From Thraustochytrium sp. TN22 (Eukaryota; Sar; Bigyra; Thraustochytrida; Thraustochytriidae), in contig JABLUY010000226.1 of assembly GCA_013306675.1 (NCBI GenBank), positions 1 through 58,475 of the forward strand: a DNA stretch of 58,475 nt, read 5' to 3'. Made by a program: the position numbers and the translations under genes. The notes beneath the pieces were generated by a model. The model had not been told where the DNA came from, made no database searches, and saw nothing but the letters and a program-made list of their open reading frames with translations. Shown here piece by piece: positions 1 through 58,475 of the stretch (positions within the stretch are counted from its first letter, which is position 1; each line of letters opens with the position of its first letter).

Positions 1-83
1 CCGGCTTCAAGCGCGCGCGCGTCGGCGCGGGCGCGGGCGCCGGCGCGGGCGCCGGCGAGGCGCAGGAGGGAGGCCAGTTCAAA

Positions 84-1622
84 ATGACGGCCAAGCGCGT
101 CGCGACGCTGGCCGCCGTCGGCGTGGCCGTGCCGTCGCTCATGGTGTGGAACCACGTGGGGTTCTGGCTGGACAGCGTGCTCTTTCGCGGCTGGGAGGAC
201 CAGGAGGTGCACCGGCCGGTCTTCATCGTCGGCAACGCGCGCAGCGGGACGACCTGGACGCATCGGCTGCTGGCCGAGGACGAGGCGCACTTCTCGGCGC
301 CGCAGCTCTGGGAGATGGCCTTTGCGCAGTCCGTCACATGGCGCATGCTGTTTTTCCGGCTAGGGATGCTGGACAAGCGCATGGGCGGCCACCTGGCCGC
401 CGCGCTGCAGCGAGCAGACCGCGCGGTCTTCGGGAACGGCCGCGTGCACCAGTTCGGCTTGTGGGGCGTGGAGGAGGACGAGTGGCTCATGATGAACATT
501 GGCGCGAGCCAGCTGTCGGCGCTCATGCTGCCGCTCATGGACGACCTACGAGATCTCATGTACTTTGACAAGATGCTCCCGCAGCCGGACCGCCGCCTCA
601 TCATGGACTACTATCGCCAGTGCGTGCAGCGGCATCTGTATGCGCACGAACTCATGGAGGAGCTCCGCTTCCAGGCGCGCGTGCGGCAGCGCGACCGCCT
701 GCGCGGCGGCCAGCAGCGCTCGCTGCGCTCGCTCAGCTCCACGAGCCAGCGCCAGCTCCTGCTCGAGCCGGACTCGCCCCAGCAGCACGCGCAGCACGCG
801 CTCTCCGTGGAGATGGTGCCCATGAGCGCCTCCGGCGCTGGCTCTCCGCTCGCGCGCGGCTGGGCCTCGCCCTCGCAGGAGCGCGAGGACCGCCGTCGTC
901 GCCGCCGCGTGCGCTATCTATCCAAGAACCCGGCGTTCACGCTGCGCCTGCGCTCGCTCTTTGAGACCTTCCCCGACGCCGATGTGGTGGTCATGGTGCG
1001 CGACCCTTTCCGTGCCATCCCGTCCATGGTTTCGTACATCGCACGGAGCTGGCGCCTCTTTGCCAGTCCTACGGTGCGCTATCCCTACCGCGACGCGCTC
1101 ACACAAATGTGCTCGCTGCACTACTCGTACCCGGTGGACCTCCTGCAGCGGGACCCGGTTGCGGCGCGCCACATGTGCTTTTTGCATTACGAGCTCTGCG
1201 TCGAGGACCTCGTCAAGTCCTTCACCGCGCTCTATGCGTACCTCGGCCTCAGCATGACGAGCCGCATGGCGGCCGGCCTCATGGAGGAGGCCAAGCTCTC
1301 GCGCCGCTACGCCAGCGCGCACAACTACGACCTCTTCGAGACCACGGGACAGTCTGTCGAGGACTTTGTGGCGCGCCATCGTGCTGCCTTTGACCTCTAC
1401 CCTGCGTACCTGCGCGGTGTGACACAAGTCACCTCGCGCTCACCGCCTCGTCCGGCCTCGGCCGCCTCGCGCACCTCTTCTCCGCTCGGCCTCGTGTTGG
1501 CTGCCAGTGATGAGGACGAGGACGAGGACGATGTCTGCCCGAGCAATCAGCTCTACTACGACTATGTGCATCCAGCTTCGCCACCCTCTGCCACCTCTTC
1601 ATCCTCGCGTCTCGCCTTTTGA
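84..1622 (+). CDS. Sulfotransferase family protein (possibly 5' partial)
   Basis: Predicted PAPS-dependent sulfotransferase that moves sulfate onto a carbohydrate, lipid or other acceptor. Residues 46-66 hold the 5'-phosphosulfate loop (FIVGNARSGTTW), and around residue 310 a VVMVRDPFRAIPSM segment matches the 3'-phosphate-binding motif; this pairing is typical of the Sulfotransfer_3-like group. Residues 7-26 are hydrophobic and could be a signal anchor, which would place the enzyme in the Golgi lumen. The region between the motifs (about residues 205-300) is rich in Arg, Ser and Gln and looks like a family-specific insert; the C-terminus is acidic and disordered. The ATG at 84 has a good context (AAAATGAC), but the frame is open without a stop to the left edge of the window, so the true start may lie outside. 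Stop is TGA. The acceptor cannot be told from sequence. Confidence 0.85.
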   Translation: MTAKRVATLAAVGVAVPSLMVWNHVGFWLDSVLFRGWEDQEVHRPVFIVGNARSGTTWTHRLLAEDEAHFSAPQLWEMAFAQSVTWRMLFFRLGMLDKRMGGHLAAALQRADRAVFGNGRVHQFGLWGVEEDEWLMMNIGASQLSALMLPLMDDLRDLMYFDKMLPQPDRRLIMDYYRQCVQRHLYAHELMEELRFQARVRQRDRLRGGQQRSLRSLSSTSQRQLLLEPDSPQQHAQHALSVEMVPMSASGAGSPLARGWASPSQEREDRRRRRRVRYLSKNPAFTLRLRSLFETFPDADVVVMVRDPFRAIPSMVSYIARSWRLFASPTVRYPYRDALTQMCSLHYSYPVDLLQRDPVAARHMCFLHYELCVEDLVKSFTALYAYLGLSMTSRMAAGLMEEAKLSRRYASAHNYDLFETTGQSVEDFVARHRAAFDLYPAYLRGVTQVTSRSPPRPASAASRTSSPLGLVLAASDEDEDEDDVCPSNQLYYDYVHPASPPSATSSSSRLAF

Positions 1623-2135
1623 ATCTCGTCTGCCGTGACGAAACTTACAAGATCACAAGACACGACAAGAGAGCGCGCAAGAGGCGAAAATGCGAGTGAG
1701 AGCCGAGAACGCGAGTGCCGAATGTGCAAGTGAGCCAGGAGCGCGGCTTGGAGTGAGCCTGGCTCTTCTAGAGCGCAAACGCGCCAAGCGCACCGAGCGC
1801 TGTTTCCCATGTAAGTAAGTGCATCAACAGAGACCGCAGTTTTGCATTTCTTTTTCCTGTAGACAAAGATTCGCTCGGGCCAACGAGCCAGCGCAATGTG
1901 TCGCTGCCGTGTCTGGCAGCGTAAACGCCGAAGACATCAAGCTTGCGTTGGTTGGCTGTTGTTTGCTCGCCCCCCGAAGAGCGCACCCAGCGCTCACTCG
2001 CGGTCCATCGCTCCCCATCTGCTTCGTCTCTACTCCTCCTCATAGGCTGTTGCAACCACGGAGATCTCGCCCGGTCTGAGACCCTCGTACCACCACCGAC
2101 CACCCTTTTGGCCTTTGGGGCGGACCTCCGCTCAA
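1623..2135. other. Intergenic spacer between convergent genes
   Basis: This 513-bp stretch holds the 3' ends of the sulfotransferase and of the small coiled-coil gene. The open frames here lack coding-like composition. It is less GC-rich than the flanking genes. I see no RNA gene or clear repeat. Confidence 0.6.
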
Positions 2136-2642
2136 TCAGACCACAGAATTGCCGAACTTCTTCTCAAAGTACTCGCGCGACACCAGCTCCTGCTCCATGG
2201 CAATCTGTGCGCAGCGGTCCGCCTCGCGCGCAAGGACACGTTCCCTTGCGAGATCCTGGTTTGTGTGCAAAATTTCCCTGGCTTGCATGCGTCGCGCGGC
2301 GTCTCGCTGCATATTTGCGGCGAAGAGATGCGCCTCGCGCCTCGCCTCGGCTTCGGGCGCGATTTGGGCATGCTGCAGCTCTGCTTCACGGCGGGAAGTG
2401 GCGTCAAGAGCGGTCTGCGCCACAAGCGCGTCGAGGTGCGCGCGGCGCCTTGCCTCTGCGCCCGGGCACTCCATCTTGTGCCAGCTCTCCAGGAGCTCCT
2501 CGTCGCGCTGGCGGCGTCGCTCGCGCAGAGTTTTCAGCCGCTCCGTCTGCTTGGCCTCCTCCATCGCCATGGAGGACTCGTGCAGATGCCCTAGTGCCTT
2601 GCGCTGGGGCCTGAGCAAGATGCTCTGACGCACTGGGTCCAT
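2136..2642 (-). CDS. Small charged coiled-coil protein, unknown function
   Basis: A 168-residue protein starting at the ATG at 2642 (context AAAGCCGATGG). The frame is open further upstream to 2831, but that part is Arg/Cys-rich and looks non-coding. From about residue 25 to 155 the protein is almost continuous charged helix (Glu, Arg, Ala, Gln), ending in a short ordered-looking tail EYFEKKFGNSVV. This resembles the small helical proteins that decorate ciliary microtubules, and the window contains other axonemal genes, but I cannot assign a family. Stop is TGA. It faces the sulfotransferase tail to tail. Confidence 0.6.
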   Translation of the reverse strand: MDPVRQSILLRPQRKALGHLHESSMAMEEAKQTERLKTLRERRRQRDEELLESWHKMECPGAEARRRAHLDALVAQTALDATSRREAELQHAQIAPEAEARREAHLFAANMQRDAARRMQAREILHTNQDLARERVLAREADRCAQIAMEQELVSREYFEKKFGNSVV

Positions 2643-2835
2643 CGGCTTTGCGATGCGCCTTGAGGTGCCCGTCGCGCGGCGTGGCGCGCGCGCGTCTGGC
2701 CGAGCCGAGGACTCGTGCACTTCAATTCTCCAACACGCCGCGCGTCTGTCCGAGTCTGCCCAGGCGCGGCGGTCACGGTCGTCTTGACGTGGAGACCAGC
2801 GCGTGGCGCGTCTTCCACAGAGATAAGTCATTTCG

Positions 2836-5800
2836 CAGATTTTTACAGGCTTAACGGACAGTTACACGTAGGTTACGGTAAGTTACACCAAACTGATAGG
2901 GCCGGAGCCATCATTTACATGGGGCTGGAGGCGTTGGGGGCGTTGGGCGAGCTGTTGAACCTCCTCTGGGAAGAAGAAGGCGTCCAGCACCTCTTCGCGG
3001 GTCGTAGCGCGCTCAATAGCGTCGAATTCGATGCTGTCGGAGAGGGCATCGCCGAAGGCCAGGAGGGCGGCGTTGCGAAGCCCTTCGAGTCCCCTCTCCC
3101 CGTACTGCGGCTTGACGAGCTCATGCAGGTTGAGCAAGTCTTGCTCGGCGCTCATCTCGTGCGTGATGAGAATGTTCATGAGGCTCAGCACGTAGATGCC
3201 GCAATCCACGTTGTTCTGCTGGTAGCCGAAGGCGTACTTGGTCGTCCATCCATCTTCGTCGGGGTCGCGGACACGATCGAGGAAGGCCCCAGCGATACTG
3301 ATGAGCTCCTGTTGGAAATGGCGGCTTGCGATCGCTTCCACGTATGGGTCGTAGAGGACTGACGTCTTGTCCTTGATGGAGAAGTAGATGAGGCCCCAGT
3401 GGTTCGTACCGCTTGGCAGCACGGGGATGACTACCAAGTCTGCGCCTGGTGGAGTGAGCACCTCGCCTTTACGATGGTCTTTGGCACGCTGCAGAGCAGC
3501 GCCTGAGGGGAAGTATCTAATCAGCGCCGACTCGAAGGACTTTTTAACCTGATTGCTGTCCCCGGTGGCAGCCAAAGGCATCAGCACGACGGCATTCCTG
3601 CTGGCCGGCCGCCGACGAGCCTTCAAGAGCAGCATGTCGACATAGATCTCCACGAAAAAGTTGGACACCCAGCCGCGGATATTGCCACCAGGCATCCCCG
3701 CGAGGTCGAGCCAGAGCTTGATGTCGATCTGGTTGAAGGATCTCCCGTCTCCGAGTGCTGTGCTGCGGCGCGCTGTTGGCGGGCGCGCCAGAAGAATGGG
3801 TATTGCGTGGTCTGATAGATGCTCCTGTAGCAACTCGAGAACGGAGCGGATTCGATCCACCTTGGCGGCCCTCGCAGGCTCTGTTTGCATGTCATAGTCG
3901 GGGAAGTTCTTGAAGAAGTGTCGCGGAAACCGAGCGAGGTCATTCATTCTCCATACAACTGGGTCGAGTGTACAATTGCCGATGTACCCTCGAGGGCCAT
4001 CGTGCCCAGCGACAGGGCGTCTGCAGACCCCACAGAAAATGCGATCCTGCAAAGCAGCGCTGGTTCTCCAGCCTTGGTCCGGACGCGCCGCGATCGAACT
4101 GAGCCGCTCGACGAAGCGCATGCCCAACCCATCGCCTGGGATTTTGTGGAGGATCTGCAAAGGCGCCCTTGGAGTGCCATCCTCGCTGAGGGCTTTATCA
4201 TCGAGACTGCCGAGGAGGTGACCCTTGCCGAAGATGTCATTCACGAGCATGGCGCGAAGCTCTTCCGTCGGCAGGCTCTGCAGGAGCTCTTGCAGGTCCT
4301 CCAGGTGCCGAGGCTGCGCCACGAGAGCCGGATTCTCAGGTGGTGAGAGCGGCGTCACCTGCTGAGAGTGCGAACGGAGGAGCGCGCTGCTCGTGCCGTG
4401 CAGGTGCTGTCGCATGGAGTACGGAATTTGACGATGCTGCTGACGGCGCCTTTCGTGATCGCGCAGGTCCTGCACAGTGACCGTCCTGATGTTCTTGCCA
4501 ACGAACCTTTCGTAGCCTGGCACCACGACGGAAAAGGGGCCCATGAAGTTGGAGTTCACGAGAGAGTTCCACACTCGCGCAAATTTGTCGAAGGAATGTG
4601 CGCTGCTGACTGAAGCAGTCAGGGAGTATTTACCACTTCGCAGCAGTGCTTGGTAGAGGTCCAGCTCAGCTTGCTGGCGCTCATCAGCGTTACTACGCAG
4701 GACAAAGACCACGTTGTCGTGTTGCACAAGCGCACGGCCAGTAGAGCGAGGGCGTTCCTCGCGACGACGGCGCTTCCGCCGGCCATCACCCGTCAGCACC
4801 TCCGCGAGCTGCCGCGGGCGCCTCGGTGCGGGCGCCCGCGCCCGCGCCGGCTCGGCCTGCTGCGCCTGCTGCGCCTGCTGCGCCTGCTGCTGCGGCTGCT
4901 GCTGCGGCTGCGGCTGCGGCTGGAGCAGGTGAATCACCGAGGAGCCCAGCGCAGTCCAAGGTTGGTGGTCCTCCTCGCCACACCGGAGAACCTCGACGGG
5001 CTCCGCTCGTACGAGCAGCGGCAGGACATGGTCTTCGCCTTGCGCGGGGCGCTCGCACGCGGGCACGGCCTGGGCGCGACGCTGTGCAGCGCGGGCGAGC
5101 TCGGGCACTGGCGCCGTGCCGAGTCGGCCCGGGACTCGGAGGCGAGCGACCGTTGGGTCTCTTTGACGCCGTTGGTCCGCCGCATCAGCATCAGCATCAG
5201 CTGCTTCCGGCTCCGGCTCCGATGGCGGCGCCGCGGGTGGCGACGCCAGCCTGGCAATGCAGAGCGAGACGGGGAGGCGCCTGGTTTGCGCCCCTCGTTG
5301 GGGGCTGCACTCGATGCGATCGACCTTGAGGTCTGTGTCGGCGGTGACCACATCGAGAGACACCTTGGTATGTACGACATTGTCGGCAAGCCATTGGATA
5401 AAGGTCGGTAGGACGTCTTGAAGAGGAAGTTGCCTGCCTTGTTGCCTGCCTTGCCTCGTCACCCAAAAGCTCGCAATGCGGGCTCCGCTCAGGGTCTGGA
5501 CAATCTCCCGCGGCACCGCCTGGTCCACTGCTCTCGGCAGTTGGCCTAATTCCTGTAAGATCTGAGTGACAAACCCGGGCTTGTTCGGCTCCGCCAGATA
5601 GAATGCGGCCAAGACCGCCCACACACGCTCAGCGCTTGCGCTGACAAGCGCGCCGTCCGGGCAATTTCCTCGAGCTCTCAGGCGAGCGACCGTGTATGCC
5701 ACGGACAATGGGTCGAAACCCTCTTCCTCATGCTCGCGGCTGGCAAGCAACGGGAGCAGGGAGAATCCGAGCGAGAGACGGACGTCGAGCGCTTGTGGAA

Positions 5801-8800
5801 GGTGAGATGCTGGAAAGGGAAGCGGTCCCATCGGGAAGAACTCACGCACGATGGAGTTGCAGCGAAGTTGATGCTGGCGGTCTTGAACCATGAAGATGCC
5901 GGGCTTCTCTTCACCGAGCAATCTCGCATCATTTGCGCGATTGTGGCGCGTGTAGCGATCAAGCAGGACCATGTCGGCACGCGCCGGTCCCACGACGTAA
6001 TTGCCGAGCGCCTCATTCGCGATGCGGTTCACGCGCTCGCAGGAGTTCGTGCCTCGAGCGGTGAAGAAGCCTTTCCCATCAGCAAAGGCAGTGTGCAGCT
6101 GCACTCCAGGTGGGTCGCTGAGGCAGCCGCTGTGCACGTGTGCCATCATCGTGCGGAGGAAGGTCTCGAAGGTCTGGTTTACGCCACCGAGCCTTTCCTT
6201 GAACAACTTGACACTGCTCCTGTGGCGCTCGCTTGGGACCTCACTCAGGACCTGTTGCAGATCAGCAGGTATGTCGAGACCGGGTTGCTCCGGGGCAGCA
6301 CCGCTAAGGGGCGCTGTTGTCGTTGCTTCGCAGCAGCGGGCCACCACAGCCAAGCTATTCTGAGCGTGGGCCGCGTTGTCGCTCGCCACAAAGGTCCGAA
6401 GGACTGCTGCAATACGACTTGCCAGCACCTCCCGGGCTGGGATGACTCGAGGGATGCTCTCCCGCATCTGCCGGCTCATCTCGGCCGCCTGACCGCTGGG
6501 CAGCATGCTGTTCAGCAAGTCCTTGTCCGGAATAAAAAGCGCACTGGACATCGCCCGCATGAAAAGACGGCGCAATGGGTGCGAGACCTCCACATTCATG
6601 AAGCGCTCCCAGCGCTGCATCCAGTGAAAAGCATCCAGGCAGACGGGGACGCCGGGCCAGATGGCCTGGAAAGCTGATCGGTCCGTGCAGCAGCGGTCAG
6701 TGTAGACGACCTCGGGGCGGTAGTTCGGGTCCAGCGCTTGGCGCATTCGCTGGAAGGCCTGCACGCCGCGGTGCATCTCGCCGCCGGCGTGCTCACCATC
6801 GCGCAGGCCGAGGTAAAAGACGACCTCGTTGTGCTCGTTGGTGATGAGAAGCATTGCACGGAATGGCGATACGTACGTCGTCTTCTTGTCGTCGTTTGGA
6901 ATTGGGACCTGGACTCTGGCAGCCAGTCGAAAAGTGCAATCTACCCGGACAACCCGCGCTGACTTGCTCACCAGCTCGCGAAGTAGAGGGCGAGCCTGCT
7001 CGCGCCGCAGCTTGAGGCAGACCTGGTCAACGAAGACTCGGCTGAACGTCATGCCGTTGTAGCCTTTCAGGTCGCTGTAACCTCCAAAGTCTGGGAGTGT
7101 GCTCGCGTCGTCGCCTGTGCTCGCGTCGTCGCCTTCTCCCGCATGCGCGCCCGGTCCCGGCTGCGATGCGTCTTGCTGCTGCTGCTCCTGGGCACGAATT
7201 GCGTCGTTGTGGGCCCTGCGATCTTGTCCTCGCTTCACGAGTTGCCTCACCTGCGCAACCGTCTTGTTGCGGGCCCGGTGTTTCCAGTATATTCTCATGT
7301 TATCGCGCGCGTTCCGCATGTTGGTCTGGTAGTGAGTTTTACGGGGCTGCTGCTGCTGTTCTTTCCCGGCGTGCGCCTTCACGAGCGAGCTGACGTTCGC
7401 CCTTGCCCAGCGCACGTCCACCCTATCGATGAACTCATCGGTCCATTGCTCAACCACTTCGTGGACACGGATGGGTCGCTGCGTGCGGCTTCCATCTGCC
7501 TGCGTCTCCCACATCATTACGCCGCACAGCTTCGCGCAAGTAGAATTGCGGAATGATTTGAGATCATTCGCGTGCCTACTCGACAAAGCAGCTTGTGGTT
7601 CAAGCGCAAGCAGCGTCTCCGCCTCTTGCTCTTCGCGCAGCTCGTATGAGGACACTTGCATGATCCGCGGGTCGCGACTCCGTGCTCTCTCTGCTTCGGC
7701 AGCAAAGAGACCGGGGACAGTTGCACGGCTTCTTTCCAGCGCGGCGGGAGCAGCAGACGCTGCCGTCGACGACCTTCCACGAGCCCACCGCAGGATGTAC
7801 CTGAGCTGCAGATCCTCGAAGTGTTGGACGTGCCTGCCCAACAGGGCGTCGATCGCAAGCTGGCCCTGCACGAGCCAGAGCTTGGTGATGTGATGGGCGA
7901 GGGGGCGCTCAATCGTCAGACGCTTGAAGACGAGGATAGAAAAGCGAAGTCGAGTTTCCTCCGGACATGCCTTCATAAAATCATCCGTGTGGCTGCGAAT
8001 CTGAGAGCCGCAAGCGGGGCACTTGTGCGCGCGGCTCAAAAGCAGCCATGTTCGATCCTCTGCGATGACCTCGCGCACGTCATGAATGGGTACCCACGAG
8101 GAGGTGCTTGAGTCAAGCGCGAACGTCGCTCTGCAATTACTGTTGCCGCACCGCATCTGAGTGCCCCTCATCTCAGGGAAGCACTTTTGCGGCCACCACA
8201 AACCGACAGCGCGAGTCATGAACTCCTCAGGACTCGGTCGATTCGCTGTCCTTGGCGGCCAGAAGAGCCACGCACGATCGTTGCTCGAGTCGAATCGCTT
8301 GTGCGCCTCCTCAGCGCTCATGCTCTCCATCTTCTGCTTGCACTGCTCGATGAAGTCGATCTCAGGGTCGCGAATGCGCTTTCTCCGCCGGTCGCTGGTC
8401 GCACCATCGTTCGCCTCGCCTTCCTCGCTCTCGTCGTCGTCGTCCTCGGCGTCGGCAGGGTCGCCGCCATCGACCGCGGCGGTGTCGCCAGTCGCCTCAG
8501 CCTCCTGCGCTGCCTCTGCAGCAGGGGCACGGTCGCCGCCTGCAGCGGATGGATCGAGAGCATCGCCACCCGCCCCCGCCCCGGCCATGATGTCGTCTTG
8601 CTGCGTTGGCCACGACAGGGAGCTTGCTCTTCTCGCGCCTCGGCGAGCCAAGCCAGGGATCCTAACGGCGGGAGACAGGCCGCCGGTCGCCTCATAGTGG
8701 CGCCACCGGTCGTCCATAAGCGATACCTCCACCTCATGGCATCTTCCAACACCGGACTCAGGCATCCCTGGCTCAACAGGGAGGGCTGCGCGAGCTCCAG

Positions 8801-9104
8801 TGGGCGCCCTCACGGGCGCCTGCCTCCCCTCTCAGAACCAACTCCAAAACCGCCACAGCTCCCTCCTAGCACCAATGCATCGAACCCCAAAAACTTTCTA
8901 GACAAAGCTCATGTGTCCCCTATAATCGGCTCCCATGTAAAAAAGCGGTAGTCCTAGTTGTCTTACAAGAAAGACCTAGCAAGCAGAGGCTTTTTCTCGC
9001 CTTAGTCTTCAGACACTGGCAGCGCCTCGGTAGTCTCCTTGTCGCACGGAACCCACGCCTTACATCCTTCGATGTTCCCCGCTTTCCCGCGTGTAAAAAA
9101 TCCG
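2836..9104 (-). mobile_element. Probable DNA transposon carrying the DDE-C48 gene; ends uncertain
   Basis: The outer limits proposed here rest only on a short imperfect inverted pair: CAGATTTTTACAGGC at 2836-2850, and the inverse of CGGATTTTTTACACGC at 9089-9104. The repeats bracket the gene with about 40 bp on one side and 300-500 bp on the other. I see no convincing target-site duplication next to them. The gene content supports a mobile element much more strongly than these termini do. Confidence 0.3.
2883..8588 (-). CDS. Transposon-derived protein: zinc ribbon + DDE transposase + Ulp1/C48 protease
   Basis: A single uninterrupted frame encoding about 1,900 residues (start chosen at the ATG at 8588; the frame runs on to 8813, giving 1,976). 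Numbered on the long form: an acidic, disordered N-terminus; a four-cysteine zinc ribbon (C222-x4-C227, C265-x2-C268) like DUF6729; a probable DDE core with D625 (RVDCTF), D706 (VYTDRCC) and E926 (GTNSCERVNR), plus the LDAFHWMQR motif at 726-734; a Gln/Ala/Pro-rich linker; and a C-terminal Ulp1-type cysteine protease with H1805 (NHWG), D1822 (YDPY), Q1865 and C1871 (QQNNVDCG). Transposase plus C48 protease is known from Zisupton/KDZ and some MULE elements. The family name is inference. Composition is less GC-rich than neighbouring genes. It is either a recently active autonomous DNA transposon or a domesticated copy. Stop is TAA. Confidence 0.85.
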   Translation of the reverse strand: MAGAGAGGDALDPSAAGGDRAPAAEAAQEAEATGDTAAVDGGDPADAEDDDDESEEGEANDGATSDRRRKRIRDPEIDFIEQCKQKMESMSAEEAHKRFDSSNDRAWLFWPPRTANRPSPEEFMTRAVGLWWPQKCFPEMRGTQMRCGNSNCRATFALDSSTSSWVPIHDVREVIAEDRTWLLLSRAHKCPACGSQIRSHTDDFMKACPEETRLRFSILVFKRLTIERPLAHHITKLWLVQGQLAIDALLGRHVQHFEDLQLRYILRWARGRSSTAASAAPAALERSRATVPGLFAAEAERARSRDPRIMQVSSYELREEQEAETLLALEPQAALSSRHANDLKSFRNSTCAKLCGVMMWETQADGSRTQRPIRVHEVVEQWTDEFIDRVDVRWARANVSSLVKAHAGKEQQQQPRKTHYQTNMRNARDNMRIYWKHRARNKTVAQVRQLVKRGQDRRAHNDAIRAQEQQQQDASQPGPGAHAGEGDDASTGDDASTLPDFGGYSDLKGYNGMTFSRVFVDQVCLKLRREQARPLLRELVSKSARVVRVDCTFRLAARVQVPIPNDDKKTTYVSPFRAMLLITNEHNEVVFYLGLRDGEHAGGEMHRGVQAFQRMRQALDPNYRPEVVYTDRCCTDRSAFQAIWPGVPVCLDAFHWMQRWERFMNVEVSHPLRRLFMRAMSSALFIPDKDLLNSMLPSGQAAEMSRQMRESIPRVIPAREVLASRIAAVLRTFVASDNAAHAQNSLAVVARCCEATTTAPLSGAAPEQPGLDIPADLQQVLSEVPSERHRSSVKLFKERLGGVNQTFETFLRTMMAHVHSGCLSDPPGVQLHTAFADGKGFFTARGTNSCERVNRIANEALGNYVVGPARADMVLLDRYTRHNRANDARLLGEEKPGIFMVQDRQHQLRCNSIVREFFPMGPLPFPASHLPQALDVRLSLGFSLLPLLASREHEEEGFDPLSVAYTVARLRARGNCPDGALVSASAERVWAVLAAFYLAEPNKPGFVTQILQELGQLPRAVDQAVPREIVQTLSGARIASFWVTRQGRQQGRQLPLQDVLPTFIQWLADNVVHTKVSLDVVTADTDLKVDRIECSPQRGAQTRRLPVSLCIARLASPPAAPPSEPEPEAADADADAADQRRQRDPTVARLRVPGRLGTAPVPELARAAQRRAQAVPACERPAQGEDHVLPLLVRAEPVEVLRCGEEDHQPWTALGSSVIHLLQPQPQPQQQPQQQAQQAQQAQQAEPARARAPAPRRPRQLAEVLTGDGRRKRRRREERPRSTGRALVQHDNVVFVLRSNADERQQAELDLYQALLRSGKYSLTASVSSAHSFDKFARVWNSLVNSNFMGPFSVVVPGYERFVGKNIRTVTVQDLRDHERRRQQHRQIPYSMRQHLHGTSSALLRSHSQQVTPLSPPENPALVAQPRHLEDLQELLQSLPTEELRAMLVNDIFGKGHLLGSLDDKALSEDGTPRAPLQILHKIPGDGLGMRFVERLSSIAARPDQGWRTSAALQDRIFCGVCRRPVAGHDGPRGYIGNCTLDPVVWRMNDLARFPRHFFKNFPDYDMQTEPARAAKVDRIRSVLELLQEHLSDHAIPILLARPPTARRSTALGDGRSFNQIDIKLWLDLAGMPGGNIRGWVSNFFVEIYVDMLLLKARRRPASRNAVVLMPLAATGDSNQVKKSFESALIRYFPSGAALQRAKDHRKGEVLTPPGADLVVIPVLPSGTNHWGLIYFSIKDKTSVLYDPYVEAIASRHFQQELISIAGAFLDRVRDPDEDGWTTKYAFGYQQNNVDCGIYVLSLMNILITHEMSAEQDLLNLHELVKPQYGERGLEGLRNAALLAFGDALSDSIEFDAIERATTREEVLDAFFFPEEVQQLAQRPQRLQPHVNDGSGPISLV

Positions 9105-9787
9105 TTCAAAACCCAGATGGCTACAACATTCGAGCCCGCGCCTTTCAAGGCAGGAGGCGGCAGAAGTTAGTGACCGTTGTTTGGGAACTCGGTACTCGAC
9201 GGCACACCGGTGCTCGCCATCGCAGTCAGGCCGCGTGCTGACGTGAGATCAGCCAGGGCTGCCAGGTGACGTCAGGTGACACAGTCATGGCACTGTGGCA
9301 CGCTCGTCTCTCAGGCGCGCGCGCGCTCTAGCTAAGTTATGCCTAGCCTTAGATTGACTGTGATGATGAATGATGATTGGGTCCAAGAAGCCTCATGCGA
9401 TAATCACAGCTAGCTAGCTTGCTGCCTGCCAGCCTTGGCTGGAGCCTACCACGGAGCCGCGCCGTGCTCGCGCTGCTCGACGGACTCCGAGTCCGAGGCC
9501 TCTGGGCTTGCTCGCAGCGTGCTCAGCTCGCAGCGGAGGCCTCAGGCCTTGTGAAGTCGCCAGCCACAGTGGTCGAGCTGCGCCTGCCACACCTGGCTGG
9601 CTGGCTTGGCAAGTTGCGCGCAGCAGTGCAGCGCAGTGGCCAGCAAAGCGCGCAAGGGCCGCAAGTTGACTTACGTTACGGCGACAAGTCGGCATTGGTC
9701 AAGTTGGAGGACTCGGAGTCTCGGGAGGATCCGAGGAGCAGAGCTAAACCTGGCCGATCGCAGCGGCGGCGCGGCGCGTGCGGCGCG
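8814..9787. other. Spacer between the transposon gene and NAD kinase
   Basis: The first part (to about 9110) is comparatively AT-rich and is probably the transposon's leader. From about 9230 composition returns to that of the host; there is a palindromic TGACGTCA at about 9270 and a run of AGCTAGCTAG just before 9420. The NAD kinase frame is open from 9419, but residues there do not resemble the family, so I treat 9419-9787 as 5' leader. Confidence 0.5.
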
Positions 9788-10894
9788 ATGGCGTGGCGGG
9801 CGGCGGTGGAGCGGCTGCGCGCGCTGCGGCGCGTGCTGGTGGTCTCGAAGCGCACGCGGTGGGAGTTCGCGAGCGAGCGGTACGGCGGCATCGGCGGCGT
9901 GGCGCTGGAGCGCCTGCTCAAGGCGCGCGGCTTCCCGTACGAGCGCATCGTGCAGGCGCACCACTCGCACCACGACGCGCTGGACCACGTGACACGCGCG
10001 CTGCGCAGGCGCGGCGTGGACGTGCGCACGGTGCGCGCGCCGGCGCTCATCGCGTCGGACCTGGAGAACGTGGACGCCGTCTTCGCGTGCGGCGGCGACG
10101 GCACGGTGCTGGAGACGGCCTCGCGCGTCAAGTCCAGCGATCTCCCGGTGCTGACCATCAACACGGATCCTCGCCTGTCCACGGGCTACCTGTGCAGCTT
10201 CGCGCTGCAAAAGGGGATCAGCTTCGAAAGCGGGGTGCTGGACAAGCTGGTCAAGGGCCAGTTCGAGCCGCAGCTGCGCTCGCGCATCCAGGTGCACTTT
10301 GGCGTGTCGGACGAGATCTCGCCGCACCTTGCGCTCAACGAGGTCTTCTTCGCGGAGCGCGACGCGAGCCGGCCTACCGTGCACGCCACCACGCTGCCCT
10401 CGGTCAACCCGGGCGAGCCTGTCGTGCAGCGCAGCAGCGGTGTCATCGTGTCCACTGGCACGGGCTCCACAGCCTGGATGCACTCGGCCATGACGGTGCA
10501 CCGCAGCGACGTGCAGCGCGTGCTTCACTCGCTGCGCGCTGTGCAGGGCGGCGAGGCGCCGGACCTGGCGCTCAATGACGACCTCGTCAACGGCATCTGC
10601 CAGCAGCTCAACCAGATGCACGAGTTCGACCCGTCCGACCCGCGCCTGCACTACTGCATGCGCGAGCTTGTGCTCAACAGCTGGTACGGTGACCACGACA
10701 GCCCGCTCACCTACTTTCCCAAGCACGGCTTTGAGCGGAGCCTCATGCTGCGCTCGCTCTCCTGGGACGGCATGTTGCACTTTGACGGCATCGAGCAGGC
10801 CCCGGTGCCCTACGGCGAGGAGCTCAACATCAGCATCGCGCCACCCGAGTGCAGCCTGCTCACTGTTCGCCTTCAGGACACTGGTGGCTGTTGA
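9788..10894 (+). CDS. NAD kinase, NADK2/mitochondrial-type
   Basis: Phosphorylates NAD to NADP. The 368-residue product has the diagnostic GGDGT loop (102-106), the NTDP motif with RLSTGYLCS (125-136) in place of the NE/D motif of cytosolic enzymes, and TGTGSTAW in the C-terminal beta domain. NTDPxxSxGxLC and GTGSxAW are features of the NADK2 (NADKD1) subgroup, which in animals is mitochondrial. The N-terminus (MAWRAAVERLRALRRVLVV) is Arg-rich and amphipathic, consistent with an import signal. The frame stays open upstream to 9419, but that extension has no family similarity, so I start at 9788 (GGCGCGATGG context). No intron is needed. Stop is TGA. The NADPH it supplies could support MTHFR and biosynthesis, but that is only general logic. 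Confidence 0.9.
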   Translation: MAWRAAVERLRALRRVLVVSKRTRWEFASERYGGIGGVALERLLKARGFPYERIVQAHHSHHDALDHVTRALRRRGVDVRTVRAPALIASDLENVDAVFACGGDGTVLETASRVKSSDLPVLTINTDPRLSTGYLCSFALQKGISFESGVLDKLVKGQFEPQLRSRIQVHFGVSDEISPHLALNEVFFAERDASRPTVHATTLPSVNPGEPVVQRSSGVIVSTGTGSTAWMHSAMTVHRSDVQRVLHSLRAVQGGEAPDLALNDDLVNGICQQLNQMHEFDPSDPRLHYCMRELVLNSWYGDHDSPLTYFPKHGFERSLMLRSLSWDGMLHFDGIEQAPVPYGEELNISIAPPECSLLTVRLQDTGGC

Positions 10895-13060
10895 GATGCC
10901 GCCGTTGGGCCCCGCCCCTGATCGCTTGCTGTGCTGTACGACTGAGCTGCTGCTTGGCGCGGTGGCGCAACGACCGTGGGAAAGCAAGCGAATCAACCGC
11001 CGGTGGGCGGGCTCGCGCCGTTGGAGCGGGCTCGTGGGAGTGTTCATGCGTGGGTGGGATCAAGTCCCGATTTGGTGGGCCCGAGCCCTAGTCGCTCCTA
11101 CGGCTGCCTTTACGAAGACCGAGGCCAGGTGACGAACACTTACGGAGGGAGACCGCTCCGAGGCAGCAGCACTGCGGTTTGGGCCTTGGCCTGCCGTTCG
11201 CAGCGGCCAACCGCTGATGCGAGCAGCAGCCGGCCGCTTGGCGATGTCGAACGCCCGCAATGCATGCCTGTCGCTGCCTGTCGGCCACTGTTCGAGGCCC
11301 GGCGGGCCCAGGTTGGCTCGCCCTTAGTAGTAACTATTAGAGAGAGAGAGAGAGAGACGAGGAGAAAGAGACTAAACAGTTCGTGCTGCTTCACCTTGCC
11401 TACTGATCTCGTTCGGTGGTGGTCTTCCGGCTGCGAGGCCTGGAAAGCGAGAGGCGCGCTCGAGCAACTGTTGGCGGCCAGGCTCCGAGTCCTTTCTCTC
11501 TCTCTCTCTTCCTTTCTCCTTCTCTCTTTCGGGGCCCTTTGAGCCAACCGCCCAGCTACTCCTCGGCTTGATTCGTCCGTCCGGGCTGACGTGCACGATC
11601 TGCAAACCGCCGCCGTGGGTCCGGTCCGCCAGCCGCTGACCAGCGTGACCAGCCCGCGTCGCTGTGTCAGCGCAGCGGGGCATGTCGATCATCCTCTTCC
11701 TTTGAGGTCTCTCACCACGCGCCTCCAGGCTTCGCAGGCTCTGCAGCTCCTTCCTGCTCGCGCCCGTCTCCCCCAGGGCCGGCTTCCACGTCGCCGCCGC
11801 TCGCCGCTCATCCGCCGAGCACCGCATCGCGCCGCGCCGAGCACGCCCGAGCACGCTGTGCTGCCTGCCTGCCTGCCCTGCCGCCTGCGGTGCCGCCTGC
11901 CTACCACCACCACCACCATCACCTCCAGCCCGCCCTGCCCGTGCGCAACGGCCGTCAACGGCGCCGGCGCACCCGTGCGCCGCGCCCTGCCTGGCGCACC
12001 CCGGGCGCACCCTCCTCGGAGCCCAAGTCGGGTCGCGCGAAGCCTCGAAGGCCTCGCCGCAGACTTCTCTCGCCCGCGCCCGCGGCGGGGCGCGCGTCCC
12101 AGGTCCTTCAGGCGGGCCGCGCGCGTCCATCAGCCGAGCCGCCGATCGCCGCGTCGCTCGCGCGCGCTCGCGCTCGGCTCGCCGCGCCACTGTGCAGCGG
12201 CGGTTGCCCCGCGGCGGGCCCCGCGGGGCAGAACCGCAGCGCGGAGGGCGCCGCCGCGCAACTACTGTACAGCGGCCGGCGGCGGTTGCGCCTGCTCGGC
12301 GAGCACGCCGCCCCGCGCAGGGCAGGGGCAGGGCCCCGCCCCAGGCAGCAGCAGCCCGCGCCCCGCGCCCCGCCCCGGAGCGCCTGCGCGCGCGCGGGGA
12401 GGAAGAGACGGCAGGCCGGGCTTGGGCGCGAGGCACGCGCGGCATCCGGCATCCATCCCAGCCGCGCGAGCCCACGCGCGGCAGACTGTCTATCCTCCCT
12501 CTCCAGGCGGCAGCGAGCGGGAGACCGAGAGAGAGAGAGAGAGCGGCCACGCGAGCGAGCCCAGCGAGCGGCGAGCGCCGCAGACCGTTCGCGCGCCTGC
12601 GAGCCCTCGAAGGCGGGCAAGCAGCAGGCAGGCAGGCAGGCAGGCAGCGAGCGCGCTAGGCAGCCCCGCCAGGTCCCTCCGGCCAGGCCGCCGGGCAGAG
12701 CCAGGCGAGAAGGCCGCCGGCAGAGCCCGGCGCGGCGCACGGCACGGCGCCCTCGCGGCGCGGGAGCTGCGGCATCCGTCCGGCGCGCTTCGTTCGACAT
12801 CGATCGCCCCCCCCCATTTCCCGCGCTCCTTCTCGCCTCGCCTCGCCTCGCCTGGGCTGCGGCCGAGCCTTGCGCGGCGCTCCCTGCGCGCAGCACAGAG
12901 CGCGCGGAGGCGAGCGCGGGCCCCTCTCCGCGCGGCGCCGCGCTACGGGGCGCTGGCCTTGCGGACCGGGGCGTGATCGTCCTGGGACGCGAGCCGGCCA
13001 GGTTTTTCCACGCCACGCATACACGTCGGCGAGACCGAGGTCTTCACAGCCGCCGTCGCA
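10895..13060. other. Long low-complexity intergenic region
   Basis: This 2.2-kb stretch is very GC-rich and full of simple repeats: (GA)n at about 11338-11357, (CT)n at about 11496-11525, another (GA)n at about 12527-12542 and (GGCA)n at about 12622-12648. Long open frames on both strands (to about 470 codons) are Arg/Ala/Pro-rich, overlap each other and show no domain, as expected from GC-rich random sequence. It probably holds the NAD kinase terminator and the promoter of the next gene. Confidence 0.6.
11338..11357. repeat. (GA)n microsatellite
   Basis: About ten GA units in the spacer after the NAD kinase gene; a (CT)n tract of similar length follows about 150 bp further on. Confidence 0.85.
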
Positions 13061-13948
13061 ATGGACGAGGCAGCGCGGCGCGATCTGGCCGCCTGGCGCG
13101 AGCAGGCCACGCAGCGCCACCGCGCCGCGCTCGTCGAGGCGCCGCCATCGCCGATGCCCAACCCGAGCCAGGCGGAGGAGCCCTTGGTGCAACCGCTCCC
13201 GCGCCAGCGCCAGCACCAGCAGCGCATGCGGAGCGGGCTGACACCGACGCTGTCGGCGCTCTCGTGCTCATGGCCGTCGTCGGCCTCGGCAACGTCGCCG
13301 TTTAAGAGCCGCGCGTCCTTCTCGTCGTCATCGTGCTCGTCCTGGTCCTCGCCAGGGTCGACGCCACGCGCCGGCCGTCGCTCGTTCGGCGCCTTCACGG
13401 CGGGCGAGGGTGCCTCGCCGGCAGCAGCGACGCCCAGCAAGGAGGGCCTCAAGCAGCCGCAGCAGCCGCGGACGCCGTCGCCTCGGCGCCCCGTGCACCC
13501 CGTCATCTTTGCCTGCAGGCAACGAGACGACACCTCTTCGCCGCCGCGGCCGCAGCGGCGGTCCGAGCTGTACATAGTACCGGAGATCGTGCGCCCCTCC
13601 AACTCGCACGAGAGCGACTTTCGCACGCCGCGTCCGCTCGCAGACGATGAGCGCAACGCTCGCATGGTGCTCGCGCCCGTTGTGAACCGACTGCCCCAGG
13701 AGCGCCGCGCCACGCCGCTTACAGCGAGCGCCAAGCGCCGACGCATCCAGCGTCTTGTCAGTCTTGACGACGAGAACGACGTCTGCCGCTCACCGGCAGC
13801 GCCCTTGCCGCATCAGACCTCCAGCGACGACCACTCAACACCCGCAAGCCTCGGGTCCACCTGCTGCCCGCCCTGGCAGGCGCAGCAGAACTCTAGGAGC
13901 CGCGGCATCGCCTTTGTGACGCCTCACTCGCCTCGGAACGGGATCTGA
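13061..13948 (+). CDS. Disordered Ser/Pro/Arg-rich protein, unknown function
   Basis: A 295-residue frame starting at an ATG with good context (GTCGCAATGGACG). The N-terminal 40 residues could form a short helix (DEAARRDLAAWREQATQRHR). The rest is low complexity: Ser-rich at 75-100 and Pro/Ser/Arg-rich after, with several possible SP/TP phosphorylation sites and a basic patch (SAKRRRIQR, about residue 225) that could be a nuclear signal. I recognise no domain. Codon composition and the clean start favour a real gene, but a chance frame in GC-rich DNA is not excluded. Stop is TGA. Confidence 0.5.
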   Translation: MDEAARRDLAAWREQATQRHRAALVEAPPSPMPNPSQAEEPLVQPLPRQRQHQQRMRSGLTPTLSALSCSWPSSASATSPFKSRASFSSSSCSSWSSPGSTPRAGRRSFGAFTAGEGASPAAATPSKEGLKQPQQPRTPSPRRPVHPVIFACRQRDDTSSPPRPQRRSELYIVPEIVRPSNSHESDFRTPRPLADDERNARMVLAPVVNRLPQERRATPLTASAKRRRIQRLVSLDDENDVCRSPAAPLPHQTSSDDHSTPASLGSTCCPPWQAQQNSRSRGIAFVTPHSPRNGI

Positions 13949-13974
13949 ATGTGAGTGGGGCGTCTCGCTCGGAC

Positions 13975-14008
13975 GCAAACAACCAACCAACCAACCAACC
14001 AACCAACC
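13975..14008. repeat. (AACC)n tetranucleotide repeat
   Basis: About seven copies of AACC directly after the end of the disordered-protein gene, in its presumed 3' untranslated region. Confidence 0.9.
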
Positions 14009-14135
14009 TTTTGGCTGCGCTCGCCGCGCGCCGTGCAATAATCTATTTTCCCTCGGGCTCCTCTGTTCCTCTTTCTTCACCTTTACCTTTACGTACTTGC
14101 CGTCAGGCATGTCCGCCGCTAGTCGGCTGCCACGC

Positions 14136-14136
<1 letters not shown>

Positions 14137-14207
<71 letters not shown>
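14137..14207. repeat. (CTG)n, reading (CAG)n in the MTHFR 3' UTR
   Basis: About 23 uninterrupted CTG units. On the minus strand they read CAG/GCA and begin about 12 nt after the final stop codon of the MTHFR reading frame, so they would sit in that gene's 3' untranslated region. Confidence 0.95.
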
Positions 14208-14210
<3 letters not shown>

Positions 14211-14218
14211 ATGCTGAC

Positions 14219-16436
14219 CTAGTGCTGCTCGTGCCCTTGCATCGCGGCCAGAGCGGACCGCGCGCGCAGAAGCTCGCGCTGTAGATGCGCGTTCTCGCGC
14301 TCGAGTGCGTCAACCCGCACACGCAGGTCCTTAGCGGACATGTCGTCCAAAATAACGGCGCGAAAGACCTGAAAGATGTCACTCTCCTCGTCAACGTAGT
14401 CGTTGTCAACGATGTTGACGAGAAACCACGTATCGTGGATGGTGCGTAGGACGCGCGCCGCCTGCGCGTCCTCGTCGGTCTGGTCGTCGCCTGCGCGCGG
14501 CGCATACAGGGAGGCCCATTGCGAAAGCCAGAGTTCAAAGGCCTCCGCCTTCCACACGCGGAAGCTCTCTGTGTCCACGACTGTGGGCTAAATGATCTCA
14601 CGGCCGGGGAAAACGCCCCAGGTCACGGCGTTGACGCGGCCCGGCCGCGCGGCCTGCGCCTCCTGCACGAGCTCGTCCGCGAAGGAGACGCGGCGCTGCG
14701 TGCTTGCCGCGTCGGCGGCGCGCGGCGACGTCGGACCCTGCACGTCCAGGAACTCGTCGCCGGCTACGTTCACGGCGTGGTACGAGAGGCGGCCCGGCGG
14801 CAGCGCGTCAATGCAGCCGCGCAGCTTGAACCACAGCTCCGGCGAGCAGAAGAACTCCACGTAGGCCTTTTGGAAGCACACGCCGCCGTCGCCGCCCCAG
14901 CCGTAGCGCGCGTCCGAGGAGGCCACGCCATTCACCTTGGGCTGGCTGTTGATGGTCAGGAATCCGTTCTGGTTGATCCAGCAAAGGTCCTCGGAGATCG
15001 TCTCGGTCTCGGCCGCCAGCTGCTGGTCGCACCACGGCAGGTGGCGCAACTCGCCGCGCATGTAGCGCACGAAAACGGCCGAGACGTCGGCCGCCGACTG
15101 CGGCGCACCCCAGAGCTGTCGCAAGTCCAGGTCCGAGCGCTCCTTCTCTGCCAGGTAGTAGTCGCCCAGCTCAAAGGTGGCGGCGCTGCGCGCATCGCCC
15201 CACCGCCCGTTCGGGAACTCTGACCACGCCGAGGTGCGCGAGAGGTAGCTCGAGTGCCGGTACGCCCAAAAGATCGGGCGCACCTCCTCTTGTTCGCGCG
15301 CCAGCCCGCGCCATGGCAGCTGACGGCCCTGCGCGTGCGATGGGTCGCGCAGCTGCAGCCGCTGCAAGATCTTGGCCACGGCGCTCGCCAGATTCAGCGT
15401 GAAAAAGTGCACGGCGTGCACGTCACGCCGCAGCAGGGCGCGGATCTGCTCTACGCCCACATCCACGCCGTACTCTTGCACGCGCTCGTCGTCGTCCTTG
15501 ATCTCGTTCAGCTTCGCCTCGATGTGCCGCGGCACCTGCGGCCGCGCCCACGCCTTGAACCGCTGGAACGACGAGTAGTTCTGGATCGGCGCGTACCCCG
15601 GGATGATGGGCACGCTGATGCCGGCCTCCATGCACCGCTCGCGGAACCTGAAGAAGACCTCCGTGTCGTAGAAGAACTGCGTGATCACAAAGTCCGCGCC
15701 CGCGTCCACCTTGTCTTTGAGGCGCACCAGGTCCTCCTTGCGCGCCTGGTCGCTCGGGGGCAGGTAGGGCGAGTTCCAGCTGCTCGTGTGCACCTCAGGG
15801 TACCCAGCCACGCCCACGCAAAAGTAATCGCCGTGTTCGGCGCGGATCAGGTGCACCAGTTCCACGGCGTTGCGGAAGCCGTTCTGCACGGCGCGCCAGC
15901 CCGCCTGTTGTGCCTGTTGTGCCTGCTGCTGCTGCTGCTGCTGCTGCTGTGCCTGCGCCCCGGTCGCCGTGCCGCTCCCGGTGCCAGGCCCGCTGGACGA
16001 TTGGTGCGCAAGGTGGGCCGCATCACCGCGCAGCGCCAGAATGTTGCGCAGGCCTGCCGCGCGCGCCGCTTTGAGCGTGCGCAGCAGGTCCTCCCGCGGC
16101 AGGTGGCACGTCAGATGCAGCAAGACCACGATGCCGAGCTGCTTTTGCACGATCGACCCGATCCGCAGCCACACCGATTCGTCCTTGAAGGCCGACCGCC
16201 ACGTCAGCGAGATGAAGGTCGGTTGCAGCGCCTCGCCCATCTCCGCGATGCGCTGCACGAGCTTGTCTGCATCCTCGATCGCCTGCGGCGGACCTTTTTC
16301 CGTCAGTCTCGGCGCGACCCAGCGCAAGTTTGCTTCAGCTCTCGCCGGCACGTACCTTGGGCGCGAAAAACTCGAACGAGACGCACGTCTCGCCGCTCTT
16401 GGCCTTGTCGGCGAGCAGCTGGCTGATCTTGGGCAT
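14219..16436 (-). CDS. Methylenetetrahydrofolate reductase with an internal in-frame TAG
   Basis: Reduces 5,10-methylene-THF to 5-methyl-THF for methionine synthesis. Two exons. Exon 1 is 16356-16436 (27 codons, ending SFEFFAPK). A 73-nt intron follows (GTACGT, branch CTGAC, CAG). Exon 2 starts at 16282 (AIEDADKLVQR). The splice keeps the spacing seen in human MTHFR. The catalytic barrel carries the ALRGD flavin loop, then a roughly 45-residue Gln/Gly/Ser insert. The regulatory domain shows RPIFWA, FPNGRWG, LTINSQP and FPGREII. Directly after FPGREII the frame has TAG (14588-14590), where relatives have Gln in EIIQPTVVD. The following 122 codons continue perfectly as the MTHFR C-terminus (PTVVD, SFRVWKAEAFELW, IHDTWFLVNIVDND) to a second TAG at 14219. 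So the gene is a nonsense allele, is read through or is a base-call error. With the TAG decoded it would be 714 residues. Confidence 0.93.
14588..14590 (-). other. In-frame TAG replacing a conserved Gln codon in MTHFR
   Basis: On the minus strand the codons read GAG ATC ATT TAG CCC ACA GTC GTG GAC. Eukaryotic MTHFR has EIIQPTVVD here, so TAG sits where CAG or CAA is expected (one C-to-T change from CAG). No other disruption follows until the C-terminus. Confidence 0.9.
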
Positions 16437-16621
16437 GGTCGCCGTCGCCTCGCGTCCTCGTCGCGTTGGCGAGCGAGCGAGCGGGCGAGCGAGCGGGCGA
16501 GCCGCGGGCGCGCAGGCCTGGGCCGCGGCTGCCTCCTGCCTGCGCTGCGCCGCCGCAGGCCACCGGCGCCGCGCCGGACCTGGTATGCTTGAGTTAGCGG
16601 ATTGCGACGAAGACCGCGCCG

Positions 16622-16652
<31 letters not shown>

Positions 16653-16686
16653 GGCAGACCCTCTTCCTCGGCGGGCCGCGGTACGC

Positions 16687-16720
<34 letters not shown>

Positions 16721-16755
16721 GGCAGCGGCGGCGGCGGCGGCGGCGGCGCGGCGCC
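16437..16755. promoter_or_regulatory. Bidirectional promoter of MTHFR and CDK7-like gene with GCC/GGC repeats
   Basis: The two start codons lie 319 bp apart on opposite strands. The CDK7 side holds (GCC)n at about 16624-16652 and (GGC)n at about 16686-16751, which are complementary and could fold into a long GC hairpin in the CDK7 leader. An ATG at 16585 is in frame with the CDK7 start and would add 57 residues of polyalanine and polyarginine. Confidence 0.6.
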
Positions 16756-17945
16756 ATGAGCTTGGAGAGCCACACGCGGTACCAGCTGGACCGCGAGGTG
16801 GGCCGCGGCGCCTTCGCGGCCGTGTACTTGGCGCACCGCGCGGAGGATGGCAAGAAGGTGGCCATCAAGCACGTGCTGCGCAAGTCGCGTCGGGTCGGCG
16901 TCGACTGGACGGCGCTGCGTGAGGTCAAGTTGCTTCGCGAGCTGCAGCACGAGAACATTGTCAGAGTACGTTGCTGCCCGCTGTGCAAGCCCGAGAGGCA
17001 AAGAGAGAGCGAGAGCAAGAGAGAGACAGAGACTGACCAGAGCTCGCGACAGGTGCTCGATGTCTTCGCGCTCCCCGGCAGCATCAACATGGTCATGGAG
17101 CTCTGCCCATTTGACCTCAAGAAGGTGATTGACAACAAGACGGTGCTGCTCACCGAGGAGCACATCAAGAGCTACATGAAGATGATGCTCATCGGCACGC
17201 AAGTCATGCACGAGTACTGGATCCTCCATCGCGTACGTGTCAAGGTGCAGCGTGCATGCCCTGCGACTCGTTCTCTTTCTTTTTGCTCACTCGTTCATGC
17301 ACGTGTCGCGTCGCATCGCAGGACCTCAAGCCCGACAACTTGCTCATTGGCGACGACCGCCGCCTCAAACTCGCCGATTTTGGTCTCGCACGCATCTTCG
17401 GCGACGACGAGACACGCATCACGTACAAGGTCGTCACGCTGTAGGTTGTTTTGTCTCGCTCCACGCGATGCCACGCCCATTCGCGCACGCACTCACCGCA
17501 CTCTCGCAACGTGCGAGGACGCAGCCCATACCGCGCGCCCGAGCTCCTCTTTGGGGCAACCGAGTACGGGGTCGGCGTCGACATTTGGTCGATCGGCTGC
17601 ATCATGGCCGAGCTCATGATGCGCAAGATCTTTTTGCCTGGCGTCAGCGACGAGGACCAGCTGGCCAAGATCTTCTGGATGTTCGGCACGCCCACTGAGA
17701 AGGAGTGGCCGCGGATGACGGCACTCAAGAAGTTTGTCAAGTTCACCGAGCGCGCCCCGGTTGACCTGCGCGACATTTTCAAGGCCTACTCGGCCGAGGC
17801 CGTCGACCTGCTCAAGGGTCTCATGCGAATCAACCCGCTGGACAGGTTGACCGCCACGCAGGCGCTTGAGCATGCCTTTTTCACCACATCCGAGCACCCG
17901 GCCACGCCGCCAGATCAGCTTCCCTTTGATGTCCTGCGCTCCTGA
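16756..17945 (+). CDS. CDK7-like cyclin-dependent kinase (CAK/TFIIH type)
   Basis: Protein kinase closest to CDK7, which activates other CDKs and phosphorylates the RNA polymerase II tail within TFIIH. Four exons: 16756-16965, 17053-17232, 17322-17442 and 17525-17945. Introns are 87, 89 and 82 nt (GTACGT, GTACGT, GTAGGT; all end CAG). Exon 1 has the Gly loop [13 protein letters not shown], and [14 protein letters not shown] in the position of CDK7's NRTALREIKLLQEL. Exon 2 ends WILHR; exon 3 starts DLKPDNLL and holds DFGLARIFG with an activation-loop Thr (RITYKVVT). Exon 4 gives [29 protein letters not shown] and [15 protein letters not shown]. Oddities: the predicted exon 3/4 junction yields TLPYRAPE, not TRWYRAPE; intron 1 is a multiple of three without stops, so its retention would add 29 residues. 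The product is about 330 residues. Stop is TGA. Confidence 0.88.
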
Positions 17946-18334
17946 CCCTCCGACCCTCTGACTTTGAACACAAGAGAGTGAGTTTGCCTGCCTTTTGCGT
18001 CAAAGTACATGCTTGGCTTCTTTCGGGAAAGCAAGAGCCTCCAAAGCAAGCAGAAGAGTCTCCAAAGCAAGCAGAAGAGCCTCAAGCGAGCCTTCCTTCC
18101 ATGAGCGCGCGCACCGACAAAGTACGCGAGGGAGCCAATGCTCTCAAGCTTGCCCTCCGCCCGCGGCGTCCTTTCTTCCCTCCAGCCGCAGCGCTTCCCG
18201 TGGATATTTCCCGTGACGAGGAGGGAATAGGGGGCACCGAGATCCACGGCGCCTTGTTCACCTGGAGGGGCTTTCAAAGCGAAGCGAAGAAGAAGAAGAC
18301 AGGCAGGCACAGGCAGGCCCGCGGCGCGCGCGCG
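17946..18334. other. Spacer with a 21-bp tandem duplication
   Basis: Holds the 3' end of the CDK7-like gene and the leader of the next gene. A 21-bp unit beginning CTCCAAAGCAAGCAG occurs twice in tandem at 18039-18059 and 18060-18080. The downstream frame stays open through here and has an in-frame ATG at 18101, but that stretch has no hydrophobic or ordered character. Confidence 0.6.
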
Positions 18335-19189
18335 ATGGCGGCGACGGCAGCGGTGGCGCGAGGGCTGGGCGCGGTGGCGGCGCACGCAGCGCTGGCGGCG
18401 CTGAACGCCTGGCTCGCGCTGCGGCGGCCGCGCGCGCTGGCGGCAGTCGCGGGCGTTCTGTCGGTCGCTTTCCTCGCCAAGGCTGCCGGCGGCGGCGGCG
18501 CGGCGCTGGCGGCTGGCAAGGTGGCCAAGGTGCTGGGCACGCTGACCTTTGGGCTGGGCAGCGTGGCGCTCTTTGCTGGCCGAGATGCGGCCTGGCAGGC
18601 CCGCCACATGACGGGCTTCACGAGGTACATCAACCTGGCGGTCATCGGCAACGTTGCAATGATGGCCTTGGTGCCGGCTGACGGGACGGTGCGCGGCCTG
18701 GTGTCGCCGGTGCTCTGCGTGACGCTGGCGGGCTGGCTCTGCGTGGAGGCAGCGGCCGAGGAGTGGCGCACCGTCCGCTTCGAGGGGCCTCTCTTCGTGT
18801 ACACGGCCTCGCCCATGGCGTGGATTCTGCACCACGCGCCGTATCGAGCCTGCCTGCTGACGCTGCCGTGCTTCGAGTCGCTCAAGTACGTGCTTCTGGA
18901 GCCGCTCTCGCTCGGCGTTATGATGGCCCTGTCCACATGGGGCGGGGTGCCACCGGAGTTTGCTTTTGGCTACGCCGACACCATCGTTGTGGCCTCGTCC
19001 GCCGCAGTCTCGGCGTTCTTCGAGGGCTCTGACTACATCCCGGCCACATTTCCATCCGAGGACACGCTCGACATGCTCGTGGTTCCAGTGCAGATCGTGC
19101 TTCTGGTCTCCTCCTGGGCGCACTTGTGGCGCCGTCTTGGCTCGCTGAAAGCGAATGGCGGCAAGAAGGGATCCTGTGTTTCAAGATAA
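18335..19189 (+). CDS. Multi-pass membrane protein, unknown family
   Basis: A 284-residue, strongly hydrophobic protein. About seven hydrophobic segments can be seen: roughly residues 5-30, 33-50, 58-80, 92-107, 115-135, 150-200 (two segments) and 240-262. The short basic C-terminus (SLKANGGKKGS) would be cytosolic. Conserved-looking loops include DAAWQARHMTGFTRYINLAVIGN and EGSDYIPATFPSEDTLD. I do not recognise the family. The start at 18335 (GCGCGATGGCG) gives an N-terminus that becomes hydrophobic at once; a longer form from 18101 would add 78 mostly polar residues. The stop codon TAA overlaps an AATAAA signal at 19188-19193. It converges on the next gene with only 23 bp between the two stop codons. 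Confidence 0.7.
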   Translation: MAATAAVARGLGAVAAHAALAALNAWLALRRPRALAAVAGVLSVAFLAKAAGGGGAALAAGKVAKVLGTLTFGLGSVALFAGRDAAWQARHMTGFTRYINLAVIGNVAMMALVPADGTVRGLVSPVLCVTLAGWLCVEAAAEEWRTVRFEGPLFVYTASPMAWILHHAPYRACLLTLPCFESLKYVLLEPLSLGVMMALSTWGGVPPEFAFGYADTIVVASSAAVSAFFEGSDYIPATFPSEDTLDMLVVPVQIVLLVSSWAHLWRRLGSLKANGGKKGSCVSR

Positions 19190-19193
19190 TAAA
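19188..19193 (+). terminator. AATAAA polyadenylation signal overlapping a stop codon
   Basis: The TAA stop at 19187-19189 shares two bases with AATAAA. Cleavage would occur inside the convergent neighbour, whose stop is at 19213. Confidence 0.5.
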
Positions 19194-19212
19194 CCTAAAG
19201 TGTGACTACTTT

Positions 19213-20763
19213 TTACAGCTCGTCGTGGCTGGGCAGGACGCGTACCACGAGCGAGTCGCTGCTGCCGCAAAAGTGGCGTAGCAGCTCGGTGCGCGCAACC
19301 TCGAAGCCTTCAAGGTCTTCAAGGACCGCATAGGCCTCCGCAGGCAAGTCCAGACGGGGATCGACCAAGAGGTCCGCCGCCGTAGCAGTGGCCGCAGGAA
19401 AGGCGAGCGCAAGCTTGCGGCCAGACGGCTCGAGGCGCAGGCGACAGCGCACTACCGCGTCGGTGGGCGCCACATCGTCGGCGCGGGGCTTGCGCGGCGC
19501 GCTGTCAATGCGCGCGTTCGGCTTGACGGGCGGGCGGTTCTCGACGCGCACGCCAGGCCCGAAGAGCGACAAGGGCAGGCCGCCGGCGCCGCCTGCAGCG
19601 GCGACAGCGGCTGCAGCGGCGGCGGCGGCGTCGGCGTCGGCAGAGGCGGCGACGGCGTCGTTGGACTCTCGGTGCAAGGTGATGACCACGGAGGCGGGCT
19701 CGACCTGGCCCGCGGGGTACGCTTGGCCGTTGCCGTCGACAGGCTCCACCAAGAGGTCCCATGTGGAGGAGGCGCCGGGCGCGGTGGTGGCCTCGACGAG
19801 GCCGGCGACGTGGACGGCGAGCACGCCATCGGCCGGGCAGGCCAGGACGCCGCGGCTGGGCGGCGTGGCCGGAGCGGAAAGCGACGCGAGCGAGACCGCA
19901 ACGCGGCCCGAGGGCGGCACGGACTCGGGCTCGAGCTGGAGGGCGATGGCCGCGGTGCGCGGGCCGACGAGCGCGGCGTCGCCGTCCCGCGGCGAGAGGA
20001 TGCGCAGTGGCGGCGGCGGCGGCGCGGCCGGGAGCGCGACGAAGCGCGCCGAGCAGGGCGGCACGGGCCAGAGGTCCACCTCGGGGAAGTCGCGGTCTAC
20101 GAGGCGCACGCGCACCTCGTGCTCGCCGGCGGCGAGGTTGCGCAGGTAGACGGGCGTCGGCGGCGGGCGGCCCGCGAGGCGGCCGACTTCGCGGCCGTCG
20201 ACCTCCAGGACGAGCAGCACCTCGTCAAAGGGCAGACCGCCGTCGACAGCGCAGAGCGTCGCATGCACGCAGGTGACGCTCACCGGCACACTGGGCCATG
20301 CCTGTTCTCGCGGCTCCACAGTCACGCCGAGCAGCGGCCTCCCAGCGTCCCACGCCTCCAGGCGCGCGTCGATGCTCAGACTCACGCTCGAGCCTGCTCC
20401 CTCGGCGCGCAGCTCCACGCTGCGTCCAGCCGCCTGGCCCACGCGCAGCGCCACGACGGGCGCCCCTTCCGTCCCGTCAGCCTGGTCCAGCTCCAGCCTG
20501 TGAGCCTCGCCCGTGTCTTCGTCCCGCTCCTGCATCGCCGCCACGAGGCGTCCGGCGCCCGCCTCGCCTCTCCGCACGGCCACCACCGGCATCATCCACG
20601 TCTCTCCATCCAGCTCCCGCATCTCCCTCGCCGCGCGCGCGCCCTCCAGCACCCCGAGCCCGAGCCCGAGCCCGAGCCCGAGTCCGAGCCTGAGCGCGGC
20701 CGTGCCGAGCCGCCGCCGCCGTGGCCGTCGCCGCATCTCCTCGTCCCGCCCGGCCGCCGCCAT
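19213..20763 (-). CDS. Secreted or membrane-anchored protein of unknown family
   Basis: A 516-residue protein with a basic start and then a signal-like hydrophobic stretch (ALRLGLGLGLGLGLGVLEGA, residues 23-42). The LG run is encoded by a GAGCCC-type hexamer array at about 20655-20692. The rest alternates beta-type segments such as EVLLVLEVDGREVGRL, VYLRNLAAGEHEVRVRLVDRDF and PLRILSPRDGD, with a LxNLxxGxHxVxVRLVD pattern typical of Ig-like or bacterial-Ig-like sandwich domains. Residues 370-400 are Ala-rich low complexity, and the C-terminal 90 residues are a further ordered region. No catalytic motif is visible. I infer an extracytoplasmic beta-sandwich protein; the family is not identified. 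Start ATG at 20763, with an alternative at Met10. Stop is TAA. Confidence 0.65.
   Translation of the reverse strand: MAAAGRDEEMRRRPRRRRLGTAALRLGLGLGLGLGLGVLEGARAAREMRELDGETWMMPVVAVRRGEAGAGRLVAAMQERDEDTGEAHRLELDQADGTEGAPVVALRVGQAAGRSVELRAEGAGSSVSLSIDARLEAWDAGRPLLGVTVEPREQAWPSVPVSVTCVHATLCAVDGGLPFDEVLLVLEVDGREVGRLAGRPPPTPVYLRNLAAGEHEVRVRLVDRDFPEVDLWPVPPCSARFVALPAAPPPPPLRILSPRDGDAALVGPRTAAIALQLEPESVPPSGRVAVSLASLSAPATPPSRGVLACPADGVLAVHVAGLVEATTAPGASSTWDLLVEPVDGNGQAYPAGQVEPASVVITLHRESNDAVAASADADAAAAAAAAVAAAGGAGGLPLSLFGPGVRVENRPPVKPNARIDSAPRKPRADDVAPTDAVVRCRLRLEPSGRKLALAFPAATATAADLLVDPRLDLPAEAYAVLEDLEGFEVARTELLRHFCGSSDSLVVRVLPSHDEL
20655..20692. repeat. Hexanucleotide (GAGCCC)n array inside a signal peptide
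   Basis: About six copies of a GAGCCC-type hexamer, translated on the minus strand as alternating Leu-Gly in the hydrophobic core of the secreted protein's signal region. Confidence 0.85.
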
Positions 20764-21912
20764 CTCCGCCGCGCTCCCGGCCTTGCCTTGCCTGGCGTGG
20801 CCTCTCGCCTGGCCGCGCCGCGCCGCGCGCGTCCCGTTCTGCCTTCGCGCGCGCCCTCTCCGCGCGCCCGCCTCTGCCGCGCTTCGCGCCTTGCTCGCTG
20901 GCCCAGCTCAGCTCAGCCGGTCATCCTTTTTCAAAAAAGCGCGCCGCCGCCGGCCTGCGCTCCCGCGTGCCCGCCGCCGCGCCCGCGCGCGCAGCCGCCG
21001 CCGCGCCGCGCCGCGCCGCCGCGCGCCGCCGCCGCGCGGCCTCTCCATCGCGCCGCGCGCGTCGCCTCCGCGCGCGCCGGTCTGCCGCCGGGGCTTGTTC
21101 GCCGACCTTGTTCGAACTTGGAAACGAACGCGGCGAAATGGTTTGTGCAAATGACCTCGTGCAAATCAATCACATCGATACATCAACCAACCACGGCAAA
21201 TCCACCATCACGATGATCCACCTCTTCACGGTCACGCTCGCGCTGATCGAGTCCAGGCTCCTTCTTCGGGTTCGAGCCTTTCTCAAGCAAGAGCAAGCAT
21301 GAGCAAGCCGGCGGTCGCCGCGGCGGCGGCGGCGGCGAGCCTGATGACAGTGAGGGGCTGGCTGGAAGGAACCTGGGCACGTGCGAGCGAGCGTGACGCG
21401 AGTCGGGGCGGAGACTCGGAGGCAAGGGGGCGGCAAGGTTGCGCCGGCGGAGCGAAGGTGATGTGCCATGGCCACTGCAGCGTCATGAGGCTGGTCCGAG
21501 TCAAGCGCTGCACTGCACCGCAAAAGGTACTAGGCCTCCTACGGCGTGGCGGTCGGCAGCCAGGCGCAGCCAGCCAGCCAGCCTGAGAGATTCGCGGGCG
21601 TCGGGGCGAGCGTGCCGCTCTGCCAGTGACGCAGCGAGCGGCGCGCGCTGAGAGTCTGTCTTGATCATGGTGGACGTGACATGATGATGGAGGAGCGCAA
21701 AGGAGCTAGCTGACAAAAGGAGCTTGGGTTGTTTGGGTTCTAGCTAAGCTTTGGTTCGCTCTGGACTCGGGCCGCGGCCCCCGTGGTCGCCGCCGCGCGA
21801 CTCCGGCAGAAGTTCGTTCGTCGAGGTCGTGTGTGTCGTCAATGAGGTCAGAGCGAAGAGGCAGGCAGTAAGAGGTCAGGCTTGCAGAGGCTGGGACGCC
21901 GGACGCGGCCGC
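20764..21912. other. Intergenic region between two minus-strand genes
   Basis: The first 350 bp is extremely GC-rich promoter-like sequence upstream of the secreted protein. From about 21110 it is more balanced, with GTGCAAAT repeated at 21135 and 21156. A TCTAGCTA motif lies at 21739. No convincing gene is seen. Confidence 0.5.
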
Positions 21913-23466
21913 TTACGCCCGGACGGGCTCCGACGCGGCCGGGTCCTCGGCGGCGGCGGGGTCCGTCTTGGTGGCGGTGTCGGCGTCGCGAGCGGCCTGG
22001 TCGGCCTGCGCGTCGGCGCGCTCAGCGTTGGCCTCGTGCGCGAGGTTCTCGTCGAGGCCCTTCTTGCCGCAGAGCTTGCCAAAGACCTTGGCGAAGGGCG
22101 ACTGCTTCTTGGCGGGGGCGGCCTTGCTGGACTGGGCCGGCGTGGTGGTGGTGCTGGTGGCGGCGGCGGCCGGCGTCTCGGCGGCGTGCGCCTGCGCAGC
22201 GGCCTCCTCCTCGGCGGCCATCTTGGCCGCCACAGGGTCCTCCTCGGCCTTGGTCTCGGTGTTCTGCTTGATGTCCGAGGTCTCGGCGTCGCCCTCGACG
22301 GCGGCCGGCATCATGGCGGCGGTCACGGCCTCGCCGGCCTCAACGGTGGGCAGCGTGCGGTCCTCCTCCGTGGTGCCCTGCTCGGCCTTGTCGCCGGCAG
22401 GTGCGGCCTCGTCCGCGACGGTCTCCTCGGTGGCGTTGGTGGCGGCGACGGGCGCCTCCTCCTTCTTCTCGGCCTCGCCAGCGGCAAGCTCGTCGACGGG
22501 CGCCGGGGTGGTGGTGGTGGTGGTGGTGTCGACGTCGACGTCGGCGGCGGCGGCAGCGGGCTCCTGCGGGGCCTTGGCCTGCGTGAGCTTCTTCTCGCTG
22601 TGCTTCTTGGTGGAGAACATGCGGGTGAAGAAGTTGCCGGCGGGCGGCGCCTTCTTCTTGGCGGCCGGCTCCTCCTTGGCGGCGGCGGCGGCGGCGGCCT
22701 CGGTGGTCGGCTCGGTGGTGGCCTCGGTGGTCGGCTCGGTGGTGGCCTCGGCCTCGTCCTTGGGCTTGCTGTCCTCCTCGTCCGAGCCGAGGATGGTCTC
22801 CTTGGCGGTCTCCACGAGGCCCGTGGCGGTCTCGACGGCGGTGGCAGCGACGGCCTGGATCATCTCGGTGGCCGAGGGAGCCGCAACCTCGTCGGCGGCC
22901 TTGGCGTCCGCGGTGACCTCGTCGAGAGTCTCGTGAGCGGCCTCCTTGGCGGCCTCCTCGGTGGCCTCCTTGACGATGGCCTCCTTCTCCTGGGCAGTGA
23001 ACTCGACCGGGACCTTGGCCTCAACGTCCTCGACGGCGGCCTCGGCGGCGGCCTTGGCATCGTCCTTGATGGCCTCGGTCAGGGCGGCCTCGGCGCCGTC
23101 CCGGGCCTCGGAGGCGTCCGTGGCAGCCTTGGTGGCCTCGCTCTTGGCCTTGACGGCCTCGGCCTTGCTGGCGGCCGCGGACTTCTTGCTGGCCGACGAG
23201 TTCGGCGAGAAGATGGCCGCGAAGAGGGACTTCTTCTCCTTCTTCTTGGGCGTCGTGGTCTCCTCGGACGCGGCCGGCGCGTCGGTGGCGGCGGCGGGCG
23301 TGGCCGCGGGCGTGGTCGTGGTCGTCTCCGCCTCGGGGGCGGCCGGCTTGTCCTCCGCCTCGACGACGGCGGCGGGCGTCTCCTGCTCCGTCTGCTCGGG
23401 CGCCTGCTCCTGCTTCTGCACCTCGCTCTCCATGGCGGCGGAGCCGGCCTCGTTGGTGAGCGCCAT
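21913..23466 (-). CDS. Ala/Glu-rich disordered protein with three MARCKS-like basic/Phe motifs
   Basis: A 517-residue, strongly biased protein (Ala, Glu, Thr, Lys, Pro) predicted to be mostly disordered, with some helix at 100-190. Three short basic/aromatic islands stand out against the acidic background: 74-95 (KKKEKKSLFAAIFSP...SKKS), 270-293 (KKKAPPAGNFFTRMFSTKK...EKK) and 453-469 (KKQSPFAKVFGKLCGKK). Each has Lys clusters around an F-[AT]-x-[hydrophobic]-F-[SG] core with Ser nearby. That resembles the effector domain of MARCKS proteins, which are also Ala/Glu-rich and bind acidic membranes, calmodulin or actin in a phosphorylation-dependent way. Orthology is not claimed; the likeness is of composition and motif. 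There is no obvious N-myristoylation signal (starts MALTNE). A (CCTCGCTCG)n tract lies about 35 nt upstream of the ATG. Stop is TAA. Confidence 0.7.
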   Translation of the reverse strand: MALTNEAGSAAMESEVQKQEQAPEQTEQETPAAVVEAEDKPAAPEAETTTTTPAATPAAATDAPAASEETTTPKKKEKKSLFAAIFSPNSSASKKSAAASKAEAVKAKSEATKAATDASEARDGAEAALTEAIKDDAKAAAEAAVEDVEAKVPVEFTAQEKEAIVKEATEEAAKEAAHETLDEVTADAKAADEVAAPSATEMIQAVAATAVETATGLVETAKETILGSDEEDSKPKDEAEATTEPTTEATTEPTTEAAAAAAAKEEPAAKKKAPPAGNFFTRMFSTKKHSEKKLTQAKAPQEPAAAAADVDVDTTTTTTTPAPVDELAAGEAEKKEEAPVAATNATEETVADEAAPAGDKAEQGTTEEDRTLPTVEAGEAVTAAMMPAAVEGDAETSDIKQNTETKAEEDPVAAKMAAEEEAAAQAHAAETPAAAATSTTTTPAQSSKAAPAKKQSPFAKVFGKLCGKKGLDENLAHEANAERADAQADQAARDADTATKTDPAAAEDPAASEPVRA

Positions 23467-26312
23467 CCTCGCCTCGCTCCTCGTCTGCGCTTCGGGCGCT
23501 CGCCTCGCTCGCCTCGCTCGCCTCGCTCGCCTCGCTCTCGCTCTCTAGAGACTCGCTCTGTGTTGCGGTTCTGGTCTGGGTCCAGGGCGCGGCGATCAAT
23601 TTCGCTCGCCTGCTCGCTCCGGTTCGGTCTGCTGCCGCGCCGCGCCTCGCCTCGCCTCGCCTCGCCTCGCGAGCGTGGCGTCGCGAGTTCCGCAAGCTGG
23701 CCGGCTCAGCCGGCCGGCTGGCTGGCTAGCGCGCTCGCTGGCAGGCGGCCGGCCGGTCTGCCTGCACGCGCCCGTTTCCAAGGCGAGTCCGAGTCGGGCT
23801 CGTGCTGCTTCAAGTCGCCGCCCCACGCCGGCGCGCGAGACGACCGCAGCCCGCTCGCCGCGCGGCTGCGGCGCCTGGCCGAGCGCGCTCACTCACGCGA
23901 GCTCGCTCACGCGCACGCGAGCGAGCTCGCGCCTCAGCTCGCCTCGCTCACAGCCTCACGCCCGGCGCCGTGGCGCCGGTGGCGGGCAGGCGGGTGCGCG
24001 GGAGGCTAGCCAGCGCGAGCGCGCCGTGGCCGTTCTTCCTGCGCCTCCCGCCGCCTTCCCGCGCTCCCTCGCAGCCGCGCTCGCGAGCCGCGCTCGGCGC
24101 GAAGAAGGCGCCACGCGGCCTCGCTGGCCAGCGCCGCGCAGCGCCGCGGGCTGCGTCGAGCCACGAGACGAGACCAGACGAGACGAGACCAGACGAGACG
24201 AGGCGCGACCTCCGCCGCGGCCGCCAGCTCGGACGCGGCTCCGACTCGACTCGACTCGACTCGACTCGACTCGACTCGACTCGGCTCGGCGAGGCGAGGC
24301 GAGGCGCGACGCGCAGGCCGGCCCTGCCGCTGCCGCGGCGCCTGGAGGCCCGTGCGGTGCGGCGCGTTGGCGCGCAGGGCCGCTCGCAGGCCTCGTCGCC
24401 GGCGGCGGCGGCGGGGCAGGGAGGGAGCTAGTTGCCTGCGCTTGTTGGTTGGTGGCTGCCTCGTTCGTTAGTTAGCTGCGCCTGGCCAGCCTCGTTCGCG
24501 AGCTCGCGGCGCGGCTCGTGATCGAGCGACCGCCCGAGGCCGTCCTCCACCTCCACCAAGCCGTGGCCGCGATCGACCGATCGTGCTCGTGTGAAAGGCG
24601 CGCCAGGCCGCGGGAAACGGGGCGCAACCAGCGCTCGTGGCCACGCCACGCCACGCCACGCCACGCGCGCCACGCGGCGGCCGGCCGCGATCTTCGCGAG
24701 CTGCGCCGCGCCGCCCGCCGCGCTGTCTCCTGCGCCGCAGCGCGCCGCAGCGGCCGCACGTCCCCGTTCTCGTGGCCGGCCGCGCCGCGCCGCCGCGCGC
24801 GGATCGTCGCCGCCGTGTCTCCGTCGCCTCGCGCCGCCTCGCGTCGCCTCGCGTCGCGGCAGGCTGCTGCGGTGCCGGCCGCGCCTCGGAGTCGCGTCAC
24901 GGCCTGGCCGATCACGCCGCGCGCGCGGGCGGCGAGCGCGCCCCGCTCGTCGCGCTCGCCTCGCGCGGTCATCCCAGCCAGGCAGGCGGGCGGGCAGGCT
25001 GCGCGATCTTCCCTCCTCGTCCTTGTGTCATTGTGTCAGGGCAGAGGGCGTCCAGGCGGCCACGCCACGGCTGCGCGCCGCCCTCGGCAGCTCGCGCCGC
25101 GGCACTCCTCTCGACGCGCCGCCGCTGCCTGCTGCCGGCGCCCGCGCGCGCCGCCGCGGCCCGCCGGCCGGCCTCGCGCGCGGCCCGGGTCGCGTCGCGC
25201 GGCGGCCGCGGCTCGCGCTGGCCAGCCGAGGGGACAGCGCGCGGCGCCGCGCCGGGCCGGGCAGTGCCGTGACGAGGAGCAGGAACTCCGCTGCCGGCGG
25301 GGCTTCTGACGCGCCGAAGCCCCGCCGGCGAGGCTCGCGCGGCGCTCGCGAGCGCGCGGAGCGGCCGCCGGCCGGCAGCGAGCGCGGCGGCGCGGCCGGC
25401 GCACGACGGACGCGGCGCGCCGGGCGCGGCCCAGGGGACAGCGCGGCGCCAGCTGAGCCAGCCAGCCAGCGATGACGAGCGCCGAGCGCGCCACGGCGGC
25501 CGGAGACGCAGGCAGCCTGGGTGGACGCGGGGGGCGGGCTCTCGAGCGCGCAGCCTGCGGTGACCGACCGTGGCGTTGATCTCTGGCGGAGACGAGACAG
25601 GAGCGCGGAGGATCGGGAGATCGGGCATCAAGGCGGGAGGAACGAACTCACCGCGCGCTCGGCAGGAGGAGCGCCTCGCTCGTACGATCGCGGGTTCGTG
25701 CGCGCGCTGGCCAGCGGCGCTGACACTGGTGACGGCACGACGGCACGTGAACGGGGCGGCTCTAGCTGTCTAGCTGCCTCGGCGAGGCAGCTGAGGAGAA
25801 GGCAAGCAGCCGCCAAGCTCTGATGGCGAGTGTACAGCGGAAGGGGGCTTCAAGATTCAGGCTCGCACTGCATCATGATCGCAATCTGGCTAGCTCGGTG
25901 ACCGTTGGCCGGCCAGGGAGAACGCAGCGCCGAGCTCGAGTCACGGAGACACAATTGGGCTGGCATCTCGAGCTGGGGCATGTCACATGGGTAGGGCATG
26001 AGGAGTCCTTCGATGTAGCGGCGAGCCAGGTGCCGGTGGGAAAGGCACCCACCCAGCCAAACATGGCGTCGGCGAGGAAACGATTCTTGCGCGAAGTAGG
26101 CCGTGATGCAATCAGAGACAAAACACTACTTACTTCCTCAGTGAGGTAAGCTACGACTAATGTGACAGAAAAGCGCCGAGCTCGAGAAACGATTGGGTAT
26201 CTCGAGCGAAGGCATGTAGGTAAGTGGAGCTCGCGTATGAGGAATTCGCTCGCTCATTGCTCGCTTATCGCTCATGCGCTTATGCGCTCACCGCTCATTC
26301 GCGTGCGTCCAC
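23467..26312. other. 2.8-kb intergenic region rich in simple repeats
   Basis: Includes (CCTCGCTCG)n at about 23500-23540, GACGAGACCAGAC-type repeats at about 24166-24213 and (ACTCG)n at about 24243-24284. The region to about 25560 is extremely GC-rich; its many open frames are Arg/Ala/Pro-rich and overlap on both strands, so I call none. From 25800 composition is milder and contains an imperfect direct duplication (25927 and 26173). No RNA gene recognised. Confidence 0.55.
24243..24284. repeat. (ACTCG)n pentanucleotide microsatellite
   Basis: About eight near-perfect copies of ACTCG, followed directly by GGCGAGGCGAGGC-type sequence. Confidence 0.9.
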
Positions 26313-28139
26313 TTAGACCTGGGCCAAGGCCGAGCTGGAGGTCTGGTCCGCCGGATCCGAAGCAGGCTCAACGCCGCCCTTGGCGACCTCCTCGTTGGCG
26401 TCGCCGAGAGAGGAGCCGGAGCCGGAGGAGGCCGTGGTGCGGGCCTTGTTGTCCTTGGCCTTGCGGCAAAAGAGGCGGCGGAAGAGGCCCTCGCGCGGCT
26501 CCTTTGAGGAGGCCGCGGCCGCGGCCGCAGCCTCCTCAAAGTCCTTGTCGGTGAAGCCAAACCTCTCGACGAGCCACTCGCGGCCGCCGCGGCGCATGTA
26601 CCACCAGACGAAGAGGGCGTTGAGCGCGACGAAGATGACGACGGCGAAGGAGCCGCCGATCTTGCCGGCGCGACTGGACTGGATGCCGATGCTGATGCCC
26701 AGGACGACGCCAGGGTAGACGAAGAAGAGCATGATGATGTAGAGCAGCGGGAAGAGCTTGAAGGTGGCCGCCAGGTCGCCGAGGTCGCGCGCCAGGCGGA
26801 TGGGGATGCGGCGCACGGCCGGCACCGGGAAGAAGAGCGCGGTGCCGAGGACGTTGAAGAGAACGTGCACCATGGCGAGCTGGAAGCCCGTGACGCTGTC
26901 CGAGACGAGCGAGGCCAGCACGCCCGTCACCGTGGTGCCAATGTTGGCGCCCAGCGTGAGCGGCAGCATGCCCTCGACGCTGAGCGCGTCAATGGCGACG
27001 AGCGGCGTGAGCACCGAGGTGGTGATGGAGGAGGACTGCACGAAGATGGTGACGCCGGCGCCAACCAGGATAGCCAGGTAGCCGTTCATGTTGAGCGCCT
27101 TCTTGAGCATGTCCTCGGCCGCGCCAGAGATGGCGATGTTGAGCAGCTTGACCATGCCGAGCAGCGAGAGGATGAGGATCACGAGCGCCATGACGAGCAC
27201 GATGATGCCGGCCTCCTGCTGCAGGCCGTGCTCCTCAAAGATGCCGCCCACGTTGATCTTGTAGTTCTCAAAGTGCTCCACGGCCGCCTCCATCACGGTC
27301 TGGTTCACCGAGACGACGCCGTTCGTGTAGACGCAGTAGTCGAAAACTGCCGAGGCCTCCGGGTCCGCCTCGCCCGTCACCGGGTCGACGCAGAACCCGC
27401 CCGAGGCGTACGGGCTGTCCGTGCAGCGCTCCTGCGTGAACTCGTATGGCTCGCAGTCGCCCGTGAGCGCGGCGTCCGAGCAGAGCACCGACTGGCACAG
27501 CGACAGGCTCGGCCGCCCGATCGCAAAGTCCTTGCTCACGTCGCTGTCCACCTGGATGATCTTCTCCGTGAGCGCCTCCGTGATGACGTCCAGCGGGCCC
27601 TCCCACTTCTCGCCGTCCTGCTGCTGGAAGCCCTCCGCGATCTCGTACGAAATCAGGTAGAGCACGCCGCCTTTGCCGCCGCGCGCCGCGTTCACGATGA
27701 TCTCCAGCGGCAGCCAAAAGAGCACGTTCAGGTAGTTGAACATGTCGTGCACCGTGGCGCCCGCAAACCCGCGCCGGTACTGCTCGCGGTCACCCGCGAA
27801 GCCCATCGACACGAGCGTGTTCGTCACCGAGGTGCCAATGTTGGCGCCCATGATCATCGGGATGCCCTGCTCCACCGGCAGCACGCCGGCACCGGCCGCC
27901 GTCACGATGATGGACGTCGTCGTGGACGACGACTGCATCAGCACGGTCGCCAGGAGGCCCACCATGAGGCCGGCGATCGGGTTGTCCACCGCCGAGAACA
28001 GCGAGCCGGCCGAGTCGCCCGCCACCACCTTGAAGCCATCGCTCAGGAGCGAGAGGCCCACCAGGAAAAAGTACAGAAAGAAGAGCACGCCGCAGACCAG
28101 CGCGAAGCCCTTGACCCACGACTTCCAGTTGCAGTCCAT
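26313..28139 (-). CDS. SLC34-type sodium/phosphate cotransporter
   Basis: Plasma-membrane sodium-coupled phosphate importer. The 608-residue protein shows the inverted duplication of the type II NaPi family, each half carrying a QSSS signature (69-72, QSSSTTTSI; 368-371, QSSSITTSV) followed by a GANIGT loop (98-103 and a second copy after 390). Between the halves is a large hydrophilic loop (about 170-305) with six Cys (215, 220, 229, 239, 250, 269) and an N-glycosylation site (NQT, 279), as expected for the extracellular loop. About eight or more membrane segments are visible. The C-terminal tail is cytosolic, Ala/Lys/Ser-rich, ending ALAQV. No intron. Start ATG at 28139; a (GTGA)n repeat lies about 165 nt upstream. 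Stop is TAA. Phosphate-starvation control is plausible but no site is visible. Confidence 0.92.
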   Translation of the reverse strand: MDCNWKSWVKGFALVCGVLFFLYFFLVGLSLLSDGFKVVAGDSAGSLFSAVDNPIAGLMVGLLATVLMQSSSTTTSIIVTAAGAGVLPVEQGIPMIMGANIGTSVTNTLVSMGFAGDREQYRRGFAGATVHDMFNYLNVLFWLPLEIIVNAARGGKGGVLYLISYEIAEGFQQQDGEKWEGPLDVITEALTEKIIQVDSDVSKDFAIGRPSLSLCQSVLCSDAALTGDCEPYEFTQERCTDSPYASGGFCVDPVTGEADPEASAVFDYCVYTNGVVSVNQTVMEAAVEHFENYKINVGGIFEEHGLQQEAGIIVLVMALVILILSLLGMVKLLNIAISGAAEDMLKKALNMNGYLAILVGAGVTIFVQSSSITTSVLTPLVAIDALSVEGMLPLTLGANIGTTVTGVLASLVSDSVTGFQLAMVHVLFNVLGTALFFPVPAVRRIPIRLARDLGDLAATFKLFPLLYIIMLFFVYPGVVLGISIGIQSSRAGKIGGSFAVVIFVALNALFVWWYMRRGGREWLVERFGFTDKDFEEAAAAAAASSKEPREGLFRRLFCRKAKDNKARTTASSGSGSSLGDANEEVAKGGVEPASDPADQTSSSALAQV

Positions 28140-29966
28140 CCTGCTTGCTTGGTTCAGGCCGCGTGAGGCTTATTCAGGCTCTGCGGAGCGAATTCAGGGT
28201 TTGCTGCACCTCCCGCCTCGCCTCACACCTGCGGCCTTGATGTCGCAGCCAGCCAGCGGCCCTCGCCTCCCGGCCTCCCTCCGGCCCGCCCCGGCAGTGA
28301 GTGTGAGTGAGTGAGTGAGTGAGAGGAAGGCGTGCTGCGGCTGACAGGCTGTCGTCGCTAATCGGAAGCCCGGACTCTCATCGCACGCGTGGGAGCCACG
28401 CATCCATCGCGCCGCACCTTGTCTGCGCGCTGACCAGGCTGGTGCCGACGCTCCCCTCGTGGCTCACCCTGCAAGTTGCTGCCAGCTGCAATGCAATATG
28501 CGTTGCAATGCAATGCAACGCAAGCTGACCATCTCGGCGACGGCGACGGCGAGCCCCGACTCGCCATCGCCGCGCTCCGCCTCGCCTCGCGCCGTGCTTT
28601 TGTACTGTCAGTACGCGCGCCGGACCGACCGAACGAATCTGCGCTGCGACCGCATCGTGCGCCCGGCGCGTGCCCGCTCCGCATCTTCGCGCGCCCCGCA
28701 AGCGCCCGCGCGGCTGCACTGCCGCTGGCTGAGCCGAGCCGAGCGCCGCAGATCAACCAGTCCATCGCCAAGCCGCGGGCAGCGCGATGGACTGCTCCAT
28801 CCTGCGCAGCGCAGCGGCGCCGGCGCCGGCGGCGCAGCTCGAGGCGTTCTCGCGCTGCCGGCAGGGTGGCGCGCGCAGGGTGGCGCCGCGTTCGAAGGCG
28901 GAAACGCCACGCTAGGGTGGCGGCGCTCTCCGCGGCCGCTCACCGGCAGGGTGGCGCCGTCGGCGGCGACCCCGGCGAACGCGGCGCCGCGGCTGGCCGG
29001 GCCGGGCTGGCCGGCAGGCCGAGGCGGCGGCGCGGCGCAGACTCGGAGCCCGAGCGCCGGCGGCCGGCCGGCTGCAGCCCGCCCGACCGGCCGGCCGCAG
29101 CCACCCATCGCGCCGCGAGGTAGATTCGAAGGAAGGCGGCGATGCGTCGCCGCGGCAGCGCGTGCGCCAAGCCGCCGAGGCAGGAAGGAGGTGCAGGAGG
29201 CGCGCCCGCTGCACGACGGCACCGCGGCCCGGCAGCTCGCGGCAAGTCGACGCCGTGGCCGCAGGCCGAGCTCGGCGCCGCGCGATTCGAGCGCGGCGCC
29301 GCGAGCGAGCTCGGGCGCTGCCACGCTTGCTTGCTTGCTTGCTTGGCGGAGACTGCAGCAGAGCAGTGCATCTAGCTCGCGTTCATGGAGAGCCTCGAGA
29401 CTGCCGTAGGGTGCGATACGAGGTGCTGCAGAACGTGCAGTAGTGCAGCCAGTCGACGACTACACTGTCTGCCTGCCACTGCAGTGCGGCCCGAGTGTGC
29501 CAGTGCAGTCAGAGGCAATCCAATTCGCGGCTTGGTTGACGCCAACGACGGCTGTGCCACTGTGGTCGTGGCACGGCCCGGGTGGCACTCTTATTAAAAA
29601 AGGGTGGGCGACGACGCGGACACCTCGGGGACGTGCAGAGTGTGCATCTTGCAGAGGGTGGTGTAGCCAAAAGGTGCTACGACACGCGATGCGGCGGCTC
29701 TAGCTAGCGAATCAGCACGCGGTCGCGCGCAGTGCACGCGCTGACTGGCTCGCTCCTCGTCCACCCCCAACGTCCCAGCAGACGAATTCAGGCTGCCGTG
29801 CATGTCCCCCTTTTTCCCAAGGAATTCAGGCGGACGGCTGAATGCTCTCTGAATTACCTGCCATGACCACAACCACCTCGCAGCAAAAGGGCAAGGGCAA
29901 GTGCGCTTCTTCTTTTCAAGCAGAGGTGTGATACGATACGATCCGCATCGCAAGATAAATGTCTTT
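28140..29966. other. Intergenic region between NaPi and MgtC-like genes
   Basis: Contains (GTGA)n at 28305-28324, a GCAGGGTGGCG motif repeated several times between about 28860 and 28965, and (GCTT)n at about 29322-29344. From 29440 to 29530 sequence like CAGTGCAG recurs. The open frames are GC-driven and lack domain character. The last 300 bp is less GC-rich and probably holds the 3' UTR of the MgtC-like gene. Confidence 0.5.
28305..28324. repeat. (GTGA)n microsatellite upstream of the NaPi gene
   Basis: About five tetranucleotide units some 165 nt upstream of the cotransporter start codon at 28139. Confidence 0.85.
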
Positions 29967-31095
29967 TCAGATTTCAGGATCTAGCACAGAGTGCCTGGAG
30001 TGGCGCACACGAATGCTGCCGGAGCGCGTGATGCGTGTCGCTGCGACCGTGGCCGGGCGCGAAGGGCTGCTCAGCTCGCTACGCAAGAGTGGCTCCTGGC
30101 TGCTGCCCTCATGCACACGATCCGAAAGGTGCTCCAGATTGGCGCTGCCCTCCGCGAGGCTGTCGGCCTCGCCCGGCACACCGGTTTCCGGGTCGGCGTG
30201 GAAACCGTCGACAGGCCCGGCCAGCTCGTCCTCCGGGCCATCAACCTCGTCTTGCTCGACCTCGTCCTCATCCTCTTCGGGCCTGTAGTCAGGCTGGCCG
30301 TAGAGACGCGGACCATAGCGCAAGACCACAATGGACAGCAGCGCGCCAAAAATGGCCGGAAAGTACATACCGCCGCCCGCGGCAACGCCCGTGGCGGCCG
30401 AGATCCACACGCTGGCCGCCGTCGTGAGTCCACGAACGGAGTGCCGGCCCTCCTCGTTCTGGCCCTTCCACACGATGCCAGACCCGAGGAAACCAACGCC
30501 GCTGCGGTTCGTCCGCGCGCGACCTCGTCAATCAGCGACAGCTAATTTCTCCCAGCGCAGCGCGCGCACGAGAAACATCAACCTACCTCGGAATGGCAGC
30601 GCTCACGCGCGAGGCGTCCCAGTGGTTCCACCCATTCGTAAACGCCCAGGTGCTGCAGATCGTAAAGAGACAGGCGCCGAGCGACGCAAGGCTCATCGTG
30701 CGGATGCCGGCCGGCCGATCTGCCGAACGGCGCTCGAACCCGATGAGCGCACCCGCAAAGACCGCCACCGCCATGCGGCGCCCCAGGTCAGCCTCCATGA
30801 GCGTCATGCCGGCCAGGAACCACCGGCGCAGGAGGCGGTCCGTGTCTGCAATGTACCCCGGGTTGGCCCACTGCGCCTTGCCCGTCTCCTCGTTGTAGTG
30901 CGGGTGCGCCAAGGTGTAGAACATGGCGTCGTCTAGCGACGCGCCGCACCCGCGCTCGCCATCCACGATCGCGCGACATAGCGGGTTCGCCAGCACGGCG
31001 AGCACCACTGTGAGCACCACCGCGAAGACCACCGCGCGGTCGAAGAGGGCGTCCTTACCCCATCTGTCGCCGCCCTTGGGGTTCGCGCTTGCCAT
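29967..31095 (-). CDS. MgtC/SapB-family membrane protein
   Basis: Two exons: 30587-31095 and 29967-30501, with an 85-nt intron (GTAGGT, TTGAC branch, CAG). The splice recreates the family core ASRVSAAIPSGVGFLGSGIVWKG, which neither exon holds alone. The 347-residue product has several membrane segments and the MgtC motifs FAGALIGFERRSADRPAGIRTMSLASLGACLFT and RGLTTAASVWISAATGVAAGGG. Bacterial MgtC acts in magnesium limitation and intracellular survival; the role of eukaryotic homologues is not established. An insert of about 65 residues (DDAMFYTLAHPHYNEETG...) separates the first segment from the core, and the C-terminal 100 residues are acidic and hydrophilic (PEEDEDEVEQDEVDGPEDE). The family is largely bacterial, so ancient transfer is possible, but the intron shows the gene is settled in this genome. 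Stop is TGA. Confidence 0.85.
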
Positions 31096-31187
31096 GCCTG
31101 TGAGCCCGCGCCGCTCGAGCCCTGTCGCCCACGTCTACGCGTTCGAGCCCGCGAGCGCGCCGACCTCGTGGTGGCCGCCGGGCTCCC

Positions 31188-31222
31188 GAGCGAGCGAGCG
31201 AGCGAGCGAGCGAGCGAGCGAG
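31188..31222. repeat. (GAGC)n microsatellite upstream of the MgtC-like gene
   Basis: About eight to nine tetranucleotide units, starting some 95 nt upstream of the start codon at 31095. Confidence 0.9.
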
Positions 31223-31434
31223 TGGTTGTTGATGCGTTTCGCGGCGCCGCACTGTAGAAGATGCGACGTGCGCGTGTCCCGGTCTAATGACAAGCCCAAT
31301 TGGGCCGCTTTCGCGCCACCTAAATGAAGCTGCGAGCGGCAGGCGAGTGCTCGCTCGAGTGCTCCGCGCGAAGGCATCATGGTTCTCCCACCCACTCTCT
31401 TTGGCCACAGAAGCTGGCCTTTATTCGCCTGCGC

Positions 31435-31470
31435 AGGCGCAAGCGCAGGCGCAAGCGCAGGCGCAAGCGC
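31435..31470. repeat. 12-bp tandem repeat (CAGGCGCAAGCG)n
   Basis: Three near-perfect copies of a 12-bp unit, ending in CAGGCGCGCG. Confidence 0.9.
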
Positions 31471-31981
31471 AGGCGCGCGAGAGGTGCGCCGCAGATAGCC
31501 AGTCATGGTCACTGACAACGCGTGCACATCTGAAAAGAGCCAAAGGAGAAGAAGGACCGTGACCGTGACAGGCGCTCGGCAATCGCCCACCCGCTTCTTC
31601 CGCAGCCTTGCTGTTCATCTCCAAACAACTCCTCGCGCGCCGTCAACCAGGCCGCCGTACCACGCGCAAAACAACGATGACGCGAGCCGACGCGACGTTA
31701 GTGAGTCGTTCAAGCCGCAAAGCGCCGCAAGGGTCACGGGAACAACGAAGGTGTGCACCGGGCTGCGGGCCTCGAGAACCGAGCCCGCGCTGCGCACCCC
31801 ACGCGCACCCCCCCAACCCACCCACTTATGCCGCGCCTGATGAATCAATGAACAGCCTTTCACGAGGCGCGGAGGAGTCGCGACGCTTCAAGATAGAGGC
31901 GGCAAGATAGGATCGTGGCGCCGCTGCTGCTGCGAGGCGTTCGTTGCCTAGCTGCGCGACGCCCTTGCTGCGCGCAACACC

Positions 31982-34054
31982 ATGGACGCGCTGGACCTGT
32001 GCGAGCACGGCCCCGACGATGCGCGCGTGGAGCAGGGTTGCGACGATGCATCGCCTCAGCAGCAGCAGCAGCATCAGGTCGCGGGTTCTTCAGCGCGGCG
32101 CAGGCGACGGCGCGTCAAGAAGAAGAAGAAGACGAGCAAGCGCAAGTCGGCGGCCGAGCTCCTGGGCGTCGACAACTCCTTCATGAAGGCCCTCTTAAGC
32201 GCGGCAGAGGAGCGCCAGGAGGAGATGAGCCGACGCGCAAGCGGGAACAACAGCCAGCTAGTAGCGCGGAGCCAGGTGCCCCTGCGGCAGCGCGAGGATC
32301 CGCTCCTGCAGCGGCAGCGCATGCAGGAGACCGTGGAGAAGTGCGTGAGGCGCACCGAGATTCTGCGTGGGCGCGCCGAGAGCCTGGACCTGAAGCAGCG
32401 CATGATCGCGCAGCGCATCCTGGAGCAGAAGCGGCGCAAGATGGGCGCAGGCGGTGTGGGCGCGACTTTCCAGCAGAAGCTCAAAATGAGCAAGCGCGCC
32501 CAGGCGCTGGACGGCAAGCTGGACCGCCTGCTCAAGCAGACCAGCGCGCTTGACACGGACAACGCGCGGCTCAAGGCGGAGATCGACGAGCTGCGCAAGG
32601 AACGCCTTGGGTTCGAGGAGATCCAGCGCTCGCTGCGCGCCGAGTTCGAGCGCAAGCAGCACGAGATGGCAGCCCTGCTGCGCAACTCCAACGAGCTCAT
32701 CGCAAGTCGCATTCGCGCCGAGCGCGACCTGGTACGCCTGCGCGCCGAGGAGCAGACGGCGCACGCCGCCGACACCGCCGAGATGCGCCGCCTCGAGGAG
32801 GTATTGCGCAAGCAAGAGAGCCTACAGACCGAGCTGCAGACCGCCTCCCTCAAGCGCCGCGCGCAGCAGATCCGCCAGCAGCTCTGCCACGGCGCGCTCG
32901 ACCCGGAGGAGGAGGCAAAGCTGAAAGCACGCCTTCAGTCCCTCACCGTCAAGATCGAGCGCAAAGCGCAGGAGATCGAGCAGACGCAGCAAAACACGAT
33001 CCTCAACTACGAGGAAGCCTTCGAGAAGATCCTCGCCGAGCAGTCCAAGCGTGCCAAGCGAAACGTCACGCTCAACGAGGTCGTTGAGGACTACGTTTCC
33101 AACTACGACGAGGCTTTCTCGCTGCTCAGCTACGTCCAGAGCGTGCAGGACGAGAACTACGAGATCGAGGCCCAGGTCACCAGCTTGCGCTCCGAGATGG
33201 GCCGCCTGGCCAACGACCAGGGCAAGGAGGACCGCAACAAGGAGCGCATCAAGCGCGAGCTCCAAGGCCGCCTCGAGATGCTCCGCACCAACAACCTCCG
33301 TCTTGCCGAGGCCATCGAGGAGCGTGAGCAGGCGCGCGAGATGGCTTTCGCCACCATCGAGCGCATCGTGGCGCGCTTTGGAGCCGGGTCGCAGCCGGCG
33401 CCCGCGGGTCCTCCTCGCGAGCGCCTTCCACGCGCGCTGCTGCATCAGTCCACTGGCCTCGTGACGGACGACACCGTGATGCAGTACCTCGGTCAGGTCG
33501 AGCTGCAGACGCTCGAGCTCATCCGCGCCGTGCAGGCCTCCATGCGCCAGGGCACTTTCCGTCCTCCTGCGCCCCGCCTCGGCACGCGCAGCTATTCCAC
33601 CTCCGGCCCGCTTGCCTTTGCTGCTCAGTCCGTGAGGGTCGCGCGAATCCGCACCGGGCCCGAGTCCCCGCTGCGTTCCTCGCAGGAGAAGCGCCTCACC
33701 GTACAGCCGCTTTCCGCCGCCAGAATCAACGAGCTCTTCAAGCAACAGGCGCAGCCCGCCGATGCCGCCGACGCCTTCCAGTACACTGACTCCGCCGTCG
33801 GCTTTGGCTTCGATGACCCGTACTCGCCTCCGCCCGACTATGCTTTGCAGTCTCCGCATCAGTATCAGCATCAGCCTCAGCAGCATCAGCAGCAACAGCA
33901 AGCCACGCGCATCCAGTCCATCGAGGACCTGCGCGCTGCCATCCGCAAGAGCTTTGCGACGGCCGTCGTCACCACGACAGCAGCGACAGTTGAGCCCCCG
34001 CCTGCGTCCTCGCGGACCCCGGCAAGCCCCAAGGCCTCTTTGATGTGGGCATAA
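31982..34054 (+). CDS. Coiled-coil protein like CCDC114/CCDC63 (outer dynein arm docking)
   Basis: A 690-residue protein: a basic low-complexity N-terminus (RRRRRRVKKKKK near 45), long coiled coil from about 100 to 470, then a Gln/Pro-rich tail. The segment LNYEEAFEKILAEQSKRAKRNVTLNEVVEDYVSNYDEAFSLLSYVQSVQDENYEIEAQVTSL (about 360-420) resembles the conserved core of CCDC114/CCDC63/ODA-DC2, where an F-x-x-E-E-x-N-F-x-L-F-x-Y-V-N pattern follows an AFxKI helix. In that family the protein is part of the docking complex that fixes outer dynein arms to doublet microtubules. The match is at motif level, so orthology is probable, not proven. ATG at 31982 (ACACCATGGACG). Stop is TAA; its 3' end faces another coiled-coil gene 88 bp away. 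Confidence 0.68.
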   Translation: MDALDLCEHGPDDARVEQGCDDASPQQQQQHQVAGSSARRRRRRVKKKKKTSKRKSAAELLGVDNSFMKALLSAAEERQEEMSRRASGNNSQLVARSQVPLRQREDPLLQRQRMQETVEKCVRRTEILRGRAESLDLKQRMIAQRILEQKRRKMGAGGVGATFQQKLKMSKRAQALDGKLDRLLKQTSALDTDNARLKAEIDELRKERLGFEEIQRSLRAEFERKQHEMAALLRNSNELIASRIRAERDLVRLRAEEQTAHAADTAEMRRLEEVLRKQESLQTELQTASLKRRAQQIRQQLCHGALDPEEEAKLKARLQSLTVKIERKAQEIEQTQQNTILNYEEAFEKILAEQSKRAKRNVTLNEVVEDYVSNYDEAFSLLSYVQSVQDENYEIEAQVTSLRSEMGRLANDQGKEDRNKERIKRELQGRLEMLRTNNLRLAEAIEEREQAREMAFATIERIVARFGAGSQPAPAGPPRERLPRALLHQSTGLVTDDTVMQYLGQVELQTLELIRAVQASMRQGTFRPPAPRLGTRSYSTSGPLAFAAQSVRVARIRTGPESPLRSSQEKRLTVQPLSAARINELFKQQAQPADAADAFQYTDSAVGFGFDDPYSPPPDYALQSPHQYQHQPQQHQQQQQATRIQSIEDLRAAIRKSFATAVVTTTAATVEPPPASSRTPASPKASLMWA

Positions 34055-34142
34055 CTAATCGGCCAGACGAGGCATTACAACTGTAAACTATAGGCTCGAA
34101 CTTACTTGGTTGGTAGAGAAGCTCTGGTAACCAAATGCTATG

Positions 34143-35465
34143 TCAAACCACAGGCCCCGGCGTGCCGTCCTGGACCGCAACCTGAAAAGCCGCCAACAAC
34201 CGGTTGAGCTCCCGGACACGGCCGCGCAGGTAGTCGTTCTCGGTGCGCAGCGCGTTCGTGGTCCGCGCGTGGCCGTCGACCTTGGCCTCCAGAGGGCGCA
34301 CCACGTCCTGCTCGTACGCAGCGAGGCGCCGCTCGCCCTGAGCGCGCGCCTCGTCTACCTGGCGCTGCGTCGCATGCAGCCGCTCGCGCAGCTGCGCCGT
34401 ACTGCGCGCCTGCTCGCGCGCAGTCTCGGCCCGCGCGCGCTCCAACAGACCGGCCCATTCGTTCTCGGCCAGCTCGCGTTGGGCGCGTAGCTCGCGAGAG
34501 GCCCGCGCCCGCGCCTTTTGCAGCTTATCCACTTCCTGCCGCGCTTCCTGCAGCGCCGTGTCCAGCTCGCGCACCTTGGCGTGCAGGCCGCCCTGCGGCA
34601 CGCCTCGACGACGCAGGTCACTTTCGAGCTGCTCCACGCGCGCCTGGTGCTGCACCTGGGCCCGGCTCAGTGCGTCCTTGTTTTCGGCGCGCACGCGCTC
34701 CAGCTCCGCGCCAGCCTGCGCGCGCACGACCCGCGCATAATCCGCCATCTCCGCCGCGAACTTCTTCTCGCGCTCGGAGTACTTGGCGCGCTCTGCGCGC
34801 AGGTCCGCGTCGAGCCGACACACTTTCTCCACGTATTCGTCGATAAGCAACTTGAGCCTGGCAGGCGAGACCACCTGCAGACTGTTGAGTTGTCGGCCGA
34901 GACCACGCCGCGTCTGGACGGACTCCAGGAGCGCGCTCTCGCCGCCCGTAGGCCGCGCCGCCTCACTCTCGGCCACGAAGTCGGGATCCAGGCTGCGCAC
35001 AGGCCCAAAGGTCTCGTCCCACTCGCGCATGCACGCCTCCAGGTACTGCACGCGCTCATCGCGCTGCGCGAGCGTCTTCTCCAGGTCGTCCGCCTGCTCT
35101 TGCACCTCGCGCGCGAGCTCGTACACGTAGCGCGCAGCCAGGCTCTTGGCCTCGTACTTGCCAGCGCACTTGCGCTCGTAGAACCAGCACGACTCGCGCA
35201 GCGTCTGTAGCGTCGCGCGCCGCCGGACGCGCAGCGACATGCCCACGCGCCCCGCGGGCAGTCGATGCACGGGCTCCGCCACCGGCATCAGCGCCGCCGC
35301 CAGCGCCTTCTCGTCCACGCGCCGCGCGTCCGCCCACCGCGGCCGCGCCGCCGCGCCGCCCGCGTCCGCCGCCCGCGTCATCCTCGCTTGGGCTTTGCTT
35401 CGCCGTCGTGGCGAGCAGCTACGCTCTTCAACTTCGTCTTCGGGGTTGGCAACCGTTTTTTCCAT
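34143..35465 (-). CDS. Coiled-coil protein, unknown function
   Basis: A 440-residue protein, Arg/Ala-rich at the N-terminus (to about 80), then predicted coiled coil almost throughout (about 115-155 and 210-430). A short non-coil segment (MREWDETFGPVRSLDPDFV, about 145-165) interrupts it. No catalytic or binding motif is seen. It sits among axonemal-type genes, so a role in cilium or centriole structure is possible, but only by context. Start ATG at 35465 (alternative Met29). Stop is TGA. Confidence 0.65.
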   Translation of the reverse strand: MEKTVANPEDEVEERSCSPRRRSKAQARMTRAADAGGAAARPRWADARRVDEKALAAALMPVAEPVHRLPAGRVGMSLRVRRRATLQTLRESCWFYERKCAGKYEAKSLAARYVYELAREVQEQADDLEKTLAQRDERVQYLEACMREWDETFGPVRSLDPDFVAESEAARPTGGESALLESVQTRRGLGRQLNSLQVVSPARLKLLIDEYVEKVCRLDADLRAERAKYSEREKKFAAEMADYARVVRAQAGAELERVRAENKDALSRAQVQHQARVEQLESDLRRRGVPQGGLHAKVRELDTALQEARQEVDKLQKARARASRELRAQRELAENEWAGLLERARAETAREQARSTAQLRERLHATQRQVDEARAQGERRLAAYEQDVVRPLEAKVDGHARTTNALRTENDYLRGRVRELNRLLAAFQVAVQDGTPGPVV

Positions 35466-35977
35466 CGCCTGTCACTCGGACTTGGCCACGGTCACGGTCA
35501 CGGTCCACCACGGCGACGCCGTGAGCATCGGGTCGCAGATTGCCACCCACGCCAGCAGCCGCGACCAAACACTGTGTGTCACAGCACGGCTTCACGTGCT
35601 CACAAGAGGGATGCATGCACACAGGCCAAGCGCCAACTTGACTGAGAGCTGCAGGCGCGTGAGGAGTCGCACAGCTGCTGCTGCTAACGCCGCTGTAGCC
35701 TCACCTGGTGGCGGTGCTTTGTTTGTTGAAGAACGGGACGGAAATCAATGCGCGACCTCTTGCGAGCGAAGGTAGAGACTCATCCTGGACTCGGCGCGCC
35801 GATCCAGCCAGCGTCGGGGAGAGGTCGAAGCCCGCACCTTAGCTAGCCTCCAAGGCTCACAAGGCGACGGCGCGCTCACAAGCAACAGTCAAACGCCGCG
35901 TGGCACCAGTGCAATGATAGAAGTCTCGGTACCGGTACCCAAGGATTTTTTAAGAACCCAAGGATTTTTAAGAACCC
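35466..35977. other. Spacer with an 18/19-bp tandem duplication
   Basis: At 35937-35973 the unit ACCCAAGGATTTTTTAAGA occurs twice in tandem (19 and 18 bp). It lies only 5 bp from the kinase stop codon, so it is the start of that gene's 3' UTR. The rest holds the promoter of the 34143-35465 gene; no further gene is seen. Confidence 0.7.
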
Positions 35978-37048
35978 CTAAGCCTCCTCGAGAGCGACCG
36001 CAGCGGCCTGGAGGCGCGCAATGAGCGCGTCGCGCTCACGCAGCTGCTTGCGCAGCTGCTCCATGGCCTGGCGGCAGCGCTTGTTGGTGCAGGGCGCGCC
36101 AGGACTCTCGGCACAGCCAAGGCTCTCCTTGGACTCGATGCGCTGGTCCAGCGTCGATGAAAAGTCGGAGCCCACGCTGCAAATTTCCATGGCCTCCAGG
36201 GCACGAGGCGACGGCGCGCCACTGCTTTTGGCCGCAACCTCCTCCCACTCCGCAGAGGCGCCCGCAAGGATCTCCTCGGCTTGAATTACGTCCTGTAGCG
36301 GGCTGCGCGGGGCTGTGGCTTGGTTGTCCGAACGAACGGCTGGGGCCGTCGGCAGCGGAGAGAATACCTCTGCAAAGTCGTCCTCCTCGTCTCCGTAGTC
36401 GTTGCCCTTGTCCTGTGCGCGTCCAGCAGGCGCCTCGAGATGAGCGCGTCCATCGTCCTCCTTGGCGCCACTTACATTGCCGGTGTCACCGACATCGTTC
36501 ACGTCCTCGTCCTCGTCCTCGTCCTCATCGTCATCGAGCGTCTGCAGGTACGCGGAGACGACCTTGCGACGCTCGAGACTTGACGTGCGCGCCAGCGGCG
36601 TGCGCGGTGGCCGCGCCCCGGTGCGCATTGGCGAGGGCAGCAGAGGGTTGCCGCCAGCGGCGGTCTCGCCCTCCTCGTCGCTTGAATCACTTGCGGCGTG
36701 AAACTCAAGAAGCTGCGAGGTGTCCAGGACCGTCTTGAGCTGCGGCGGCGCCCCGGCATCAGAGGACGCGCAGTCAGGGCTCATGGTGATGTCCTGCACC
36801 TCGCGCGTGAGCTCGTCGATCTCCTGCGTGAGGACGCGCAGCTCGCTGTCGCGCCGACAGATGCGCGGCCGCGAGGTGCGGCGAGCGCTGCCCCGCGCAT
36901 CCGTCGGCCTGGCGACCTGGCCGGTCGGCGAGGTCGGCGTGGGCTCGCTAGCAACTGGCGGCGGCGACAGTGAGGAGGACGAGGACGAGGACGAGCACGA
37001 GGAGGACGATCTTGTCAAGGGCAAGGACCGCGAGGATCCCGGCCCGGC

Positions 37049-37082
<34 letters not shown>

Positions 37083-38068
37083 AAGGCATCGTCGACGCGG
37101 AAGTTGCGAGCGGCATCCTTCTGCGAGGCCTCGCGCAACGTCACCATGTGCGCGTGGCAGTCTCGCAAGAAGGCGTGGGTGAGGCAATTCGCTGCCGAGG
37201 GCCGCGCGTGCGGGTCGAGCTGCAGCATGTCGCAGAGCAGGCCAATACTGGCCTTGGCGGCCTCGGTCTGACTCGCGGGCAGCGCCATCTCGTTCTCCAA
37301 ATATGCAGCGAGAGGGACTGAGCCCCGGCCCGCAGGCAGCTGCAGTTTCTGCTGCAGCAGCATGGCGTTGCCCTGCGGCCAGCTCTTGGAGGTGACCGGT
37401 CCGATGCGACTTGTGATCATGAGCATGTGCTCGACGCGGTCACCGGCCGGGAAGAGCGGCTTGAGCGTCAAGCACTCCGCAATGACGCAGGCCGCTGCCC
37501 AGACGTCCACGGGCGAGTTGTACATGGTGGCGCGCAGAACCAGCTCTGGCGCGCGGTACCACTTGGTCGACACATACGAAGTGAATGGCGGCCGCGACCG
37601 CACGTCGCGCGCGAGCCCAAAGTCGCAGACCTGAATACCGTCGTTCTCGTCGAGCAGCAGGTTCTCCGGCTTGATGTCGCGGTGAAAGAAGCCGTAGCGA
37701 TGCATGTACGCCAGCGCTGACAGCAGCTGGTACGCCCAGCGCGCCACCACGGCCGCGTCCAACTTGCCCGTGCCGTCGCGCACTTCCTTGATTCTCGAGT
37801 ACAGGTTCCGAGGGTGGTAGTCAAAGATCAGGTAGAGCTTCTTGTTTTCGCGCACAATCTGCCGTAGCACCACGATATTGGTGTGCTTGGCGCCCAGCTT
37901 GCGCAACGCACGCACCTCGCGCAGCTTCAGGCACTCGTCCCACGTATCGTACCGTCGGTTCGAGATCACCTTGACGGCCACGCGGTCGCCCGACGCGCGC
38001 TCGCGGCACTCTGTCACCTCGCCAAAGGCGCCCTGTCCGATGTGCCGCAGCACATCGTATTGGTCCAT
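35978..38068 (-). CDS. MAK/ICK/MOK-type (RCK family) protein kinase
   Basis: A 696-residue CMGC Ser/Thr kinase; RCK kinases control cilium length and intraflagellar transport turnaround. Start at the ATG at 38068 (MDQYDVLRHIGQG); the frame is open upstream only through an (ACGC)n repeat. Kinase domain residues 4-300: Gly loop GQGAFGEV, VAVK (K33), LREVRALRKL in the PCTAIRE-helix position, HRDIKPENLL (129-138), DFG (149-151), activation loop PFTSYVSTKWYRAPE with a T-x-Y motif (T163, Y165) as in MAK (TDY) and MOK (TEY), and DVWAAACVIAE. The C-terminal half is disordered: a run of 12 Gln (about 320-331), Ser-rich and acidic blocks, and a short terminal coiled coil. A short coiled-coil gene diverges from it, 422 bp away. 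Stop is TAG. Confidence 0.88.
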
Positions 38069-38090
38069 GGTCCTTTGCGCGCACTCGCAA

Positions 38091-38132
<42 letters not shown>

Positions 38133-38490
38133 GAGTCCGCGCGGGCCGGCCGCGGCCGCGCGCGCGAGAATCGCCAATCGAGGCGAGGCGAGGCGAGGCG
38201 CCTGGCCGCGGTCTGACTCTGCGGCCGGCAGTCTTGAACGAGGCGGCCGCTGCGACCGCTTGCAGTGCTTGCTTGCTGCGGCTTCACATCACATCACAGT
38301 CAGCGCGCACACTATCGTAACGGCAACAAGGTTCGCTTTCTCTCCTCGCCGGCCCAAGCGCAGGCTGCCAGACGTTTGACAAAATGCAGTTTGCAGCCAA
38401 GGGCAGGGAGCAAACCCTCTGAGCAGCCTGCTCGCGGGCGGGCAAGAGGTTCCTCGCCTGGCGGCTGGGCGCCAGCCGGCCACTGCAACC
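38069..38490. promoter_or_regulatory. Bidirectional promoter, RCK kinase and small coiled-coil gene
   Basis: The two start codons are 422 bp apart and divergent. Apart from the (ACGC)n tract there is a GAGGCGAGGCGAGGCGAGGC run near 38180. No TATA box is obvious. Confidence 0.5.
38091..38132. repeat. (ACGC)n microsatellite in the kinase leader
   Basis: About ten tetranucleotide copies, starting 23 nt upstream of the RCK kinase start codon. Confidence 0.95.
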
Positions 38491-38979
38491 ATGGCGGCCG
38501 AGGGGCGTGAGTACAGGCACACGCGACACATGCGCGAGGAGATCGACGCGCTCGTGAAGACGTCCGAGGAGCTGCGCGAGAAGATCGCGTCGCGTCGCGA
38601 GAGCATGCGCGAGGTGGAGGCCGAGCGAAGGGAGGTCACGCATAGGATACAGAACGCCAAGCTGCAGCTCACGGAGCTCGTGGTCGTGTTGCGGCAGCTC
38701 GCTTCCGACCACGCGGCGCGACAGGCAGCGCAGCAAGCGCAGCAGGACGAACGAAAGAGCGAGGATGACGCCTCCAGGGCGCCGTCGCGCGAAAGCACAG
38801 CCGACGTTGACATGGATGAGTTGGATCGCTACGTGGACGATGCCTTTGGGACACTCCTGGGCGCCAATCCGGGCAGAAAGTCGCTCAAGGCGTTCCCAGC
38901 GCCCCGTGGCCGCGCTGACTTTGGGGAGCTATGTGCCGCGCCACTCGAGGCCGCCGAGACAGACGCCTACCGCAAGTAG
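38491..38979 (+). CDS. Small coiled-coil protein, unknown function
   Basis: A 162-residue protein starting at an ATG in good context (GCAACCATGGCGG). Residues 8-90 are charged coiled coil (MREEIDALVKTSEELREKIASRRESMREVEAERREVTHRI...). The C-terminal part is acidic with a short motif VDMDELDRYVDDAFGTLLG. No family is recognised. It diverges from the RCK kinase. Stop is TAG, and an (AG)n microsatellite follows at about 39012-39033. Confidence 0.65.
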   Translation: MAAEGREYRHTRHMREEIDALVKTSEELREKIASRRESMREVEAERREVTHRIQNAKLQLTELVVVLRQLASDHAARQAAQQAQQDERKSEDDASRAPSRESTADVDMDELDRYVDDAFGTLLGANPGRKSLKAFPAPRGRADFGELCAAPLEAAETDAYRK

Positions 38980-39137
38980 CATAGCGAAGCATAGCGAAGC
39001 ATTGCGCACAGAGAGAGAGAGAGAGAGAGAGAGGGAAGAAGAGTGTGTGAGAAATCTGCTTGTACCAGTTTTAAAAATTGTCTTGAACATCCATGGGGTC
39101 AACTCTTTCTATGTGCAGAACAATTGTTTTCGTGTGT

Positions 39138-40732
39138 TCACTCCTCGGTGCCGGGGAGGGCGGCCGGGTTGTTGAGGAGCATGATGCGACGCTCGGTCAT
39201 GTCCTCGATGGTGTAGCGGACGCCCTCACGGCCAATGCCGGAGTCCTTGACGCCGCCGTACGGCTGCGAGTCGATGCGGTACGAGGGCACGTTGTTGATG
39301 ACGACGCCGCCACACTCAATCTTCTCAAAGGCGTAGTGGGCCTTAGCGAGGCTGTCGGTGAAGACGCCGGCCTGCAGACCGTAGCGCGAGTTGTTGACCT
39401 CGTCAATGACGGCGGCGAAGTCCGAGTAGGACTCGAGGCAGACGCCAGGGCCGAAGAGCTCCTCGCACCAAATGTCGCAGTCGTGCGGCACGTTCTCGAG
39501 CACGGTGGGTTCGACGAGGTTGTTATCGCGGCGGTTGCCGCCGGCGAGGCACTTGGCACCCTTGTCGACGGCGGCCTGAGCCCAGTCGACGATGCGCTTG
39601 GCGTCCTTGTCGCTGATGACAGGGCCAACGAAGGTATCCTCGTCCTTGGGGTCGCCCATCTTGAGGGACTTGGCCTTCTCGACGAAGGCATCGCGGAACT
39701 TCTCGTAGATGGACTCGTGCACGAACAGGCGCTGCACAGAGATGCAGGACTGGCCGCTCTGGTAAAAGGCGCCAGTGCTGATGGCGCCAACAACCTTGTC
39801 GAGACCCTGCGAGAGGTCGTCGACGACGCAGGCGGCGTTGCCGCCGAGCTCCAGGACGACAGGCTTCTTGCTGGCCTTGGCCTTGAGCTCCCAGCCAACC
39901 GCGGCGGAGCCGGTGAAGGAGAGCAGCTTGAAGCGGTCGTCCGTGGTGAGAGCATCGCCGGACTCGCGCGTGCAGGGCAGCACGCTGAAGGCCTCCTTGG
40001 GCATGTTCGGGTCGTTGGCGAGGATCTCGGCGACCAGGAGCGCGCCGAGCGGCGTACGGCTGGCCGGCTTAACGACGAAGGGGCAGCCGGCCGCAATGGC
40101 AGGTGCCACCTTGCTGGCGAGCAGGTTGAGCGGGAAGTTGAAGGGCGAAATCATGCTCACGGGACCGCGCGGGAAGCGCTTCACCACGGCCTGGTAGCCG
40201 TGCGCGCGCTTGGCAATGTCCATGTCGCCCGCCTCGCCGTACATGCGCACGCTCTCCTCGGCGGCGATCTCAAAGGTCTGGATCAGGCGGTCCACCTCGC
40301 CGCGCGCGTCGCTGATAGCCTTGCCGTTCTCGATCGTCGTCATCATGGCAAGCTCCTCGCGCCGGCGGCGCGCCTCCTTGACGACGTTCATGCAAATCTC
40401 CTTGCGCACGTAGTGCGGGAGCGCGGCCATCTTCTTGGCGCCCACGGTCGCAACCGAGTGGATGGCCTTCTCCATGTCCTCCTTGCTCGCCACGGCCACC
40501 TTGCAGTACACCTCATTCGTGTACTTGTCCACCACCTCCAGGTCTTCGTTCGCGTACACCGCCTCACCGTTCAGGTAGAACGGCACGCTGTCGCCCTTGT
40601 TGATGCTGAAGCCACCATCCTGGTCCTTCTGTTCTCACGAGCGAGCGGGATGATTCTTCTTCGTCAGTTTACCTTGTTACATCTGATCGGGCAGATGGGC
40701 GCCCTGCAGATGTGGTGTGTCGGCGCGCCCAT
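39138..40732 (-). CDS. Aldehyde dehydrogenase superfamily enzyme
   Basis: NAD(P)-dependent oxidation of an aldehyde to the acid. Main exon 39138-40628 encodes the whole ALDH fold: N-terminal cofactor motif SMISPFNFPLNL, PFVVKPASRTP, FTGSAAVG, general-base Glu in LELGGN (about residue 280 of the spliced form), catalytic Cys in GQSCISVQR (about 315), EELFGPG and GGVKDSGIGREG. The main exon lacks an ATG before an in-frame stop, so I infer a first exon at 40673-40732 (20 codons, MGAPTHHICR...) joined by a 44-nt intron (GTAAAC...CAG). The sequence GQSC-I-SVQR and short length place it near the lactaldehyde, phosphonoacetaldehyde and non-phosphorylating GAPDH dehydrogenases; the substrate is unknown. 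A (CT)n tract lies 5 nt upstream of the ATG. It follows the acetolactate-synthase-like gene on the same strand. Stop is TGA. Confidence 0.88.
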
Positions 40733-40736
40733 TGTA

Positions 40737-40758
40737 CTCTCTCTCTCTCTCTCTCTCG
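40737..40758. repeat. (CT)n tract directly upstream of the ALDH start codon
   Basis: About eleven dinucleotide units; reads (GA)n on the coding strand and ends 5 nt before the proposed ATG at 40732. Confidence 0.9.
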
Positions 40759-40857
40759 TTTTCGCTCGCGTCCCGTGGCGTAGAATGTGGCGTGGAGTGA
40801 CTTTGTCGTTGTGCGGCGCGACGCAGGCGCCGGATGCAGGCTCAATATCTCCTGGGT

Positions 40858-42711
40858 CTACTGGTCCTGGGTCTGCGCGCTCTCCTTCATGGCAGACGAG
40901 GAGCGACGCACCTTCTCGAGGCGCGAGACGCAGTCCTCGGAGGGCGGCGCGACCTTGGACTTGTCAGACTCCTTGTCCTTGCCGTCCTTCTCCTGGTCTG
41001 GCAGCGAGTCGCCGAGCACGATGTCATCGCCGAACTCCTCCTTGACGCGGCGCAGAATCTCGGCTGCCTCGGCCGGGATGTCCGCGAGGTTCTGCTCGGC
41101 CCACGCATACGTGATGGGCACCTCGACAACATGCACGCCCTTGGTGGAGATGCAGTGCTTGAGAATGCCGGCGAGCTCGTCACACTTGGTGACGCGGTAG
41201 CCGTTGGCGCCAAAAGCCTCGGCGTGCTTGACAAAGTCCGGGTTCCGCAGATCGAGGTTGAACTCGTCCAAGCCCATGCCGCCCTGCTTCCACTTGATCA
41301 TGCCGAGCGCGCTATCGTTGAGCACCAGCACGGTCACGTGGAAGCCGTACTGCACCGCGGTGGCCAGCTCCTCACTGTTCATGAGGTAGCCGCCGTCGCC
41401 GCAGAGCGCCACGACCGGGTGCTCCGGACACACGAGGTTGGTGCCGATGGCGTTGGGCAGGCCGGCGCCCATGGTGGCCAGTGCGTTGTCGAGGAGCACA
41501 GTCTGCGGCTCGACGGCCTTGTAGAGACGCGCCACCATGACCTTGTAGAGGCCATTGTCCAGGCTGAGGAAGGACTCGTCCGGCAGCGTGGCGCGCAGGT
41601 CGCCGATGACGCGCACGATGTTCATGGGGAACTGGTCGTCGTCCATGCCACGCTTGAGGCACTCGTCCGTGTACTCCTTGATGCGGCGGAAGGCAGGCAC
41701 ATCCCAGACCTTGCCCTCGGCAAGCAACTTCTCCTTGAGCTGCCACACGGCGTTGGCACAGTCGCCCACAATCTCCACCTGCGGGAAGTAGGTGGAGTCC
41801 ACGTGCGCTGCGTGGAAGTTGATGTGGATCACCTTGCGCTCCGCCGCACCCGCGGACATGATAAAAGGCGGCTTCTCGGTCGTGTCGTGGCCCACCATGA
41901 TGATGACGTCGCTAATATCCAGCGCCGTGTGCATGTAGTCCTTGGAGCTGATGGCGGCGCAGCCCAAAAAGTACTCGCTGCGCTCGTCCACGACGCCCTT
42001 GCCCATTTGCGTCGACACGAAGTGCACCTTGAGTTCGTCCACGAACTCGCGAATGGCGGTGCGAGCGCGCTGCCGGTTCGCAGCGGCGCCCAGCACCATG
42101 AGCGGGCGCTTCGCCTTCTTGAGCAGCTCCAGCGCGCCCAGCGTGCCCTTGTCGTCCGTCACCGGCCGCCGCACGGGCGTCGGATCGAACAGCTGGAACT
42201 CGGTCATCTGCGACGCGATGTCCTCGGGCAACTCCAGCAGCGCCGGTCCGGGCTTCTCCGTGGTCGCCTCGCGGAACGCGCGCCGCACCATGGACGCCAC
42301 CAGGTTGCCGTCCGTGATGGTCTTGGCGTACTTGGTCAGCGGCTGGTACATGCCGACGATGTCCACGATTTGGAACTCCGCCTGCTTGGTGCTCCGGATG
42401 CCCTTTTGCCCGGTCAGAAAGACGAGGGGCATGCCGCCCAGCTTGGCAAAGGCCGCCGCCGTTGTGAAGTTCGTCGCGCCGGGGCCCAGCGTCGACATCG
42501 CCACGGCGCGCACACGGCCCGAGAGCCGCCCGATGGTGGCGCACATGAAGCCGGCCGCCTGCTCGTGCCGAGTCAAGATCACCTTGATCTTGGACGTGCG
42601 CAGGGCCTCCAGCACGTCCAGGTTCTCTTCGCCCGGGATGCCCACCACATACTCCACGCCCTCATTCTCCAGCGCCTTGACCAGCAGCTCGCTTACCTTG
42701 ATCTCGCCCAT
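40858..42711 (-). CDS. Acetolactate-synthase-like ThDP-dependent enzyme
   Basis: A 617-residue ThDP enzyme that would join two 2-oxo acids, as acetolactate synthase does. N-terminal Pyr domain has the activating Glu in LTRHEQAAGF (E50) and the STLGPGATN motif (73-81); PP domain has the GDG...ND cofactor motif (GDGGYLMNSEEL at 438, ND at 466-467). Motifs such as GIPGEENLDVLEALR and TGQKGIRSTKQAEFQIVD are those of bacterial acetolactate synthase large subunits, more than of oxalyl-CoA decarboxylase. The last 60 residues are a charged, Lys/Ser-rich tail beyond the usual end. Start ATG at 42711 (MGEIKVSELL); the frame is open further upstream through a (GCTT)n repeat coding Ser-Lys-Gln-Ala, but without an ATG. 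No targeting signal is evident, unlike plastid or mitochondrial branched-chain enzymes. Stop is TAG; the ALDH start codon is 125 bp downstream. Confidence 0.85.
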   Translation of the reverse strand: MGEIKVSELLVKALENEGVEYVVGIPGEENLDVLEALRTSKIKVILTRHEQAAGFMCATIGRLSGRVRAVAMSTLGPGATNFTTAAAFAKLGGMPLVFLTGQKGIRSTKQAEFQIVDIVGMYQPLTKYAKTITDGNLVASMVRRAFREATTEKPGPALLELPEDIASQMTEFQLFDPTPVRRPVTDDKGTLGALELLKKAKRPLMVLGAAANRQRARTAIREFVDELKVHFVSTQMGKGVVDERSEYFLGCAAISSKDYMHTALDISDVIIMVGHDTTEKPPFIMSAGAAERKVIHINFHAAHVDSTYFPQVEIVGDCANAVWQLKEKLLAEGKVWDVPAFRRIKEYTDECLKRGMDDDQFPMNIVRVIGDLRATLPDESFLSLDNGLYKVMVARLYKAVEPQTVLLDNALATMGAGLPNAIGTNLVCPEHPVVALCGDGGYLMNSEELATAVQYGFHVTVLVLNDSALGMIKWKQGGMGLDEFNLDLRNPDFVKHAEAFGANGYRVTKCDELAGILKHCISTKGVHVVEVPITYAWAEQNLADIPAEAAEILRRVKEEFGDDIVLGDSLPDQEKDGKDKESDKSKVAPPSEDCVSRLEKVRRSSSAMKESAQTQDQ

Positions 42712-42756
42712 CTTGTCTGCCTTTTGCTCGAGCTTGCTCGCGTGCTTGCTTGCTAT

Positions 42757-42789
<33 letters not shown>

Positions 42790-43598
42790 GCTTTGCAGGT
42801 GCGGCGAGACGAGTGTGCTGTTGCGATTCTGCTGGCCGTCCCAAGCGCGCCAAGCAAGGCACTGCACCGCGCTGCTCTGCGTCACCCACTGACCTTCGCC
42901 CTTCGATCTTGGTCTGCCTCACTGCACTGCTGGGATGCTCCATCATGCATGCGAACTCCGCAGACGCTCTGACTCACGCCTCGCCGGACGCGTCGCGAGG
43001 CGCAGCGGGCGACTGTCGTCGAAGTCACTTCCACCGACGCTCTGCCTCACGGCGGGTCGTCGCCTTCGTCACCGACTCGCCATCTCCCGCCTCACTCACC
43101 GCGGCGCTACCCTCGGATGCACCGACGTCCTGCGCCGGCTCCGCGTCCATCCTCCGCCCGCCAGCGCGGCCCCGCCCGGGTTCGCCTCCCGCTCCTCCTG
43201 GCCCTCCCGCTCCTCCTGCCCGTCCCTCTCCTCGTCCTCCTGCTCGCCCGCCTGCGCCGCCAGGGCACCCGCGCGGCGCGCGCCTGCGGGGTGCGGGCCG
43301 CTGTGTAGGCGCGTCGCAGCGCTGCGGGAAGAATTCGCTCTCGTCGGCCCGAGACATCGCCGATCGGCGCGCGCCCGCCCCCGCAGTCCGCCCGCGGCCC
43401 GCGACTCCGGCGCCCGCCCGCGCCGCACTCCGGCAACCCCGCTTCGCCGCGGCGCTTGCAGCCAGCCAGTGGTCGCCGCCCAGCGCGAGGAGGCGGCGCG
43501 CGCGAGGGCCAGACCGGCAAGGAGAAGGACTCCAAGCAGCTCGCGCGCTTCGGGGGGAGGACTCGCTCCTGAGAACCCCGTCTTCAACCTCAGCAACC
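42712..43598. promoter_or_regulatory. Divergent upstream region of ALS-like and RPL30 genes
   Basis: Lies between two start codons on opposite strands (887 bp). The RPL30-proximal 450 bp is very GC-rich; the ALS-like side holds the (GCTT)n tract. Open frames of over 200 codons exist on both strands but are Arg/Ala/Pro-biased and overlap, so none is called. Confidence 0.5.
42759..42789. repeat. (GCTT)n microsatellite in the acetolactate-synthase-like leader
   Basis: About seven units, beginning some 48 nt upstream of the start codon at 42711. Confidence 0.9.
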
Positions 43599-43855
43599 AT
43601 GGCCAAGGGTAGCGTACGTACAAGCGCGTGGAGCGCGGCGGGAAGGGGGGATGAATGAGTGAGGCGAGGTTGATGGACAGCGAAGGCGAGACGACCTGGA
43701 CGAGCGACGACGGCGAGCACGGGCCGAGCTTGACGGGCTAGGTCATCGTCGTTGATGTTGTCTGTAGTGCAAGGTGGAGCAGCGTGCTGAGCGATTGGTG
43801 GCGGTGGCGGTGGCGGTGGCGGTGGCGGTGGCGGTGGCGGTGGCTTTGCTCCTGC

Positions 43856-43890
<35 letters not shown>

Positions 43891-44358
43891 ATGGTGATGA
43901 CCATGCTTATCCTAGCCATGCTGCGTCGCTCTGTGTGGTTGCCTCCGTGCATGGACGTCGTCGCGCCCGCCTCTCTCTTGCCTCATCCTTGCAGCCAGCA
44001 ACGTGGACAGGAAAGACTGACATAGGACGCCCTCGTGCTCCCCGCTTCGCAGAAGAAGAAGCAGCAGGACAACATCAACAGCAAGCTTGCGCTTGTTATG
44101 AAGAGTGGCAAGTATGCCCTGGGTTACAAGTCCACCATCAAGTCCCTTCGCAGCGGCAAGGCCAAGCTCATCATCCTGTCCAACAACTGCCCGCCGCTTC
44201 GCAAGTCCGAGGTGGAGTACTACGCCATGCTTGCCAAGTGCAGCGTGACGCACTTCGCCGGCAACAACACCGACCTCGGCACTGCCTGCGGTCGCTACTT
44301 CCGTGTCTCCATGCTGAGCATTACGGACGGCGGCGACTCTGACATCGTCCCTGAGTAA
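43599..44358 (+). CDS. RPL30: 60S ribosomal protein eL30 (RPL30)
   Basis: Large-subunit ribosomal protein. Two exons: 43599-43613 (MAKGS) and 44053-44358, joined across a 439-nt intron (GTACGT; CTGAC branch near 44023; CTTCGCAG). The spliced protein of 106 residues runs [30 protein letters not shown] and keeps the eL30 hallmarks [29 protein letters not shown] and [16 protein letters not shown]. The human protein has 115 residues, so length is as expected. The first intron holds a (GGCGGT)n run at about 43797-43845 and (CTG)n at about 43857-43890; long 5' introns are common in ribosomal protein genes. Stop is TAA; AATAAA follows at 44428. Confidence 0.96.
43797..43890. repeat. (GGCGGT)n and (CTG)n arrays within the RPL30 intron
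   Basis: About eight copies of the hexamer, then about eleven of CTG, separated by a dozen bases. Both lie in the non-coding intron. Confidence 0.9.
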
Positions 44359-44427
44359 CTGAGGAAAGTGAGTTTCTTCCTTTGCTATCTATCTTGTCTT
44401 CTGCCTCGTTTTGCCCGGGCCCCTTTC

Positions 44428-44433
44428 AATAAA
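44428..44433 (+). terminator. AATAAA polyadenylation signal of RPL30
   Basis: Canonical hexamer 70 nt after the RPL30 stop codon, followed by a (GT)-rich stretch at about 44447-44468 that would serve as the downstream element. Confidence 0.7.
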
Positions 44434-44647
44434 AACATTTGGTGCGCGCGTGCGTGCGTGTGTGTGTAAGGAGCGAAGCCCGTGTCTCGGCTCCGGTGCT
44501 TGCCTGAGCAAGAAGCAAAAAGAGGCTTGACCTCATACCAGGCCGTCGTGACGTGACTGACTCGCCATTGGCGGCGGCCGCCGGCCCGCCGCGATTTGAC
44601 TCGCTTCGCTCCGGCCCCGCCGCCGCCGCCGAAGCTCGCTTGGTTTC

Positions 44648-47425
44648 ATGCGACCTCAGGTCAGCCGGCTTCGTAACGGCCTCGCCCAGACTGTTTCCGA
44701 GCCATTTGCATTTGGCAAGGCCTGGACAAGGTCCGCAGAGCAGACCCCGGAGCAGAGCGAGAGCATCGAGCGCGCGGAGGCCGCGCAAGAAAGCATGTCG
44801 CGGCGATACGCACAGGCCGATGCGGTGCGGCGGCGCGAGAGCACGAACGCGCTGCTCATGGGTCTTGGCGGCGGTGCAAGCCCGCTGCGGCCCGTGGGCG
44901 CCGTGCGGGCGGCGGTGCCGCCGCCGCCGCGGGTCGGGCTGCGCAAGGAGACGCTGGAGCCGTCGTCGGTGGCTCGGCTGCGCAAGAAGGTGGCGGCACG
45001 GGGCTTGCACGGCATGCACGACCTGGCGCGGCTGCTGCGCGTGATGGACGACAGCGGCGACGGCGTGCTGACGCGCGAGGAGCTCAAGTACGGCCTGGAG
45101 GACTTGGGCGTGCGTCTCAACGAGGCGGAGCTGACCGAGGTCTTCCGCTTCTTCGATCGCGACGACAACGGCGCAATTTCGCAGGACGAGCTGGTGCGCG
45201 GCCTGCGCGGGCCCATGGGTCGTGCGCGCGAGAGCATGGTGCGCGAGGCCTTTGCGAGCCTGGACAAGACGCGCGACGGCTGCGTGACCTTGGACGAGCT
45301 CGAGGTGGCCTACGACGCTTCGCAGCACCCGCTCGTGCTGTCCGGCAAGCTGCCGGCAGCGCAGGCGCTGCGCGAGTTTCTGCGCCAATGGGACGGCCTG
45401 GCGGACGACCTGGAAGTCAGCTTCGACGAGTTCCTCGAGTACCACAAGAACCTGAGCGCAGGCGTCGAGCGGGACGCGGACTTTTCTGCGCTCCTGCGTG
45501 GGCTCTGGCGCCTCGACACGCAGCATCGCAGCGCCGAGGGCAACCAGGAGGATGCCGACAGGGTTGTTGTCGCCCTCGCATCTCACCGGGAGTCGGCCGG
45601 CGCAGAGAACGCGGGCGCGCTGCGCATGAATGCGAAGCTCGCGGGGACGCCTGCGGCGCTGGCCAAGGCATATGAGAGCGAGGCAGCACGCGCGCAACGC
45701 CATCCGGACGCACCGCGGCCCGGCAAGCCGAGCGTGCCGCAGTGGATCCGCTACGATGGCGTCGTGCTGACCTTCTCCCTGTACTACAAGGAGGTGACGC
45801 GTGCGCACGCTGGGCGCTTCGACCCGCAGACGCGCGCCTTTGACACACAGGAGCGCCAGAGCTTCCGCGTGCGCACCTTCGCGCTGCGCTACCATTTGGA
45901 GGACGACACCGTGGCGGTGAGCGAGACGACGGCGAGCCTGGGGCGACCGGCGCAGTTCATGAGCCGCGCGGCGGCCCCGCTGCGCCTTGAGGACCTGCTC
46001 GTGGGCAACACGGTGCGCATCAAGGGGCTCGAGATGCAGGTCGTGGACGCCGACAAGAAGGCGCGCGACCACCTGCGCGAGATCATGCCAGGGGTGCGGG
46101 TGCTCCCAGCGCAGCCCGTGCCGGAAGAGCCGGCACCTGTGGACCATCCGACGCGGCGCGAGGCATGGGGGGCTGCGCGAGGTGAGGGCGACGTTGAGGG
46201 CCGTGCGCCGCGCCGTGCCAGCAGCCTCGCGCCGCGTCGCACGGCGTCGTCCACCTCGCGCAAGTTCATCGAGAATGATGGCAAGGTGATGCAGTTCGTC
46301 TGCACCTGGGAGGACGAGCTCTCAGGGGGGCGCCGCGTCTTTCGACTGCTCTTCTACCTGAGTGACGACACATTGGAGCTGCGCGAGGTCAACGAGCGCA
46401 ACTCGGGCCGCGAGCGTCAGGCGCTGCTCAACCTGAGCCGCCAGCACCTGCCCAATCCGGCGCACCCGGACTGCGCGCCCTATGCCGCGCGCGACCTCTA
46501 CGTGGGCGCTATTGTGGACGCCTTCGGGCGGCCCATGCGCATCGTGGACTGCGACGCCTATGCCAAGCACCTGCTGGACAACGCCGGTCTTCCGTCCTCG
46601 CTGCCCGAATCCTGGGGTGCGAATGCTGAGGGCGGGAAGCACAAGCAGCCGACACAGCAGGCGCAGCAGGGCGTCCCACCTCAACGCGCCTCGCTCGGGC
46701 TCTACAGCGACGCGGCAGACCAGAAGCTCAACCAGATTCTCGAGGCGGTCCGTAGGACCACGGAGCAGCGCACGCGATTTGGCACGCGCTTTGACCAAAT
46801 GCGCATGCTCCGCGCCTACCTGAAGCGCTTCTCGAGCGCCGCCCCGGAAGATCGGGCGTCGGTCGTCGGTCCGCTTGGAGAGCTCGACCGCGAGGGCTTC
46901 GCGTCCGCGATGGCCGGCTTCTCCTGTTTTGGCTCCGACTGCGAGTTGCTCTTTGAGCGTCTCACTTCCGCTCAGAGTCCGCACGTCGCAGTGGACGCTC
47001 TTGTCGACGCCGTTTATGGCCACGACCAGCAGGAGACCACGTCGAGCCGGCTTTTGCATCAGCATCAGCATCGGCAGCAGCAGCAGCAAGTGCAGCAGCA
47101 GCGTCAGCAACAGCAGGTTGACCTGAACCCTCGCGTACAGGGGCTCATCCGCGCGATTCGTGCCAAGCTCGAGGTCGAAGCCGGCTTCGGCGAGGTGCAG
47201 CGCCAACGGCGTGACCTACTCAAGCTTCTCGAGCGCGCTTGCGTGGGCAGTGGACAGGTGATCTCACGCAGCCAGTTCCGCGGCGCCATGGCGCGCCTCA
47301 ACTGCTGGGAAGAGGACGCATATGCACTTTTCGACGCCTTTGACCTGGAGCGCCGCGGCAGTCTCCCGTGTAGCGCGCTTGTGGACGGCGTCTTTTCTGC
47401 CACGACCCTACACGGCTCCAAATAG
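44648..47425 (+). CDS. EF-hand and DM10 domain protein (axonemal type)
   Basis: A 925-residue protein with three canonical EF-hand loops near the N-terminus (134-145 DDSGDGVLTREE, 170-181 DRDDNGAISQDE, 206-217 DKTRDGCVTLDE), arranged as in calcyphosin. Two DM10 domains follow, at about 375-480 (WIRYDGVVLTFSLYYKE...VGNTVRIKGLEMQVVDAD) and 510-620 (KVMQFVCTWEDE...FYLSDDTLELRE...VGAIVDAFGRPMRIVDCD). A Gln/His-rich linker leads to degenerate EF-hand-like helices at the C-terminus. DM10 domains bind the inside of ciliary doublet microtubules in EFHC1/RIB72, which has three DM10 then EF-hands; here the EF-hands come first. I infer a calcium-responsive microtubule inner protein. No intron. ATG at 44648, alternative Met50. 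Stop is TAG. Confidence 0.85.
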   Translation: MRPQVSRLRNGLAQTVSEPFAFGKAWTRSAEQTPEQSESIERAEAAQESMSRRYAQADAVRRRESTNALLMGLGGGASPLRPVGAVRAAVPPPPRVGLRKETLEPSSVARLRKKVAARGLHGMHDLARLLRVMDDSGDGVLTREELKYGLEDLGVRLNEAELTEVFRFFDRDDNGAISQDELVRGLRGPMGRARESMVREAFASLDKTRDGCVTLDELEVAYDASQHPLVLSGKLPAAQALREFLRQWDGLADDLEVSFDEFLEYHKNLSAGVERDADFSALLRGLWRLDTQHRSAEGNQEDADRVVVALASHRESAGAENAGALRMNAKLAGTPAALAKAYESEAARAQRHPDAPRPGKPSVPQWIRYDGVVLTFSLYYKEVTRAHAGRFDPQTRAFDTQERQSFRVRTFALRYHLEDDTVAVSETTASLGRPAQFMSRAAAPLRLEDLLVGNTVRIKGLEMQVVDADKKARDHLREIMPGVRVLPAQPVPEEPAPVDHPTRREAWGAARGEGDVEGRAPRRASSLAPRRTASSTSRKFIENDGKVMQFVCTWEDELSGGRRVFRLLFYLSDDTLELREVNERNSGRERQALLNLSRQHLPNPAHPDCAPYAARDLYVGAIVDAFGRPMRIVDCDAYAKHLLDNAGLPSSLPESWGANAEGGKHKQPTQQAQQGVPPQRASLGLYSDAADQKLNQILEAVRRTTEQRTRFGTRFDQMRMLRAYLKRFSSAAPEDRASVVGPLGELDREGFASAMAGFSCFGSDCELLFERLTSAQSPHVAVDALVDAVYGHDQQETTSSRLLHQHQHRQQQQQVQQQRQQQQVDLNPRVQGLIRAIRAKLEVEAGFGEVQRQRRDLLKLLERACVGSGQVISRSQFRGAMARLNCWEEDAYALFDAFDLERRGSLPCSALVDGVFSATTLHGSK

Positions 47426-47662
47426 CTTGGCCGCAGCAACTCTGATGATCTTTTTCAGCTTCAAAAAAATGCGGTTGCAATGTGTGAAGCACCTCAACCA
47501 TGATTTTCCTGATCAGATCAAATTCTATCACGCGCGGCGCACGGTGCGTGCGCGCACATAGTCAGCAGCGAGCGAGCGAAAATCAGCAAGCGCAACACTC
47601 GCCACATGCATGCAGGGCAGACGCAGCGGCGTGACCGATTGCGCTGCAGCACTCAGCCAAGC
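47426..47662. other. Spacer between convergent genes
   Basis: This 237-bp region holds both 3' ends and is locally AT-rich (around 47440-47530). No gene or clear poly(A) hexamer is seen. Confidence 0.5.
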
Positions 47663-49333
47663 TCAGCACTCGTCCATGTCGAAGGGAAGGTCGCCAAGCA
47701 CGTGCGTCCAGTCGCCATCGGTGACGTCCTCAACGAGTGCGGCGAGCGTCGCCTTGGCATTGCTCATCTCGGCGTCGCTGCTGTCGATGGCATCGTGGTA
47801 CTCCCAGACGCCAGGCTCCGCGTAGCGATAGAGCTCCGCATCGGTCATGGTGGAAACCTTGGGTACCGGATCGCTGGCGCCCGTCTTGAGCTTCATGTAC
47901 ACGATGTAGCGGTAGCACTTGGAGCGCACCGAGTAGCCATAGTTGGCCGTGGAAGAGCTGTCCTGGTTCTCATATTCGGAGATGGAGGCGGAGCGCACAC
48001 AGGCATCGGTATCGGAGAAGAGACCGAGCATGGAGGTGCCGGCCAGGGTGACGCCGGACGGCGGATCAAGGCCGATGAGGTCGAGCATCGTCGGGTAGAA
48101 GTCGACCGTGTCGGACGGGCAGAGCGTGTAGGAACCGACGCCGGCCGCGCGCGCAGAGTTGGCGCTGACCCAGGCCGGCGGCGGCACGATGCCGGCCGGA
48201 ACGCGCGTGGCGTGCTCGTAGACGGTCTTCTTGGCCCAGAGGCCGTGGTCGCCGAGGTGATAGCCGTGGTCGCCCCAGAGAATGATCATGGTGTTCTGCC
48301 GCACCGAGGCCGGGACAATGTCGTCGTCGTCAAAGGCGGCCATGAGCTTGCCAATCTGCTCGTCGACGAAGTGCGTGCCAGCGTAGTAGCCGCGCACCTT
48401 ATCGCTGTCATCATAGTTCTGATAGTCTCCGTAGGACGCGAGCTCGTTGTTGCTGCGGTAGCTGGAGGTCTTGTCGGACCAGAACTGCGCGTTGCGCGTG
48501 GCGGAGGTCACGAGCGGGTCCTGCGTGAGCAGGCTGTCCGGCACGGTGCGATAGATGTCAAAGTCCTCGGTGCGCGCCACCCAGGGCAGGTGCGGCTGGA
48601 CGAAGCCAACGCCCAGCCAAAAGGGCGTGTCGTCGGCACCCGAGGCCACGTCCTTGAGCAACTCGATGCCGACCTCCGCGACGCAGTAGTCCACGTGGCG
48701 GTCCTCCAGGGACGTCTCGAAGTCGAACTCAAGCCGGGCATGTTTGTCCTCCTCGAGATCTTCGTCGACCGGGTCCGAAGGCCATCTCAACACGGCGCCC
48801 GCGCTGCATGGCGTCGTGGAGCTGTCGCGCATCTGATTCGGTGAGTAGTACTCGTCGAAGGAGCAATACGTGTCTGAAGAGCTCTCACACAGGTCCGGCG
48901 ACGGGTCCTCCATATCATCCGTGTCGAAACTGCGGTTGTCCAGCACCTTGCCCACGCCCACGGTGCGGTAGCCGCGCTTCCTCCGCAGCCAGCCGGGCCA
49001 CGTGTTGAGCTTGGGGTTCTTGGACCTGAAGTCATTCGTGAAGCCCCACTGCTTAATGGAGTCCGGCCGCTTGCCTGTGATCATCGACGCGCGCGACGGC
49101 GCGCACTCCGACTTTTGCGAGTTCATGTTCTCGAACCGCAGCCCGCGCCCCAGCAGCGCGTCCATGTGCGGCGTCTCCGCCACACGGTCGCCATAGGCGC
49201 CCAGCACGGGCGTCAGGTCATCGATCGCGATGAACAGAACGTTGTAGTTCGTCGCGCCGCGCGCCGTCGCCAGCACCGCCGCCGCCGCCACCGCCGCCGC
49301 CCACGCGCGCGTCGCGACGCCGCGCGCCCGCAT
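47663..49333 (-). CDS. Secreted formylglycine-dependent sulfatase, iduronate-2-sulfatase-like
   Basis: Hydrolyses sulfate esters. The 556-residue precursor has a signal peptide (residues 1-26, ending LATARGA). The metal-binding start NVLFIAIDDL (D38, D39) is followed by the sulfatase signature C77-A-P-S-R81; the Cys would be converted to formylglycine. Later motifs are typical of the type I sulfatase fold: VGFVQPHLPW, TMIILWGDHGYHLGDHGLWAKKTVYEHATRVP and TVDFYPTMLDLIGL. The IDDL / GDHGYHLG pattern is that of the iduronate-2-sulfatase and choline-sulfatase branch. An additional Cys-bearing insert (DLCESSSDTYCSFDEYYSP) lies near 145-165. Substrate is unknown; together with the sulfotransferase at the left end it suggests sulfated polysaccharides. 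Start ATG at 49333. Stop is TGA. Confidence 0.92.
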   Translation of the reverse strand: MRARGVATRAWAAAVAAAAVLATARGATNYNVLFIAIDDLTPVLGAYGDRVAETPHMDALLGRGLRFENMNSQKSECAPSRASMITGKRPDSIKQWGFTNDFRSKNPKLNTWPGWLRRKRGYRTVGVGKVLDNRSFDTDDMEDPSPDLCESSSDTYCSFDEYYSPNQMRDSSTTPCSAGAVLRWPSDPVDEDLEEDKHARLEFDFETSLEDRHVDYCVAEVGIELLKDVASGADDTPFWLGVGFVQPHLPWVARTEDFDIYRTVPDSLLTQDPLVTSATRNAQFWSDKTSSYRSNNELASYGDYQNYDDSDKVRGYYAGTHFVDEQIGKLMAAFDDDDIVPASVRQNTMIILWGDHGYHLGDHGLWAKKTVYEHATRVPAGIVPPPAWVSANSARAAGVGSYTLCPSDTVDFYPTMLDLIGLDPPSGVTLAGTSMLGLFSDTDACVRSASISEYENQDSSSTANYGYSVRSKCYRYIVYMKLKTGASDPVPKVSTMTDAELYRYAEPGVWEYHDAIDSSDAEMSNAKATLAALVEDVTDGDWTHVLGDLPFDMDEC

Positions 49334-50223
49334 CCTCTCCTTTCCTTTTACTCCTCTCCTCGTCCGTCACGTTTTGCACGCAGGTGGACAGTCGCTCCGG
49401 AGTCGATTTCGATTCAGCCCAAGCCAGCCGGCTCGCTCGTCTCGCCGCACGCGACCGGCCTCGCCGCGCCGCCGCCGCCCTCGCCGCCGCCGCGCAGCGC
49501 CTGCGCGCCGCGTCCGCGTCGCGCCGGGTCGCCGCCTTTTGGTTTTGTCTGTGATGGCGAGCGAGCGCTTGACTTGACTTGACTGTCTGACAGGCTCGTC
49601 GGCGTCGAGCCGGCCGCCTGGCTCTGAACGCCGCCGCGTATGCGCGCCGCCGCGCCGCCGCAGGCGCGCTGCGCTGCGCCGCGCGGGCGGGCGCGCGGCT
49701 TGCGCGACTGCCCTGCCCGGCCGCCGCTTGCCTTGCCTTGCCTTGCCTTGCCGCGCCGCGCCCGGCGAGCTCCAGGATTTTTGAATTCGAATTTGAGTTG
49801 AATTTGAATTTCGTGACATGGCAGACGGCGACGGCGAGGTCACGGCGGCGGCCGCGCAGGCAGACCTCTGTCGCGGCGGCCGCGCGGGGCGCCATCTTGA
49901 TCGTGGCATGATCGAATGGAGTGGCCGATGGTCCCATCAACGGAGACCCTGCTCTGGGCCTGCTCAGGCTCAGGCTGTGCCGGTGGTGCTGGCGGCCGGG
50001 CGTGATGCGCCGCCGGCCACCACTTGGCAGAGCAAATTCAGCCCAAGTTGCCTGGCAATGTCTGCGCCGCCTGACACTCTGCTGAGACTGTCTGAGCAAG
50101 AGCACCACAGGATGTCCGCGGGCCATGGCCAGAGCTGTCCGAGTCATCAACTACGAACTTGCGATCAACCAATCGGGCTGCTCTGCTGCGCGCTGCAGTG
50201 CTCTGCGTGACTGTTTTAGCTAA
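49334..50223. other. Intergenic region with an AT-rich island
   Basis: The sulfatase side is GC-rich promoter sequence with a (CCTTG)n run at about 49727-49755. At 49775-49813 lies an abrupt AT-rich island with repeats of TTGAATT/GAATTTGA. A 130-codon open frame from 49818 has no domain and poor composition, so I do not call it. Confidence 0.5.
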
Positions 50224-50778
50224 CTATGCAACAGGCAGGCAGGCGAACGCGAGTGCAGGGAGCAGGAGGCCGGCGCTGAGCGCGGCTCCGGAGCCGCCGA
50301 GGGAACCGGTGGGCGCAGTGGTGGTCTCGTTGCTGCCGCCGGAGGGCGTCGGGCTCGATGTCTCGCTGGAGCCAGACGTGGTTGGCTCGTACGTGTAAGT
50401 GGCGCACTCCGGGCTCAACGTGTCGATGACGATTTGCGCGTCCTCGGCGCCGAGCCATTCAATCAGGTCCGCATCTACCTCCTCGGGGCAGTAGCAGTAC
50501 TCGCAGACGAGCAGGTCCATGGCGAGCTCGTTCTCAAAGATCACGTAGTACTCTTCCAGGGTAATGTTTTCCCCGTCCTGGAAAAGTGCCCTGCACTCGG
50601 AGTTCTTCGCGCAGGCAATACCAGCCTGGAGGCAGACCGTGTCCCACGCCGCATCGCACTCGTCCGAGACGAGCTCGCGTGGCAGCAGTCGCACGCCCTC
50701 TGACTGTGAGTCCCTCGCGGATGTCTGCAGCACCGCCGCGGCGAACGCGACGGCCATCGCTACGAGACCCTCCCTCAT
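50224..50778 (-). CDS. Secreted 8-cysteine protein, probable GPI anchor (paralogue A)
   Basis: A 184-residue precursor: signal peptide (1-22), a Cys-rich domain at about 34-130, a Ser/Thr/Gly/Pro-rich stalk (TTSGSSETSSPTPSGG) and a hydrophobic C-terminus (LSAGLLLPALAFACLPVA) that resembles a GPI-attachment signal. The domain has eight Cys with the spacing C-x7-C-x6-C-x5-C-x29-C-x2-C-x-C-x27-C, identical to the neighbouring gene. I do not recognise the domain. The pattern suggests a disulfide-bonded surface protein. Stop is TAG, directly after the hydrophobic tail. Confidence 0.78.
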   Translation of the reverse strand: MREGLVAMAVAFAAAVLQTSARDSQSEGVRLLPRELVSDECDAAWDTVCLQAGIACAKNSECRALFQDGENITLEEYYVIFENELAMDLLVCEYCYCPEEVDADLIEWLGAEDAQIVIDTLSPECATYTYEPTTSGSSETSSPTPSGGSNETTTAPTGSLGGSGAALSAGLLLPALAFACLPVA

Positions 50779-51366
50779 TTGCTGCGTTTTGACACGGTGG
50801 CCGCGGCGCGTTCACTCTTTGTTGCCAATGCAAGTGTCGCACGATGCGCTCGTAATGAAATGCGCAACCTCGAGGCCCGAACTGCACATAACGTTACTGC
50901 ACCTGTGCGCGCTCCTGATGAGCATTGCAGCCTGAGCAGCCTGCTCGCTCCGACCCGCATCGCTCGCTGCGGTGATGGACCTCCCTACCGCCGGGCCAGC
51001 CGGGCCAGCCGGGCCAGCCGGGCGCAGCCGCCCGGGCCAGCCCGGCTGGTCGGCAGTTCCTACCCACCCACTCACACTGTGCACCGAGCACAGGCTGGCA
51101 TGCCGTCGCAAGATTCCGGATGGTCATGAACCGTCCGGGGCCCCGCGGCGCTGCCAGCCGCTGCCAACCGCTGCCAGCCGGCTGCCAGCCGCTGCAGTGG
51201 GACGAGGACTGCGGCGGAGCGCGCTCCGCCCGCACACAAGAGGCGCTCAAGAGCTCGCGGAAACTCGGCGAGGCTCTAGCTAGCTAGCCTAGGCCTAGCC
51301 CGAGAGACATGGAATCATCACAACACGTATTTTTGTCGTTACCTGGTACGGGTACCGGCAAGCAAG
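50779..51366. other. Spacer between the tandem 8-cysteine genes
   Basis: Contains a 9-bp GGGCCAGCC array at about 50993-51045 and repeated CTGCCAGCCG units near 51150-51190; a TCTAGCTAGCTAG motif is at 51275. Otherwise promoter of paralogue A and 3' end of paralogue B. Confidence 0.5.
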
Positions 51367-51891
51367 CTAATACAGAAGGTTGGCAATCCCGAGCGCGGTG
51401 ACGGCGGCAGCAAACGAGCTTGCATGGAGTCCTGAGGCCGAGCCGCCGAGGTCAGACCCAGACCCCGGGCCTGAGTCGTAGTAGTAGTTGGAGTAGTCGC
51501 CGCCCTCAACAGTTGGGGCGGTGGTGATGCTCCATCCGGCGCAATATGGGGTGAGGGCGTCACTGACGGTCTTGGCGTCTGTCTCACCGAGCCAGCCGAC
51601 GAGGTCCTCGTCCACCTCCGAAGGGCACGTGCAGTACAGGCAAGACATGGCCAAGACCGCCAGTTCGTTGGCGAAAATGGCTTCGTAGTCCTCAAGAGTT
51701 AGCTCCTCGCCGTATTGCATGAGGGCGTTGCAGGAGGGCACGATGGCGCATGTAGCCATAGGCACCTCGCACTTGGTCTGCCATTCGGCCTCGCACGCTG
51801 CCGAGACGAGGTTGCGCCCAAAGATGTCCTTGCCCTCGACCGCGGCAAGGCCGGCCAGCATCGCCAGAAGCGCAGCCTTGGCGCCGTGCAT
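51367..51891 (-). CDS. Secreted 8-cysteine protein, probable GPI anchor (paralogue B)
   Basis: A 174-residue precursor paralogous to the gene 0.6 kb away on the same strand. Start chosen at the ATG at 51891 (MHGAKAALLAMLAG); the frame upstream lacks an ATG. Signal peptide about 1-20, Cys-rich domain about 27-127, a Gly/Ser/Tyr-rich stalk (GGDYSNYYYDSGPGSGS) and a hydrophobic tail (FAAAVTALGIANLLY) for probable GPI attachment. All eight Cys keep exactly the spacing of paralogue A, and conserved residues include RxLVS, TLExYxxIFxNELA, YCxCPxEVDxDLxxWLG and DAxxVxDxLxPxC. The duplication is old: stalks and signal peptides are not alike. Stop is TAG. Confidence 0.78.
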   Translation of the reverse strand: MHGAKAALLAMLAGLAAVEGKDIFGRNLVSAACEAEWQTKCEVPMATCAIVPSCNALMQYGEELTLEDYEAIFANELAVLAMSCLYCTCPSEVDEDLVGWLGETDAKTVSDALTPYCAGWSITTAPTVEGGDYSNYYYDSGPGSGSDLGGSASGLHASSFAAAVTALGIANLLY

Positions 51892-53125
51892 CGTCTGGAT
51901 AGCTGTCACGAACAAATCTCAGAAGGAGCTCGGGTTGCGGGTCTGCCGCCCGCGTGACACGGAATGCCATCGCTGAGCGCATGTCAGCCCTCTCTCGCGC
52001 GTTTTTAAAGCTTGCAGCCTGTGCGCGCGGGACACGATGCGCGAACGCACCTGAAGGCAGAAGCAAGACACGGCCGGACCCGGCCGGTCGCTCGCTCTTC
52101 AAGGCTGAGAGCGATGCGAGCCATGTGTCCCGTCCCCACACAGGTCCCTGTCGTGCGTTCCCCGCCTCTGTCGGGCCCTCTCGCCCGCTCCGACCGGCCG
52201 TCGCCACAGCTCCCACCTGCGCTGCGCTGGCCGGCTGCAGCGGCGCAGCCTGCTCTCAGGCTGGCAGTGCACGTCGCCGGACGTCCGACTCGGAGTCGTC
52301 ACGGCAAAAGGCCTGGCAGTGCACCAATGACCTGAGAGCTGAGCGTGCATTTTTCTTGGCCGCGCGGCGGCGGCAGCGGATGCGTTGCATCCATGCTCTA
52401 TCAGGTGCAGGCAGGCACCTCCCCCCTCAGAAAATCGCGACGTCGCGCGTCCGGGTTGCCGCCGCCGCCCGTCGCGCCGGTCGCGCGCCGTAGCAGCCTC
52501 GCGCCGCGACCTGCGGGTCCCTGCGGCGCCCTGGGGCTCTCTGCCAGAGCAGATCCCCCGCTCGGACGGCCCCGGACGATGCCCGCCCGCGTGCACTCTG
52601 GAAGTGCGCGGCGAGCAAAGCTTTTCCCAACGGCGGCGAACAAACCTGGGAGTCAGAGGCTACGTACGAAGCCTCTTCTGCTCCGACCTGGCCTTGAACG
52701 GACTCCGACCTGGCCTGGAATGGGCGCGCGCCGCCGCCTTCTGCCGACTGCGCGGTGCAGCGCAAACATGCATGTGTGCCGTGTACAGAGATGGGTTCCA
52801 TCGAAGTAGGAAGGAACAAGCTCGCTGCCAAGCATGGGTCATCAAACAGTAGTTTCTGTCAATCTGAGTCAGGAGAATTGACTTGCCCTGGTTGGCTTGG
52901 CGCGGGCTGGCGCGGGCTGGCGCGGGCTGGCGCGGGCTGGCGCGGCCATAGCCTCGAGTTCTGGCTTTCACGAACCTTGTGCACACTGTGCTTGACGCTC
53001 ACTCATGGTCACAGGCAGGCTGTCTCTGTCAGCCAGAGAGAATGCTTGTTCGCGGCTTGCTCGGCCTTGCTCGGCCTTGCTCGGCCTTGCTCGAGGATCG
53101 CAGTGCTGCCAGTGCAGTCACGGTG
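51892..53125. other. Intergenic region with short tandem arrays
   Basis: Holds the upstream part of paralogue B and the 3' side of GLE1. An 11-bp GGCGCGGGCTG-type array lies at about 52898-52945, and another 11-bp array (CTCGGCCTTG) at about 53059-53092. TGCCAGTGCAGTCA at about 53105 also occurs near 29495. No convincing gene. Confidence 0.5.
52898..52945. repeat. 11-bp tandem repeat (GGCGCGGGCTG)n
   Basis: About four perfect copies of the unit in intergenic DNA. Confidence 0.9.
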
Positions 53126-54877
53126 TCAACCAATAGCCTGGTTGGCGGCAACCTGGAGGACGAGTTGGCGCACGTCTTGGCCGTCCTCAGGGCGGCCGGG
53201 CGGCGGCACCTCGCCCTTGGCGGCAAGCGCGGAGAAGAGCTCCTTGTAGGTGGTGAAGCGGTCGACGTCATTATCAGAGTCCTTCAGATCGAGGCGCGCC
53301 CGCTGCTTGCATCGGTCCAGGAAGGCGTCCGAGGCGAGCAGACGCAACAACTTGGCGGTCTGCGTCTTGAAGTGGCGCGAGAGCTCGCGGCCGGCAACGG
53401 CCACGAAGGCGAGAATGAGGTGGGGCGTCCAGCGGTGCGGTGGGCGGTTCGCCTGCAAGGCGAGCCAGCGCCAAGCCTCCACGAGACCGCCCTCGGTCAT
53501 GGGGTGCCTGCTGCCGGATGCGACCATCTCGTAGGGCGGCTGTGCCAGCATGGCCGCCGAAGTTTGGCACACGCCGGCAAAAAAGCCCACGTGCGCCTGC
53601 ATGCGCGCAATGTAGTCCGCGTTGGTCTCCTTAGCCGCGTAGCCCAGCAGGCGGCGCTGCTCGTCCGCGTCCGCGCCCTTGGCCTCGACCATGAGGGCCT
53701 CACGCAGCCCAGGACAGACGTCCGGGCAAGCGTGCGTGAGCGACTCCATGAAGCGCTCGAAGAAGCCCTCGAAGTTGGCACAGAGCGCTACAACCAGGTA
53801 GACGAGCGCGAATTTGGTCTCGCCCGCCTTGATGCTGTCGGGCGCTGTCTGCGTCGTGCCGAACCGCAGGATGCTGTCGGCCACGACGTGCATGGCGAGC
53901 GGCAGCAGCTCGGGCTTCTTGGCCTGCACGCGAGTCAAAAAGGTCCCGGCGCCGCCATGCTTGCGGTTGCCCTCGTAGGCCAGGTTCTTCATGTCCTGCA
54001 CGGTTTCGCCGGTCATCTGGATCATCATGTTGCAGCCGTTCACAGGGGCACGGTGCTTGACGGTGAACTGCGCCACCTCCGGCTTGCGCTCCAGGTACCG
54101 CTTCCTGCGCTCCTGTGCGCGCTGCAGAAGCTCGCGCGCATCGCGCGTGGCGGCGTCCTCCTCTGCGCGGCGCTCAGCCTCCTGCTGCTCCTTGCGCTCG
54201 GCTTCTTGGCGCGCCGCCTGGGCCTCGCGCTCGATGCGCTCGCGCTCGGCGCGCGCGCGCGCCTCCTCCTGGCGCCGCCGCTCCGCCTCGCGCTCGCGCG
54301 CACGCGCCTCCTCCTGGCGTAGCCGCTCCGCCTCGCGCTGGCTGTCGGCCACGTCGCGGCGCCGCTGCGAGAGCTCCTGCTTGAGGTCCTCGAGCCGCTT
54401 CGTCAGCGTGTCGCTCTCCTCGTGAAAGATCGTCCTCGCGTGCACGCTCGTGCGACTTTGTGGTTCGTGCCCGGCGCGCACGAGCACCTGCTGTCCGTGC
54501 GGCTGCTGCTGGTGGTAGCGACTGGTGTGGTGGTGCTGGTTGTGGTTGTGGTTGTGGTTGTGGATGTGCTGGTGCGAGTGCGAGTGCGAGTGCGGGTGCT
54601 GCGCTCTGCCGTACCCATGCTGCAGGTCAAACGGCGGCGGTGCGGCGGTGCCGGCGGCCATGGCTTCCTCCTGTGGCGCCTCCTCGCCCAGCGCCGCCGC
54701 CAGCTTGCGTGCCGCGTCCTGGTGCGCGCGTCTTGCGCCCGCGCCGCCAAGGCGGCCGCCATCCGGGTCATTTCCGCCGCCGCTACCCGCCGCTACCGTC
54801 AGCACGTCCAGCGCCGCGGCAAGCTCCTCGGCCGCTCCGCGGCGCGCTTCCGCGGCGCGCCGCACGAGCGCATCCAT
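53126..54877 (-). CDS. GLE1-like mRNA export factor
   Basis: GLE1 sits at the cytoplasmic face of the nuclear pore and, with inositol hexakisphosphate, activates the DEAD-box ATPase DDX19/Dbp5 during mRNA export. The 583-residue protein has a low-complexity N-terminus, a His-rich run (HSHSHSHQHIHNHNHNHNQ, 96-114), a highly charged coiled coil (about 152-262) and a C-terminal GLE1 domain (about 275-555). The latter is recognised by FALVYLVVALC, FERFMESLTHACPDVCPG, RRLLGYAAKETNADYIARMQAHVGFFAGVCQ and the LVEAWRWLALQANRPPHRWTPHLILAFVAVAG stretch that matches the GLE1 HEAT-like core. Domain order (coil, then GLE1 domain) is that of yeast and human GLE1. No intron. Start ATG at 54877. Stop is TGA. 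Confidence 0.85.
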   Translation of the reverse strand: MDALVRRAAEARRGAAEELAAALDVLTVAAGSGGGNDPDGGRLGGAGARRAHQDAARKLAAALGEEAPQEEAMAAGTAAPPPFDLQHGYGRAQHPHSHSHSHQHIHNHNHNHNQHHHTSRYHQQQPHGQQVLVRAGHEPQSRTSVHARTIFHEESDTLTKRLEDLKQELSQRRRDVADSQREAERLRQEEARAREREAERRRQEEARARAERERIEREAQAARQEAERKEQQEAERRAEEDAATRDARELLQRAQERRKRYLERKPEVAQFTVKHRAPVNGCNMMIQMTGETVQDMKNLAYEGNRKHGGAGTFLTRVQAKKPELLPLAMHVVADSILRFGTTQTAPDSIKAGETKFALVYLVVALCANFEGFFERFMESLTHACPDVCPGLREALMVEAKGADADEQRRLLGYAAKETNADYIARMQAHVGFFAGVCQTSAAMLAQPPYEMVASGSRHPMTEGGLVEAWRWLALQANRPPHRWTPHLILAFVAVAGRELSRHFKTQTAKLLRLLASDAFLDRCKQRARLDLKDSDNDVDRFTTYKELFSALAAKGEVPPPGRPEDGQDVRQLVLQVAANQAIG

Positions 54878-55399
54878 CGCTGCCCGCGCGCTGCGGCGCC
54901 GCCGTTGATTCGGGTCTCGCTGCTCTCAATCGCGGCTTCTTCTTCTGTCCAAGTCATTCAAGGAGGCAGGCTCCTGCTTCAACACAACGAGACCGCCATG
55001 CACGAGCTGGAGGACAACCAGAGGGCGAGACATGCGGAGTTCGCACTGGCCCCCTAGCTCGGCTCGCCACGCACGTCAGCAAGCCAGCTGCAAAGGAAAC
55101 CAACAAGTGGTTGACTACCTGGTGGTAATACATCACAAACAACAAAATGGTTGCTCTTCTTGGGCTGGTGCCGGCGCGTTGCAGGTTGCACGCCTGACTG
55201 CGGCTGCTAACTTAGTTGTACCACTTGGACATCGACATCTTGCTACCTACCTACACTCCTGGCGGATCGCAGGCGCATCATCGTCACGGATCAGGGTCAT
55301 CGCCATGTCACATCTGGCTGCGGGTGCTGCGGCTCTCGACTCGACTCGCTTGTTCACACGCACGCACGCACGCACGCACAGCACACACGAGAGAGTACG
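54878..55399. other. Spacer between GLE1 and the J-domain gene
   Basis: This 522-bp region contains the GLE1 promoter and the 3' UTR of the J-domain gene, with (CACG)n at about 55361-55380. Composition is mild and no gene is visible. Confidence 0.5.
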
Positions 55400-58018
55400 T
55401 CAGATGGGCGCCTTGAACTCGTCGCGCGACGAGCCGACGCCGCCGCGCATGCCAAAGAAGAAGTCGGAGGCAGGGCGCGGCCGCCAGTTGCGCGAAGCGG
55501 ACGAGAAGAAGCGGCTCCCGCCGGGACCGGGGGCGCCAGGGGCGTGGCGCTCGAAGATCTCCTCCTCGTCGGGGTCGTCGAGGTCATCGTCGTCGCCGAA
55601 GTCTTCCGAGATCAAGTCGACGTCGTCTTCATCGTGATCGTGGACGTCGCTGAAGGCGGTCTCGACGTCGCGACGCGGATCGAAGCTGTCGCCAGTAGCA
55701 GCGCGGCTGCGACGGCGTGGACGCGAGGCGTCGCCGCCACGGAAGCGCGGCGCCTGCGAGCCGTCCGAGGTGGACCCGAGCGAGGACACGTCGTCGTTGT
55801 CGTGGTCAGCGGCTGCGGCTGCGGCGCGCGCACCTGCGGCGGCGGAGGAAGAAAAAGTCGGGTCCGCAGCACTCGCAAAGGGCGGGCTGCCGTACGTGCG
55901 GCGCGTGCGCTTGGACGCGGAGAAGTAGCTGCTGCCGTTGTTGTTGCCGGCAGCTGTGCCGGCGCTCGAGCCGGCGGGGCCGTCGCCGCCGGAGGCGGCC
56001 CACTGCGTCTGCTCCTCGTGCTGGCGGCGTACGATGTCGTCCATGCGCTTGGAGATGCGGTCGATGTCGTAGAGCGTGCGCTTCTGCTCGTCACTGAGGA
56101 CCTCGTTGGCCTCGTTGATGGCCTTGAACATAATGGAGGCGCGCGCGGTGTCGTCTTCACTGCCGCGGTGCTTGTCCGGGTGCCACTTGAGGCACTGCTT
56201 GCGGAAGGCCTGCTTGACCTGCGCCGGCGTGGCGTCCGCCTGCACACCGAGCACCAGGTAGTGATCGGTGGCCTTGGCAGCCAGGTCGCGCGCGCGCTCC
56301 AGGCAGGTGGACCAGTCCTCGGCGCCCGCCTCGCCGCGCTGGCTCTGCTGAATGAGCTGCTCGTAGTCCGTCACGGCCCGCGAGTAGTCGAAGAGCGCCA
56401 TGTGCGAGGACGCGCGCTGCGCCAGCGCGTTCGGGTACTGGCCGCCCTTGAGCTGGATGGCCTCCGTGCAGCGCGCGATGGCCTGCAGGTGCAGGCCGGC
56501 CTTGACGCAGGCGCGCGCGCTGTTGTAGTACAGAGTGGCGCGGTTGGTGGCGGTCGCCACGGAGTTGTCCTGGAGCGTCTCGGCCAGCTCGATGGCCGCC
56601 GAGTACGCCTCCAGGGCGCCGCGGAAGTCCTCCTGCGCGTACAGCCGATTCGCGCGCACCGAGTGCGACCAGAACAGAATGTCGGCGTCGCGCAGGACCT
56701 CCACGGCCAGCGCCGCGCGCGAGCCGCGGTCGGCGCTGGCCGCCGCGGCGGTCGCCACGGCTTCAGCGCGCTCCGCCTCGGTTGCACCGCTGCCGCCGCC
56801 TCGCGCCGCCGCCTCCTGCGCCTCGTCGTCCTCGTCGTCCTCATGGTCCATGCCCTCCTCAGCCGCCACCGCCGCCGCCGCCGAGGACGCCGCTGCTGCC
56901 GCGGCAGCAAGGGCCTCGGCCACCTTGGACTCGCCGGTGGCCTTGATCTCGGCGGCCGCCGTGGCCTCGGCCTCGGACGCCAGGTCCAGCGCCGTCTTAC
57001 CGGCGCTGTCCTTGGCGGCCGCGTTCGCGCCGTTGCGCATGAGCAGACGGATACAGCGCGCGTGGCCGCCGCGCGCAGCCAGGTGCAGCGCCGTCTGCCG
57101 CTCCGGCTGCGTGGGCGCGTCGAGCTGGCGCGCCAGGCCCTTGGCGCCGAAGCTAAGCATCTTCTCCAGCACCTTGTCGGCGCCGGCGAAGCTGGCGTGG
57201 TGCACGGCGTTCCACGTCTTGTTGGTGGCCGCGCTTGCGCCACCCTCGGCCTGGCCCGCAGCGGCCGCCGTGGCAAAAGGGTCGGCGCCGCACGTGAGCA
57301 AGAGGGTCACCATGTCCGCGGCCTTGCGCCCGCGAGCCGCCGCCGCCTCCGCCAGCGCCGCCGACAGCGTGTGCCGATACGCCTCCAAGGCGCTGGCCAC
57401 GATGGCGCGCTCCGGGTTGAGGAGCGCCTTAACGTCCTCCAGCTTGCCCTCGCGCGCCGCCGACAGGAGCCGCTGAGAGTACTTGTTGCCGCCCGCACCG
57501 CTCTTGGACTCGCGCCGCGTCGGCGTGTTTGGGTCCGCGTTCTCGCCCTTGGGTTTAAAGGGCGACCCAGCGCCCGCCGGCCCGGCGTTGAGCACCTGGA
57601 AGCGCAGCGCCATCACCTCGGCGCGCAGCGCCTCGGCCTCCTTGACCAGCTTCCCCTGCTCCAGCAGCCGCTCCTTGGACTGCAGGTCCTCCACGAGCTG
57701 CGAGTCGTGCAGCTGCTGCTGCAGCGACGAGATGAGCTCCTGCTGCCGCGCCGACCTCGTCTTCTCCAGGTCCAGCGCTGTGCGCAGCGAGCCCACCTTT
57801 TCGTGCAGCGTCACGATCGCGTTCTCGTACCGCTCCTTCTCCTCTGACATGGACGCCTCCATCTCCTCCGCCACCTGCTGCAGCTTCGCCGTCAGCAGCG
57901 CCGCCGCCCCGCTCGGGGGCGCCGCGCCGCCATTCCCACTGTACGCATCTCCCGGCGAGCCGCGCGCGCCCTCGAACTTGCTGCGTCTGTACGCCGTGCC
58001 CTGTGCGGGCCGCTGCAT
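55400..58018 (-). CDS. Coiled-coil, ankyrin, TPR and J-domain co-chaperone
   Basis: A DnaJ-type Hsp70 co-chaperone of 872 residues. In order: a coiled coil (about 40-145); ankyrin-like repeats (about 182-350, with TALHLAARGGHARCIRLLMRNGA and KTALDLA); an acidic/Ala linker (370-430); three TPR-like repeats (about 446-556, RANRLYAQEDFRGALEAYSAAIEL, LYYNSARACVKAGLHLQAIARCTEAI, LAQRASSHMALFDYSRAVTDYEQLI); a J domain (585-652) with the Hsp70-activating HPD at 613-615 (KWHPDKH); and a long disordered acidic tail ending FKAPI. TPR plus J domain recalls DNAJC7 and DNAJC3, but the absence of a signal peptide fits the cytosolic DNAJC7 type; the ankyrin and coiled-coil additions are unusual. No intron. 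Start ATG at 58018. Stop is TGA. Confidence 0.9.
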   Translation of the reverse strand: MQRPAQGTAYRRSKFEGARGSPGDAYSGNGGAAPPSGAAALLTAKLQQVAEEMEASMSEEKERYENAIVTLHEKVGSLRTALDLEKTRSARQQELISSLQQQLHDSQLVEDLQSKERLLEQGKLVKEAEALRAEVMALRFQVLNAGPAGAGSPFKPKGENADPNTPTRRESKSGAGGNKYSQRLLSAAREGKLEDVKALLNPERAIVASALEAYRHTLSAALAEAAAARGRKAADMVTLLLTCGADPFATAAAAGQAEGGASAATNKTWNAVHHASFAGADKVLEKMLSFGAKGLARQLDAPTQPERQTALHLAARGGHARCIRLLMRNGANAAAKDSAGKTALDLASEAEATAAAEIKATGESKVAEALAAAAAAASSAAAAVAAEEGMDHEDDEDDEAQEAAARGGGSGATEAERAEAVATAAAASADRGSRAALAVEVLRDADILFWSHSVRANRLYAQEDFRGALEAYSAAIELAETLQDNSVATATNRATLYYNSARACVKAGLHLQAIARCTEAIQLKGGQYPNALAQRASSHMALFDYSRAVTDYEQLIQQSQRGEAGAEDWSTCLERARDLAAKATDHYLVLGVQADATPAQVKQAFRKQCLKWHPDKHRGSEDDTARASIMFKAINEANEVLSDEQKRTLYDIDRISKRMDDIVRRQHEEQTQWAASGGDGPAGSSAGTAAGNNNGSSYFSASKRTRRTYGSPPFASAADPTFSSSAAAGARAAAAAADHDNDDVSSLGSTSDGSQAPRFRGGDASRPRRRSRAATGDSFDPRRDVETAFSDVHDHDEDDVDLISEDFGDDDDLDDPDEEEIFERHAPGAPGPGGSRFFSSASRNWRPRPASDFFFGMRGGVGSSRDEFKAPI

Positions 58019-58475
58019 GCTCTCCCAGCGCTTTGCTCGGGCTGACCCGAGCGCTCAATCAGGAGTCGACCAGGGTGCGGTAGGGCAGCGCCGGGTTTGT
58101 CGTCGCGTGCGCGGCGGTCCAGGCCTCGCCGCTCGCGTTTCCCCCAGCCGACGCGCTCGGGCTCGCTGGGACCTCTCCTCCTCCTGCTCCTGCTCCTGCG
58201 CCTCCGCCTCCTTCCCCCTCCGCCCGCGCCGTCCGCCGCAGTCCGCGCCTGCCGCCCTCGCGCGCGCGCGCTCCCTCGTCGCGTCGCCTCCCGATGGATT
58301 TTCAAAAATGCGCGCCGAGCACGCAAGGCGCGCCGCGCCCCCGCCTCGCCGCGCCTCGCCGCGCCGCGCCGCGCCAGACGGACTCGCTCGCCGCTCCTGC
58401 CGCCGGGAGGGCTCGCGGCCGCGCGAGCCTCGCCCGCCGCGCGCCGCCGCGCCGGCCCGCCGCCCGCGGCCGCCC
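58019..58475. other. GC-rich upstream region at the window's right edge
   Basis: The leader and promoter of the J-domain gene. Very GC-rich with short repeats such as GCCGCGCCTCGCC; open frames are Arg-rich and unsupported. Confidence 0.5.

Follow-up and report, generated by a model that had tools for sequence, protein, structure and literature searches.

An in-frame TAG at a conserved glutamine codon in the SAM-binding domain of one of three MTHFR genes of Thraustochytrium sp. TN22

One of the three MTHFR genes of Thraustochytrium sp. TN22 contains an in-frame TAG (codon 592) at a position where the family has a conserved glutamine, and the 122 open codons downstream of this TAG encode the remainder of the SAM-binding regulatory domain. 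The gene is located in the window, i.e. the whole stretch of 58,475 nucleotides that was analysed (contig C140). A recent nonsense change in this one paralogue is the leading explanation, to which about half of our confidence is given, and such a change would probably be strain-specific or allelic. Among the alternatives, a base error ranks next and a leaky stop codon third.

Gene model and position of the TAG codon

The minus-strand frame of the MTHFR gene reads EII-TAG-PTVVD, the TAG being flanked by AVTWGVFPGREII and PTVVDTESFRVWKAEAF (Table 1). The catalytic domain (PF02219) was matched in two stretches (E 6e-79). The regulatory domain (PF21895, MTHFR_C) is not complete in one frame, as both of its parts are present with the TAG between them, namely profile positions 2-207 at the 5' side and positions 229-294 at the 3' side (E 1.7e-15). 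In a profile search of the whole genome, the PF21895 match ran across the TAG in register (reported as '1 TAG'), which indicates that the tail is not a chance match. The original prediction, made from the letters of the window, had taken the 122 codons after the TAG for the C-terminus of MTHFR, and both this profile match and the alignment with a human chain given below bear it out. Its description of the gene as otherwise intact holds as well, provided that a 73-nt intron is allowed, the splice sites of which were deduced. Downstream of the regulatory domain, the tail ends in a lineage-specific C-terminal extension with many charged residues and a putative leucine-heptad pattern. CTG/CAG repeats occur at approximately 14145-14207, just past the last stop codon of the gene, and at 15910-15960, where they correspond to the polyQ insert in the catalytic domain.

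Table 1. Features of the MTHFR gene on contig C140, with positions in the window
Feature	Position	Strand	Description and basis
MTHFR exon 1	16356..16436	-	27 codons, MPKISQLL...FEFFAPK; based on the frame and on the match with the beginning of the catalytic domain; putative ATG at 16436
MTHFR intron, 73 nt	16283..16355	-	GTACGT donor, CTGAC branch-like site and GCAG acceptor; deduced from sequence signals and frame
MTHFR exon 2, part 5' of the TAG	14591..16282	-	Remainder of the catalytic domain (with polyQ insert), linker, and the larger part of the SAM-binding regulatory domain; PF02219, PF21895 (2-207) and PDB matches
In-frame TAG, position of human Gln571	14588..14590	-	Gln in 22/22 relatives and in the aligned PDB chains
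Codon equivalent to human Thr573 (SAM site 1)	14582..14584	-	Kept 3' of the TAG; alignments; role from the available parts of PMC5995969 and PMC11018872
Codon equivalent to human Trp583 (stacking in the SAM pocket)	14552..14554	-	Kept 3' of the TAG; alignments; role from the available part of PMC11018872
Open tail of 122 codons	14222..14587	-	End of the regulatory domain, followed by the lineage-specific C-terminal extension; PF21895 (229-294); 53% identical to C236
Terminal TAG of the downstream frame	14219..14221	-	Reading frame

Residue at the TAG position and its SAM-pocket context

In human MTHFR (chain 8qa4, E 2.5e-11), the match of the tail starts at residue 572. The numbering of this chain near the site (Thr560 in AVTWG, Ile570, Pro572, and Thr573) places the TAG at human Gln571. 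Indeed, the human chains have exactly one residue between II and PTVVD, and this residue is Q, in agreement with the EIIQPTVVD that the original prediction had given for human MTHFR. Four PDB sequences align without gaps through QPT when the TAG is read as Q. In addition, all 22 aligned relatives, i.e. 21 bacterial loci and the paralogue on contig C236, have Gln at this position, so that the presence of the TAG at a conserved glutamine is confirmed; in the paralogue, the codon is CAG.

The 13 residues of the SAM pocket that are named in the available parts of the human structure papers (Pro348, Trp349, Ala368, Phe384, Asn386, Arg388, Trp389, Glu463, Thr464, Gln485, Thr560, Thr573, and Trp583) are all kept in the C140 gene, 11 of them before the TAG and two after it. 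According to the accessible text of PMC5995969, Thr573 belongs to the SAM site of human MTHFR and strand beta16 lies at the dimer interface too, and that of PMC11018872 describes that variants of the SAM pocket, including those of Thr573 and Trp583, abolished inhibition by SAM. By analogy with what these sources report for the human enzyme, on which the predicted effect of a truncation is based, the cut made by the TAG would fall within the SAM-sensing turn, and a stop at residue 571 would cost Thr573 as well as strands beta16, beta17, and beta18.

Conservation of the tail and age of the TAG

As a protein sequence, the tail is not clearly decayed. Near-invariant residues, defined as the same residue in at least 21 of the 22 relatives, are kept at 62 of 70 positions before the TAG and at 18 of 20 after it, and identity to the 21 bacterial domains averages 0.49 before and 0.47 after the TAG (0.49 and 0.53, respectively, for the corresponding parts of C236). 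Decay of the kind seen in pseudogenes was not found in the C140 gene, which has one in-frame stop in the 714 codons before the terminal TAG and is conserved similarly on both sides of this in-frame stop. Such conservation is expected equally if the tail is still translated. In a neutral simulation that assumed 0.1 indel per substitution, the tail was still open in 10% of the runs at 5% divergence and in 1% at 10% divergence; as the tail rarely stays open under neutrality, a true stop at this position would be young. The absence of protein-level decay therefore means that the TAG either arose recently, is false, or undergoes readthrough, three possibilities that the present data do not separate.

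The third codon positions behave differently in the two genes, GC3 falling from 0.90 before to 0.78 after the TAG in C140 but not in C236 (0.89 and 0.88 before and after the TAG position, respectively). The best change point of GC3 in C140 was codon 583, nine codons 5' of the TAG, and exceeded the 99th percentile of 500 permutations. If this fall reflects relaxed selection, it would indicate an older stop, which is contradicted by the conserved protein sequence. However, the GC3 of other long open reading frames (ORFs) also varies at the 3' end, with a mean change of -0.027 (sd 0.050) and one value of -0.12 or lower among 20 long ORFs, a set that includes the C140 gene up to the TAG and possibly some false ORFs.

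MTHFR paralogues in the genome

A profile search of the genome with PF02219 retrieved three MTHFR genes, located on contigs C140, C236, and C218. The C236 gene is of full length and has an open frame. The C218 gene (locus 6836-7762) encodes the catalytic domain only, in a frame of 360 codons, and had the best PF02219 score of the three; in the whole-genome search with PF21895, no match was obtained in it. The tail of C140 matched only one other place in the assembly, namely C236 (53% identical), indicating that no second allele is present in the assembly; C236 is a paralogue and not an allele. With a full-length C236 and a catalytic-only C218, loss of the C140 copy could be borne. A search for relatives in viral contigs yielded 57 pattern matches, with no homologue among them.

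Genetic code and decoding machinery

Reassignment of UAG to Gln, complete or partial, would explain a TAG at an invariant glutamine (22/22 relatives), and the S60T substitution in eRF1 described below may be counted in its favour. Stops within domain matches were counted genome-wide for protein kinases (0/135), ABC transporters (0/19), mitochondrial carriers (2/148), and DEAD helicases (1/37), scoring the best candidates only (E cut-off of 1e-8, or 1e-6 for the carriers), so that a badly broken gene could escape and several stretches may come from one gene. Only three of these 339 stretches contained stops and all three were read as introns, leaving no exonic stop. A recurrence of TAG at conserved Gln positions in other genes, a check suggested by the original prediction, was not found in the 339 stretches of these four families. 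Based on splice signals and domain frame, the stops were rejected as recoded codons: the in-frame TAG on C36 reads as a 3' splice end, the in-frame TGA on C60 as sitting after a donor, and the three in-frame stops on C426 as falling in one intron-like stretch.

Furthermore, other genes of the window end in TAG after complete domains. The genes for an ALS-like TPP enzyme and a protein kinase have a TAG end downstream of their Pfam domains, with coding signal right up to the end. An EF-hand/DM10 ORF ends in TAG downstream of its domain too, although its last 60 codons score low (0.05) and this TAG might be intronic. The claim of six or more other genes in the window with a TAG end is thus verified in part, for three ORFs with Pfam support, the last of them less surely. 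Two further ORFs with a TAG end (50224-50811 and 51367-51918) had no Pfam match. An apparent TAG end of an MgtC-family ORF (30583-31134, minus strand) was rejected as a terminator, as splice signals and domain frame place it in an intron donor (AG|GTAGGT); the MgtC domain of this ORF seems to continue in ORF 29967-30527.

A codon-usage scan of 210 kb, 10 kb of which reads N, with a model trained on the same DNA, singled out the MTHFR TAG, as no other stop was flanked on either side by 60 codons that both scored above 0.2. Raising the threshold to 0.3 left no stop, not even the MTHFR TAG, between two coding flanks. Lower thresholds yielded two TAG codons at 0.15, five TAG at 0.1, six TAG and one TGA at 0.05, and ten TAG, one TGA, and no TAA at 0; the other low-threshold stops are taken as antisense frames or noise.

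As to the decoding machinery, the eRF1 gene was found on contig C203 (1480-2784) and matches eRF1 chains of the PDB (best E 2.2e-180). The best match of the eRF1 family search was rejected as eRF1, as it reads as Pelota. The C203 protein has TATNIKS instead of TASNIKS (S60T), and Ser70 and the YxCxxxF motif (YMCDNRF) are kept; this eRF1 seems near-canonical by its motifs. The available part of PMC4695839 gives KATNIKD for Tetrahymena eRF1, in which S60T occurs as part of a compound change, and reports that the TASNIKS and YCF motifs of Tetrahymena increased UAG readthrough when placed in human eRF1. TATNIKS was not found among the matches listed in a literature search, which does not show its absence. 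Among the titles and abstract openings listed in other literature searches, none dealt with this gene or with a recoding of UAG in thraustochytrids.

No tRNA with a CUA anticodon was found, in an insensitive screen that scored 63 of 330 candidates and whose pattern design fits 13 of 36 known nuclear tRNAs; this counts against a reassignment to the extent that so weak a screen can. The only tRNA-Gln of the screen is located on C363, a contig taken as mitochondrial. ARAGORN called Pyl(cta) loci on C17 and C26, which were rejected as suppressor tRNAs, being better explained as tRNA-Ser(GCT) genes whose intron lies at 37/38; such calls are a trap in screens for amber suppressors. On C375, two ARAGORN calls of tRNA-SeC(tca) with odd introns represent candidate selenocysteine tRNAs or a mis-call.

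The genetic code thus appears to be ordinary, and a reassignment of UAG to Gln is hardly credible. This agrees with the original prediction, which had considered a code change unlikely: the three stretches with stops out of 339 all read as introns and at least two Pfam-supported genes end in TAG with a good coding signal.

Explanations for the TAG codon

If the TAG is a recent nonsense change, the base would be real and the codon would act as a stop. Translation would normally terminate at 14588-14590, and the product would extend from the catalytic barrel through the linker into the beginning of the regulatory domain. It would be without the end of the beta15-beta16 turn, which carries Thr573, without strands beta16 to beta18, and without Trp583. 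Feedback by SAM would be lost, and the regulatory domain and the dimer would be destabilised, resulting in a SAM-blind MTHFR, in an unstable or degraded one, or in both. As the TAG cuts the SAM sensor and spares the catalyst, an unregulated enzyme is possible instead of a dead one. The cell could bear the truncation because the full-length C236 and the catalytic-only C218 remain.

A consensus base error, or a minority allele picked by the assembler, would mean that the usual gene has a sense codon. In favour of this, the gene is intact apart from a single base, and the conservation of the tail resembles that of a translated sequence. Against it, none of the 339 other domain stretches has an exonic stop. 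These clean domain frames indicate that the assembly is not grossly error-prone, although they bound the rate of substitution errors only loosely, and an error is regarded as unlikely, albeit the strongest of the alternatives. Alternatively, the UAG may be leaky, most ribosomes stopping and some inserting an amino acid to produce the full, SAM-regulated enzyme; insertion of Gln by a near-cognate tRNA-Gln would bring back the family residue. The open and conserved tail, in which Thr573 and Trp583 are kept, is consistent with this, as are the TATNIKS motif of eRF1 and the C directly 3' of the TAG, the base after a stop codon being one that affects leakiness. However, the context UAG CCC ACA is not of the readthrough-promoting CARYYA type, and an unusual RNA fold was not found at or after the TAG when compared with shuffled sequences (z of -1.44 for the 140 nt that follow the codon and of -0.31 for its surroundings), the same stretch of the stop-free C236 folding more strongly (z of -2.25). 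Moreover, the 210-kb codon-usage scan revealed no second stop with strong coding on both sides. A leaky stop is therefore considered doubtful and ranks below a base error. Still less probable is its use at an allosteric hinge, by which one mRNA would give mostly SAM-blind MTHFR and, by Gln insertion, some SAM-regulated enzyme, the level of readthrough setting how far methyl flow escapes from feedback.

Removal of the TAG at the RNA level, by a mini-intron or by editing, is very improbable. A 21-nt stretch, GTGAGATCATTTAGCCCACAG, has an intron-like start and end and its excision would be frame-neutral, but the conserved EIIQPT core would be lost with it, alignment of the flanks to human MTHFR shows no gap, and the deduced intron of the gene measures 73 nt. 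U-to-C editing of nuclear mRNA is not known in this group. The original prediction had offered a recent change, a base error, and readthrough or editing as options. This interpretation is partly supported by the ordinary code and the undecayed tail, and nothing indicative of programmed readthrough was seen.

A recent nonsense change remains the preferred explanation. If the base is real, the gene represents a natural MTHFR that ends in its SAM-sensing turn and would offer a test of the consequences of losing SAM feedback in a protist with a PUFA synthase. If the TAG is read through, a stop codon would gate allostery, and if it is an error, it would be a warning on inferring recoding from a single codon.

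Other observations on the genome

The PUFA synthase is encoded by an ORF of 3044 codons (PfaA family, 2539.7 bits with neighbours). Mitochondrial ORFs resembling cox1, cox2, and atp6, located on C318 and named from their sequence, contain no TTA in 916 codons (DNA of 38% GC), which presumably reflects the Thraustochytrium mitochondrial code (NCBI table 23). The PF21895 regulatory domain was retrieved in 21 bacterial loci, belonging to planctomycete, Marinimicrobia, acidobacterial, deltaproteobacterial/myxococcal, oligoflexal, and Saprospiraceae MAGs, and it was fused to the catalytic domain in all three of these loci that were tested. The SAM-binding regulatory domain of MTHFR is called eukaryote-only in the available part of PMC5995969, in contrast to these loci.

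Comparison with known systems

Programmed stop-codon readthrough shares with the C140 gene an open, conserved frame after the stop, whereas no readthrough motif or RNA structure was found in C140. Nuclear codes in which UAG encodes Gln (treated, for example, in PMC5304391) likewise have UAG at Gln sites, but the present case is a single one in a genome that still ends genes with TAG. Catalytic-only MTHFR, such as bacterial MetF and the C218 protein, performs catalysis without a SAM sensor, and the truncated C140 product would be like it, except that it would retain a partial, perhaps unstable, regulatory domain. Finally, C140 shares both domains and all 13 pocket residues with eukaryotic MTHFR that carries a SAM-binding domain (human 6fcx and 8qa4; 8uy1 and 8uy2, which we take to be the Chaetomium MTHFR of PMC11183114), and differs from it in having the TAG at Gln571, a catalytic domain with a polyQ insert, and a C-terminal tail that is longer.
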